Positions 1 to 64,000 of a DNA stretch of 64,000 nucleotides are shown piece after piece. The notes below the pieces were generated by a model. That model was not told the origin of the DNA and searched no databases. It worked only from the letters and a program-made list of their open reading frames with translations. Every line of letters begins with the position of its first letter. Position 1 is the first letter of the stretch. The stretch covers positions 310,001 to 374,000 of the forward strand of contig NW_024881613.1 in the NCBI RefSeq assembly GCF_019059575.1, written 5' to 3'. The translations under genes and the position numbers were made by a program. Source of the stretch: Amphibalanus amphitrite. Taxonomy: Eukaryota > Arthropoda > Thecostraca > Balanomorpha > Balanidae.

Positions 1-1009
1 TGGTCGTCATTTTGCACCTGCAACTATTTCATGCCATAAGACTTATGTTCACATCTGTGCTTACTGCTTGATACTTGGGTATGAAGCGCAGATCTACGAG
101 GAAATGCTAGGAAAAGCTAAATCTTACATGGTATCGACGTTTGACAAGTCGGTTATAACGTTAGCCTGATTATATCGTAATAATAGCATTGCATGAATTC
201 CAAGAAGGAGCAATTGATATACCTACTCTTACTAGGCGTTGTCTTTTTCCACCTGGGAGCAACGCCACCAGCTGACCATCGTGGCACGTGAGGACAGTGA
301 CACTGTGACATACCAATGTAAACATTCAAACTCACGACGCTTGAGGCAGTCGTCAAGTTCACGCGCATGACACTGCGAATTTGCCGATCACAGTCATCTT
401 GCAGCAACACAACGTCTATTGACTTTTGCCAGCACTCCACATACACCGGCGTGGCTATTCTGTGCCGATAGTCACAATATAAAAACAGGTAAAAGGCGGA
501 ATGGGTAAAACAGGCAAACATCAGGCACACGTGCACATCATAAAGCTTGCACTCCTATGCCCCCTCCCCCTCCCACTACATATCCCTATTACACTTAACT
601 ATCTTCAGGGCACGTTTGAAAGAAGTGGGGTCCAGCTCAACGATACTCACAGGCAGTTCATTTAAAAGTGATGTTGCGCGATATAAAAACGATCGCTGCC
701 CGGCGGCCGTTCGCATAGCAGGAGCCCTCAAAAGGCGATCCTGACGCGTACTGCGCTCGGACTGCTGACTCTAATAGTTGAGACGGATGTGCAGGACGGA
801 CGCCACTGTTGAGTGAGTGCATATGCGTAGGAACATGCATGCATACATACAATAGCAGATCTAAAATACAATAAAAACAGATGCGGCCTGTGTCATCTGA
901 TCCCACCACTTCTCACACCACCGCCTTCGCCAGTCGCGAGGTACGATCACCCGTCTGAGTCTGACACAGTCACCTGACACAGCATGAGCTGCCTTCCACC
1001 CCGCCGGCC

Positions 1010-1165
1010 CCGAGGAGCGCGGTCTGCTTCCCGAGGAGCGGTCTGCCTCCTGAAGAGTGCTGTCTGTCTCCTGAGGAGCGGTCTGTCTCCTGAGGATCAC
1101 GCTGTCTGCCTCCTGACGAGCTATCTGCCTTCTAAGGAGCTGTCTATCTCCTGAGAAGCAGTCCG
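1010..1165. repeat. Short minisatellite after the channel stop codon
   Basis: About seven degenerate copies of a 20-25 base unit (consensus near CTGTCTGTCTCCTGAGGAG) lie directly downstream of the channel stop codon, in the presumed 3' untranslated region. Bases 1-1,009 show nothing I can assign. Confidence 0.7.
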
Positions 1166-1173
1166 CCTACTAC

Positions 1174-1362
1174 TCAAGCGTCGTTCGTGGTGAGGAAGTA
1201 GCTCCAGTAGGCGATGTTGAACACGCAGAAGGCGGCCGGCAGCAGGGCGCGGAACGTCCTCTCGAGCAGGTCGGCCTTCTCCTCTCCGCTCCAGCGCCGG
1301 CACACTGACCAGGCGGCCTTCTGCCGGCGGACAGGGGCACCGCAAGGCGCGTCGTGGTCTGT
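1174..1362 (-). CDS. Channel subunit, last exon: end of M3-M4 loop and helix M4
   Basis: The frame ends with F-R-A-L-L-P-A-A-F-C-V-F-N-I-A-Y-W-S-Y-F, then L-T-T-N-D-A and a TGA at 1,176-1,174. The N-I-A-Y-W helix is the standard M4 end of Cys-loop receptors, preceded by a charged loop (R-R-W-S-G-E-E-K-A-D). An in-frame TAG at 1,368-1,366 bounds the exon; the GTAGCAG acceptor just after it gives the 5' end used here but enters in phase 0, while the M3 exon leaves in phase 2. A loop exon is therefore missing or the boundary is different. The 5' end is duplicated in the intron (see separate entry). Confidence 0.8.
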   Translation of the reverse strand, partial: TDHDAPCGAPVRRQKAAWSVCRRWSGEEKADLLERTFRALLPAAFCVFNIAYWSYFLTTNDA

Positions 1363-1442
1363 CTGCTACGGAGATACCAACCTTCTGCCGGCGGGCAGGG
1401 GCGCTGCAAGGCAGCGTGGTCTGTCTGCTACGGAACTACGGA
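1316..1442. repeat. Two-copy tandem duplication over the last channel exon boundary
   Basis: The stretch 1,316-1,379 is repeated at 1,380-1,442 with about 85% identity by eye. It includes the acceptor GTAGCAG and the first coding bases. The outer copy is frame-shifted against the M4 frame. Confidence 0.75.
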
Positions 1443-1812
1443 CTACCAAGTCAGCCATGCACTCAGAGTACGTTACAGGGACTCATGCAAAGAGCTAGTA
1501 AAAACATGTCTTTAGAACATAACTGTAAGTATGTAACTCATTACGTCAATGAAGAACCAAACCCAGAAAATTTTGAACTGCGCATGTTCACTTACGACGT
1601 CAAAGGGTATTGCTGCTTAGCCTTTGCTTGGATCAAATGTTAGTACGACGGAAATCTCCGCTCTTATATCTTTAACACGTTACAAACACAAATACATATC
1701 GGAGAGGTTTCATCAACTTTACTTGGCAGGCGAGGGCTGAAAAGAACACTTTCAAACGTCTTTATAAATAATTCATGCTTAGGCTGCACGATGAAATCAA
1801 ACTTGCCCTGCC
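1443..1812. other. Intronic stretch, nothing assigned
   Basis: This is A/T-rich intron of the channel gene. The missing M3-M4 loop exon should lie between 1,362 and 3,544, but no convincing splice-bounded frame was seen here. Confidence 0.4.
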
Positions 1813-2954
1813 TTAACCCTCGCCCCCTTGGGCGCCGCCAAATTTTCAGTACCTTCCCGGGCATCAATTTGACACCTTCACACCAAATTTCGAGTCTTAG
1901 GTCACCTTAGGTCAGGAGTTATTGAGGTGAAACTGAGGTCATGTTCGAGCAAAAATGAGCAAAAAACATGCAATCTTGAAACGCTCACCAAATCTACAGT
2001 TACCAAGCAATTTCAAAGTTCTTTATATGGTCGAGTAGACAAAAAGCGGCGCTACAAAACGGCTATCTCGGATTTTCAAAATTTTGGGTTTTTGACCCCT
2101 AAAAATTCAAAAAATTGACTTTTTAAGAAAAAAAAACTAAAAAATCCAAAAAATCCAAATTTCGAGAAAAAAAAAACGGAATATATGTGATAGTCCCTGC
2201 GCCCTTCTATATACATACCAAATTTCAGATCGATATCTCGTTTTTTTGCCAAGTTATAGCGAAAAAAAACTGTTCAAAAATGATGACGTCAAATTTTTGA
2301 ACTCAATTTTTAGAGCTTCTTAACCACGTAGGGCAAAACAAAGACCACCATTGAACTCCCCGTGACGAGCTGCATCGAATCGATTCCCATTTTATGCAAA
2401 AATATCAACTTTGAAATCTGACCTAATTTGACCTAACCTTGACCTGACCTTGACCTGACTTGACCTGACCTTGACCTGACCTTGACCAAAACGTGACCTA
2501 AGCTGGCCCCAAAGGCTGCCTGACCCACATAATCGCATTTGTTATGTAAAATGGACCATAAAACATGTATTACACGTAACTTTCATATTGTGACCCCCAG
2601 TGACCTGACCTCTGTGACCTGACCTGGTATCAGTGACCTCAAATAGCAAAATATGTGTTTGAAGAACATTTCTCTATCGATGATTTTCAATGAAATGCAT
2701 TTTACTCGATTTTACAACGCATTTCTTGAAATGTCTGTAAACGGTGAAAAATCGACCTTTGACCTGACCTGTGACGTCATCGGTTTGACCTAGGTCAATA
2801 AAATTGGGGCATAAGGTAGTTCCCTGATGGGGCTATCCAACTCCGTTTGCTGCTCGTCGCTAGGTTGCGTGGTTCTCGAGATTGTATGGGGGGCAAATTG
2901 CCCCCCCCCCAACAGGGCGAGTTGCTCGGCAGAGCCCAACGGGGCGCGGCTTAC
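1813..2954. mobile_element. TTAA-flanked non-autonomous element rich in TGACCT
   Basis: The left end is TTAACCCTCGCCC; the right end is a degraded GGCGCGGCTTA. The interior has A-rich sequence (2,100-2,290), then runs of TGACCT spaced 6-11 bases (2,420-2,500, 2,590-2,640, 2,755-2,800). A GGGG/CCCC palindrome lies before the right end. TTAA flanks and CCC ends suggest piggyBac-type mobilisation. A rearranged relative occupies 32.3-37.0 kb. Confidence 0.65.
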
Positions 2955-3543
2955 CTTATCATTTTCTACTGGGACCACCTTCCTCCTTTTGTCTTCATTG
3001 GAAAACCTTCACACAGAAAAAGGGGAAGCGAATTAGTTTTGATACTGAATTCAAAGAGAAAAATGTTTAAAACTAAGGCTAAATGAATTTCACATTATAA
3101 ATATTAATAATAGTATCGGAATTCGGAACAATCAATAATCATTTACGAAGGTGACGAGTGGTTCTCTCAAGAAATGAAAATATAGCTAAGCTACTCTGAG
3201 TTTATAAATGCATTCACATTTTGGCAACGGAATAGGTAATGAAGCAAGATTACTTGCTTGTAGATCTAGATTAAACGTTTACGTTTGATCGAGGTAAAAT
3301 ACATTCAAATTGACGACATGAAAACATGCTCATAATCAGCCGGTCCCAGGCCAATATAAATGCTAAGCCATTATCTTATCATTTAATTAAGTACGGGCCA
3401 TGGTTTTATTTAGCCGGTTAGGGACGTTTACCATCCAACAGTCCAATGCACATGACTTGCTAAGTTGTCAGCATTCGTTTCACAATTTATAAACGGGCAT
3501 TTTCCGCAAGTTATTGCTACATTATTGCAACACGCATGCCTAC
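2955..3543. other. Intronic stretch, nothing assigned
   Basis: This A/T-rich intron sequence lies between the M3 exon and the TTAA element. No repeat or exon was recognised. Confidence 0.4.
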
Positions 3544-3648
3544 CTGAGAACAGCAATGTATTCCACGATTGTGCAGAACACAAATACGATGCAGGCCAGG
3601 TTCCAGATATCGAGCGCCTTTACGTAGTTGATTTCGGGCACCGCCTGG
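3544..3648 (-). CDS. Channel subunit, exon with transmembrane helix M3
   Basis: This 105-base exon lies between a TTTCTCCAG acceptor and a GTAGGC donor. It encodes Q-A-V-P-E-I-N-Y-V-K-A-L-D-I-W and then the M3 helix N-L-A-C-I-V-F-V-F-C-T-I-V-E-Y-I-A-V-L. The P-x-x-x-Y-x-K-A-x-D-x-W lead-in and the E-Y end of M3 are characteristic. It enters and leaves in phase 2. The entry matches the M2 exon. Confidence 0.9.
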
Positions 3649-5610
3649 CTGGAGAAATGGAAACATTCCACGTCAGACATAGGCCATAGCAGGCCAAGTT
3701 AATGACATTTTTTCAATCGGGCTGTTTCTCCCCTCTTCATTACATCACCCGCTGAAGTCATATCCCCACTGGGCAGTGGGCACTTACCTAGAAGTGTTTT
3801 GGAAAAGGTTAGGGAAGTAGGTACCTACCTGGTAAGTGGTAGGTACGTAATCAGTTATCACTTTTTCTTCTCCTTACGCTACTCAGTAGTTTGAACTTAA
3901 ATACAATCGAGGTTACATAAAATAAAACTGCCAAGTTTTCCCTCGTACGACAACGCAATAACCTGACAAAAAAACTCGTTTCCTGAAAAGGCTCTCTCCG
4001 ACTTATAAAACACGCCTATTGGCTGCATCATGTAAAACTTCAGGGATTCACTGTTTTCGGAAAGATAAGCGAGTTGACATTTCACTTGATTCCGAAATAG
4101 CACTGGGCCTAATTGGCGAAAGGTGACAGACATAAAGTTGTGTATGGAATGCCTAATTTATTCTCAAAAGCTCTGCTCATGCTCTTAGGGTCCGAGTAGC
4201 GTTGTCGACAAAAATTACAATGTGACGTTCGCTGTAATTGTGAGGTGGCATCCATACTCCATAGGGTGCGTCACATGCAGCCATGTAAGGCATAGCCGAT
4301 GATTACATTTACTATGCACGGCCATATTTCAGCCAATCGCGAGATTAAACACTCAAGGAATGCTTCCAGCAGCTGCCCCCAATTCAGCCATGCCGTAACA
4401 ATCACCCCGTCACAAGCTATGTCGACGATGTTTCTGCTAGTCCTGCACGCGCCTGTGCACTTTAACGGCGCCTGCAGGGTTCAACCTTGTTCCCTTGGTA
4501 AATACCAGCCCGATGGGATAGAGATTAGCCACGCATCAGGCGGGTAAGGCGTGATCACCTGACACCATCAGCTAGAATTTCGATCCTGCCCATGGACTGA
4601 GTGCTCAGCGTCCCATCCAAAATGGCGCCGCAGAGGCCGAGCTGAATGAACTGGTGTTCAATAATTGATTGACACACCTGATGACACAAAATGGTACAAT
4701 GGTGGTAATTTTGGGTACCCGGCGCCCGTAGAGGCCATCTGGCTGTTTGCTATTGCTCATAGCTCCGTCTTTTGCCGACAAATGGTTGACAGCCTGTTGG
4801 TGATGATTCATTGATGAAATTGTTCGTGCGAGTGTAAGCGCTAGACGAGGGTACTCATAAGTAATATCTAAGCGTCGACCGTTTACCGACACTGTACGAA
4901 AAGGTGTAATCATGCTGTATGGCGTGCGCAACGTCAATAATGTTTCCAAGTACGTAAAAGATGAATATTAATATTTGATTATATTACTTATGGCTCATGA
5001 CACCGCTATTCCGGCACCAAATAATAATTTTATAAACCTATTATAGCGGTTGGAGTTTGATGTCAGGCAATTACAGGGCCAGTCTCGCACCAAAAAATCG
5101 TATGTTGACATGCATATCGCTCAGTAGCATGAATTATTTATACCGCAGCCTTGCATTCCACATGCGGCTACAATACCTACTCGTATCGTCTCAATTCACT
5201 AGCAACGTCGAGATGCACATACGTCATTCAAGCCTGAATGCGTGCACAATTTTGCATTTACATACTGACGCAAAACGGCAGCTCATGAAAAGCTACAGAA
5301 AACGGCAGAAAACCGGAAGTTATCAATCTTTTTGGTAAGAACACTGAACTTTCGGATATCCGAGATAGCAGTTTGTAGCCCATTGTGTTAACTTCTTTTT
5401 AAACACTTCCCTCCATCTTAACAATGGGTCAATGGCTAGGCATTCCATGCTTATTCGGTTCAAACTGGAGCAATACAGCTTGACTATGTAGTTAGCACCC
5501 CCTATCATCAGACGTCTAACTTGCAAGCGAAGCTTTTTTCAATTCTATTCCGTTTGTGGAACATCCATGACAACTGGCGTGTTGATGTGGCGCATTCCAA
5601 AAGGAAGCCA
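3649..5610. other. Intron between M2 and M3 exons, unassigned part
   Basis: I see no coding similarity or clear repeat here. Short open frames on both strands look like chance. Confidence 0.4.
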
Positions 5611-5618
5611 GCTCTGTA

Positions 5619-7603
5619 ACGGTCGTCAAGTTAGATGTAAGTGAATCCTAATCTATAATCTAAGATTCGGAATCAGGCGAGCCCCTACGATTTGGACCAA
5701 ACTTGGTCAGTGGATAGTACGTAACGTCCTGATTACGATGCACCTAAAATCTAAGCTCGACCCGCCACATTTACGAAGTTACGGATGTTTCAATTTCAAG
5801 GTCATTCGGGAGAGCCCCTACGATTTCCGTCAAAATTTGTGTACGGACACTCTAGGTGCTCCTCATTACGAATATCACAAAATGTAAGCTCGGCCCGCCA
5901 TATTTACGAAGTTACGGATGTTTCAATTTCAAGGTCATTCGGGAGAGCCCCTACGATTTCCGTCAAAATTTGTGTACGGACACTCTAGATGCTCCTCATT
6001 ACGAATATCACAAAATTTAAGCTCGGCCCGCCATATTTAGGGGAGAGAGGTCATATTGCGCCACCTTAAGGATATCGGCCTATTGCGGCTAAAGTTGACC
6101 AGCTGTCATGCTTGATGATATCTCAAATTGTACCTCAGTTATTTTGGCATCAAATTACAACTCCTAATTTGTATCACACCCATAAAAATTAACAAGAGAA
6201 AAGTTTTCCGACACACCTGCAAAGGGCGCATTTACGGACCACCCCATCAAAAAGCGCCCATGCCTCTCATGTAAAAGCGCCCTATTAAAAACAACGGTTT
6301 GCCACCTAACTAAGTAGCCTGTTTGAACGTGTCAGCCCATTAACCATTTATGCTGTGAAGGCTAAGGTAATGTTAAGGTGAGCGCTCTAATAATCAAAGT
6401 GTTCAATGAAATGTGTCCCAACCACCAGATGTTGTTTCTCTGGGTTGAAGAATGGGCGCAAATAGGGTGGGCGCAATTACGAATGGAACACATTTTTCAT
6501 GAGCTTCAAATATGGCAAGGACAGCGAAGCCACGGTGGTGATAAACTTTCAAAAATACCATGAAATGAGCAATTAACAATTATTATTAGTTGAATCACTA
6601 TCTCTAAGATAAAGCATGACACTAGCAAAGGTCGAAATAGACTGTTTCGCGTAAGAAAATAGAGGAAATCACAAAAAATGGTCTGCGAGAAAGCTGAGAC
6701 ACCTCACCTGCCCCCGTGGACCGGAATAAGAGCGAGTTATTGGTGGTGAAGTAAATGCACACATTCGAGCATTCATTCGAATCGAATTTTGGACAGGAGG
6801 AAGGTGTGGCGCATTTAAGAACATGGCGCAATATGACCTCTCTCCCCTACGAAGTTACGGAGTCACAAAGTTACGGAATTTCAAGGTCATTGAGCGAGCC
6901 CCTCCGATTTTCGTCAAAATTTGTATGCGGACACATTACATGCTCCTCATTACGAATATCGTAAAAGCTAAGCTCGGCCCGCACTATTTCAAAAGTTACA
7001 GATGTTTGAATTTCAGTGAGTTTCAAACCTCAGTAACTTTTGAAATAGTGCGGGCCGAGCTTAGCTTTTACGATATTCGTAATGAGGAGCATGCAATGTG
7101 TCCGCATACAAATTTTGACGAAAATCGGAGGGGCTCGCTCAATGACCTTGAAATTCCGTAACTTTGTGACTCCGTAACTTCGTAAATATGGCGGGCCGAG
7201 TTTAAATTTTGTGATATTGGTAATGAGGATCATCTAGAGTGTCCGCACACAAATTTTGACGGAAATCGTATGGGCTCTCCCGAATGACCTTGAAATTGAA
7301 ACATCCGTAACTTCGTAAATATGGCGGGCCGAGCTTAAATTTTGTTAAATTCGTAATGAGGAGCACCTAGAGTGTCCGTACACAAATTTTGACGGAAATC
7401 GTAGGGGCTCTCCCGAATGACCTTGAAATTGAAACATCCGTAACTTCGTAAATATGGCGGGCCGAGCTTAGATTTTGGGTGCATCGTAATCAGGACGTTA
7501 CGTACTATCCACTGATCAAGTTTGATCCAAATCGTAGGGGCTCGCCTGATTCCGAATCTTAGATTATAGATTAGGATTCACTTACATGTAACTTGACGAC
7601 CGT
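5619..7603. mobile_element. Foldback element with tandem-repeat arms
   Basis: The ends ACGGTCGTCAAG and CTTGACGACCGT are inverted and flanked by an 8-base direct duplication GCTCTGTA (5,611-5,618 and 7,604-7,611). The arms contain tandem units of about 127 bp (motif TTACGGATGTTTCAATTTC, GGAGAGCCCCTACG) in inverted orientation, with a second switch of orientation near 7,010. A TA-flanked element is inserted inside (6,040-6,847). No transposase is present. Confidence 0.85.
6040..6847. mobile_element. TA-flanked element nested in the foldback
   Basis: The ends GGGGAGAGAGGTCATATTGCG and the inverted CGCAATATGACCTCTCTCCCC are flanked by TA. Intact copies of the surrounding 127-bp unit read CCATATTTACGAAG, so the insertion duplicated a TA. 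No open transposase frame was seen, so it is non-autonomous. Confidence 0.85.
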
Positions 7604-7865
7604 GCTCTGTAGGTACCGCAATCACACTTCGCGAAAAAAGAGCTTTTCGCACTCGGATAAAATGGAAAATTTCGGGATAGTCAACTCGTAACATGTAACA
7701 TATACTCTTGTTCAGTACCCTTGAGAGATTACAAATTCATATTGGCATTCCTTCACTGTTGGGGTTTCGTGTAGGCGTCATTGCCATTATTTTCGAAATA
7801 TCACAAAGCAAGAAAACAATATCCTTACCTTTGCACCAACACCGAAACTTTTACAGACAACTTAC

Positions 7866-7948
7866 ATACTAGCGTTGAACAGAGCTGTTAAAGTCAGCAG
7901 AGTGGTGATCACCAGCACCATTCTGCCCGGCACCAGTTCTGGAGGGAC
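7866..7948 (-). CDS. Channel subunit, exon with pore-lining helix M2
   Basis: This 83-base exon runs from a GACCCCAG acceptor to a GTAAGT donor. It encodes V-P-P-E-L and then P-G-R-M-V-L-V-I-T-T-L-L-T-L-T-A-L-F. The alignment to known M2 helices is direct: Arg at 0', T-T at 6'-7', the conserved Leu at 9'. Anion channels usually have P-A-R at -2' to 0'; here the middle residue is Gly. It enters in phase 0 and exits in phase 2, both matching neighbours. A decayed tandem copy lies immediately upstream (7,960-8,021). Confidence 0.9.
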
Positions 7949-7959
7949 CTGGGGTCAAA

Positions 7960-8021
7960 CAGTTAGTGTCAGTAGGGTGGTGATCACCAACACCACTCTG
8001 CCTGGCACCAGTTCTGGAGAC
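7960..8021 (-). pseudogene. Decayed tandem copy of the M2 exon
   Basis: This stretch repeats the acceptor and most of the adjacent M2 exon and would encode V-P-G-R-V-V-L-V-I-T-T-L-L-T-L-T-V. It lacks two bases near the acceptor, so splicing into it would shift the frame, and its 3' end, including the donor, is replaced by the acceptor region of the working exon. It looks like a partial tandem duplication with a period of about 74 bp that has lost function. Confidence 0.75.
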
Positions 8022-8140
8022 CTGGGGCGAAGCAGAGCCGTTGGGGTCGCCAGGGCGCTGATTGCGCCACATGGAACGGCTGTTTTTTATGAATGAATTA
8101 CATTTTACATGCACATTTTACTCCAGAAATGGTTCATGTA

Positions 8141-9345
8141 GGGGAAAGTGGGTGTATTGCGCCCTCCTAACCAATTGCGCCCACCAACATTCCCACGGAT
8201 TCAATGGCATGTTTTGAATTTTGTGTTCGAAAACATTATTTTCCCCACTGGATAGTTCCTTTTATGGCCCAAGCTCCCCGATGAAGCCAATCAGCGAGGC
8301 TCATTACGCCATCAAAGATGTTACGGCGTTTTCTTAGCTTTTTTGCAGTGTTTTGAGCCGTTGGCTATAAAAATGTGTGATATTTGTGTGATTTTCAGAG
8401 TGATATTTAGAAAGAAAAACCCTTTTTTCATTATATTTCACTAAAACAGTTAATTTCCTTCAACATCTTTATGATAACTTCCACGCTTTTATTAAAAAGT
8501 ACCTCAATTTTAATTGCGCCCATGGCAATTGCGCCAGGGGGGCGCAAATAGAATAATGGTGTAGCTATTGTATATCACGACAGCATGAATGCATCATTAA
8601 CTGATTGTAATAAAGAAGGAGTTTAAGGTCAGGCAGGGGAGCAGCCCGCTGTCGTCAGTCCGCAAATTATTTCTCTCGTCAAACTTATAATGCAGCTGCC
8701 ATTTAGGCTACGAACTTGTGTAATTGACAAAATACGACATTTTCAACATGGACTCAGGCGTGAGAGGTGACAGCTATGATAAAAAAGTAAAAACTGATGT
8801 CATAAAACTGTCGAAATAATGAAAATTATTAATTTTGAGAGAAACGATTGGAAATATAACCGTATAGGCGCATACGTTCACATATATCTAGTCGGTTACA
8901 GTAAACGTTTTCGTTGCACTTTTACAAGCGTACGAAGACATGTAAAGTTATCTACCTGGGCAAAAAAACATCGCGATTTACACCTAAATTTATTATTTAA
9001 CCAGCGTGAATAACATTATGAATGTTAAAGTAAGCCGCAATGACATTAGACTGCGGGGGTGTATGCATTCCGTCTCATTCGCTTAGCCATGTTAAAGTAT
9101 AGGGCGCAATTGGGTTCTAATTGCGCCATCCCCCTGGCGCAATTTACAGCAGTTGTTGGCAAATGCACCCTTTTACATGTTTCTGAAAAAGCAGCTGTCA
9201 GAAGCAAACGAAACATTCTTAATTGATCGGGAGGCTCTTAAATCGTAGCCTCTTTGAAATGGTCACTGATGCATGCTTATATCTCCAGCGGTTTTCTTAC
9301 AATTAGCGTTTTTCCTTAAGGTGGCGCAATTCACCCTCCTTCCCC
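8141..9345. mobile_element. TA-flanked 1.2-kb element, copy 1
   Basis: The left end GGGGAAAGTGGGTGTATTG and the right end CACCCTCCTTCCCC are partly inverted copies, both flanked by TA. The body repeats GCGCAATT/AATTGCGCC motifs, and a second copy occurs at 24,506-25,709 with similarity over the full length. No transposase frame is present. Confidence 0.85.
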
Positions 9346-9347
9346 TA

Positions 9348-10257
9348 AGTGTGAGAGCCGGAGTTTTATAAATAAGCAGTCGCATAATTCTTCCCTCTAG
9401 AAGTGTTAACGATCACAGTAACAAGAACAAAATAGCATGTGGATATTTCACGTTCAGTTCCATTTTGTTTCATACGAATATAAGCACTTTCCATCGTACA
9501 GTCGCAAGGACGAGTCGCAAATCTAAAACATTACACAGACGATTGCAGTGAAAATCAAACGTTGCAAACAAAGGACGTTTCATGTCACTTCAAAACAAAA
9601 TAGTTATCATAAAAAACAGCAGTCTTCAGCATAGATGGAAAGTTTTGGAAAAATAGAAAGTTTAACTGGAAAATAGGTAGGCAGATATGCTTAAAATAGA
9701 ACTGAAATTTCGCCTATCAAGGCAGAAAAGACTCTAGAGAGCCTCCAGCGACCAGTGCCCAGCGGAGTCTACAAAGGGGTTAAGCCGCACCGGGCCGGGG
9801 ATGTTTACGACCAAATATATTTTACAACACCATTGCTGACGAAGATATGTAAAAACACATCGAAAGCTCCTACGAACCAGCGAACTTTGTGGAGATAGTC
9901 CATTTTAAGCTTTCTAATCGTTCACTCGGAACGAATTGATGCGATGGAATTTATTCGATCGATACGATAGCTGACGAAGGTATGTTTATAATTTATGGAA
10001 AGCCCCCACGTACTAGCGAACTTTAGGAGAAAGTCTATTTTAAGCTTTTCATCCACCGGTTGGCGGTTACTCAGCTTCAGGACTGGCAGCAGCCGCCTGG
10101 CAAATGCTGGTAGGCTGTGCCGCTTCACTTGTGTGTTATGCGGCGCAGTCTACCCACGCCGTACGGCGACTGCATCGGCCCGAGTCGCCGGATGAGTTTC
10201 ACCCCCGTTTTCATTATGTTTTTCATCTCGTGAAGAGTTGGCAGATTAGGATGCTGG
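9348..10257. other. Intronic stretch with a short direct repeat
   Basis: Two diverged copies of an approximately 80-base segment (about 9,836-9,915 and 9,972-10,050, both with TGACGAAG and CCAGCGAACTTT-like motifs) lie in the M1-M2 intron. Nothing coding was seen. Confidence 0.5.
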
Positions 10258-10259
10258 TA

Positions 10260-11493
10260 GGGGAGAGTGGGGTAATTTGGCCGGTGGTGTAAATTGGCCG
10301 CCCCCACCTGTACGCTGTCTAATAAAAGTGAGTGAAATAGCTCTAGTCTCTATTCATTTGTCATGGGTAGAAATAACTGGAGGACAAATGTCAAAACTTT
10401 GCGCCTCGTAGTTTTATTCAAAATTAATAAAACGTTAATTTCATTAGAAAATGGTAACTTTTACTTCTGTTTACAAAGTTGTATAACATGTAGTATTTGG
10501 GCTAAAAACGAATTCAGACATTATAGCGCCATTCTTGGGGGTGTTCAGCGGTTCCAAGAGCAATTTTATCTAATTCCGTATAGCCGTGATGACTTTATAG
10601 ACAAAAATTTTCAGAATGACAATATGGGGTAATTTGGCCGGGACTAGCGGGGCAACTTGGCCGGTGCGCTCATGGTCTATATGCTGGGACGGCCGAGTTT
10701 TCATGGTCAATTGTACCATAAATGACATGATTCATGACCAACTTTGACTACTTTGATGCCTTACTTCCGATTGGTCAACTGTAAGAGCATGTGACGTCAT
10801 CAAAGGTTACCAAACGTTTTTTGCTAATAAATCATTACATAAAAATGGTACAGCCGCACAAATGGTCTCATTCTGTTCAGCTCGCCAAGGCGCATCGAAT
10901 GATATGCATGATGGCCTTGAAATCATGTGACCTTGAAGTCAAGCGACCATATGCAACGTGACCTGAGGTCAACCTTTGACCTTGACTTCTCAAGGTCAAC
11001 ACATATATCTTTCGATGCGGACTGACGAGAGAATTACGATGGTACTCGAAGTTTTGGCCTAGCTTGATTACTTCAAAAGTTATTCGTAAAAAACTGTCTT
11101 CGCATCTAGAGCCGCTAATTTGGCTATTTTGACCCCTGTGACCCCTGAGTGAACCTCCAAAATGCGGCAAATGCGTCATAGGACACACGTCATTGCTGAA
11201 TCTGAAGCTGACTCGCAATATAACAGAAAATCCCGACCGCAAACTAACACCGGCCAAATTGCCCCACTCCCCCGGCCAAATAACCCTGCTAGTGGGGCAA
11301 TTTGGCCGCCTTGCAGACCTTTGTAATACGTCACAATTTAAATATAAGTAATTACTCTATCATTTCAAGTTCACTGTCCAGTAAAGTAAAATGAATACGA
11401 CACCTGCCAGCGTTGAGAAAATGCAGAAATGTGTCGTCAATTTTAAGTTATATCGTTTTCTAAAAAAAGCGGCCAAATTACCCCACTCTCCCC
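10260..11493. mobile_element. TA-flanked element with GGGGTAATTTGGCC ends
   Basis: The ends GGGGAGAGTGGGGTAATTTG and CAAATTACCCCACTCTCCCC are inverted and flanked by TA. The interior has repeated GGGGTAATTTGGCCGG-like blocks and a TGACCT/AGGTCA cassette (10,885-11,060) shared with TTAA elements elsewhere in the window. Confidence 0.85.
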
Positions 11494-11707
11494 TATATTT
11501 AGATGTCTCGAGCTGGTGGGGGGGGGGAGGGGAGGGGCTGTAAATACATCACGAGTCTCCCCGGCCGGAAAGACGCAGGGGGAGCGGAAAATCCTCGCGA
11601 GTCCCCCTGACTCCCGCAGATACGATAGCGAATCCGTATGATGAACCTGAACCGACCGTACAAACCCTATTTCCACACTTTGTTGGCCGATGCGGAGCAG
11701 TTCTTAC

Positions 11708-11813
11708 CCAGAGCGAGAGCCAGCTGACGATCAGTAGCATCGTGCTGGGCACGTACATGGTCAGCACGGCGTTCGACACGCGGCGCGACAGCAGCACCTC
11801 GAAACTGAGACCC
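11708..11813 (-). CDS. Channel subunit, exon with transmembrane helix M1
   Basis: This 106-base exon lies between a ATCGGCAG acceptor and a GTAAGA donor. It encodes G-L-S-F-E-V-L-L-S-R-R followed by the M1 helix V-L-T-M-Y-V-P-S-T-M-L-L-I-V-S-W-L-S-L-W. The Y-V-P-S kink and S-W-x-S-x-W end are typical of M1 in this family. An in-frame TGA just upstream proves that the exon starts after it. It exits in phase 0, matching the M2 exon. Confidence 0.9.
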
Positions 11814-11814
11814 C

Positions 11815-12389
11815 TGCCGATAGGTCAGGATGGCTCAGCGTGCTTGGTCGTGCACTGATGGAGTCAGCTGAACAAGAAGTGCTCATTCAACGCGGCGTTA
11901 CAAGATGATGTGCTGGTGCGTACCAAAATTGTTTCATTGAGACTATTTTGGATGGTATTAAAAAATAAACACCAATACCCACATTTATGATAATCGCCTG
12001 TCCTTTGAAGCAATCATGAGTTGATCTGACACTTTTCAGTTCATGGCATGCTATTTTTTTTCTCGAGGGGAGCGGCACGCTCATTTGTTCCGCGAATTCC
12101 AACTTCAATTGGACTTGGAGGCCAGACGAGTGAGGGGTCGTATGGTCGTACCAATACGCCGGGATGGCGAAATGGCCAGTGCCGACAAGGGTTAAATGTA
12201 ATGACATTGTTGTCACCAAATGAAAAAGGCTCACTTTTTGTCAATAGTAATAAGATAAATCCTTTTATCTAAAAACATATGATCAATCAGACTCACTGGA
12301 ACAAAACCATTCATGTGATAGTCAATAAGCATTGATTTTCGTTCTCATTCATCTCACACCATCCAACGGCCATATCTCTCTTCCAATGT
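11815..12389. other. Intron expected to hold the missing C-loop exon
   Basis: Phase rules require an exon of length 3n+1 between the exons at 12,650 and 11,813. An open frame on the minus strand around 12,070-12,190 (contains S-S-G-L-Q-V-Q-L-K-L-E-F) looks superficially like a C-loop strand but has no acceptor site in reach. No accepted exon was found. Confidence 0.4.
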
Positions 12390-12598
12390 AGTCTCTCTTT
12401 TGAAAGTAAGCGGTGCGGTGGATCCATCAGGTACTGCTGAGGAGGGGCTGCTAAATTTGAGGGTCACCGAACCAATATGACGTCCTCATCCATCCCCCTG
12501 GTCAATTGGTTCGGTGACTCTCAAAGTTAGCAGCCATTCCTTAGCCGGGCTCGAGGGATCCACCGCGCACCGATGCGCGGTACTTTGAAGAGAGACTG
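12390..12598. mobile_element. Small foldback MITE
   Basis: This hairpin of about 209 bases begins AGTCTCTCTT and ends AAGAGAGACT. The arms (CGGTGCGGTGGATCC, and GGGTCACCGAACCAAT against ATTGGTTCGGTGACTC) pair almost throughout. It lies in the channel intron beside exon 7. Confidence 0.8.
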
Positions 12599-12649
12599 TG
12601 CCTACCCACCAATATTTTCCATATGTTCACGCATGAGGAACGACTTTAC

Positions 12650-12784
12650 CAGCAAGGGTGACACGATCCTTCGTAGGCACCGTAACGATGTCTGCCAGGT
12701 CGAACCCTCTGACTCGAATGTTCCGTTCCCATGTCACGCCAGTCTCGTGCCAATAAAGACGCAGTACCTTATTATTGTACATAT
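12650..12784 (-). CDS. Channel subunit, exon 7: late extracellular beta strands
   Basis: This 135-base exon is bounded by a CTCTTTCAG acceptor and a GTAAAG donor. It encodes Y-N-N-K-V-L-R-L-Y-W-H-E-T and then R-V-R-G-F-D-L-A-D-I-V. This matches the family stretch x-L-x-x-x-W following the Cys-loop and the strand Q/G-F-x-L before the C-loop. It enters in phase 1, fitting exon 6. It ends in phase 1, whereas the next recognised exon needs phase 2, so one small exon (length 3n+1) coding for the tip of the C-loop is missing between here and 11,813. Confidence 0.85.
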
Positions 12785-13052
12785 CTGAAAGAGGTGCACA
12801 AAACAATGTAACAGTAGGATAGGCGTAAAATGAAAGTAGGCATGGCATTATGTACATACATTCAGTGCGCATTCGTAATTCACACAAGCGCACCAACCAA
12901 CGATGAAGTAAGCAGTTACTATTATTCATATAATTACTTTAATCATTAACGGAGTAATCATCATTCTCATTTCGCCCCATTTCACTATTAACCAGTTTTT
13001 GTGCCTGAAGCAGCCTAAAGTCACTGGAACATGAATAATTTCAGGGAATCTG

Positions 13053-14097
13053 TTAACCCACACCCTGCTGGGGGCTCACCCCCTCCAGTTTTCGCAAATA
13101 GCTAAAAAACGGCGATGCGGAGCGCCACCGCTTTTTCGCATATACGTCTTTTCTGCACATGCTGTAAAAATTTTAGACCAAGGTCACTTAACCCCCGCCC
13201 ATGTAGGGGGGGGGGTGCAACCCCCTCTGAGGTTTTTCTTAGCTACACGCCGAACCGTTTCAGATAGCCTGCTCAAATTTTCAGTACCCTCTGGGGCATC
13301 TTTTGCGCAACTTTTCGTATTTTTTGTCAAGGTCATGTCAGGTCACGGAGTTATGACGTCATAAAGGGAATAACCTCCGGCCAGATTTACGCTAAATTGG
13401 AGATTGCTTCACATTGGTATAAATGCCGACTGACCTGAGCACACTGATGGATTGTTTTAGAATCACAACTGGCTGATTTGACATTGGCACAATGTCCGTT
13501 GACATTTTGAAGGTTACCAAAGGTCAAGGTAAGGTCAGTGACCTCGGTTGACCTGTAATGACTTCTTGCACTTGTATGCCTTTTCGGGGTATTTTGATGC
13601 TCTGAATTCGAATTTTCTATCCATTCAGGCATCGTCGGTTGTTTCTTGTAGTTCATTTTGGGTCAGGGTCAGGTCAGTGACGTCACACGCCTGACGTGAC
13701 CCAATGCACAAATGACCTTGCAGACGATGCTCCCAACGCATCATTTTTAGAGTTATGACATCGAAATACACACCAAACGATAGAGAATTGATCAAGGATT
13801 ACGATAGTGAAAGTTTCAAGTCGATATCTCTTACCGTTTTGTCGCAATCGGCGCGGAAATCTGAAAAAGTTAGATTTTTTTTCCGAAAATCTGACCTTTG
13901 ACCGGTCATAAATAGGTCAAATGTTGACCTAGGACCAAATAATATACCACCAATCGCGAGACCTCGTTGAGAGCAATCCGTTGGTCTTTTCCGCTAAGCT
14001 CTACGACGCTCCGTTTTCAAACGCCAGGGGGTCGCACTAACCCCCCCCCCCCTGCATGGGCGAAGGTGGCAAAACACCGTTTACGGGCGAGGGTTAA
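13053..14097. mobile_element. TTAA-flanked element rich in TGACCT
   Basis: The ends are TTAACCCACACCCTGCTGGGG and GGGCGAGGGTTAA. The interior has several TGACCT and AGGTCA runs (13,330-13,720, 13,900-13,935). A long poly-C tract precedes the right end. It lies in the intron between the Cys-loop exon and exon 7. Confidence 0.75.
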
Positions 14098-14458
14098 GAT
14101 GTCACCAAGTCACGTCAAGTAATCTCACCTCATAAAAAGTTTCAATGCCAACAGTATGTAGAAAGTGTATACCTCGGAATTTTTATATGATGACCTAAGG
14201 TCAAGTCAATTTTGCTCCCTCTTCATCAAAAGTAAATGGGAGGAATTGAAAGGCGCCTCTTTTGTACAAATATGTACCATTCTCAACACCCTCAAACACC
14301 AACTTACAAGTAAACATGACACACAGAACTGGAAAAGAGCACCCGTGACCCCTTGTTATGTCCCTGAGGTTATCTCAGGTCACGTGGGTGAAGTGTCTAT
14401 AACTTCAGGCTGCTTCATCGCATGCAAAGGTCACCATTGCCAGTTGCCATGGACTCAC
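14098..14458. other. Intron flank of the Cys-loop exon, repeat-derived
   Basis: This stretch contains TGACCT/AGGTCA-rich sequence (14,185-14,430) similar to 42,900-43,250, so it is probably a fragment of the same TTAA-element family. Nothing coding apart from the exon that begins at its right edge. Confidence 0.5.
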
Positions 14459-14549
14459 AGGACTGCAGCCGGATGTTGCATCGCTGAGTGTCCATCGGGT
14501 ACTTCTTGTAATTCATATAGCACGTGTATCTGGTGAGGTACAGGCTGGA
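14459..14549 (-). CDS. Channel subunit, exon 6: signature Cys-loop
   Basis: This 91-base exon encodes S-S-L-Y-L-T-R-Y-T-C and then Y-M-N-Y-K-K-Y-P-M-D-T-Q-R-C. The two cysteines are separated by exactly 13 residues and the K-Y-P-M-D core is present, which defines the Cys-loop family. The acceptor CATTCCAG gives phase 0, matching exon 5. An inner CAG (14,545) would break the frame. The donor is GTGAGT and the exon ends in phase 1, the first base of a tyrosine codon completed by the next exon. Confidence 0.92.
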
Positions 14550-15290
14550 CTGGAATGCGTTGGGTGCACTTAACATAGTGCCGCACCCGGACAATTATGT
14601 GTAATTCCAGGCTGCCTGCCTGCTATCACAGATATAGCGAACGGATGTCCTGCAGACACATTAGGTGTGACATGACCCATGTTCCGACGTTTTATTGAAA
14701 ATCGATGCAAGCTTTGCCTTATGGTGCTGGAAATAAATGTGTTGCTTCAAGCAGAAGGTTACATGCAAACCTGGGCCCAATCTCACCAAGTGCGGTAAAC
14801 TCATTTTGCGGTAAACTACCCCAAAACGAATCTCACTGGACATTTACCTGGGTAAAAACGAAACTGTTTGTGTCTTCTTGCGCTTGCTCGCTCATCAATA
14901 AACATGACTTTAATGAAAGTAACTATTATTTCAATTTCTTTAACATGCTTATCTTTAACCCTATTAGTGGCAGGCTCCCGGCTACCCCATATTAGTGGCA
15001 GGGGGGGGGCTGTTTACGACCCCCCCCTTGATATCTCGAGATCTAACCGGCCGATTTTCAAAATTCAAACGGCATTCGATTTGGCTCAACGAGATCTACA
15101 TTTCTAAAAAAATAAAATTAAAAAATGTCAATAGGGGGGTAGAGGGGGGTAAAAACGGGCAAATTGCAGATACATTTTAGACTGTTTATCACGGCCAGGT
15201 TTCTGAACCAATCTTAACGCAACTTTTGCCGATCGATAGAGAATGAACCAGGAATCCACATGGATCCTAAAAATATGCATTTTCAAAAAT

Positions 15291-15517
15291 CATAGGCGGA
15301 TACAGATCATTGAGATTGGGGGTACACATAAAGTATAGTAAATAAGGTTTTTGTTGGTACTGTTTCTAAAAAGGGTGGCAATGGTCTTGTTATGTTGCAA
15401 TTTTCTTATGAGAGAACGACTAAAATTGTATTGGTCATGCATAGGCGGTGTCAGGGCACCTATGTTGGGAGGTAAAAAATAACCCCCCTTTTTGGACGCC
15501 TGGATCCGCCTATTATA
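15291..15517. mobile_element. Small MITE with GGCGGAT ends
   Basis: The inverted ends ATAGGCGGATACAG and CTGGATCCGCCTAT enclose about 225 bases without coding. The ends resemble hAT-type CAGTGGCGGATCC termini, like the element at 28,158-28,318. Confidence 0.55.
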
Positions 15518-15555
15518 GCAAAACGTGCCAAAAGAGGATGCACAATAACTTTGTA

Positions 15556-17385
15556 CAGGGTGTCTCAAAAGTTCGTTCACAGGTACCAGCCATGCTTTTT
15601 TGTCAATAATTCTGAATCAACAAGAAATTAACAGTCGAAATTTTGCATGGGCATTGGTGACAACCTTCCTCAAGCAGTCTCATTGTTTTCAAGTGCATTC
15701 GACCCTTCATGAGCTCACAAAAAGGGTTCACCTCTGACCATGGGTCAGGCACGAAAATGTAGGTTGCAAAGTCGGGTATGTTGTGAAACTCTCTGTTTCA
15801 GGAGTAATGGGAATGGTTAAAGGGACCCTCCCACCTTCAAAAAAGTTAACGAATTGGCATGGAAGTGATGTCGCTCGGTTCAGAAAGAGCAAAAACGAAT
15901 ATCTACCAAATTTCATCGAAAAATATTCACCGGTTTTCAAGATATTAGACTTTTACTTTTGTTTACTTTTTGGGATCTCCGCTGTTCCTAGCGACTTTAT
16001 TTGAAAATGCGGCATTTGTTGCGCGCAAAGCAGCATATACCACCACGTGCTACCAAACGTTTTAGTAAAAGATTTAAAAATCGTTAGATATCTGCGCTGA
16101 CGTCACACATTCAGAGGGGTATTCCTAAGCATTAGCCCCTCTGAATCAAAACGCTGCAATTTTGAAATTCAATATTTCCGATTTAAGGCATTTCTCGATG
16201 TTGTGAGTGCCGAAACCGGTAATTGTGAGCCAGGGACCCCATTTTGGCTATCTCAACTCAAATCTAATGTTAAGGTGGGAGGGTCCCTTTAAGTCGGAAA
16301 TGACACATGGCTAAGTGTCGGCGAGGATGAGTGCAACATGATGATCATCTCATAAAAACGGTGGCTAAAATTTTTGAAGGACGAAACCATGCGAGACTAA
16401 CGGCGTTTTGAACGACCCTCGCACGACAGCAGACTCGTGTTCCGGAAAGCAGCTGAAAATGCGGTCATAACTATTGAAAACTGGCAAGAAGGTCACAGAC
16501 AGAGGATACCCATTTTCAAAAAGTGCAGTTCATCGTAAAATAAAGACAAATTATAATTTAAAATTGTTTATAATATCTATAACGCTAATTTTTGGGGACA
16601 ATAACACAAAATTCGTCAATGCCAAGGACACCTGACCCTCCAAAAGTGTCAGTTATTGTAAAATTTTATCTAACGAAGTTTTAAGAGGCAGATCTGCAGC
16701 GAATAATTTTCTTTTAAACACAAAATCCCGATAAAACCACACGATGGACTGGTTTGGGCCGTTTACAAAGCAGAACATCTCCCGAGGAAAACACTCCGCA
16801 ACCGAGCGAAGGTCTTGGCATGGGGAATGACGAGCGCTTGGAATTTGCAAAATTTGCACAATGTGTCTGAGAAACAGACGTCCGACACATTCTGCTACCA
16901 TATGATGCGAAAAATTTACTCCTGGCACTTCCCGTTTGTTCAGGACTGGGGTCGTTTTGAAAAGGAAAATGGCGCTTGGGATGTCGGCGCCAGTCATTCA
17001 TGAAGGAGTTAGCGCCAGAGAATGCCTACAAAATACTCAAGAATGGTGTCGATGCAAGCTGTCGGCTTTCAGGGAAAATCAGATGTTGCCGGGGAGCTAG
17101 TCAAAACAAAATCCGACGCAGAAACTGCAGGGACTTCCCCTGCAAGAGCTTGAAAGCTGGTAACCTTTTATCAGCCTCCGGCAGCTGACGGAGCAACAAA
17201 AATCGGTATGAGCAAATATTTTTGGAGATACAGCAAAGGGGTTGGTTTCCAACCTTCTTAATCAGTTGTCAAAGCATGCATATTTGTCTGGTGTACACAC
17301 AGACACCAAAACCTTATACTTTTGGCCGGTTCTTATATGCTTTATTGGCATGGGAAATGTGTGAACGAACTTTTGAGACACCCTG
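15556..17385. mobile_element. Mariner-like element, decayed
   Basis: The inverted ends CAGGGTGTCTCAAAAGTTCG and CGAACTTTTGAGACACCCTG are flanked by TA. These ends are typical of mariner-family transposons. Only short broken frames remain in the 16,300-17,200 part, and no catalytic D,D34D pattern could be assembled. A TTAA element is inserted at 15,817. Confidence 0.75.
15817..16292. mobile_element. AGGGACCCTCC family TTAA element, copy 1 (uninterrupted)
   Basis: The inverted ends TTAAAGGGACCCTCCCACC and GGTGGGAGGGTCCCTTTAA enclose a non-coding body. This is the reference empty-site copy: around 16,185 it reads CCGATTTAAGGCATTTCTC without interruption. Confidence 0.92.
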
Positions 17386-17828
17386 TATATGTTATCACAT
17401 GATACCTTTCATTCACTGTTCGTAAAACTGGTGCAGCATCGTGATCTTCGCCCAAAAGACTCGCTTCACGAATAGGACCCCCCAATTCCCAGTGCTCTGG
17501 AGCCGCCCCTGGTAAAGTTATGAACTTGAAATTTTCAGGGAATGTGCCCAATTTAGTTTTAGGAAAAGTCAGAAAATTTCAGCATCGTAGCTTCAGCGGT
17601 TTCGGAGATATTCCCGAAAAACCTGAGGGGTGGATAAAAACAACCCCCCCCCCTGCCACTAATAGGGTTAAAATGTAAGCAGTTTGATGAGAAACTCCTG
17701 TGCAATTATAATAAGAATGTTAAGATCAGCACCTACTAGCCCATACCCGCATCTAGCCGGCACAACTTCTTCACAGAGCTGCAGTGGCTTCAGCCTTCAG
17801 GCTGCATGCCAGATGGGCGTCTGCTTAC

Positions 17829-17977
17829 GTGTACGATCGTTTTATTTCTGTAGAGCGTCACACCAGAGGCGTCGGACAGCAGCTCGGGCCGCTCCACGCG
17901 CTGCACGTACACGAAGTACGCGTTGGGCACCCACATCTTTTCCATGATGGCAGTGTCCAGCTGGATCATTTCCACGT
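17829..17977 (-). CDS. Channel subunit, exon 5: extracellular W-V-P-N strand region
   Basis: This 149-base exon runs from a GACGCAG acceptor to a GTAAGC donor. It encodes V-E-M-I-Q-L-D-T-A-I-M-E-K-M-W-V-P-N-A-Y and then F-V-Y-V-Q-R-V-E-R-P and L-Y-R-N-K-T-I-V-H. The W-V-P-N-A-Y-F-V motif is the family's W-x-P-D-x-F/Y-F-x-N strand next to ligand-binding loop A, with Asn in place of the usual Asp. N-K-T is an N-glycosylation sequon. It enters in phase 1 and exits in phase 0. It is a confident family member by itself. Confidence 0.9.
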
Positions 17978-18461
17978 CTGCGTCGCAAATCGGAAACGGA
18001 AACGGTAATGGGTGACATAACTGGCATAATTCGATGGTGGTAGCTATTTAGGTAATTTGTATGATGAGCAGATGTGTGTACCGATATAAAGAATGGTTGC
18101 TTCATACCTAATCTTACTTTAAGCATTTAAATGACAAAACTGATATAGGTAAAAATAAAATGAAATGAACACTGTTTTTCAACAGTGTGGTCTATCGCAG
18201 ACAGTCGAGGTAAGTCTTTTTTTGGTGTTTCATTGCACTCATCTTTTAGCACTTAGAGGGCTGGTGTATGCTATCAGGATATTGCCGACATATTAGACCA
18301 CTTGCAAGCATGCTTTAGAACATCTGTTTTAAATTGCCTGACAATTGTACCTTGTTGGTATGTTTCTAGATTGATCACCAGCCTCACAATTTTAAATCAG
18401 AGCGAACGACTTAAAATATCCGTGGTGTCTGTCAACAAAAATTGGTAGGGTTCATATATAC

Positions 18462-18522
18462 CGGGCATGTTGATTCGATGATCTTTCCAGATTGTCCTCA
18501 GGTAACAGTCAAATTGAATAAC
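18462..18522 (-). CDS. Channel subunit, exon 4: loop with W-K-D-x-R
   Basis: This 61-base exon encodes V-I-Q-F-D-C-Y-L-R-T-I-W-K-D-H-R-I-N-M-P. It corresponds to the family segment F-x-x-x-x-x-L-R-x-x-W-x-D-x-R after the first strands. The acceptor is CTTTTCAG and the donor is GTATAT, a weaker but legal GT. It enters in phase 0 and leaves in phase 1, so the last base plus AC of the next exon makes an aspartate codon. It is too short to show in an open-frame survey and was found by searching for W-x-D-x-R. Confidence 0.8.
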
Positions 18523-20218
18523 CTGAAAAGCGAAAAGACTTGTCACATAAAAGGGGAAAGCAGTGCAATTGTGTTTACTGAAAACGAAAAGTGCCTAGAA
18601 GAAAGTGGCAGCTTTTATGAGGGGAAAGTCCGTGGGGGAAGTAGGTAAAATATGGTTGATTGTTGAAGTTTCTATTCATTCAGGCTTATAAAAAGAATAA
18701 ATGCCGATGGTAAAAATTTAGCCCGCACCCTGGTGGGGTATTCAGCCAAACAAACGCACTCTGCCGTCAAAAGCTGTCAACCAGTTTTTTGAGCTCGACT
18801 TTTATGACATCGTGGTCGTGCCCTCCAGGAATGTACAAATTTCAGGTATACGTGATATCATAAATATGTATTTCTACCAATCTGAATGTCGATGAAAATG
18901 ATCGATATTCGGGACGAATCTGAGTGTAGATGAAAATGATCGACATTCGGAACGAATCTGAATGTTAATCTGAATGTGAATATGATGCAACTACATATAC
19001 GCGTATCGGAAAAACCAGCTAGCAAATCTTGTTCAAGTGGCGCAACAGTTTCGATTTACATATGGAACAATATATTCCTGCCCGGGGCCGGGATGATTCA
19101 ATAAATGTCACAGAGGTTTTTTAGCGAAAACTCCGAGGGCCGTTAGGCCCGAGGTGATTTTGCTAAAAAAGCGAGGTGACATTTATTGAATTCCCGGCCT
19201 AAGGCTGGAAGGTGTTTCCCATACCTGCCAAAAAGCTCACAACTATATGATAGTGACGTCAGCAGCCGTGTGGTTCAACGTGTTTAACCACACCCCATTG
19301 CATTAAACTTTGAAAAGTGTGGTACAGTGCACGTGCCGTTTAAATGCCTGGATGTCTCGATTTAATCATGCAGTGTAGCAGGTATGGGAAAACGCGGAAC
19401 AAAACACGGCAATATATTTAAAGAAAGCTTATCTTGAAAGCCACAAATATTCATATTTTTCATCGCTACCTGTCTCGTTGACAATTGTCAACGAGATAGG
19501 TACCTACACTGTAAACCAAATCTACAAAAAACAAATCTAAAAACACTCTTTATAAAGAGTGTTTTTACATTCACTTTGTATGCAATTCACTCATCAGCAG
19601 TCAGGGCTATTCTAAATATCAAATATCTTCATTTTTAAGCAGCATTTATTTAAAGACGGCACTCAGGCCAGCTGACATGTTAAAGAGCTAGGCCCTTAGT
19701 AATTGGCCCACATTGTAATGAAGTAACTGATTTTCTTTGAAACCAACTAGATGAGTCAAATGAATATCACAGCTCGAATTATCACAAGTTCCACACGAAC
19801 TTTGCAATCTAAGATAAATTATAATAATGAACGTAGGGCAGTCACTTTAAAAGGCCAGATTGTTAAGCTTGTATGTGCTGAGCTCAGCTCGCAGCGCCCA
19901 TTTTGGACGGGCATTAGCCGTTTTCACGATGGGCTATCCGGCGAGTGCACCTGATTTGACCAAATCTGCACCTAATCTCTTTTACAGCGAATATCTTCAT
20001 TTTATGAATTTATTTCAGTGTTTTAATCGATGATGCTGTCTGATAATAGGACAAAGCAGGCATATAAGCAATTAGTGCAACCCTAGCTGATAGCTACTAA
20101 GAGACGCACGGAACCTGATTTGACCAAATCTGCACCTGATATGCACCAGATGTGCACCAAATGTGTACCAGATGGCAGTCGTGAAAACGGCTATTATCTC
20201 GACTCTCGTCAGACCTAC
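18523..20218. other. Intron with small palindromes and short repeats
   Basis: Seen here: a two-copy 45-base repeat (18,890-18,975), a hairpin with CCCGGGGCC / GGCCT ends (19,081-19,203), a short perfect palindrome around CGTTGACAATTGTCAACG (about 19,475-19,492), another around AACACTCTTTATAAAGAGTGTT (about 19,540-19,565), and two copies of CCTGATTTGACCAAATCTGC (about 19,950 and 20,113). Nothing coding. Confidence 0.55.
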
Positions 20219-20283
20219 CTGTTCAGCCTCGTCGATTACGATGTTCAAGATGTGCACGCTGATACTCACTTCTACAGGATTCC
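20219..20283 (-). CDS. Channel subunit, exon 3: first extracellular beta strands
   Basis: This 65-base exon lies between a TGTTTTCAG acceptor and a GTAGGT donor. It encodes N-P-V-E-V-S-I-S-V-H-I followed by I-D-E-A-E-Q, the classic beta1 segment (V-x-V-x-I-x-V-x-x-I) of Cys-loop receptors. It enters in phase 1 and exits in phase 0, fitting both neighbours. It sits about 3.2 kb downstream of exon 2 because the intervening intron holds two copies of an AGGGACCCTCC-type TTAA element. Confidence 0.85.
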
Positions 20284-20647
20284 CTGAAAACAGATACAAG
20301 TTGCTACTACCGCAGGCATAGCATACAATCAAAAGTTTCTCGTACCTACACTTTTATCATGACATTCTATTCCATTTGGTCTCTTCTACAACTTCACAAG
20401 CATGCGAATCATTCTTTACGTCCATAAATTCACTCTTATTCATGCATCTGATAGTTAATTGATTACTTGTTGGCCAACTGTTTCACTCATTCATTCATTT
20501 ATTCGCTCTAAATGCAGTGTGTGTGTGTGTGAGGACGGAGTGCGCGGGCGCGAACCACTCTGGGCGCAGCTGAAAAAAGTTAAAAAAGGTAAAAAGTTTT
20601 ATGTGCGTCGGGTAGCTGGTCTAGCCTGCTACCAATGTCTTTCTATA

Positions 20648-22162
20648 CTTAAAGGGACCCTCCCACCTTCAAAAAAGTCAATGAATTGGCATGAAAGTGA
20701 TGTCGCTCGGTTCAAAAAGAGCAAAAACAAATATCTACCAAATTTCATCGAAAAATATTCACCGGTTTTCAAGATATTAGACTTTTACTTTTGTTTACTT
20801 TTGGGATCTCCGCTGTTCCTAGCGACTTCATTTGAAAGTGCGGCATTTGTTGCGCGCAAAGCAGCATATACCACCGCGTGCTACAAAACGTTTTAGTCAA
20901 ACATTTAAAAATCGTTAGATATCTGCGCTGACGTCACACATTCAGAGGGGTATTCCTATGCATTAGCCCCTCTGAATCAAAATGCTGCAATTTTGAAATT
21001 CAATATTTCCGATTTAACCCTCGCCCTGGCAGGGGGGGGGGGGGGTCGATGCGACCCCCCCTAAGGTTTTTCGAAGATAGCGGAAAAACGGCGGCGCGCA
21101 GCGCCGCCAAATTTGGCACAGCCTATGGGGCAACCTTTTTACATATGACCTGAAAATTTCAGGTCCGGGTGACCTTGGGTCAGGTCACCAGGTCAGAAAA
21201 ACCGGTACAAGGTCATGGTCAAATTTCAATTTTCTTTTTGCACCTGTCCAACTCACAGTTTTCGACTGATTTCCTTCAAACTTTCAGGATGTGCTAAGTT
21301 CACCGAGTTGTATAACATATAGTCCGGTTTTTTTTAGGTCACTGACCTGAGGTCAGTTAGAGGTCATTACGTCGTAATGTTAAGCCTATGGGAAAATACT
21401 AAATTCGGAAAATACTGGAGATATCCGCTTCGTTTTATCACTTTTGTGCTTTGAAACCACGGTACTTAACAGCAGGTCACTTGGTGCTTCTTTGTTTGGT
21501 GTACTTATCCATGGGTCAGGTCAAATGAGGTCAACTGAGGTCAAATGACGTTTTTGCCAATAACTTGGCACATAATGACGCTAGAGCTTAAAAAATGGTA
21601 TCATTGTGTTCCTAGTGATCAGCCGAATCAAATGATATGCGATATGATGCAATTTGGTTAACTTGAACTTAATTTATTAATTTAAGTTTACTTAAAATTT
21701 AAGAAAAAAACTTTAAGTACACTTAAGCAAGCTAAAAAGTATATCATTCGACGCGCCTTGACGTGCTGAGTTCACTGGTGCTTTTCTTTTTGCTCTATCT
21801 TAATTAGATCAAAAGTTATAAGCGAAAAACTTTTGACCTGTTTTTAGCGAAATTTTTACATTTATACCCCCCAAAACCCCCCTAAATATTGACCTAGAGC
21901 AACCAAATTTGCACAGGGGCGAGAACTCCGGGGGGCCCACCTACCTACCAAATTTGGTGTTTCTAGGTGCCATAGGAGCCAATCGCGAGGGGGGTCGCAT
22001 CGACCCCCCCCTGCCAGGCCGTGTTATGAAAAATGCCCTGCCAGGGCGAGGGTTAAGGCATTTCTCGGTGTTGTGAGTGCCGAAACCGGTAATTGTGAGC
22101 CAGGGACCCCATTTTGGCTATCTCAACTCAAATCTAATGTTAAGGTGGGAGGGTCCCTTTAA
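20648..22162. mobile_element. AGGGACCCTCC family TTAA element, copy 2 (split)
   Basis: It has the same ends and TTAA flanks as copy 1. It is interrupted exactly at an internal TTAA by a second TTAA element (21,014-22,056). Without that insert the copy would be about 475 bases, like copy 1. Confidence 0.92.
21014..22056. mobile_element. CCCTCGCC-ended TTAA element, nested
   Basis: The ends TTAACCCTCGCCCTGGCAGG and CCTGCCAGGGCGAGGGTTAA are inverted. GGGG/CCCC palindromes lie at both subterminal regions. The body carries AGGTCA/TGACCT runs and a pair of ATATCATTCG-like motifs. Comparison with copy 1 of the host element proves the TTAA duplication. Confidence 0.92.
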
Positions 22163-22879
22163 TAACAGGGGTTCTTCTTCATATTTATTTTATTTTGACC
22201 TACCTAATGTAAGTATTATGAATTCAATGCCATTATCATCATGCAATGCACATTAAATGTACTTACATTGCACTATAGATTCAAAGAAAAACTATCAAAG
22301 TTTCAAAAACGGTGAGTGAAACAATATAAAACGATAGAAGAATAAAACATCTTAGTTGAATGTAAAGTGAGCGAAAGTGTATTGATTTTCCCAACCCCAT
22401 TCACGAGCTCCAGAATCCCTTTACCGTGGCCTCACTACGGCGGTAGAATCTCCTTTCACCCATAGGCATTAGGCATGCATGCAAATTTCATCATCTTTCG
22501 AGCGAGGTGGAGGAAAAAAAACAAGGATTATGTGTCATCAAAAGTTGTACCAGTGTAACAATGATTTTGCCTTATTACGATAAATGGGGCTGAAACAAAA
22601 AAAAAAGGACTATATCGAGCCAAAATCAGCAATTCAAATGACCCCTTCATTTGAACGTGAAGGATTTCCTCTGATGACGTCACCACGGCGCCTTTATTTC
22701 CCTAGTGAACCAACCTGAGTAGTAAAAGAATCTTGGTTTTTCCTTGTCATAGGTACATAAAGGAGCATCAATACCAATTATTAAAATCTTTTGTAAGAGC
22801 AAAATTACAACTTATTTTCAACTACACTATTTTTCCTATCGAGTATCGCTTGAGATGAATCCGTAGGTGTGACCCCTGA
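22163..22879. other. Intronic stretch, nothing assigned
   Basis: A/T-rich intron sequence lies here between two copies of the AGGGACC family. No exon or repeat was recognised. Confidence 0.4.
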
Positions 22880-23358
22880 TTAAAGGGACCCTCCCACCTT
22901 CAAAAAAGTTAATGAATTGGCATGAAAGTGATGTCGCTCGGTTCAGAAAGAGCAAAAACGAATATCTACCAAATTTCATCGAAAAATATTCACCGGTTTT
23001 CAAGATATTAGACTTTTACTTTTGTTTACTTTTTGGGATCTCCGCTGTTCCTAGCGACTTTATTTGAAAGTGCGGCATTTGTTGCGCGCAAAGCAGCATA
23101 TACCACCGCGTGCTACAAAACGTTTTAGTCAAACATTTAACGGACGTTCGAAAGCCTGATGACGTCATCAGATTCCCGTAATGGTTAAGAGATAGGGACC
23201 ACGCTGGTCCCACCCTGCAAGTGGGTAAAGGGAAGAAATTTCTTGAACACCATAAAGCTGCGGGGGTTGCGACCAGGATAAATGGTGGTTTCTGAGCCTG
23301 GCCGCAAACTTGGCTATCTCAACTCAAAACTAATGTTAAGGTGGGAGGGTCCCTTTAA
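22880..23358. mobile_element. AGGGACCCTCC family TTAA element, copy 3 (variant core)
   Basis: It has identical ends and TTAA flanks and a left half like the other copies. From about 23,140 the core differs completely (ACGTTCGAAAGCCTGATG and on) before the shared right end, so the family has swapped its internal sequence. Confidence 0.88.
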
Positions 23359-23477
23359 GTGGTGTGACAGGTAAATTACCTAATTATATTTGGGCATGTT
23401 GTCGCCATTATTCCAGGATTGGGTGGTTTCGGCACCAAGCAGGGAAGTGTCGCGTTCGAGCAGATGGGGGTACTTAC

Positions 23478-23581
23478 CGTCCGGTGGAACGGGCGGTCGG
23501 ATTTGTGAGTAGTCGAAGCCAAACAGACTGGTTTCATTGTACTCCTCTTGACAGCTGACGGTTGAAAAGCCCGCCGCGACT
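23478..23581 (-). CDS. Channel subunit, exon 2: N-terminal extracellular segment
   Basis: This exon has 104 bases between a TTCTACAG acceptor and a GTAAGT donor, entering in phase 2 and leaving in phase 1. It encodes the end of the signal peptide, an N-glycosylation sequon (N-E-T), and F-D-Y-S-Q-I-R-P-P, which matches the family pattern Y-D-x-x-I-R-P before the first beta strand. The last base supplies the G of a glycine codon completed by the next exon, giving P-D-G-N-P-V-E-V across the junction. It is one of the clearest joins in the gene. Confidence 0.8.
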
Positions 23582-24067
23582 CTGTAGAACATTTGAGATT
23601 AATCGTGTGTGTTAACCGTGTGTATTAATCGTGTGTATAATCGTGTGTATATAACAAAATGTCTCCTCACTTGGTCATAAGGAACATCTCATTCAGACGT
23701 TCTGGTAGTCCTATTGTCTTAATAGACAGTCTTTTTACAGCATAAAACCGCCGGCTGCGCTGACAATTATTTAGCCAAAACGCTCATGGGCTTCACTAGC
23801 CACGCGAAGAAGCATACAAAACATTGATGTGAGAAGATATCAGCTGATATTTTTCACATTAGTGGTCATTTTTCGTGTGATTGTCTAAACTTGTAGGTGA
23901 CCTTTAATTTTACTAAAAAAATAACCAAATTCGACGATTTTACTGTTGTTGGGAGTGTCCTCAAAATGTGTGCAGGCCCGTTCATGAACCACTGTGAGTA
24001 CAACGCTCGCTAATGGTGGGTAGGTGTAGGAACATAGGTCTATGGCTCGTCCGATCAGCTCACTCAC

Positions 24068-24123
24068 CCGAGAGCGATGCTCCAGAGCGCGACAGGAGCA
24101 GTTGTCCGGCAATGGCGACCCAT
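24068..24123 (-). CDS. Channel subunit, exon 1: start codon and signal peptide
   Basis: The ATG at 24,123-24,121 opens an 18-codon frame (MGRHCRTTAPVALWSIAL) that ends in phase 2 at a GTGAGT donor (24,067-24,062). Joined to the next exon it reads through an ALGVAAGF segment, giving a typical cleavable signal peptide with a short basic start and a hydrophobic core. The phase match to the next exon is exact. The frame is also open upstream, so a start further 5' is possible, but it would bury the hydrophobic core. GC-box-like C/G-rich sequence (about 24,220-24,260) lies just upstream and could be 5' leader or promoter. Confidence 0.6.
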
Positions 24124-24505
24124 TTGGCGTGCAGACTGCGGAATCGGAACCCAAGTGCGGTGTGCCGAGGTGTATGGATGCACCCACCGGACTGACGGCC
24201 TGACGGCGCTGGGCGACACTCGCCACCCCGCCTCTCCCCGCCCCGCCCCGCCCTGCACGGACGGCAACCGTGACCGTTTTCGCCGTAACCGTAACTCAGT
24301 AATTATTTACAGAATGACAAACGAGGTAGCGACTTTTATACACTGTACGGCGTCTCGTCTGTCATCGGGCTGTCATTTTTTACCCTTACACCGTATTGGT
24401 AAGTAACTGAACACAAAGTCGACGTACATTTGTTAATACATATTGTCACTAACAAATTACTATAGTATAGTTACTATAGTAGGATAGCATGTGTGTGTGC
24501 GAGTA
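24124..24505 (-). promoter_or_regulatory. Presumed 5' leader and promoter region of the channel gene
   Basis: The 380 bases upstream of the start codon are GC-rich near the ATG, with repeated GGGGCGGGG-like boxes (about 24,225-24,250 on the minus strand), then A/T-rich. The region ends at a TA-flanked transposon. No TATA box was confirmed. Confidence 0.35.
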
Positions 24506-25709
24506 GGGGAAAGTGGGTGTATTGCGCCCTCCTAACCAATTGCGCCCACCAACATTCCCACGAATTCAATGGCATGTTTATAATTTTGTGTTCGAAAACA
24601 ATATTTTCACCACCTGATAGTTCATTTTATGGCCCAAGCTCTCCGACGAAGCCAATCAGCAGGGCTCAGTTACGCCATCAAAGATATTACGGCGTTTGCT
24701 TAGCTTTTTTGCAGTACTTTGAACCGTTGGCTATAAAAATCTGTGATACGTGTGTGATTTTCAGAGTGATATTTAGAAAGAAAGCCCATTTTTTCATTAT
24801 ATTTCACTTAAACAGTAAACTTCCTTCAGCATATTTATGATGACTTCTACGCTTTTATTAAAAAGTACCTCAATTCTAATTGCGCCCATGGCAATTGCAC
24901 CATGGGGGCGCAGATAGAATAATGGTGTAGCTATTGTATCACGACAGTATGAATACACCATTAACTGATTGCAATAAAGAAGGAGTTTAATGCCAGGCAG
25001 GGGAGCAGCCCGCTGTCGCCAGTCCGCAAATTATTTCTCTCGTCAAACTTATAATGCAGCTGCCATTTAGGCTGCCAACTTGTGGTGTAATTGACAAAAT
25101 ACGGCATTTTCAATATCGACTCGGGCGTGAGAGGTGACAGCTATGATCAAAAAGTAAAAACTGATGTCAACAAGTTGTCGCAACGATAAAAATTAATAAT
25201 TTTGAGAGAAACGATTGAAAATTTAACCATACTTTCACATATATCTAGTCGGTTACATAAAACGTTTTCGTTGCACTTTTACAAACATACGGACACATGT
25301 AAAGTTATTTACCTGGGCAAAAACATCGCGATTTATATCTACATTTATTATTTATCCAGCCTGATTAACATTATAAATGTTTAAGTAAGCCGCAATGACA
25401 TTACACTGCCGGGGTGTATGCATTCCGTCTCATTCGCTTAGCCATGTTTAAGTATAGGGCGCAATTGGATTCTAATTGCGCCATCCCCCTGGCGCAATTT
25501 ACAGCAGTTGTCGGTAAATGCGCCCTTTTGCATGTTTCTGAAAAGCAGCTGTCGGAAGCAAACGAAACATTCTTAATTGATCGGGAGGCTCTTAAATCGT
25601 AGCTAATGAGTTCCTCTTTGAAGTGGTTACCAGTGCATGCTTATATCTCCAGCGGTTTTCTTACAATCAGCGTTTTTCCTTAAGGTGGCGCAATTCACCC
25701 TCCTTCCCC
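24506..25709. mobile_element. TA-flanked 1.2-kb element, copy 2
   Basis: This is a second copy of the element at 8,141-9,345, in the same orientation, with the same ends and TA flanks. The two differ by scattered substitutions and small indels. Confidence 0.88.
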
Positions 25710-25711
25710 TA

Positions 25712-27040
25712 AATGTTGCTGCATTGCAGATATATATAGACGGCTTATATTATAGGTACTAGGCGACCGGTTTTGCAATGTTTCGAAAATTTTGCTCCCA
25801 GATCTAATTTCATGCATTTTGGAGTGCTGTTCACTAATTCGGCAGAAAAATCCCAGATTCGATTTTTTTTACCGCCCCACCTCTTTGAGTATTCTTGATG
25901 TTTTCAATTTTCGAATTAAACTTAATACTGTGACAAAAGCAATGAAAGAAGCCAAGAAAAATGTATCGCTGAATGCATAGGTATTGCATGCACTATTGAT
26001 TCTGCATACGGCAGCGTCGAAATCAGCACGTTGCCTGGTTCAACAGTCTCGCAGGAAAGCAAATGTGTAAGGAATATTTTGCGTTATAATTATATGCTTA
26101 CTACGTTATAGTCAGCGATTCTCTCCATAGAACGGTAGCGGAGTAGTCCGTTGGTCGGTCGTTTCCGTGTCATTGAACAAGCAGTCATTCAGTACCCCTG
26201 CAGTCACTTGCGACTGTCTGTGTCGAGCATGACAGAAAAAGTCAAAAAAAAAAAAAAAAATCCCGGCGGAGTTGAAAAGTCACTTCATTTAGTATGCTAC
26301 TTCTGACATATTTTAGACAAAAGTGTTGAATTTGACAAATATCGTGATAAGGCAAAGTTGTTTAGTGCACTCGGGGATAGCGAGGAACGTTGCGAACAAC
26401 TTACGAGCGCACAATAGCGAGGAACGTACGTGGATTGATGATAATCATATACAATGTGTTCACTGTTGATGTGGACTTCATTCACACTATAATTCATTCA
26501 CATTACTCACACTATTCATCACATCACACATCATCACATCACATCACATTATTCATCACATTCATTCATTCACACTATTCACACATTCACACTTCATTCA
26601 CATTATAGTCTGGTAGCACATGGGCTCATTCATACACCTGGACTCATAATTGCTCATCTTGGGTCGGACAACCGTAGGAGTATGAAATGTATGGGTATAC
26701 ATTTGTAAAAATACGAGAATATTTTGAAAATGCACGGTGAACCCGGAACCGTCTGAAATTTCCACGGCTCCGCATCCCTGGTTGTCACGCTATACCCGCT
26801 ACGCTTAATCTAGTCAGCAATTATCGTTATACCGTATGAAAACTAGATGTGTCACCGTATAATACATATCTATTATCTAAGTACCATCACCCCAATTATC
26901 GAACCGTGCTTAAAACTACTTGTGTCACTCACAACATAAATAATACATAGGTATTACATATCCAAATACCCTCACCGCGAACTATTGTATACTTGAAACT
27001 ACGTACTTGTGTCACCGCGTATAAAACCTATCTAACCAGT
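25712..27040. other. Intergenic stretch with microsatellite
   Basis: It holds an A17-18 run (26,245-26,262) and a CATTCA/CATCACA microsatellite (26,475-26,605). No gene was recognised. Confidence 0.5.
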
Positions 27041-27738
27041 ATAACGCCTTTTGGGGCGACTAACGGAGCGAGCGAGAGGGTGGGCCTTGCACGTGCGAAA
27101 TTGCGAGGGCGGTACCTCCAACTGACTTGTGCACGGCACCCTACTAACCGGTCTCTAGCGACGTGCCAAATTTGGGCACAATCGGCCCAGCCGCTCTCGA
27201 GATCTGGAAGCGGCACCCTGCACGTGCGCACGTGCAAAATGGGTCCCAACTGACTTGTGCACGGCACCCTACTAACCGGTCCCTAGCTGTGTACTAAATT
27301 TCAGCGCAATCGGTCGAGCCGTTCTCGAGATCTGGAAACGACCCCTGCACGTGCGCACGTGCAGCAGCACCCCAACTCTGGCACATGGATATGCAGTGCC
27401 TAGTGGGTGCCTACCTACATGCCAACTTTCAGCGCAATCGGCCAAGTAGTTACCGAGATATTGCAACAATTACAAAACGGACACCTCTTCGTTTTGCACG
27501 TGGCACGTGCATAAGGGGTCACCCACATGCATCGGGAATAGTCCAATACTTGGTAGAAGGAATGAAGCTACCCTACAAAAATTACCGCGTGTAAATCGGT
27601 CAAGTGGTTGCTGAGATATGAGCCTCGCAGAAGCGTGACCACGGCCGGCCGGCCGGCCGGCCGGCCGGCCGCTCATACTCAGAAATTTCCGTTAATCTAA
27701 GGAAAGACTACGCTCGCTTCGCTCGCTCCGTAATCATC
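27041..27738. mobile_element. E-box-rich element, copy 1
   Basis: It begins AACGCCTTTTGGGGCGAC with GGAGCGAGCGA near the left end and the inverted TCGCTCGCTCC at the right end. It contains two palindromes GCACGTGCGCACGTGC, further single CACGTG sites, and a (GGCC)n run at 27,640-27,672. Two more copies follow at 42.1 and 44.1 kb. Confidence 0.8.
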
Positions 27739-28157
27739 ATTATCGTATGTACCTAAAAACACCGAGCAAACTCAATTGTATATGCCAATGCAGATGAGCG
27801 GGTTTGGTTTCCATGCTCGGGAACATCATCTAGTGATATGAAAAATGTCAACGTTGTTACCCATAAGGACACTTTTATAGGCTTTTCCCTGCGGTGTAGT
27901 GTAACACTTGTGCCTGTTGGCACCATTTGGGAACGTCGATACTCGATCCGCTGCACGAGTTGCAGTTCTTGAGTGCCCTTTGTCACACCGCAGCGATAAC
28001 TCAGCTCGAGTTATTGCCATTTCATGGTTCGCATCAATTATAATCGTTGTACGCGATATCGTCATTGCACTATTAGTTCATTGTCCACGGAAAGTAGCAC
28101 TTCGGTCGCTCGGTTTCTCTTTCAGATGCTATATTGGGGTATAGATGTCCAGAAAAT
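27739..28157. other. Intergenic stretch, nothing assigned
   Basis: Short frames on both strands are present but none resembles a known protein. Confidence 0.4.
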
Positions 28158-28318
28158 CAGAGGCGGATCCAGCTCAGAGGTTTGGGGGGGGGGGGGGCAA
28201 ACCATAAAAATGTATCGATTCTTACCATGCATCGTCCATAGGCGTAATGTTAAAATCATGCCGTTTGGGGGGGGGGCAAATGCCCATTTTGCCCCCCCCT
28301 GGATCCGCCACTGCAGAA
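28158..28318. mobile_element. Small MITE with GGCGGATCC ends and poly-G
   Basis: The inverted ends CAGAGGCGGATCCAG and CTGGATCCGCCACTG enclose about 130 bases with two poly-G tracts of 13 and 10. The CAGTGGCGGATCC type end is common in hAT-derived MITEs. Confidence 0.7.
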
Positions 28319-28395
28319 AATAGAAGTTCAATGATAATTGGTCTATTGTATCAGAAGCTCAGACGCTGCTAGGATGCATGTGGCTCATGCCCTGT

Positions 28396-29210
28396 TCACA
28401 CCAGCCGTGATGAAGGTGCTCCCAGGATAGTAGGTGTAGGATAACTAAAGGGGCCCCCTGACGACCGCGGATTGCCACGCGGGATGCCACTCGGTGTCTG
28501 GCACTCGGCGGGTGGCGCCGCCACTGTCTGGTCTCTTCTGAGGTGCGGGACGCTCTCGGCGCGGCTCCTGTACCAGTCCTTTGCGCCCCGGACTGTACAC
28601 CGGCGTGGCACCTGATCCGTCGTCACCTGTCCTTAGCAGCATTTAAGGCCTGGCTACACTATGCGTTTTCTGCGTGCGTTTTTGCAGGTTTGCGTGTTTT
28701 GCGTAATATCGTTCTAGGAAAAAAGTTATAAACAATATAATTTTTACTTTGGTTATATACAAAAGCTAATATAACTCTTATGTAACTAAAATTTAAGGTG
28801 AAAAACATCACAAAAACGTAATATCGTTCTTTTTTCTAGAACTATATCACGCAAAACACGCAAACACGCAAAAAACGCACGAAGAAAACGCATAGTGTAG
28901 CCAGGCCTTTACTCTACTTACTTTCTTACTTACTCCTCGGCGACAGCTTCGTCGACGTAACGGGAGCCGAAGATCCGCCTCCATGCCGTCTCCGCACCTC
29001 CCAACGTGCAGATGTCGGCCAGGGTTCGTCGAGACACCGTCCCGCACGCGAGCTGGCACGCCATCCTCCCACGGGGGCCGCAGAGGCCCGATCTCGCGAT
29101 CCAGCCCGACCTCAGACCGACACGGGCCATCCTCCCGACTTCCGCTTCTCCTGGATTTGCTTCTCCTTTCTCCTGGAGCATTTACTCGCCAGGGCCAAAC
29201 CTGTGAACAG
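28396..29210 (-). other. GC-rich region with two weak exon candidates
   Basis: Two GC-rich blocks (29,210 to about 28,930, and 28,624 to 28,400) are bounded by plausible splice sites on the minus strand: acceptor TTCACAG before 29,204, donor GTAAGT at about 28,935, acceptor AAGGACAG before 28,624. Several frame pairs join in phase, which means none is compelling. A Harbinger-like MITE sits exactly in the would-be intron. No known domain is visible. This may be a real fast-evolving gene or only a CpG-rich stretch. Confidence 0.2.
28646..28908. mobile_element. Harbinger-like MITE
   Basis: The inverted ends AGGCCTGGCTACACTATGCG and its complement are flanked by a 3-base duplication TTA (28,643-28,645 and 28,909-28,911), the target type of PIF/Harbinger transposons. 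The arms are about 65 bases and no gene lies inside. Confidence 0.8.
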
Positions 29211-29266
29211 AAACATAATCACTAATCACCCTTCCCCGCCGAGAGATCTCTTGACCTGTTTGATGT

Positions 29267-29300
29267 TTAGGGGAGACCGGGATAAAGCGGCCACCCTAAC
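29267..29300. mobile_element. Solo end of a TA-type element
   Basis: TAGGGGAGACCGGGATAAAG matches the end type of the TA-flanked elements at 6.0, 8.1 and 10.3 kb. No partner end was found, so this is a truncated copy. Confidence 0.45.
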
Positions 29301-29381
29301 CTCTTTTTTCTATGCCGACACTGGCGGATCCAAAGGCGGCCTTGGACGCTGCCGGGGCAGCCCCAAAAAAGTTTCACAAAC

Positions 29382-29819
29382 TTAAAGGAAATAGTTCACT
29401 TTCCTGAAATTAGTATTTTGCTATGGATTTATGTTTTTTATGCTCAAAATGATCAGAAAATAAAACAAAAAGTTTTTGTAAAAAGGATTATTTTCTATAT
29501 TTTAGTATAAGAAGAACTATATTCTATATAAAATAATGTTTGACGCGTAAGCTTATTACGCGTTGACCAATCATATTGCGTAGGACAAACCCATCGGCTG
29601 TAAGCAGCATTCTGATTGGCTGACGATGACGTGACTGCATTCCTCAGCAAGGCACGCATTCCTCTGCAAGGCACTCTTTTCGGAACGAAAAATGGAATAT
29701 CTTCGTCTAGGGTGATCGTTGGGCCGTAAAAGCTTCTGATTTGTGCTAGTCTCAGCGCAAGCAACAAAACTGCTATTCCAGTTCCAAACCCCATGTTAAA
29801 AGTGAACTATTTCCTTTAA
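29382..29819. mobile_element. TTAA-flanked MITE with AAAGGAAATAG ends
   Basis: The inverted ends TTAAAGGAAATAGTTCACTT and AAGTGAACTATTTCCTTTAA enclose about 400 non-coding bases. The TTAA flanks suggest piggyBac-type mobilisation. Confidence 0.85.
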
Positions 29820-29858
29820 CTTCCAAAAATTTATATTCCTTACGCACTGTGGTGCAGT

Positions 29859-32229
29859 TAGGGTTGTTCAAAAAAATCGAATTTTGGAAAAGTATACGGG
29901 CTCATGGCTCGTGTGGTGAGGTATTCTTTTCTGAGTCCAACGATGCCCTTTTTTCCGAAAAATATTAACTGCTTCATGCTCCCCAAACGGCTTGAAGAGG
30001 ACCATGTCACGCCCGGCGACCGGCCGGTGTCAATAAGGGCGAGAATTCGCCGCCGCGCGCCGGCGGAGGCGCCTTATCGGCACCGCGCGCCACGACATCT
30101 ACCGGGCGGCCGGCCGGCCAGTGGTGGGAGGGAATAAAATGCGTGGTCTTCTTTCACATGATAGGGGGATAGGGGTGCGCTAGCCCATGTTGTCGGAGCG
30201 GAAAGTTTCAGTGCAGCATCGGTACCTCTGCCGCGTTGTTCTGTGTCGATTGTTCAGAAAATAAGCCAAACAGAACTAAGAAAAGACTCAACGCTTCTGG
30301 GTAATTCACTCGAAACATTCCGTTTACAGAATACAGCTGCCTCCTTAGCGTAACATATCGCTTTGTTTATTCATCAAGCTGCAAGGATTGACGTTTGTTT
30401 TACTTAGATTAGCAGTTCGAAAGAAAAGATAACATGTCTGGGAATGACAGTTTGGCCACCCTTACAGTGTGACGAATTGAGTAGAGACAATAGCGGGAGT
30501 AGTGAGTACACATATAAATCAATTGTGTCGCTCAATCCAGCAGCGGCACCGGCAGCCGGCCGTGCCCACCGCGCCGGTGTCGTTCAAGACCCGAATCCAG
30601 AGCCGGCATAGAGCGCGTCACACATCCCCCAGGGCAGAGCCGCCCTGACCTGACACACATCCCCGGCGTGTCATGACGGACAGACTTATGCTTGACATCG
30701 CCTGTTTGGCGAATGACGATGGCAATGTTTACTTTTCCTATTTCTAATTAATTACGCATTTAACAAATATCTACGCTGTACGCAACAATTGTATCGTGCT
30801 AATCGCAACACAACAACCTGGTTTTGTAGTTAGGTAAAACAGACGATTGGAGCTGTCTCGTATCGATGTGGCCATTAGAAGCCGCGGAAACAGGGCAGAG
30901 CCGTGCTCTCTTTGCCAGGTCTGAATACGAGTCTTCGTCGAAGTAGAACTGGACGCTGATCACTTCTTGCCTCAACATGAGACTTAGAAATTGGTAAGTT
31001 AGGTATACTGTATACATTGTATTTATACAGGCGAGGTAATGGTCTGTCCGTCATGACACGCCGGGGATATGTGTCAGGTCAGGGCAGAGCCGTGCTCTCT
31101 GCCGGCTCTGGATCGGATCTTGAGCGGCATCGGTGGACATGGCCGGGCTGCTGATGCTGCTGCTGCCCGAAGGGTTGGATTGATGGGCGCTTGACATTAT
31201 GTGTACTCCAGCTATTGTCTCTACTCACACCCAACTTCGTCACGATGTCAGGGCGGCCACCGCGTCATTCCCGGGCATGTCATCCTTTTTTTAACTGCTA
31301 AGTGCTAATGTAGGTTAAACCTAACGTCGATGCCGGGGTCTCCATATTCTGTCCTTGCACATTGCCAGCTCCTGCTGTTCTTAGTAAACTTCAAATTTTC
31401 GCATACCGTTGGCAACAGCATATGTGGGCTGCAAGCCACCGTCTAAAAGCAATGTAAGTTGTCGACAGCAGTGCAAAGAGCTGTGTTATTGCTCAGAGTT
31501 CGCGTCTTGACTCATGAACAACGCGATATGGTATGTTGAGTGGCAGCTGGGTCCTGTTTCATTCACGGGCGCTTTTGTATTGAACAACCATGATCGATCC
31601 ACATTCTCAAAGTGCGTGGCGATTACTGCTCGCTAGCAGCCTACGTGTCAAATTGGGTGTCCATGGAGATATCAGCAAACTCAGACGATGTAGTCAGTCA
31701 GCCTGCCGGCAGCGTGGTAGCAGCAATCTTGGTAGCAGCGGCCGTGAAACGCCGCGCTGTATTCTCGAAACGAGATGTTTATAGTGAACTAGCCAGAAGC
31801 ATTGAGTCTTTTCTTAGTTCTGCTTGGCTTTTTTCTGAACCATCGGGCATCGACACAGAACACTGCGGCAGAGGTACCGATGCTGCACTGAAACTTTCCA
31901 CTCCGACAATATGGGCTAGCGCACCCCTATCATGTGAAAGAAGACCACTCATTCATTCCCTTACACCGGTCGGCCGGCCGCCCGGTAGATGTCGTGGCGC
32001 GCGGTGCCGATAAGGCGCCTCCGCCGGCGCGCGGCATCGAATTCTCGCCCTTATTGACACCGGCCGGTCGCCGGGCGTAACATCCTCCTCTTCAAGCCGT
32101 TTGGGGAGCATGAAGCAGTTAATATTTTTCGGAAAAGAGGACATCGTTGGACTCAGAAAAGAATACCTCACCACACGAGCCATGAGCCCGTATACTTTTC
32201 CAAAATTCGGTTTTTTTTGAACAACCCTA
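29859..32229. mobile_element. 2.4-kb foldback element with 9-base target duplication
   Basis: The ends TAGGGTTGTTC and GAACAACCCTA are inverted and flanked by the direct repeat TGGTGCAGT (29,850-29,858 and 32,230-32,238). Near-perfect inverted arms run through about 30,310 / 31,840 and continue with gaps to near 30,700 / 31,020. Arms contain (CCGG)-rich segments and short open frames that mirror each other. No transposase was seen. The 9-base duplication fits the Mutator/Foldback group. Confidence 0.88.
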
Positions 32230-32578
32230 TGGTGCAGTTTAAAACAAACTTTCCCCCATAAAGCTGTTTGGTTTTCGCTTTATTCTCGAAAAAAACGCAA
32301 ATTTTCGTTGATTTCGGGCGGTCGAGGGGGGCATTTGCCCCCCATTTGGATCCAGGTCACAGGTCAGGTCACCAAAGGTCACCAAGGGTCACCACATGAG
32401 CCCAACTTTACTAAGGTCATGCGATGCATGTTTTATGGCCAGTTTTTCATTTCCAACTCAATGGTGTTGGTTATAAGACCATCAGGCACGGTTTAGGTCA
32501 CTTTCTGGTGGATGTCAGGTCAAGGTCAGATCAAAAAAGGTCAAATTTCAAAGTTGATATTTTTGCATAAAATGGGTA

Positions 32579-33565
32579 GGGTAAGGTGCCTAATTAGCGA
32601 CCCTTTCCGATTTGCGACCTACCTCCCTACAGAAAAACTGGCAGGAGAAAACGGGGTACAAACATCGTCAAAAGGTCAGCTATACTTTGGAATTATCAAA
32701 ATAAATTATTTCCCGGTCGTCGATGTTTCTGGTGGGACGTTTCAGGTGAGTTTAAATAAAAATGTTAAGTTTCTTATCCAAAACGTGTGTGTTTGGGCCC
32801 TCTCTGATGAAAGGCGATGCACATTAGGATGATGCACCTTTTTTATTTTGAATCGACATTCCTTTTTCAATTGATTGCCGTTTTCCCATAGTGAATCGCT
32901 CAACTGTGCACAGCATGGCGGTTAAAAATGTGTCGCAACGCATATTTCCTATTTGCGCCTGACATGGTCGCAAATAGCTCAAGAAGGGAAAGAAAGGGGA
33001 AAAGAGAGAAATGAAAATGAGGTGTTGCTGAAGCTTGCAATGTGTGGCAGGGGATGCCAAATGTCGTCACCGACTGCAGGGGTGCCAAATTCAGCGCGGA
33101 CCTCGAATATCATACGAGATAGCCCGCAAAATCTGGGTTTCCGCCTTCTTTTCGCCTTCGGTGCATCACGTGATACCTAAGTTTTTACTTACGTAAATGT
33201 GTTGGATAAACGTTCCTGTTCGAGTGATTGAGTGCTATGCGTATAGGTTACCTTTTTGAGATCATATTTCATCTTTTCAGGCGTCGCATTTTTTGTCATT
33301 TTTAATGTGGGGAAACCCATAGACTTATTAGCGACCCTCCCCGGTCGCTATTCGGGAAGAGTTCCCTATTAGCGTTTTTTTTTTGCAATGGTTTGTCAAC
33401 ATGCTCACTACAGATAAGTTAGTGAATATTGGGGCAGAAAATGACTATATTTTAATAGAAAAATGAACGATCTCTCCGAAAATCAAGCCAGTAATACAGT
33501 GGCACCCACAGAGCGTGAGCAATGACGGTTCAAATTAAGGGGGTCGCTAATTAGGCACTTTACCC
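32579..33565. mobile_element. TA-flanked element with GGGTAAGGTGCC ends
   Basis: The inverted ends GGGTAAGGTGCCTAATTAGC and GCTAATTAGGCACTTTACCC are flanked by TA. It interrupts AAAATGGG / TTGATTCGATGC, which is nearly continuous in the related sequence at 2,370-2,395 (minus strand). It is non-coding. Confidence 0.85.
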
Positions 33566-34199
33566 TATTGATTCGATGCAACTCGTCACGGGGCACGGGC
33601 GTAGGAACGTCATGAAAAGTGGGTGGGCCACCCTGTCAAGGGGCCTCCTTTTTCAGGGGCCTCCTATTTTCAGGGGCCTCCAACTTTTGCCTCGTCCTGC
33701 TGGCTACTTTCAAGTATGACCTCCAAATCTAGCTTCTGAGATCGGGGCTCGGGCAGATGTACCCAGGGGCGTAACCGCTTAAGCGAACAGTGCGGAAAGT
33801 CCGCACCATTTTTAAAACTTATTCCCCCTCCGATTTTTTTTAGAATCTATTTGCCGCAAACGGCGCATGACCCCTGAAAACCCTTACACAAATGTCTTCC
33901 TCGTTTCCCAGGTGCCCCCATTAGCTTCATAGGCGCCCTCTTTGGCATATAAGCGCCCTATGTATAGTCATCAGAGACATCCTATATGTCCCACAGTCGC
34001 CCCGTTGTCGCATACAATGTGCGCTTATCATAGGCGTCTCTCTTTTATGGACACTTGAAGGCGCCTCTCTTTGCCATGCCGGCGCCCATGTTTCTTAGGA
34101 ATGCACCCCCATGGCATTGATCAATGCAGACCTCTATTGCATGTGGACGCCCATATATTATGTAGGCCTCAGAGGCGCCCCTCTTGCGCATTGAGGTGC

Positions 34200-35050
34200 C
34201 CCTATGGGCTTCATAGGCGCCCCTCTAGATATTGCACGTAGGTGCCCTACTGTCTCAGAACCGCTCCCCTTTGGCATGCAGACGCCCATCTTTCGTACGG
34301 AGGAGCCGCTGTGGTTCTTAGAGACGGCATGTTGCTCCCAGACGCAGATGGGGCTCTCGGAGTCGACAGTGTGGGACCTTCAGTCGCTGATGGGTGCCCG
34401 CCAGATGTGGACCCTCGGAGACGCCGGTATGGGGCCCTCAGAGATGCCGGTATGTGGCCCTTAGAGACACCGGTGTGGAACCCTCAGATACTTCAGTGTG
34501 AAGCCCTTACAATTGCTGGTGTGGAGCTATGAATGCGCTGGCTTAAATCCCTCAGAGACCGGTACATGGACATTAGAGCTCAGTGAGAACTTGTGTGGTG
34601 CCTTCAGTGGCCTTGTGGAGCCGTTAGACATCAACATGGTGCTCTCAGGAGCCGGTGAGTCCTCAGAGTCACCGGTGTGGGGCCTTCAGAGCTCCGAGAT
34701 ACTGGTGTGGGGCCCTCCGAGGTGTCGGTGTGGGTCCTTCAGATGTACCTATAGAGCCTTGAGATGCACAGGTGTGGTGGCCCACAGAGGCGCCGTGTGG
34801 GGACCCCAGAGCCACCGATATAGGGCCCTAAGAGACACTAGTATGACCCTCAAAGGCGCCGCTGTGTGACGCTCATAAACACTGGTGTGGAGCCATCACA
34901 GGCGGGTGGAGCCATTAGAGGCCGGAAAGGGCCCTTAGATGCCTGCAAGGAGCCTTCAGAAGCCGGCGTGGCACCCTTATGGGGATAAGCGTGTCTACTT
35001 AGGAGCCCTTGAGGTGCTCTCATGAGCTCTGTGGGGCCCCACCGGGCCGA
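34200..35050. repeat. Degenerate minisatellite, GGTGTGGGGCCCTCAGAG type
   Basis: About 25-30 diverged copies of a 30-35 base unit with GGTGTGG and CCTCAGAG motifs. It lies inside the hAT-like element. The same type appears inverted in the second hAT-like element (54,130-55,050). Confidence 0.75.
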
Positions 35051-35089
35051 AATATGGCCACGGCCAGTTGCCGCCGCATGGCTCTTCGG

Positions 35090-36120
35090 ACTATCATTCT
35101 CAGGGGCCTCATCTGCCTAGTTTGAATAGAAGGGCCTCTCAGACAATCAGTCTCATGGGCCTCCTCTGGCTAGTATAGATAGAAGGGCCTGTTAGACCAT
35201 CAATCCTACCTAGGGGCCTTTTCTGGTTAGTATAAATAAAAGAGCCTCTCAGACCATTTATATCAGGGGGCTCCTGTGGACAGTATAAATAAAAGGGCCT
35301 CTCAGACCATCAGTCTCGGGGGCCTCCCTAGAAAAGTGTAAATGTGGATAGAAGGCCCCCCTCAGATTCATTAGGAGTGGACCTCTCTGACTATCAGTCT
35401 CAGGGGCCTCTTGTAGCCAGTATGAATATAAGAGCCTCTCACACCATCTGTCTCAGGAGCCTCTTCTGACTAGTTTGGATAGAGGGCCCTCCCAGACCAC
35501 CGGTTTCAGGGGCCTCCAGTGGCCAGTTATATGAACAGAAGGGCCTCACAGCCATCAGCCTCGGGGGCCTCTTCTGACTGGTGTGAATATGAGGGCCTCT
35601 CATACCATCAATCTCAGGGGCCTCCTCTGCCTAGTGTGAATATAAGGGCTTCCCAGGCCATCAGTCTCAGGGGACTCTTCTGACTGGTGCCGGATTGAGG
35701 ACCTCCCAGACCGAAAGTTTTGGGGGTCTCCTGTGGCCAGTATGAATATAAGGGCCTCTCAGTCCATCAGTCTCATGGGCCTCTTCTGCCTGGTGTGATT
35801 ATAAGGGCCTCTCAGGTCATCAGTCTCAGGGGCCTCCTCTGACTACAGTGTAGATGGATAGGCCTCTTAGACCATCAGTCTCAAGGGCCTCTTCTGACTA
35901 TTGAGGATAGAGGGGCCTCCTCTGACTAGTGAGGGTAGGGGGCCTCGGCTAGATCGCCAGTGTCAGGGGCCTATTCTGACTAGTGTGGATGGAGGGACCT
36001 CCCAGACCGCCAGTGTCAGGGGCCTCCCCAGACCAGTGTGTATATTAGGGCCTCCTCAGATCCACTAGGGCCTCTCAGGCCATCAGTCTCAGGGGCTTCG
36101 ACTGACAAGATGAACAGAGG
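35090..36120. repeat. Minisatellite of about 53-60 bases, CAGGGGCCTC type
   Basis: About 18 diverged units with the order CAGGGGCCTC, TCTGACTAGTGTG, GGGCCTCTCAGACC, ATCAGTCT. It lies inside the hAT-like element and contains no convincing coding frame. Confidence 0.85.
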
Positions 36121-37079
36121 GCCTCGTTGGATCCATCACGGCCCCTTGGAGTCCGTGCGTGGGGATTCGTGGAACTTATTTTTACCGAGTTTGTTTATTC
36201 TGGAAGGTGACGACGTCCTCTCAAATCGAGACGAGGGGCCTCGAGTAAAAAGTGGGTGGGCCAAAACACATGGTTGGCCCCCCCACCTCGAAAAGTGGGT
36301 GGGCACTTGCCCACCTGGCCCCCCCTGTTCCTACGCCTATGTCACGGGGAGTCTAATGGTGGTCTTGGTTTTGCGCTACGAGGTCTAGAATTGCTAAAAA
36401 TTGAGCTTGACAATTTGACGTCATCAATTTTGAACAGTTTTTTTCGCTATAACTTGGCCAAAAAAATAGGTATCAATCTCAAATTTGGTATGTAGATAGA
36501 AGATGGTAGGGACTATCACATATGTTCCATTTTTTTTGAAATTCAAAAAACTTTTTAGATTTTTCGGCTACTTTATTCAAAAAATCTATTTTTCTATTTC
36601 TAATCTTTTCTATTTTTTCTAATAAAATAATTATTCTAATCTTTTCTATTTCTAAATCTATTTTTGGGGGTCAAAATCCAAAAAATTCGAAAAACTGAAA
36701 TAGCAGTTTTGTAGCCCTCCTAATTCTACACCTTTTATGTCGAACCATTTTTCTGTATCTCTAAAGCTGTAGGCCTGACAGCTCTTCCCGCGAAACCTTT
36801 TTTGGGTCGAAAATGGCAGAAATGACGTCACTCTGACGTCATTAGCGGCCAACCTATCATAGCTTTTGGAAAAAAATTTGGTCACCATGTGTGCTAGCTA
36901 CTCCCGGGAGGGTACTGAGAATTTGGTGACGATCGGCGCAGCGGTTCTCGAGATATATCGAAAAAAACTAAAGGGGGGGGGAATGCCCCCCACCGCCTGG
37001 AAGGCTAGGGCACCTCCGCGCTGCGGAAACCAACTCATCGGCTCACTACGTGAAAACGTATTTTTGGGCTGTACTTGAA

Positions 37080-37375
37080 CCGATTTGGATTTTGGACCAC
37101 TTATGGTGGACCAATAAAAAAATTATCCAAAAGCGGCACCGTTACAGACCACAGCGCGTCGAATGGTGAAGGTTTCATCGAAATCGGTCCAGTAGTTTCG
37201 GAGCATGGGCTCGTCTGCAACAGATTTTAGAGATTTTGGACCGATTTGGACCATTTAGGGTGGACCAATCAAAAAATTATCATAAACGGCACCGTTTCTG
37301 ACCACGGCGCGTCTAATGGTGAAGGTTTCATTGAAATCGGTCTAGTAGTTACTGAGCATGGGCTCGTCTGCTAAT
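37080..37375. repeat. Two-copy tandem repeat of about 145 bases
   Basis: The unit runs from CCGATTTGGA to GGGCTCGTCTGC and occurs twice with high identity. It contains GAAATCGGTC(C/T)AGTAGTT, a phrase also seen in other elements of the window. Confidence 0.8.
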
Positions 37376-37927
37376 CTTGTCTGCTTTTTAGACACTCCCG
37401 TTCTTACTCTTCAACAACAACGAGCTCTTTCGAATTGTTGTGGATGTGGAGGTTTGTAGTAGGCTGAGTGTGAGGGATTACCATTCGAATTCAAATTGTA
37501 TCTGAAGACATTTTTTGGGTATTAGTATATATTAGGTCCGAGTGGACAATTGTGACGCTGTTGATACAAATACGTAACAGCAAAAAAATTATTATGTTTT
37601 TTCTTTTATTTCCAAGGCATATAAGTAGGTATCATTTTTGGATTCAGGATGTCAAATAATGTAAGAATATGAAAACTTTATCGTTGAACAGTCACTCGGA
37701 CTCAATGTATACTTTTACCCATTTTTTGTGCGTCCCAAGGCTTTAGAGTGGGTTCACAGTTTGAATTATCTTCTTTGGAGCCTCGGACTTGAGTTGTATC
37801 TTTGTGCTGCAAAATGCAAATATTGATATAATCAGGCACCATTCTGAATTGGAATTGGTCGGGCATGGGCCAAGCATGGGCTGCTTTGTAACTAACACTG
37901 CGTTCGATGTCTAGGACGAGGAAGATT

Positions 37928-38020
37928 CTAAGTCGTCTGGCCAATCCCGTACAAGGTCAGCGGGGGCTCGGCTTCGGTTATGGAACATGATTGGCTGTAT
38001 GGCATAGAATCTTTGTTGTC
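37928..38020 (-). CDS. Possible micro-gene, exon 2
   Basis: After a TGTCTCTAG acceptor the phase-0 frame reads D-N-K-D-S-M-P-Y-S-Q-S-C-S-I-T-E and ends E-P-P-L-T-L-Y-G-I-G-Q-T-T before TAG. Together with exon 1 this would be a 64-residue protein without recognisable domains. A different frame over 37,702-37,944 on the same strand is also open (contains A-H-A-W-P-M-P-D-Q-F-Q-F-R) and cannot be excluded as the real coding part. Confidence 0.28.
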   Translation of the reverse strand, partial: DNKDSMPYSQSCSITEAEPPLTLYGIGQTT

Positions 38021-38171
38021 CTAGAGACATCAAATGATGGGGTAGTTTGTATGCTAGACAAGCATGCTATGTAGGCTGTAGGCACTTTTAAAACAATAAT
38101 AATGCCATTCATTTCATCCGATCATGGGAACATACCTACCTATGTAAGCACAGGCAACTTGCACAACACAC

Positions 38172-38273
38172 CTGACCACAACACCATATTGTCCATATTT
38201 TGGTTATTGGTGCTGAACTATATGCTTCAGCTGCATCAGATGGCTCATGATTTTGCTCCATAGCTGTCACCAT
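38172..38273 (-). CDS. Possible micro-gene, exon 1
   Basis: An ATG at 38,273-38,271 opens a 34-codon frame (beginning M-V-T-A-M-E-Q-N-H-E-P-S and ending T-I-W-C-C-G-Q) that stops in phase 0 at a GTGTGT donor. I do not recognise the protein. The frame starts six bases from the end of a TTAA element, so the element may now form its upstream region. The orientation is head-to-head with the DPY30 gene 1.7 kb away, and the two could once have shared a promoter. It could equally be a chance frame. Confidence 0.3.
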
Positions 38274-38278
38274 TTTAG

Positions 38279-39333
38279 TTAAAGGTAGTGTGCCAGCTTT
38301 CCTGGACCGTATGGAGTTAATGGCCCAGATAAGGAGAACCGGATTTTTAGAACTTATCCATACCTTCAAAACTCATGGAAACGTCTTAAATTCTTCAAAT
38401 TTTGAGTACCCCAGTGCGAAATTCGCCCCGACGGGTTGTCGGTCGTACCCCAACCACATTTCACACCACTATGAACAATAAATGCACACACTGAAATCGC
38501 TATTACCGATAGGCTCATCCAATCAAGTTTCGATAAACCCGTTCATCATCATCTCCTGCGGTTTCGAACACGCCTGTTAGGTGGTGCGGTAGACCGCGCC
38601 CAAAGCCAGGGCCCCGGTAACGTGAGGTAGCCGAGTCGGGGCAGCGTGCGCTGACCCAAGCCGGGGCCGCGCGTCCTCCCGGTGTCATGTGATAGCCCGG
38701 GGCTGCCCGCGGGGATGCGGTAGATCGCGCCCAAAGCCGCGGCCCCGGCTTGGGTCAGCGCACGCTGCCCCGACTCGGCTACCTCACGTTACCGGGGCCC
38801 TGGCTTTGGGCGCGGTGGTGGTGCGTCGGGCCGCGCGCTCTGACTTCGGCCAAGAAAAATGCGTCAGCTGATCATTGTCATTTCTGCCACTTTCATGTGG
38901 TGAGATGGGGTCATAACTTTAGAGACGGCTGTTTCATATCAATTATTTTACATAAAATAATATTTCCAACCATGAATTAATGTTCGACAGACAAATTAAA
39001 GAAACAATACCAATACAGGCTTACAGTTTAAATTCGACATTGTGTTGTCTACGATTAGACAGCTGATAACTCATTCCCGTACGTCGTAACTCTATAATGA
39101 CCTTTGCTTATTGTCACATGTGCGCCGCATTCGTGATTGTTGCCGACGCCTGTTTGCAGGTCAGCCCACTACAGTTGCTATACATATCGAAAAACCGATA
39201 AACTTTTAGGCGAAAAAAGCACTATTTTAGGCCCATTTTTGATTTTTTTTTGCGATATTAGGTAAAAACAGAAGCTTCTTATCCTAGGAAAAATAGAATG
39301 GGAAATCATTCAAAGGTGGCACACTACCTTTAA
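38279..39333. mobile_element. TTAA-flanked element with GGTAGTGTGCCA ends
   Basis: The inverted ends TTAAAGGTAGTGTGCCA and TGGCACACTACCTTTAA are at the borders. A GC-rich hairpin (38,575-38,825, arms containing GGGGCAGCGTGCGCTGACCC) sits inside and is probably a separate insertion. The element lies between the micro-gene candidate and the DPY30 gene. Confidence 0.88.
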
Positions 39334-39961
39334 GTCTGCCTTTCAGGCATATATGTAGTTGACCTACAATGAATTTTCATATTGTTTTTGTTGAGATGAT
39401 AGGCAGCTCAGCTTGTAGGTAGTCGAAAGTGGGATGTGGATAGGTATGTTTTGGGCTGCAAGATAGTCTGGGCAACTCAAATTTCTTCAAAATGCTACGG
39501 GATAGCAGCAACATTACATTCACTTGGCACTGCATGATCACATTATTATGGTTTCAAAATGTTGTTAAGCTACTACTAGGTACCATGGTTCATACTGAAC
39601 TGATCTTATCTAAATTCAGGTGCCTGCCAGAGTAACCTGATAAAATAATAATGCATGACATCAAATCTCACTGCCGGTGAAACATATCTTATATGGACTT
39701 GGAAGTAATGTAATTGCCTAAATGGCCCTGTCCTGCCTGGCTTTTAGTGCTATTCTTAGAGTCATGATAGGATGGTGAACATGACTACAAGAAGATGTCA
39801 ACCTTTCCAGTTAAAAATTGTGACTTTTGGGAAGGTACTGTACCTACCCTACCTAGCCATCAGTAAATTCAGTATGCTATGATGTAAGATGAATTTAGTA
39901 TTTTTGGTCACAAAATCTACTTATTGTTCCAGAGTACCTACTGCTGCAAGATCAATCAAAG
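39334..39961. other. Upstream region of the DPY30 gene
   Basis: This A/T-rich, apparently unique sequence presumably includes the DPY30 promoter and 5' leader. No clear TATA or initiator motif was identified. Confidence 0.4.
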
Positions 39962-40012
39962 ATGGTTGGGAGTGGTGGATCAAGCCAGGACATTGTTCCA
40001 GAAAGTGTGCAG
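39962..40012 (+). CDS. dpy30: DPY30 homologue, exon 1
   Basis: This 17-codon exon (MVGSGGSSQDIVPESVQ) starts at the first ATG in frame and ends in phase 0 at a GTACCT donor. The N-terminus of DPY30 proteins is poorly conserved, so the assignment rests on position and on phase agreement with the next exon. Another 5' exon cannot be excluded. Confidence 0.5.
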
Positions 40013-40208
40013 GTACCTTTTGCTCTATGCCACACTCTTGCATGGCTTATAATTTGTTCAGTGTATGCTGTGTGTATAGTTTCTTTTTCTTTATAGTTTC
40101 TATGCTAATTGCGAAATTTTGATAATCTTTTGCTTTTTAGGATAGACAGCCTAGTTATGCTTCAATTCTACCTTTGATTATATTTCTACTACTGAACTTT
40201 TATCGCAG

Positions 40209-40465
40209 ACCGTGTTATCCAGGCAGATCGCTGCTAAAAATATTGTGATACCGCCGCGGACTGCTTCTATCGCTGATCTGGCGGCCAGACACGTAACCAC
40301 TATTTCCCGTTGTATCCACCAGAAGGCGGTGGCGGCGGAGAAGGCCTCTGAGAACGGCGCCAAAAAGTCGCGTCTGGACCTGCAGTCACTGCCGACACGT
40401 CAGTACCTCGATCAGACGGTGGTGCCGGCGCTGCAGCAGGCACTCTCGGTGCTCTCCAAGGAGAG
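40209..40465 (+). CDS. dpy30: DPY30 homologue, exon 2: start of the Dpy-30 motif
   Basis: This exon follows a TTTATCGCAG acceptor and ends in phase 2 at a GTCAGC donor. After a basic, variable region it encodes [20 protein letters not shown] and then [11 protein letters not shown]. This is the first helix of the Dpy-30 dimerisation motif (family pattern L-P-T-R-x-Y-L-D-x-T-V-V-P-x-L). DPY30 is a nuclear core subunit of COMPASS/MLL H3K4 methyltransferases and binds ASH2L as a dimer. The assembled protein is about 131 residues, compared with 99 in human, mostly from a longer N-terminal part. Confidence 0.93.
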
Positions 40466-40834
40466 GTCAGCCCCCCATCCCCCACCCAACCCCCACTCAC
40501 CATAGCTCTCTCACCGTCCCAGCTCAGCGAGCGCCGGGCGGAACGCGTGTGACTGTGTAGTGTCATAGTGTGTTAGATTTGGGTGATGTGCATGCAGTTT
40601 TGACGATGTTGCGTCGTAGAGGTAGTCATCTGTACCTTATCTTCACGTACCAAGTGAATTAAAAAGGTGTATTTAAGTAATTCTCGCCAGCCTCCCTCTC
40701 CTGAAGAGCAAACTTTGGCGGATGAATGCCTATGCTGCTCTATGTATGCGCATCTTTGTGCCTTCCAATGGCCGTTCTCGCTCTACCATTGTTCGCACTC
40801 CCGCCTCTTACACGCCTTCTCCCGCTCCTGGCAG

Positions 40835-40922
40835 GCCACCCGATCCGATCGAGTTTCTGGCGACGTTCCTGCTGAAGAACAAGTCACAGTACGACGGCAG
40901 CTCGGGCGCCGGACCCTCGTAA
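40835..40922 (+). CDS. dpy30: DPY30 homologue, exon 3: end of the Dpy-30 motif and stop
   Basis: After a CTCCTGGCAG acceptor the exon completes an Arg codon and encodes P-P-D-P-I-E-F-L-A-T-F-L-L-K-N-K-S-Q-Y, the second helix of the Dpy-30 motif (family P-x-N-P-I-E-F-L-A-x-Y-L-L-K-N-K). A short Ser/Gly tail and TAA follow. The substitution of Asp for the usual Asn in P-x-N-P is minor. A candidate poly(A) signal AATAAA lies at 41,447-41,452, implying a 3' untranslated region of about 0.5 kb. Confidence 0.95.
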
Positions 40923-42120
40923 CGTCAGCACGAAACACCCCGCGGCCGCTGACCGGTGACCGGCGTGATAGCTGGACCGGCTCGGACGGGACGCTCGGGA
41001 TTTGGTCGGCATCACGTGAAGTAAGGAGGGGTGCGTTCCCACCACGCGCCGTGAGGGGAAGTCCCACCCGCTATGTGATGGGCTCAGAGACTGGACTGGT
41101 GCGGCGATAGCTTGCAGTAGGCGCTCGCGATGAATTCGAACCGTGGCGACGAGTATTGGAAATGGCGTGCTCGTAATATCCGCTGGGCGGGAGTGCTGTG
41201 CCCGTGATCAGCAGCTGAAGAACGTTTTTAGCCTTTGACACAAATTTTCAAATTTGACAATGTGCTGCTGCGTGCCGTTTGATCTCTTAACGTTCGACAC
41301 TCGGTCATGCCACGGCGATTTTAACTCTTTGCGCCACCACTAGGGATGAATTCGGCCATTTTAACGAGCAGTCTGTCTTGGGAGCGACCGGCCGGTTCGG
41401 CATGAGTTAACTGAGTACCTGCGATGAACTTTTGTTCTATGTTGTCAATAAATTGTTTGTGTTTCGTAATTAGCTGGTGTGTGTTTCGTAAGTAACTGGT
41501 ATAAGGTAGTGAAAATGAGTTTTTTGTCGGGTCGTTAGGAGAATGTGTGGTGGATCATGAAATGGAATTCCTTCTGATCGGCCGCCATATTTTCTGAACA
41601 GTACCCGACATTCCCTGACCGTAACCACTGTCCTCAGTGTCCCCTATGAATGATGTTTTCCTCGTCGTTCGTGAAACTGGCTCCGTCACCGCTGCCGCTT
41701 AGGGTTGCGGTAATGTGATCGGACAAATTTGTCGTCGGAGGATTGGAATCAGATAGTGCCGTCGTGCACTCTGTGTGAATGGATGCCGAATGCTTACACT
41801 GATTGCATGAGCTCCTCCATTAAATGGAATCTTTGCTTCCCCCAGTAAGTCATGATGTAATGGTGTTTTGTGTCTCCTAACAGCAAAGCGCCCTTCAGTT
41901 CCCATAGTCGGAGCTGAGAGGCATTCGAAACATTTCGAGTTTTAGTTTCAGTACTGTTCTTGGTCCCATGACAAGAGACAGAAGCATAGCAAATAATTTT
42001 TTCCATGGCTGGTCGTCGGGAACGGTACCGATCACCAAATATTTGATCAATTGTGAGGAGTCCCCGCGGTAGGTAGGTATCCGTAAAAGCGATGGTCTGG
42101 TAGTGGTAAATGGTCATAAA
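40923..42120. other. 3' region of DPY30 and intergenic stretch
   Basis: It holds the DPY30 3' untranslated region up to about 41,470, then sequence without recognised genes or repeats. Confidence 0.4.
41447..41452 (+). terminator. Candidate poly(A) signal of the DPY30 gene
   Basis: A canonical AATAAA followed by a T/GT-rich stretch (TTGTTTGTGTTTCG) lies about 525 bases after the DPY30 stop codon on the same strand. No competing gene lies between. Confidence 0.5.
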
Positions 42121-43976
42121 AATACCAACGCCTTTTGGGGCGACTAACGGAGCGAGCGAGAGCGAGAGGGTGGGCCTTGCACGTGCGAAATTGCGAGGGG
42201 TACCTCCAACTGACTTTTGCACGGCACCCTACTAACCGGTCTCTAGCGATGTGCCAAATTTGGGCACAATCGGCCCAGCCGTTCTCGAGATCTGGAAGCG
42301 GCACCCTGCACGTGCGCACGTGCAAAATGAGTCCCAACTGACTTGTGCACGGCACCCTACTAACCGGTCCCTAACTGTGTACCAAATTTGAGCGCAATCG
42401 GTCGAGCCGTTCTCGAGATCTGGAAATGACCTCTGCACGTGCGCACGTGCAGCAGCACCCCAACTCTGGCACAGGGGTATGCAGTGCCTAGTGGGTGCCT
42501 ACCTACATGCCAACTTTCAGCGCCATCGGCCCAGTAGTTACCGAGATATTGCAGCAATTACAAAACTGACACCTCTTCGTTTTGCACGTGGCACGCGCAT
42601 AAGGGGTCACCCACATGCATCAGGAATAGTATAATACCTGGTAGAAGGAATGAAGCTACCCTACAAAAATTGCCGCATGTAAATCGGTCAAGTGGTTGCT
42701 GAGATATAAGCCTCGCAAAAGCGTCCGCACGGCCGGCCGGCCGGCCGCTCATACTCAGAAATTTCCGTTAACCCGCGCCCTGCTGGGGGGGGGGGGGGGG
42801 TGTTTGAACACCCCTCTTGTGTTTTTTCGCGAATATCTCAAAAACGGCGTTATCATGCATCAATTCTACACATGTTGTGAAAATTTCAGACCAAGGTCAT
42901 TCAAGGTCAGGTCACCAGGTCACTTGAAGTGACCTCACCTCATAAAAAGTTTCAATGTCTGCCATAGCTACACTGAGTGACCGATTGCTTTGAAACTTTC
43001 AGCGATTGCTGAGAGCAATAGCATGTACAAAATGTATGTCTCAGAATTTTGATATCGATGACCTAAGGTCAGGTCAATTTTGCGACCTCTCCATTATAAG
43101 TCAATGGGAGAAAATTGAAATGCGCCTCTTTTGGACGAAAGACATTATAAACACTCCCAAACACTGAATTACAAGTGGTTTAGACACACTGAACATGAAA
43201 ATGGTGTCCGTGACCCCTGTTTATGCCCCTGAGGTCATGTAAGGTCACGAATGGAATCTAACAGTTTTTCGCAAATAACTTTTGATAGAGGCATGCTAGA
43301 GCGATGAAAACGACTTAGATGTGTTCAGCTCGACGATACGGATCGACAGATATGCAACATGACCCTTTCCGGTCAGGTCATGACCTTGACCTGAGGTCAA
43401 ATTTTCAAGTTGACCTTTCAAGGTCAATTATAGTTCATTCGATGCGTCTTGACGAGAGGAACACGATGCCGGTAAAAGTAAGCTCGTACAAGGCTTGGGT
43501 CAAAAGTTATTTTGCAGAAAAACTGTTTCCGAAAAAATCAGTTATTTTTGCAGTTTTTGCCCCCTGCAGGCAAAACCGTTGAAGTTAGGTCAAATCTGAG
43601 AGAATTAATCAGAAAGGGCGTTAATAGGGCTATCGAATGCGCTTTTCTGCGACGCTGTAGCTCTATTGGTTCCCAAGTTATGCGTTGGCTTCTAGGAAAT
43701 TGTCGACATTCGACCTGGAAATTGGCGAAATTTTGCCTTTAATGACCTCTGCAGGTGACCTGACCTTTGACCTGACCAAAAAATTGACCGAAGTGATTTC
43801 GTCATTATTTTTGACGCTCTTTCGAACGCCGCCTTCCGCGTATCGCTACGTGGCCCAGGAGCCGAGTTAGAAGGGAGGGGGTGTTCAAACACCCCCCAGC
43901 AGGGCGTGAAAATCCAGGACCCCCAGCCGGGCGCGGGTCTAAGGAAAGAATCCGCTCGCTTCGCTCGCTCCATAAT
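42121..43976. mobile_element. E-box-rich element, copy 2 (split by a TTAA element)
   Basis: It begins like copy 1 at 27,041 with AACGCCTTTTGGGGCGAC, and carries two GCACGTGCGCACGTGC palindromes and a shorter GGCC run. It is interrupted at TTTCCGTTAA by the element at 42,768-43,937 and resumes with TCTAAGGAAAGA to TCGCTCGCTCC. Confidence 0.85.
42768..43937. mobile_element. CCCGCGCC-ended TTAA element, nested
   Basis: The left end is TTAACCCGCGCCCTGCTGGGG and the right end CCCAGCCGGGCGCGGG. Copy 1 of the host reads TTTCCGTTAATCTAAGG without interruption, so the insertion point is a TTAA; the right-hand TTAA has been lost. The interior carries TGACCT/AGGTCA runs and the ATATGCAACATGACC to ATTCGATGCGTC cassette. 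Confidence 0.87.
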
Positions 43977-44149
43977 TACTTCTGGAAAGACATCGATGCT
44001 TGGCCCTGGAAAGTGATCACTGGAATTGCGACCAAAACAGTCAAGCACGAGCAGTGGCCATTGAGGCCACTGATTGACGTGGGCGATTTACGAGATTTAC
44101 AATGCACCGTGGGGCATGTGCAGCAATTTTCAGTGAACTAACCGTTACC

Positions 44150-45028
44150 AGTAAAACGCCTTTTGGGCGAAGAACGAGCGAGAGAGATAGTGAGCCCTGC
44201 ACGTGCGGAAGGGCGAGAGGGTACTTCCAACGGGGCTTGTGCAAAGCACACTTCTAACCGGTCGCTAGCAGTGTGCCAAATTTGAACGCAATCGGCCCAG
44301 CCGTCCCTGAGATCTGGAAGCGGCATTCTGCACGTGCGCACGTGCAAACGGGGTCCAAACTGACTTTTGCATGGCACCCTACTAACCGGTCCCCAGCCGT
44401 GTACCAAATTTGAGCGCAATCGGCCCAGCCATTCTCGAGATCTGGAAGCGCCCCCTGCACGTGCGCACGTGCAGTAGCACCCTAACTGCAACACATGGGA
44501 ATGTATTGCCTGGTGGGTGCCTACCTGTATGCCAAGTTTCAGCGAAATCGCCCCAGTAATTACCGAGTTATTGAAATGGGAACAAACTTGACACCTCTTC
44601 CTTTTGTATTTTGCACGTGCAGTGGGGGTCACTCACATAGATCAAGAGTATCCGACCATTGGTAGAAGGGAAGCAGCTACCCTACAAAAATTACCGCAAG
44701 ACAATTTCCCAAGCGGCTGCTGAGATATGGGCCTCTCAAAATCACTACTTTTGCAAAACAGCTTGAACACCCTTGACTTTTCACGTGGCACGTGCCACGA
44801 CGATCACTGAGATGTGTCAAGAGTAGTCAATTACAGGGCAGAAGGGATGGGGCTACCCAGCAAAAAAGACCGCAGGCCAATCGGTCCAGCGGTTGCTGAG
44901 CTATAACTTATAAGCCTCTCAAAAGCGTTACAGGCCGGGCCGGGCCGGGCCGGGCCGCTCATACCGAGATTTTCCCGTTATATTGAAAAGACTTCGCTTC
45001 GCTCGCCGCGCTCGCTCGCTCGTAACAA
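44150..45028. mobile_element. E-box-rich element, copy 3 (diverged and longer)
   Basis: It has the same order of blocks as copies 1 and 2, with GCACGTGCGCACGTGC palindromes at about 44,331 and 44,457. An extra repeat of the CACGTGGCACGTG block precedes a (GGGCC)n run at 44,934-44,957. Confidence 0.8.
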
Positions 45029-45637
45029 TACAGCACCGGCTGGCGGCTTGCTCAAATACTTCACTCATTGCAGAGTGACCCTCCACGCTGCTGGATCAGG
45101 GTTCAGGTCGCGGCGCCATGGCACGAGCTGAAGTGTGCGCGACGCCCCTGCATCCAGTCTGAATCGGACACCGCGTGCAAGCCGCGCAATGCGGTGTCCG
45201 GTGACACCAGGCCGGCAGCACGCACATGAGACGCGCCAGGGGGCGGGGGGGGGGGGGGTCATGGGCACTGTGCCGGTGATGCACAAGGTGACGACAAGGC
45301 TCAGGAGGGTGGGAGAGCGCGTAAATAAGCCTCCGGGGCTGGCGAGAGTTTGGTTCGCAATGCAATGTCACGGGACACGGGACATGCTCCTGGCAGTCGT
45401 TCATGACGGCTTTGACTCGTGAACCAATTGTTGCTTGCTGCTATTGCATGCATTGGCGCTTGTGTCGTGGTTCCTAAGTTCAAAAAGGAAATGTGTATTT
45501 TCCAGCTCCTCGGTTTTGAATCCTTCACTGTCTGACCGAACATGATGTTAAGGTCACTGACTTCTTTCGTCTTGCAGTTATTTCCGATTGCGTAAACATA
45601 AATAGTACAGTCCTTAGACGTGACGTGCCTTTACCTT

Positions 45638-46829
45638 TTTAACCTTCGCCCTGGTGGGGGGGGGGCCATTTTGGCCCCCCCCTGTGGTTTTTCAGCGATA
45701 ACTCAGAAACCACTTGAGTTAGCGCCCTGAAACTTTGTATAGCTGTTTATTCAACATTTTTACATCATGTCCTTTTTTGGGGGGTTCGGGTCAGGTCAGG
45801 TCAGGTCACAAGGTCACCAAAACTGACACCACCTCTAAAAAAGTTCAAAGCTCTCTCAAAGGCACAGCTTTTATCCGATCGATGTAAAATTTACAGTACT
45901 TGAAGATGTCACCCAGCTCTACAAAATGGCTATCTCGGATTTTTTATAAATGTGACCTAAGGTCAGGTCAGGTCATCGCTGCTCCCCATTATAAGTCAAT
46001 GGGAGAATCGAAAAGTAGTTGTTTTTCAGCTAAATCGGGCGTGATTGTTCCTATATTTCGTTATTGAAGTGTCTTGGGTCAGCAAATCACAGCCCATGTG
46101 AAACCATTTGCTTGTGACCTCGCTGAGGTCACGCTAGGTCATCTCCCTGGTCACCAGAGGTCACCAGCGGTTTTTCTGCACTTACTTGTTATTGAATAGA
46201 GATAGAGACTCCGTTCGACGTTTATCGTGTTTGTCTCGTCAATGCGGATCGAATGATATGCAGCATGACCTATTTCGGTAAGGTCATGACCTTGACCTGA
46301 GGTCAAATTTTCAAAATGACCTTTCGAGGTCAAACTATATATCATTCGACGCGTCTCGACGAGCCAAGCACGATGGTGCATGAATCGTTTCTCTATTTTC
46401 TCGTGAATGCATGCTATAGTTAAAAACATTTTCAACGAAATTTGCCAAGTTGACCTTGCATGACCTCTGTAGGCCAAACCGTTGAGCTGAGGTCAAATCT
46501 GACGAACCTTGGCGAAAGAGCTTGAAAAGAGCTATCGATTGCTTTTTTCCGCGGCTCTCTAGCTCTTCTAGTTTCCGAGCTACAGCGGAATATGTCCGGC
46601 AACACCGAAAACACTGAAATTTGACCTATGATGACCTCTAGCGACCTCAATATTGACCTTAGCGAAAAAATGACCGAAATACTTTCGAACGTACTTGTTA
46701 TGGGCTTTCGTTTGCTTTTTTCTGCGTCTTCCTAGCCCTCTTCGTTTTCGAGTTAGACGGGGGGGGGTCATTTTGGCCCCCCCCCACCAGGGCGAAGGTG
46801 GCTCAGACCCACACCAGGGCGCGGGTTAA
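45638..46829. mobile_element. TTAA-flanked element rich in AGGTCA
   Basis: The ends are TTAACCTTCGCCCTGGTGGGG and ACCAGGGCGCGGGTTAA. Subterminal blocks GGCCATTTTGGCC and GGTCATTTTGGCC are inverted. The body has AGGTCAGGTCAGGTCAGG at 45,788 and the shared cassette at 46,248-46,380. Confidence 0.88.
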
Positions 46830-49458
46830 GAGCATCCGATAATAGTAAAAAGTTGATTATACCTAATTATGTTCCGACATTTAGTCACGCAAGAGGGAGC
46901 CGTGCCTGTAGGCAAGCTCCACGAAACAGTCTCCTCATTATCAATAACGATTTCACACCTGCAAATACCGAGTGTGGAGCCGTCCAATTATCGTGCATCT
47001 GCACGGCCTGTGTGTGCCCCGGGCGGGCTGGGCAGACACGTTCTGGCGATACAGGGTATGCCCGCGGCGGCCGGCGCCCTCCGTCCCGCAGCAGGGCGGT
47101 GTGACCTGGGGCACCGCCCTCGGCAAAATACCGAGACCTCAGCGGAAATATCCCGTAAACACCCGGTTGCGCCAATAACTCGTGAAATAACGGCGCCTGA
47201 AATAATGGCTGATGAAGCCTTGCACTGCCTGTAGGTTATGCTATGCAGTGTGGAACGGCCGGCAGATGGCAGTGAATAAACCGATAGCTTTTTATTCTAT
47301 AAATATAAGTACGCTCACATGTTTTTGAATATCAGGTGTTCGAGCGGCCTTTAGTCAGATCGCTAGCAGCAGCTCCTATTTTTGAAACAATGAAACACAG
47401 TAGTCGTGACCTCGAAACGGCCGTTTAACCTTTGCTAATATCATGCTAGAAGTGCTCAGCCGCTTGAGAGACCGATGATAAATTACCTAATACTGAGTGT
47501 GGCATGGACGACGAACTCTTTGCTGTGTAAGGAAACACTTCACAGCACATGTTGGCTAGCTCAACATCGCTTTCCAGGCCAATGACAGGGAACAAGACTC
47601 CTTCCGACGTCTTTTTCAAAGACAAAGCGCGGAATGGCTCATCATTCAGCCCCCTCCATTGGCGCTACGAGCGGCCGCTGTCCCCGGCGCCCCGGCCGTA
47701 CCCAGTCCGGTGTCGGTGGCCTGCCGGCCGGCGCGGGGCCCTCTCGGTTATGTCACTGTCGCCACTGAGATCACCGTGCCCGAGGCGGTCCCGACCTGAC
47801 GGACGGCCGCGCTCCGCCGCTCGTTCTGCTGCTGTGCCCGCCGCGCCGGTTACAGACGGCAACGAGCCGCCGTTACCCGCCGCCGCAATTGGCCGGTCAG
47901 TGTAGACGAGGGCTGTCTTGACTGACATTCAATGTAGAAGTGTCGTGTAGACGGCGCCTGGTGACTGCGGCAATCGATAGGACGATGGATTGATGTAATG
48001 TCGAGGGGTCAGCGGTGGGACGCCCGGGTCAGCTAGTAATGTGTACTGTGTAGGGTTATGTTTGTGGTGTAGACGGCTCGCTGGACGGTGAGAATAGTTT
48101 GCGTTGTGCTCGACCGACCCATTGCTGTCAGTTCACGCTGTCTGGTGTATCCGCCGCAGGGCAGCTGTAACGGGTGTTGGACGTGCCAGCAGCCGAGATC
48201 CGTCCCGAGCCGGCCTCTCTGCCGTTTATTATGTAATGAATTTGTTTCTCCTCTGCATGCGATCGATATTCCTGGCGCCCGCCATTACACCAGGTTACGA
48301 TTACGGCGGCTCTTTGGGGTCACCGTGCCTTGTTACGATGGTTGGGTTACGATCATTTCCTCATTATCGTCTGATAATAGTCGTAAGTCACGGATGTTAA
48401 GCCGACAGTCGGGATGATGCGTTCATTCCATGCTCGTAACATGTGGGATCAGCTCCAAAGACGCCTCTATTTTCTCCTCTCTCCAGCAGAACCGAATTTC
48501 ATCCGATTCCGAATACGGCATCTCCTATTCAGCGGAGCTATAGGCAGTAGGCAGTAGGCAGAATACCGAATACCACTGAACAGTTCCGTGCATTTTACCG
48601 TTCGTGATTTCCTTCAACAGTGCTTAATTTCTTCTCAGTGATGGCTGGCGCTGACGGCTATCAAACCATTCCATCGCGCCATCCGGTACAGCCTACCTTC
48701 AGGCGCTCGACGGTGCTGCCATCTGTGGAAGTAAATACGAACTGTGCGTCGGAGTCGAGGGCTTGGGCTTTCCACCTCAGTTTCGGTCAATTGATCATTC
48801 TGATTTCGTGCAGTCAGTGCAGTCCTGAATTCCAAGAGGATGGGAATGATGAGAATACGATATTGCGCTCCGTTAGCGTATTATCCTTAGTAGTAGTAGG
48901 TACATTATTTACATTGTCTAGCTATTGGTGAGTATGAACTATGAAATGACATCAGGGCACCGATCGTCGAATCCTTGTTACCAATAATAGGCAGATATCG
49001 AAATTAGCAGCTTTATGCACTCCACGCCTCCAAGTGCCACCGTATTTTCATACGTTTTGCTATTGCACATTTGTTGTATGTAGATATACCTACCTAGAAA
49101 GTGAGTTTTAGCGGCTCACCACGGATTCCTCGTTGTCCCTTTAATCATATTGCCTACGGCTTCAGTCTTCGGCCAGTGTCATAACATTTGCCCATCAGCG
49201 TGCGTTGGTCGGCCTCCCCATGACGAGTGTCGTCCATGCAGGTATGCGTGCGCACTGACAGCCGCGCCTGACATCGCGATTACGTCCGTAATCTCACCAC
49301 TCTCACACGCTCCGGTGTGCGTGAGCGCGCCTCGCGTGCGTGCCGCGCCTGCGAATGGCCGCAGCACGCGGGGTGGCCAGGTCGCGTCCATGTCACCGCC
49401 GGGTGACTGGGAATCGCGCCGCGCTGCGGTATATCGCCGTGAAATCGCACACCGACCA
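46830..49458. other. GC-rich intergenic stretch without assigned genes
   Basis: CpG-rich patches at 46,980-47,130, 47,640-47,900 and 49,190-49,450 could be promoters or exons, but no frame shows a known domain or clear splice pair. A GCAGTAGGCAGTAGGCAG microrepeat lies at 48,544-48,561. Confidence 0.35.
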
Positions 49459-49679
49459 GGGCCTCGTTTCATAAAGCGAGTCCGTAACTTACGGCGGTTT
49501 TTGGTCTTGTATTGCAAGTGCATGTAAAGCGATTAGGTTAGTTTGAATTGTTGAATTTATTTTCCTTGCAAGCAAGAATAGAAGGGAGAAGGGGAAATAA
49601 ATTTATCGCTTCACATGCACTTGCAATACAAGACCAAAAACCGGCGTAAGTTACGGACTCGCTTTATGAAACGAGGCCC
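49459..49679. mobile_element. Foldback MITE with GGGCCTCGTTTCATAAAG ends
   Basis: The two arms (49,459-49,530 and 49,607-49,679) are nearly perfect inverted copies around a 75-base A/G-rich loop. No gene lies inside. Confidence 0.85.
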
Positions 49680-50504
49680 AGGTGCCCCGGGTCGGGTTAC
49701 GGTCAGGTATGTGAGTACCCGGCGGTGGACCGGTCGCGGCGGGTCGGAGCGCGACAAACGACAAATGAATGGACTCGGAATGAGCGGCCGGTGGCGAGTT
49801 GCGAGCAGCCAGACTGAGTGAGGGGGAGGGACGTCTCCTGGAAATCCCTGGACAATTGAATAATGAGCGGTCACTGGTTACCAAGGGTAATAAATATACC
49901 GCAATCCTTGTGAATATGGAGATTGGACAGCCAGATAAGTTGATTAAACATGTTGATATATGGACAAGAGCATTTGATACTTACCTCAACATATGAACAC
50001 AAATCTTCCCGAATTTACCAAACATTTTCCAGGAATTTCAAATCGATTTGAAGCGTCTTGACAAACTCGAAACCGGCTTCACACTTGCTATATTGTCCAT
50101 ACAATCCAAACTACGAAGAAGATCTTTATACTGCAACGCGTTATTATTTCGCTTCGAACTGCGAATAGCTTCCCGTGAATTCACCGTAAATAAAATCATT
50201 TAGCCCTGCAATAAAAAATGAATATAGGTAAGGGCGTCTATTCTATCCACCACGCAGGCATAATGTAAATTCAGAAAATTAACGCCATCTAGCATTTCTT
50301 CGTTTTATACCTAAACTAGAGGTACAGGTTTACGCGATAACTGTATGCTCTGATATGTGTGATTAACGGATGCATTAGTTTGGGTGTAGAAACTTGCATT
50401 TTTATTGGTATTATTTGTTAAGAAGTGGGTAACTGCTTTTAATTGAACTGAACTAAGATGCATGCGAGTTGTTCGAGCCCTTTGTAAGTTAGGATGTTAC
50501 TCAA

Positions 50505-51185
50505 TTCAACCCTACCTTACCCTACCCTACCCTACCCCTACACTACCCTACCCTACCCTACCCTACCCTACCTACCCTACCCTACCCTACCCTTACACTA
50601 CCCTACCCTACCCTACCCTTACCCTACCCTACCCTACCCTACCTACCCTACCCTACCCTACCCTACCCTTACACTACCCTACCCTACCCTACCCTTACAC
50701 TACCCTACCCTACCCTACCCTACCCCTACCCCACCCTAACCTACCCTACCCTACCCCTACCCTACCCTACCCTACCCTACCCTTACCCTACCCTACCACT
50801 ACCCCTACCCCTACACTACCCTACCCTACCCCTACCTCTACCCCTACTCCTACACTACCCTACCCTACCCCTACACTACCCTACCCCTACACTACCCTAC
50901 CCTACCCTACCCCTACCCTACTCTACCCTACCCCTAACCCTACACTACCCTACCCTACCCCTACCCTACCCTATCCTACCCTTACCCTACCCTACCCTGG
51001 TCCCTACCTTACCCTACCCTACCCTACCCTACCCTACCCTACCATACCCTACCCTACACTACCCTGACCTACCCTACCCTACCCTACCCTACCCTACCCT
51101 ACCCTACCCTACCCTACCCCTACCCTACCCTACCCTACCCCACCCTACCCCTACCCTACCCTACCCTACCCTACCCTACACTACC
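50505..51185. repeat. (CCCTA)n satellite array 1
   Basis: This is a pentanucleotide array with variants CCCCTA, CCCTTA and CACTA. The minus strand is (TAGGG)n and could form G-quadruplexes. It differs from the usual arthropod telomere TTAGG. Confidence 0.95.
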
Positions 51186-51949
51186 ACCGACAGCCCAAGT
51201 TTCAGCTAAATCGGCCCAGAAACGGCTGAGATATTGCAAAAACAAATTAATTGTATTTACTGGCGAATCCCCCTGGCGAGCGGTGCCTTGTGTCGGCATT
51301 CGTTGTCAAAGGTCAACGACCTCCCGGCTCTGATGCTTTTCACTCAGTCTAGCAAGCGAACAACTGAGCCTAAAGCACGTGCGTTCTGCTCGGCGCCGGT
51401 CGCGCCCCCCACCACGTGCACACTGCTGAACCCACACCCTCGAAAATTTTATACGACAAATGAGTGCACGCGACCGACTTGGCGTGAAAATTTCACCCCC
51501 GTAGCCCTCACCGTTCCCGAGCAATGGCCTGTTTTTGCCGATTCTAATGCTAACCCTATGGCGCACATGAGCACGCGCCACGGGCGCACCCCCGGCCGCA
51601 TCGTGCCCAAAATTTAATACGACCTGTTTTATGACGTGACCCACGAGTGGCAAAAATTTCACCATCCTGCGTCAATCGACGGCGCCGTAATAAGCCTTTT
51701 AGGGAGTAACCCCGACGGCGTGGGCGGCGGACTTTTTAGGATTTATAATATAGATAGACTAGAGGTACAGGTTTACGCGATAACTGTATGTTTTGATATG
51801 TATGATAAACGGATGCATTGGTTTGGGTGTAGAAACTTGCATTTTTATTGGTATTATTTGTGTAGAACTGGGTAACTGCTTTTAATTGAACTATATGATG
51901 GTGATGCATGCGAGTTGTTCGAGCCCTTAATAAGTTAGGATGTTACTCA

Positions 51950-52665
51950 ATTTTAACCCTACCCTACCCTACCCTACCCCTACCCCTAACCTACCCTACC
52001 CCTACCCTACCCTACCCCTACCCTACCCCTACCCTACCCCTACCCTACCTCTACCCCTACACTACCCTACCTTACCATACCCTACCCTACCCTATCCTGC
52101 CCTTACACTACCCTACCCTACCCTACCCTACCCTACCCCTACCCCTACCCTACTGTACCCTACCCTACCCTACCCCTACACTACCCTACCCTACCCTACC
52201 CTACCCTACCCTACCCTACCCTACCCTTCCCCCTTACACTACCCTACCTTACCCTACCCCTACTCTACCCTACTCCTAACTTACCCTACCCTACCCTACC
52301 CTACCCTACCCTACCCTACCCTACCCTACCCTACCCTACCCTACCATACCCTACCTTACCCTACCCTAACCTAACCTACCCTACCATACCCTACCCTACC
52401 CTTACACTACCCTACCCTACCCTCACCCTACCCCTACCCTACACTACCCTAACCTACCCTACCCTACCCTACCCTACCCCACCCTACCTCTACACTACCC
52501 TACCCTACCCCTACCCTACAATTCCCTACCCTACCCTACCCTACCCTACCCTACAATCCCCTACCCAACCCTACCCTACCCTACCCTACCCTACCCTACC
52601 CTACCCTACCCTACCCTACCCTACCCTACCCTACCCTACCCTACCCTACCCTACACTACCACCGA
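51950..52665. repeat. (CCCTA)n satellite array 2
   Basis: It has the same composition as array 1 and sits at the same place in the second 1.44-kb unit. The interruption pattern differs, so the arrays have evolved separately since duplication. Confidence 0.95.
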
Positions 52666-53544
52666 CAGTCCAAGTTTCAGCTAAATCGGCCCAGAAACGG
52701 CTGAGATATTGCAAAAACAAATTAATTGTATTTACTGGCGAATCCTCTTGGCGAGCGGTGCCTTGTGTCGGCCTTCGTTGTCAAAGGTCAATGACCTGCC
52801 GGCCCACTCAGTTTTTTAAGCGAACAACTGAGCCTAAAGCACGTGCCCTCTGCTCGGCGCCGGTCGCGGCCCCACCACGTGCACACCGCTGAACGCACCC
52901 GCTCGAAAAGTTGACACGACAAATGAGTGCACGCGTCCGACTTGCAGTGAAAATTTCACCCCCGTAGCCCTTACCGTTCCCGAGCAATAGCGTGTTTTTG
53001 CCGATTCTAATGTTAACCCTATGGGCACGCGAGCACGCGCCGCGGGCGCACCCTCGGCCGCATCATGTCCAAAATTTAATACGACCTACGTGTAAAGGTG
53101 GCCCACATCGCTGTAAAATTTCACGGCCGTAGGTCAACAGACGCCGCCACAATAAGCGCTACAAAGTGACTACGTCGCACACGGCGTGGGCGGCGGGGTA
53201 CTTTTTAGGATTTATAATATAGATAACTACATTACTTATTCGCGTTGCGATCGCTCTTCCATATTCGACTACATCAACATTTACCGGGATTCTAACCGCA
53301 ACTTCGTTGCTAACTATAAAGTATGCATGCCTGCGGTCATCAACCGCGCATTCTACTACCGAACCACAGCCGGGTACAACTGCGCCCGCAGAGTATATCT
53401 CCAGGTCCTCTGCACAGTGCAGATCTGCCGGACAGGATGACCAACTCCGGTCAGATCTGCATATCGCTGTCGACCGACGACGTTTATAGCTTCAGGTGGA
53501 GACGGGGCGCAAATCACTGCTGCGGCTTACCCGCACCGAGCGGC

Positions 53545-53850
53545 CGGGTGGGTCCGTCACTCGCCGTCCGTACGACCCACTGGTCGGGTGGAGGATACGG
53601 ACCGTATCTGTCCGTACGACCCACTGGTCGGGTGGAGAATACGGACCGGATCTGTCCGTACGACCCACTGGTCGGGTGTGTAGGATACGGACCGGATCGT
53701 CCGTACGACCTACTTACTGGTGGGGTGTGGAGAATACGGTCCGGAGCCGTCCGTATAACCCACTGGTCAGTTTGAGAATGCGGACCGCGGATTCGTCCGT
53801 ACAAACCACTATAGTCGGGTGTGGAAAATACGGACCGGATCCGACGCTGC
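53545..53850. repeat. Minisatellite of about 55-60 bases
   Basis: About five to six units of CCGTACGACCCACTGGTCGG then GGAGAATACGGACCGGATCT. Units at the right edge are more diverged. Open frames through it are a by-product of the unit length. Confidence 0.85.
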
Positions 53851-53962
53851 AAGGCCCGGAGATGGCAACTATACTCTGCGTTTGCAGTCTCTGAGAAGGC
53901 TGCCGACTGATGCTGTCGCAAACTGTGCTTATAAACACGAATTTAACTGTCAAAGGGACGCT

Positions 53963-55426
53963 CAGGGGCCCGGGAACGATTTTCAAGTTGGGGGGGGGGG
54001 CGAGCCTAAAATGCCTGACATGATGCATATGAAACAGTAGCGTAGCTAGGGGTCTAAGGGGATCCGCACCCCCCCCCCCCCCCATCGGGTTCAAAGGGAC
54101 CTCGTGGCACTGCGGCGCCATTTGACCGCTGAGGGTTAACGATGGCCATATTTCGACTCAGAAGGGCCCCATGGGGCTCGTTAGAGCACCTCAGGGGCCC
54201 TAAATAGCCACACTAAGATCTCCATAAGGGCCCCACGCCGACTTCTGAGGGCCTCTTGCGGCTTTTAAGGGCCCCTCGGTGGTCTCTAAAGGCCCGTTAC
54301 TGGCCTCTGAGAGTTCTTACCGGCCTAATGAGGGGCCAGTTCTAGAGGCATTTCCCAGCTGTGATGGTCCCACACTTATTTTTTTTTTAGGGCCCCATAA
54401 CGGCAACTGTGGGGGCCCTCATCGGCGCCTATGAGGACCCACACCAGTGCCTCTGAGGGTTTCACCCCCCCCCCCCAACTCTGAGTGCCTACACCAGTGC
54501 CTATCAAAGCCCTATATCGGCGGCTCTGAGGACCACCTGCAGTCAACACCTGCGCATCTAAAGGCCACCCACTGGTGACTTTTGAGGGCCCCACACCGGT
54601 GACTCTGAGGGCACCGCCGGTCTGACAGTACCATGCCGGTCTCAAGGACCCCACAGGACTTCTTCTGCCGGCCTAAGGGCCCCTTGCCGGTCACTGAAAA
54701 CCCCTGTAGGCTTGTAGAGGGTTCACGGCAGCAGCTCTAAAGACCCCACATCCGTCTGTAACGGCTCCACGCCAGCGTCTATGAGGGCCCACTGCAACGC
54801 TTGTAAGGACCCTCACCGGCGCCTCTGAGAGAATCACACTAGCACCTCTGAGCGCCCACACCGGCACCTGCATAACGGCCCCACGCCAGTGCCTCTAAAG
54901 GCCTCTTACCGGCGGCTCTGAGAGCCCTACGCCGTTGATTTTGAGGGTGCTACCGATAACTGAAGGCACCAGACAAGCCCTTAGTGTCGCTGAGCATCCC
55001 ATACCGGCTATCCGAGGGCGCCACGTCAGTGCACCCATTGCCCCACACCCCTCCCTCACACCCGGAGCGGGTAAACTGTGTTATACCCATAGCAACGATT
55101 TTACCACCGTTGTACGCTATGTATTTCTCAAAGTTAACTCAAAATGGTCAACTTATGGCCAAGGTCAGACCCAAACCAAAGCGGGATGACAATAGCAGAT
55201 GTTGTCAAATCGTTACTGTATCAGCAGAAACTATTCAGATGGCAAGGGAAATGCCGTGTCTTGATGTTTAGATGTATAAAGGAAACAAGAAGGAAAAAAG
55301 TTCGGAAAAGGGAGGAAAGATCCTTTCTCGCTGCCTCAATGTTGAGGGGGCGCCGCCCCCTCGGCTCTCAAGTTGGGGGGGGGGGGGGCAAGCGCCCCCG
55401 CTGCCCCCCCTGTTTCCGGGTCTATG
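53963..55426. mobile_element. Second hAT-like element with minisatellite
   Basis: The ends CAGGGGCCCGGGAACG and TGTTTCCGGGTCTATG are imperfect inverted copies, flanked by an 8-base duplication GGGACGCT (53,955-53,962 and 55,427-55,434). The interior is the inverted form of the minisatellite in the first hAT-like element, plus poly-C and poly-G tracts. Confidence 0.85.
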
Positions 55427-55859
55427 GGGACGCTGATCTACCTGACCGAGATTGTCATTTTGAAGATGCATTGCTTGTTCAAGCGAGTTATGACTTTTGG
55501 ACTTCAAGAGGACATCAAGTTTTAGTTTACCAATAGGATCAATGCTTTTATTACATGCGACGAATAATCCATCTAAGTAGCCGTCTATCATTGGATTTAG
55601 CTTGCGTCATCTTACAATACAAGTACCTCATGTGGGTGCATCGAATGTATGGTGATCATATTATGTCCGTGAAGTTGGCGACGTCGCCAGCGACTTTTCC
55701 AGCGACGAGCACCGATTTTAGCCAAAACCTCGTCCAAGGTCAATTGGACCATGAGGATCACGAAAATCGAACCCATTCACCCCTAAACCTTGACCTTCAA
55801 GATTCAAGGTCAAAGGACGGGGAACTGAAAAAGTGCCACTAAATATTGTCCGATTTTCA

Positions 55860-58800
55860 AAATTTTGGCACCAAAATGTAGCGCATGCAAAGTTCTAGCC
55901 GCACATCGAAAACCATTTTCATCAAGGTCAAACTTCAAGGTCAAATTCAAGGTCAAAGGACGGGGAACTGAAAAAGTGCCACTAGATATTGTCCGATCTT
56001 CAAAATTTTGGCACCAAAATGTAGCGCGTGCAAAGTTCTAGCCGCACATCGAAAACCATTTTCATCAAGGTCAAACTTCAAGGTCAAATTCAAGGTCAAA
56101 GGACGGGGAACTGAAAAAAAGCCACTAGATATTGTCCGATCTTCAAAATTTTGGCACCAAAATGTAGCGCGTGCAAAGTTCTAGCCGCACATCGAAAACC
56201 ATTTTCATCAAGGTCAAACTTCAAGGTCAAATTCAAGGTCAAAGACGGGGAACTGAAAAAGTGCCACTAGATATTGTCCGATCTTCAAAATTTTGGCACC
56301 AAAATGTAGCGCGTGCAAAGTTCTAGCCGCACATCGAAAACCATTTTCATCAAGGTCAAACTTCAAGGTCAAATTCAAGGTCAAAGGACGGGGAACTGAA
56401 AAAGTGCCACTAAATATTGTCCGATTTTCAAAATTTTGGCACCAAAATGTAGCGCGTGCAAAGTTCTAGCCGCACATCGAAAACCATTTTCATCAAGGTC
56501 AAACTTCAAGGTCAAATTCAAGGTCAAAGGACGGGGAACTGAAAAAGTGCCACTAGATATTGTCCGATCTTCAAAATTTTGGCACCAAAATGTAGCGCGT
56601 GCAAAGTTCTAGGCGCACATCGAAAACCATTTTCATCAAGGTCAAACTTCAAGGTCAAATTCAAGGTCAAAGGACGGGGAACTGAAAAAGTGCCACTAAA
56701 TATTGTCCAATCTTCAAAATTTTGGCACCAAAATGTAGCGCGTGCAAAGTTCTAGCCGCAAATCGAAAACCATTTTCATCAAGGTCAAACTTCAAGGTCA
56801 AATTCAAGGTCAAAGGACGGGGAACTTTAAAAATGCTACGTCACCAGCGACTTTTCCAGCGACGAGCACCGATTTTAGCCAAAACCTCGTCCAAGGTCAA
56901 TTGGACCATGAGGATCACGAAAATCGAACCCATTCACCCCTAAACCTTGACCTACAAGGTCAAATTCAAGGTCAAAGGACGGGGAACTGTTAAAGTGCCA
57001 CTAAATATTGTCCGATTTTCAAAATTTTGGCACCAAAATGTAGCGCGTGCAAAGTTCTAGCCGCACATCGAAAACCATTTTCATCAAGGTCAAACTTCAA
57101 GGTCAAATTCAAGGTCAAAGGACGGGGAACTGAAAAAGTGCCATTAAATATTGTCCGATTTTCAAAATTTTGGCACCAAAATGTAGCGCGTGCAAAGTTC
57201 TAGCCGCACATCGAAAACCATTTTCATCAAGGTCAAACTTCAAGGTCAAATTCAAGGTCAAAGGACGGGGAACTGAAAAAGTGCCACTAAATATTGTCCG
57301 ATTTTCAAAATTTTGGCACCAAAATGTAGCGCGTGCAAAGTTCTAGCCGCACATCGAAAACCATTTTCATCAAGGTCAAACTTCAAGGTCAAATTCAAGG
57401 TCAAAGGACGGGGAACTGAAAAAGTGCCACTAGATATTGTCCGATTTTCAAAATTTTGGCAACAAAATGTAGCGCGTGCAAAGTTCTAGCCGCACATCGA
57501 AAACCATTTTCATCAAGGTAAAACTTCAAGGTCAAATTCAAGGTCAAAGGACGGGGAACTGAAAAAGTGCCACTAAATATTGTCCGATTTTCAAAATTTT
57601 GGCACCAAAATGTAGCGCGTGCAAAGTTCTAGCCGCACATCGAAAACCTTTTTCATCAAGGTCAAACTTCAAGGTCAAATTCAAGGTCAAAGGACGGGGA
57701 ACTGAAAAAGTGCCACTAGATATTGTCCGATCTTCAAAATTTTGGCACCAAAATGTAGCGCGTGCAAAGTTCTAGCCGCACATCGAAAACTATTTTCATC
57801 AAGGTCAAACTTCAAGGTCAAATTCAAGGTCAAAGGACGGGGAACTGAAAAAGTGCCACTAAATATTGTCCGATCTTCAAAATTTTGGCACCAAAATGTA
57901 GCGCGTGCAAAGTTCTAGCCGCACATCGAAAACCATTTTCATCAAGGTCAAACTTCAAGGTCAAATTCAAGGTCAAAGGACGGGGAACTAAAAAAGGGCC
58001 ACTAAATATTGTCCGATTTTCAAAATTTTGGCACCAAAATGTAGCGGGTGCAAAGTTCTAGCCGCACATCGAAAATCATTTTCATCAAGGTCAAACTTCA
58101 AGGTCAAATTCAAGGTCAAAGGACGGGGAACTGAAAAAGTGCCACTAAATATTGTCTGATTTTCAAAATTTTGGCAACAAAATGTAGCGCGTGCAAAGTT
58201 CTAGCCGCACATCGAAAACCATTTTCATCAAGGTCAAACTTCAAGGTCAAATTCAAGGTCAAAGGACGGGGAACTGAAAAAGTGCCACTAGATATTGTCC
58301 GATCTTCAAAAATTTGGCACCAAAATGTAGCGCGTGCAAAGTTCTAGCCGCACATCGAAAACCATTTACATCAAGGTCAAACTTCAAGGTCAAATTCAAG
58401 GTCAAAGGACGGGGAACTGAAAAAGTGCCACTAAATATTGTCCGATCTTCAAAATTTTGGCACCAAAATGTAGCGCGTGCAAAGTTCTAGCCGCACATCG
58501 AAAACCATTATCATCAAGGTCAAACTTCAAGGTCAAATTCAAGGTCAAAGGACGGGGAACTTTAAAAATGCTACGTCACCAGCGACTTTTCCAGCGACGA
58601 GCACCGATTTTAGCCAAAACCTCGTCCAAGGTCAATTGGACCATGAGGATCACGAAAATCGAACCCATTCACCCCTAAACCTTGACCTTCAAGGTCAAAT
58701 TCAAGGTCAAAGGACGGGGAACTGAAAAAGTGCCACTAAATATTGTCCGATTTTCAAAATTTTGGCACCAAAATGTAGCGCGTGCAAAGTTCTAGCCGCA

Positions 58801-59195
58801 CATCGAAAACCATTTTCATCAAGGTCAAACTTCAAGGTGAAATTCAAGGTCAAAGGACGGGGAACTGAAAAAGTGCCACTAAATATTGTCCGATTTTCAA
58901 AATTTTGGCATCAAAATGTAGCGCGTGCAAAGTTCTAGCCGCACATCGAAAACCATTTTCATCAAGGTCAAATTTCAAGGTCAAATTCAAGGTCAAAGGA
59001 CGGGGAACTGAAAAAGTGCCACTAAATATTGTCCGATTTTCAAAATTTTGGCACCAAAATGTAGCGCGTGCAAAGTTCTAGCCGCACATCGAAAACCATT
59101 TTCATCAAGGTCAAACTTCAAGGTCAAATTCAAGGTCAAAGGACGGGGAACTGAAAAAGTGCCACTACATATTGTCCGATTTTCAAAATTTGACC
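55860..59195 (+). repeat. 143-bp satellite units, left arm
   Basis: The unit order is GCAAAGTTCTAGCCGCACAT, CGAAAACCATTTTCATCAAGG, three TCAAGGTCA motifs, GGACGGGGAACTGAAAAAG, TTGTCCGAT, TTTTGGCACCAAAATGTAGC. Successive units start 142-143 bases apart and are nearly identical. All units open the same short frames, which are not genes. Confidence 0.95.
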
Positions 59196-62100
59196 TTGAA
59201 TTTGGCCTTGAAGTTTGACCTTGATGAAAATGGTTTTCGATGTGCGGCTAGAACTTTGCACGCGCTACATTTTGGTGCCAAAATTTTGAAAATCGGACAA
59301 TATTTAGTGGCACTTTTTCAGTTCCCCGTCCTTTGACCTTGAATTTGACCTTGAAGTGTGACCTTGATGAAAATGGTTTTCGATGTGCGGCTAGAACTTT
59401 GCACGCGCTACATTTTGGTGCCAAAATTTTGAAAATCGGACAATATTTAGTGGCACTTTTTCAGTTCCCCATCCTTTGACCTTGAATTTGACCTTGAAGG
59501 TCAAGGTTTAGGGGTGAATGGATTCAATTTTCGTGATCCTCATGGTCCAATTGACCTTGGACGAGATTTTGGCTAAAATCGGTGCTCGTCGCTGGAAAAG
59601 TCGCTGGTGACGTAGCATTTTTAAAGTTCCCCGTCCTTTGACCTTGAATTTGACCTTGAAGTTTGACATTGATGATAATGGTTTTCGATGTGCGGCTAGA
59701 ACTTTGCACGCGCTACATTTTGGTGCCAAAATTTTGAAGATCGGACAATATTTAGTGGCACTTTTTCAGTTCCCCGTCCTTTGACCTTGAATTTGACCTT
59801 GAAGTTTGACCTTGATGAAAATGGTTTTCGATGTGCGGCTAGAACTTTGCACGCGCTACATTTTGGTGCCAAAATTTTGAAAATCGGACAATATTTAGTG
59901 GCACTTTTTCAGTTCCCCGTCCTTTGACCTTGAATTCGACCTTGAAGATCAAGGTTTAGGGGTGAATGGGTTCGATTTTCGTGATCCTCATGGTCCAATT
60001 GACCTTGGACGAGGTTTTGGCTAAAATCGGTGCTCGTCGCTGGAAAAGTCGCTGGTGACGTAGCATTTTTAAAGTTCCCCGTCCTTTGACCTTGAATTTG
60101 ACCTTGAAGTTTGACCTTGATGAAAATGGTTTTCGATGTGCGGCTAGAACTTTGCACGCGCTACATTTTGGTGCCAAAATTTTGAAGATCGGACAATATT
60201 TAGTGGCACTTTTTCAGTTCCCCGTCCTTTGACCTTGAATTTGACCTTGAAGTTTGACCTTGATGAAAATGGTTTTCGATGTGCGGCTAGAACTTTGCAC
60301 GCGCTACATTTTGGTGCCAAAATTTTGAAGATCGGACAATATCTAGTGGCCTTTTTTCAGTTCCCCGTCCTTTGACCTTGAATTTGACCTTGAAGTTTGA
60401 CCTTGATGAAAATGGTTTTCGATGTGCGGCTAGAACTTTGCACGCGCTACATTTTGGTGCCAAAATTTTGAAGATCGGACAATATCTAGTGGCTTTTTTT
60501 CAGTTCCCCGTCCTTTGACCTTGAATTTGACCTTGAAGTTTGACCTTGATGAAAATGGTTTTCGATGTGCGGCTAGAACTTTGCACGCACTACATTTTGG
60601 TGCCAAAATTTTGAAGATCGGACAATATCTAGTGGCACTTTTTCAGTTCCCCGTCCTTTGACCTTGAATTTGACCTTGAATTTGACCTTGAAGTTTGACC
60701 TTGATGAAAATGGTTTTCGATGTGCGGCTAGAACTTTGCACGCGCTACATTTTGGTGCCAAAATTTTGAAAATCGGACAATATTTAGTGGCACTTTTTCA
60801 GTTCCCCGTCCTTTGACCTTGAATTTGACCTTAAAGTTTGACCTTGATGAAAATGGTTTTCGATGTGCGGCTAGAACTTAGCACGCGCTACATTTTGGTG
60901 CCAAAATTTTGAAGATCGGACAATATTTAGTGGCACTTTTTCAGTTCCCCGTCCTTTGACCTTGAATTTGACCTTGAAGTTTGACCTTGATGAAAATGGT
61001 TTTCGATGTGCGGCTAGAACTTTGCACGCGCTACATTTTGGTGCCAAAATTTTGAAAATCGGACAATATTTAGTGGCACTTTTTCAGTTCCCCGTCCTTT
61101 GACCTTGAATTTGACCTTGAAGGTCAAGGTTTAGGGGTGAATGGGTTCGATTTTCGTGATCCTCATGGTCCAATTGACCTTGGACGAGGTTTTGGCTAAA
61201 ATCGGTGCTCGTCGCTGGAAAAGTCGCTGGTGACGTAGCATTTTTAAAGTTCCCCGTCCTTTGACCTTGAATTTGACCTTGAAGTTTGACCTTGATGAAA
61301 ATGGTTTTCGATGTGCGGCTAGAACTTTGCACGCGCTACATTTTGGTGCCAAAATTTTGAAGATCGGACAATATTTAGTGGCACTTTTTCAGTTCCCCGT
61401 CCTTTGACCTTGAATTTGACCTTGAAGTTTGACCTTGATGAAAATGGTTTTCGATGTGCGGCTAGAACTTTGCACGCGCTACATTTTGGTGCCAAAATTT
61501 TGAAGATCGGACAATATCTAGTGGCCTTTTTTCAGTTCCCCGTCCTTTGGCCTTGAATTTGACCTTGAAGTTTGACCTTGATGAAAATGGTTTTCGATGT
61601 GCGGCTAGAACTTTGCACGCGCTACATTTTGGTGCCAAAATTTTGAAGATCGGACAATATCTAGTGGCACTTTTTCAGGTCCCCGTCCTTTGACCTTGAA
61701 TTTGACCTTGAAGTTTGACCTTGATGAAAATGGTTTTCGATGTGCGGCTAGAACTTTGCACGCGCTACATTTTGGTGCCAAAATTTTGAAAATCGGACAA
61801 TATTTAGTGGCACTTTTTCAGTTCCCCGTCCTTTGACCTTGAATTTGACCTTGAAGTTTGACCTTGATGAAAATGGTTTTCGATGTGCGGCTAGAACTTT
61901 GCACGCGCTACATTTTGGTGCCAAAATTTTGAAGATCGGACAATATTTAGTGGCACTTTTTCAGTTCCCCGTCCTTTGACCTTGAATTTGACCTTGAAGT
62001 TTGACCTTGATGAAAATGGTTTTCGATGTGCGGCTAGAACTTTGCACGCGCTACATTTTGGTGCCAAAATTTTGAAGATCGGACAATATCTAGTGGCACT

Positions 62101-62400
62101 TTTTCAGTTCCCCGTCCTTTGACCTTGAATTTGACCTTGAAGTTTGACCTTGATGAAAATGGTTTTCGATGTGCGGCTAGAACTTTGCACGCGCTACATT
62201 TTGGTGCCAAAATTTTGAAATTCGGACAATATTTAGTGGCACTTTTACAGTTCCCCGTCCTTTGACCTTGAATTTGACCTTGAAGTTTGACCTTGATGAA
62301 AGTGGTTTTCGATGTGCGGCTAGAACTTTGCACGCGCTACATTTTGGTGCCAAAATTTTGAAAATCGGACAATATTTAGTGGCACTTTTTCAGTTCCCCG
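59196..62400 (-). repeat. 143-bp satellite units, right arm (inverted)
   Basis: This is the same unit in the opposite orientation. The switch at about 59,196 falls in CAAAATT|TGACC, between two half units. One unit near 60,665-60,690 has a fourth TGACCTTGAATT block, a 12-13 base expansion. Confidence 0.95.
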
Positions 62401-62569
62401 TCCTTTGACCTTGAATTTGACCTTGAAGGTCAAGGTTTAGGGGTGAATGGGTTCGATTTTCGTGATCCTCATGGTCCAATTGACCTTGGACGAGGTTTTG
62501 GCTAAAATCGGTACTCGTCGCTGGAAAAGTCGCTGGCGACGTCGCCAGCTTCACGGACATGATCATATT

Positions 62570-63250
62570 ATACTTTATATACCGTTCTGTTATTTATGGG
62601 GAAAAAAACGAATAAATGCTACACATATTCTCTGGTGGTTCATGAATGTGTGCATAAAATGTTAAAATGTCCCGAGAGTTATTCTCAACCGTCTTGTTGC
62701 CGTTACCTGTTTCTGTTTTGTGCAGTGTTTCCATTTGTCATCGCCAGTAGATCAGTGCCTGTTGCCATGCCACATTCCAGGCTGGCCCTACTCTATCATG
62801 GAGCTGAAACGGATTCTTGTGCCAGCGGTGCTATCAGGGAAATGTTTGGAAATAACTGATCAAACATTGGGTCACAGCTGTGAACGTGCGGCTGATCCGG
62901 ACGGTCGAATCTTCAGACCGCACTGAGTGGAGGCTATTAGGACGTCATGTTGGACTGAAACTGCAGGCCTGCAGTCGTTGCTGTTCGGTAAATGTTCCAT
63001 AATACACTATGCACTACTTGCATCATTCCGCGAAATGCTGTTGACTGCATGTGACAGCCCATGTGGCAGAGAACTATCGATTGTGTTTTGCACGACATTG
63101 CACTTTGCACTAAAAGCAGTGACGATCCCCATCAACTCTGTGCCTTTGCGATTATACCAACAGCCCTAAAAAACACGTTATTTTGTAAGGAGCAGTCCTG
63201 TTTTCACCGATGCAACTGCATGTTCCTTCTGCCGCCCCTCACTCTCCTCA
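62570..63250. other. Unassigned stretch after the foldback
   Basis: No repeat family or known protein was recognised. Open frames on the plus strand look like chance. Confidence 0.4.
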
Positions 63251-63660
63251 GCAGCAGGGTCGGGACCGGTGTCTCCTACCCTGCACCGGCCACCTGGTGC
63301 ACACCATGCTGCATGAGAGCGGCGCTAACGAACCGCCGCGCCGGCCGGCCGCGTGCGCCGTGCCGCGCCCCTCGCAGTGTCACGTGATTAATTACCTCGA
63401 ACAACAGGCCACCGGACACTCCCCGGGCCAGGAGCGGGACCGACGACCGCTCAGGTGCATCTCACGGCCCCGCCAGCGCGGCGGTGCCCCGAGCCGCTCT
63501 TCAGTGGCGGACCCCGGGACGGCCCGTGAATGGCGCATGGCCAGTGACGTCACACAGCCGATCGGTCAACAGCCAGTGACGTCATCAGGCTGGTCGGAGA
63601 ATGTGGCCGTAATTAGGACAGTTGCAGACCGCGCGTGGTCTGCGGAGCGAGATCTATGAG
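63250..63660 (+). other. GC-rich open stretch with possible exon
   Basis: A frame between a CTCCTCAGCAG acceptor-like site (about 63,257) and a GTGCAT donor-like site (about 63,461) reads C-T-G-H-L-V-H-T-M-L-H, then A-A-C-A-V-P-R-P-S-Q-C-H-V-I-N-Y-L. It faintly resembles the C-terminal knot of TGF-beta ligands (H-x-x-V-Q-T-L, then C-C-V-P), but the second Cys of the pair and the final C-G-C are absent. The frame runs on to TGA at about 63,659. Treat it as unassigned. Confidence 0.15.
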
Positions 63661-64000
63661 AAAGGTCCCGCTTGATCAAAGTGATATACCTACATTGACT
63701 TACCGGGTTTCTTACCAAGAACGCTAGGGAGATATGAATTAAATAAGCTTCGAAACGTAATTAATTCGATGCATTAAAAGAGAAACCAATGGTCAATTGT
63801 GATTTAGGTAATGAAGGCTCCATTCAGACTCTAGATCAGCTCCATTCAGCTGTAATGCAAAGCTTTTACCTCTCAGTCCTCCTCTACGTGTAGCCTTTTG
63901 TTTCGATACTGTTTTGCGGATACCTACTCGTATATTTTCAGAAGCGGAAGCAGTTCATTCGTCATATGTAGCTCCAATGCACGCTTGCAGAACCAGGATT
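63661..64000. other. Unassigned right edge
   Basis: A/T-rich sequence with no recognised feature. Confidence 0.4.

Follow-up and report, generated by a model that had tools for sequence, protein, structure and literature searches.

We identified what is very probably a non-autonomous Foldback-type DNA transposon of 6,898 bp, located at 55663-62560 of the 64-kb stretch of DNA analysed here (the window), whose two inverted arms are built of tandem satellite units. Its anatomy, taken from a direct reading and a script parse of the window, marks it as a Foldback-type mobile element, and this assignment is well supported: a 9-bp duplication flanks the element, its tips occur at its borders only, and its arms are inverted arrays of tandem repeats. 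The kind of element is already known, and this one looks like an unusually pure example of it.

Borders and terminal units

Perfect 9-bp direct copies of GATCATATT (9 of 9 bases) lie immediately outside both ends of the element, at 55654-55662 on the left and 62561-62569 on the right. From the base composition, the chance of any 9-base match at two given spots is about 4e-6. A third GATCATATT is found in the window at 33260, which is unremarkable for a 9-mer in 64 kb. The sequence-only reading of this DNA had described a palindrome with a 9-base duplication at its borders, and the position of these copies, directly outside matched inverted ends, bears that description out.

The ends of the element are ATGTCCGTGAAGYTGGCGACGTCGCC. 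Its inverted tips read ATGTCCGTGAAG from 55663 and CTTCACGGACAT up to 62560; each of these 12-mers occurs once in the window, which, judged by them, holds one copy of the element. Just behind the tip lies the palindrome GGCGACGTCGCC, present in the window only at the two element ends. Tip and palindrome belong to a terminal unit. On the left (55663-55814, plus strand, 152 bp) this unit runs from ATGTCCGTGAAG through GGCGACGTCGCC into sequence common to the internal 162-bp units described below, and on the right (62404-62560, minus strand, 157 bp) it ends in CTTCACGGACAT. As terminal inverted repeats, the 152- and 157-bp units differ by two substitutions and one 5-bp gap. The flanks of the element, compared over 400 bp per side, are two different sequences, each of which matches itself alone in the window.

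Organization of the arms

Tandem Repeats Finder returned two arrays of period 143, at 55797-59191 and 59189-62428. The centre, earlier put at 59,196, had to be moved to 59189-59191, where a TTT fits either arm as a 3-bp microhomology without any spacer. A split of the arrays at 59195 puts 21 full 143-type units in the left arm and 18 in the right, all 142-155 bp long, and also yields five units of 162 bp and two partial ones, of 55 and 136 bp. Setting the junction at 59189-59191 completes the innermost right unit (136+7 bp), with a stub of 51 bp remaining on the left, which gives 40 full 143-type units as assembled. The left arm (55815-59191, plus strand) then contains 21 full 143-type units together with two of 162 bp and the truncated innermost unit of 51 bp; in the right arm (59189-62403, minus strand) there are 19 full 143-type units and three of 162 bp. 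About 40 tandem 143-bp units in opposed arms with no spacer had been proposed, and this stands.

The same proposal had the element made almost only of the 143-bp unit. The 143-bp arrays are indeed present, but a second unit of 162 bp, a copy of the end sequence that occurs five times, had been overlooked. It is found in the left arm at 56815-56976 (first) and 58550-58711 (second), both on the plus strand, and in the right arm at 59475-59636 (innermost), 59923-60084 (middle) and 61098-61259 (outermost), all on the minus strand. Each copy is a terminal unit whose outer tip is swapped for the first bases of the 143-bp unit, and all five lack both the tip and the palindrome GGCGACGTCGCC. With T for the terminal unit, A for the 143-bp unit and B for the 162-bp unit, the order from outside to centre is T, 7 A, B, 11 A, B, 3 A, stub on the left and T, 8 A, B, 7 A, B, 2 A, B, 2 A on the right. 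The palindrome is correct as to the opposed arms but not as to exact mirror symmetry, since the arms differ in length (3,533 and 3,365 bp by script) and in sequence (3,111 of 3,169 ungapped aligned positions are identical).

Signs of exchange within and between arms

Two sites, used to define subtypes after the variation had been seen, divide the A units into a (A,T), b (G,C) and c (A,C), with d and, in the stub, x as singles. Subtype c precedes the 162-bp unit in five of five cases and subtype a follows it in five of five; subtype a also follows both terminal units. The combined order count of 12 was reached in none of 20,000 shuffles, indicating that unit order is non-random. Divergence was measured on the 37 units that are exactly 143 bp long, a sample that leaves out the 142-bp, 155-bp and partial units. 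Any two of them differ on average by 3.20 per unit (2.2%), with 3.33 differences per 143 within the left arm, 3.01 within the right and 3.20 between arms, and the 30 singleton changes amount to 0.57% per site. The longest exact stretch common to the arms, 328 bp, occupies non-mirror positions (left-end offset 2848, right-end offset 1262); as these offsets do not match, blocks appear to have moved between the arms out of register. Unit order, even divergence and the 328-bp stretch all fit an exchange or conversion of blocks within and between arms.

Coding capacity and searches for relatives

The element has no stop-free frame of more than 100 codons. There are 37 stop-to-stop frames of 120 aa or more in the window; Pfam (E 0.01) gave no match in the 30 of these that were scanned, the rest being six simple-repeat frames at 50447-52892 and one frame at 53490-53894. 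Rfam, at the gathering threshold, and ARAGORN returned nothing in the window. Outside the element, nothing in the window is significantly related to the 143-bp unit (best E 0.3). For the 162-bp unit there were two weak hits, at 9091-9221 (E 6.5e-4) and 25449-25575 (E 0.011); in control searches the reversed window produced no hit, and the lowest E value over 20 Markov-shuffled windows was 2.3. Both stretches were rejected as relatives of the unit; they look like copies of one other repeat family. Patterns from the units, the ends and the neighbouring repeats had no exact match in viral and genome contig collections, and distant blastn of 55654-56100 against plasmids had no match either, these being collections not meant for eukaryote genomes. 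Five short stretches of the repeat unit were not found in the text of papers.

Classification

Two features by which Foldback elements are recognized are present, namely long terminal inverted repeats (TIRs) composed of tandem repeats with non-repeated outer ends, and a target site duplication (TSD) at both borders. The sequence-only reading had assigned the element to Foldback elements of the Mutator group. The anatomy confirms the Foldback form, whereas the Mutator assignment, drawn from the 9-bp duplication and the foldback form, is only plausible. Provided that the element is of Foldback type, we lean towards a Mutator-like (MULE) transposase as its likeliest source. The 9-bp duplication lies within the 8-11 bp range of MULEs and has the length typical of the MULE and Rehavkus groups, according to the excerpts of one account (PMC6446971). 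In most arthropod MULEs a G or C is conserved in the first three TIR bases, according to the excerpts of a survey (PMC13359780); this is a tendency rather than a strict definition, and the ends here, which begin with ATG (ATGTCC), depart from it. The ATG ends, the fact that no transposase was found, and the known independent origins of the foldback form all speak against the MULE label. Moreover, a 9-bp duplication is not exclusive to MULEs.

Alternative explanations

Long, near-identical inverted arms without a spacer are a known form of artefact, and a foldback (hairpin) read or a misjoin could have made the palindrome during library preparation or assembly. Such a foldback artefact would mirror one arm together with its flank. 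Here the arms are unequal in length and unit order, the longest stretch they have in common is out of register, the flanks differ, and a perfect 9-bp duplication is found at both borders; we therefore consider an artefact very unlikely. Inverted satellite junctions also occur in genomes, and the bulk of the element is tandem satellite, as would be expected if two opposed segments of ordinary genomic satellite had been joined by inversion with no transposon involved. To this we give barely any credence, in that both arrays end in the same special unit, whose tip is found nowhere else in the window, and that these end units adjoin the 9-bp duplication. One point against the transposon reading is that the window contains a single copy.

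A third alternative accepts the Foldback-type element and concerns only what moved it. A transposase of another superfamily is an appreciable though lesser possibility, given that Galileo of the P superfamily shows an independent origin of the form. Different TE lineages may give rise to foldback structure, as the excerpts of the Tetris account state (PMC4079207), and two further TIR elements in the window carry duplications of 8 and 10/11 bp; since these lengths occur in the same window, several transposases may be at work. Set against this is the 9-bp length itself, typical of MULE and Rehavkus elements (PMC6446971) and of Tm1 (PMC3169594) in the excerpts of those reports.

Comparison with known foldback elements

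Tetris is a foldback element of Drosophila virilis and, as far as the excerpts of its description go, resembles the element in several respects (PMC4079207). It is non-autonomous, has no ORF and makes TSDs of 8-10 bp; in its long TIRs, tandem repeats of about 220 bp follow an outer flanking domain that is in part related to the repeat. Unlike Tetris, the present element has a 143-bp unit, arms of about 3.4-3.5 kb and no middle domain, and its end unit reappears as whole 162-bp copies within the arms. The TIRs of Tetris reach 1,735 bp, so that the 6.9-kb element is far larger; in the view of the Tetris authors, transposition may be blocked when arrays are long (PMC4079207, excerpts). By this analogy, this 6.9-kb copy may have lost its mobility.

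Tm1, a Mutator/Foldback family of root-knot nematodes, likewise has composite TIRs of tandem repeats, an unequal repeat number on each side and mostly 9-bp TSDs, but differs in its repeats of about 14 bp, its non-inverted outer 7-bp motifs and the existence of copies with a Phantom-like transposase, in the excerpts of its report (PMC3169594). Rehavkus, described in excerpts as an outgroup or early branch of MULEs, shares the 9-bp TSD and a minisatellite within the element (PMC6446971). Its defining features are a PHD-finger transposase and a minisatellite before the 3' TIR (PMC6446971, excerpts). In the element described here, repeats fill both arms, and there is no coding capacity and no such transposase, although it could still be a non-autonomous derivative of Rehavkus.

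The target duplication of Galileo is 7 bp, unlike the 9 bp here. Galileo also differs in belonging to the P superfamily, and shares with the element long TIRs with internal tandem repeats, which in Galileo hold extra transposase binding sites; the THAP domain of its transposase binds these further sites, according to the excerpts of the Galileo report (PMC3688188). It serves as a model for a possible role of the repeats in the present element.

Proposed mechanism and relation to satellite DNA

We envisage a transposase supplied in trans that would bind the ends of the element and, as reported for Galileo, probably additional repeated sites within the arms, with the internal copies of the end unit as potential extra binding sites. 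Cleavage at the ATGTCCGTGAAG tips would be followed by joining to a 9-bp staggered target. Cleavage at the outer tips would fit the distribution of the tip and GGCGACGTCGCC, which are found only at the borders and are missing from the internal 162-bp units. Unequal exchange or gene conversion, within arms as well as between them, would make the arms longer and more uniform, and the element probably lost its original middle through a join at a microhomology that left only the ends and the satellite.

Satellite-carrying transposons are one proposed route for the origin and dispersal of satellite DNA. This copy would represent a late stage, with ends and array alone, end-sequence units mixed in and signs of inter-arm exchange. 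The element is most likely a carrier of a satellite array; that it would also spread or seed satellite DNA is plausible, with Tetris as the precedent. For Tetris, expansion into separate satellite arrays has been shown, in the excerpts of its description (PMC4079207). If the genome contains other copies and free arrays of the same units, transposon-to-satellite conversion could be tested directly, as for Tetris.

AGGTCA boxes in the satellite and the window

The element contains 126 copies of TCAAGGTCA (65 and 61), with three copies in 32 of 37 units and two in the other five. TCAAGGTCA resembles an extended nuclear-receptor monomer site. Elsewhere in the window, 18 copies were observed against about 0.5 expected. 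The AGGTCA box is enriched about sixfold outside the element (146 observed against 23.8 expected) and ranks second, behind GGGGGG, among 6-mers with at least 30 occurrences once the ACCCT arrays are excluded. These outside boxes are clustered. At 45793-46660, six merged boxes are spaced 160-175 bp apart, an evenness equalled in none of 20,000 random placements; for the partly homologous cluster at 42894-43773 the corresponding value is 0.0002. The pair, related copies whose pieces are 70-83% identical, was chosen after being seen. Box spacing across the two is about 153-189 bp. A further cluster at 13181-14203 is irregular, with gaps of 41-286. Among the 15 pairs of between-box segments at 45793-46660, one exceeded the 99th percentile of shuffles and one equalled the 95th; most do not align beyond chance. 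A search of paper titles and abstracts for AGGTCA boxes linked to tandem repeats, transposons or TIRs returned nothing relevant.

One could imagine that the satellite is kept for its boxes, in that a host factor would recruit the mobile array of about 126 TCAAGGTCA copies to a germline-active or structural chromatin state. The AGGTCA box would then be shared, in the manner of a CENP-B box, by otherwise unrelated repeats of this genome, namely the 143-bp unit, the 133-bp unit (see below) and old arrays with a box every 160-175 bp, whose DNA for the most part has ceased to align. We think this unlikely.

Other repeats in the window

A second foldback-type element of 1,985 bp lies at 5619-7603, with inverted ends ACGGTCGTCAAGTTA, an 8-bp duplication GCTCTGTA and 133-bp tandem units in opposed arms; the 133-bp unit also contains TCAAGGTCA. 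Inside this element, at 6040-6847, is an 808-bp insertion with inverted ends (GGGGAGAGAGGTCATATTGCGCC) and TA on both sides, and joining its flanks restores a 21-base stretch that is intact in other 133-bp units. A 2,369-bp element at 29860-32228 has inverted arms of about 480 bp (90% identity), ends AGGGTTGTTC and the duplication TGGTGCAGTT, which is 10 bp long, or 11 bp with one mismatch. Finally, 50306-53229 is a tandem duplication with a 1,443-bp offset and 86% identity, each copy of which holds a degenerate ACCCT array of about 0.7 kb.
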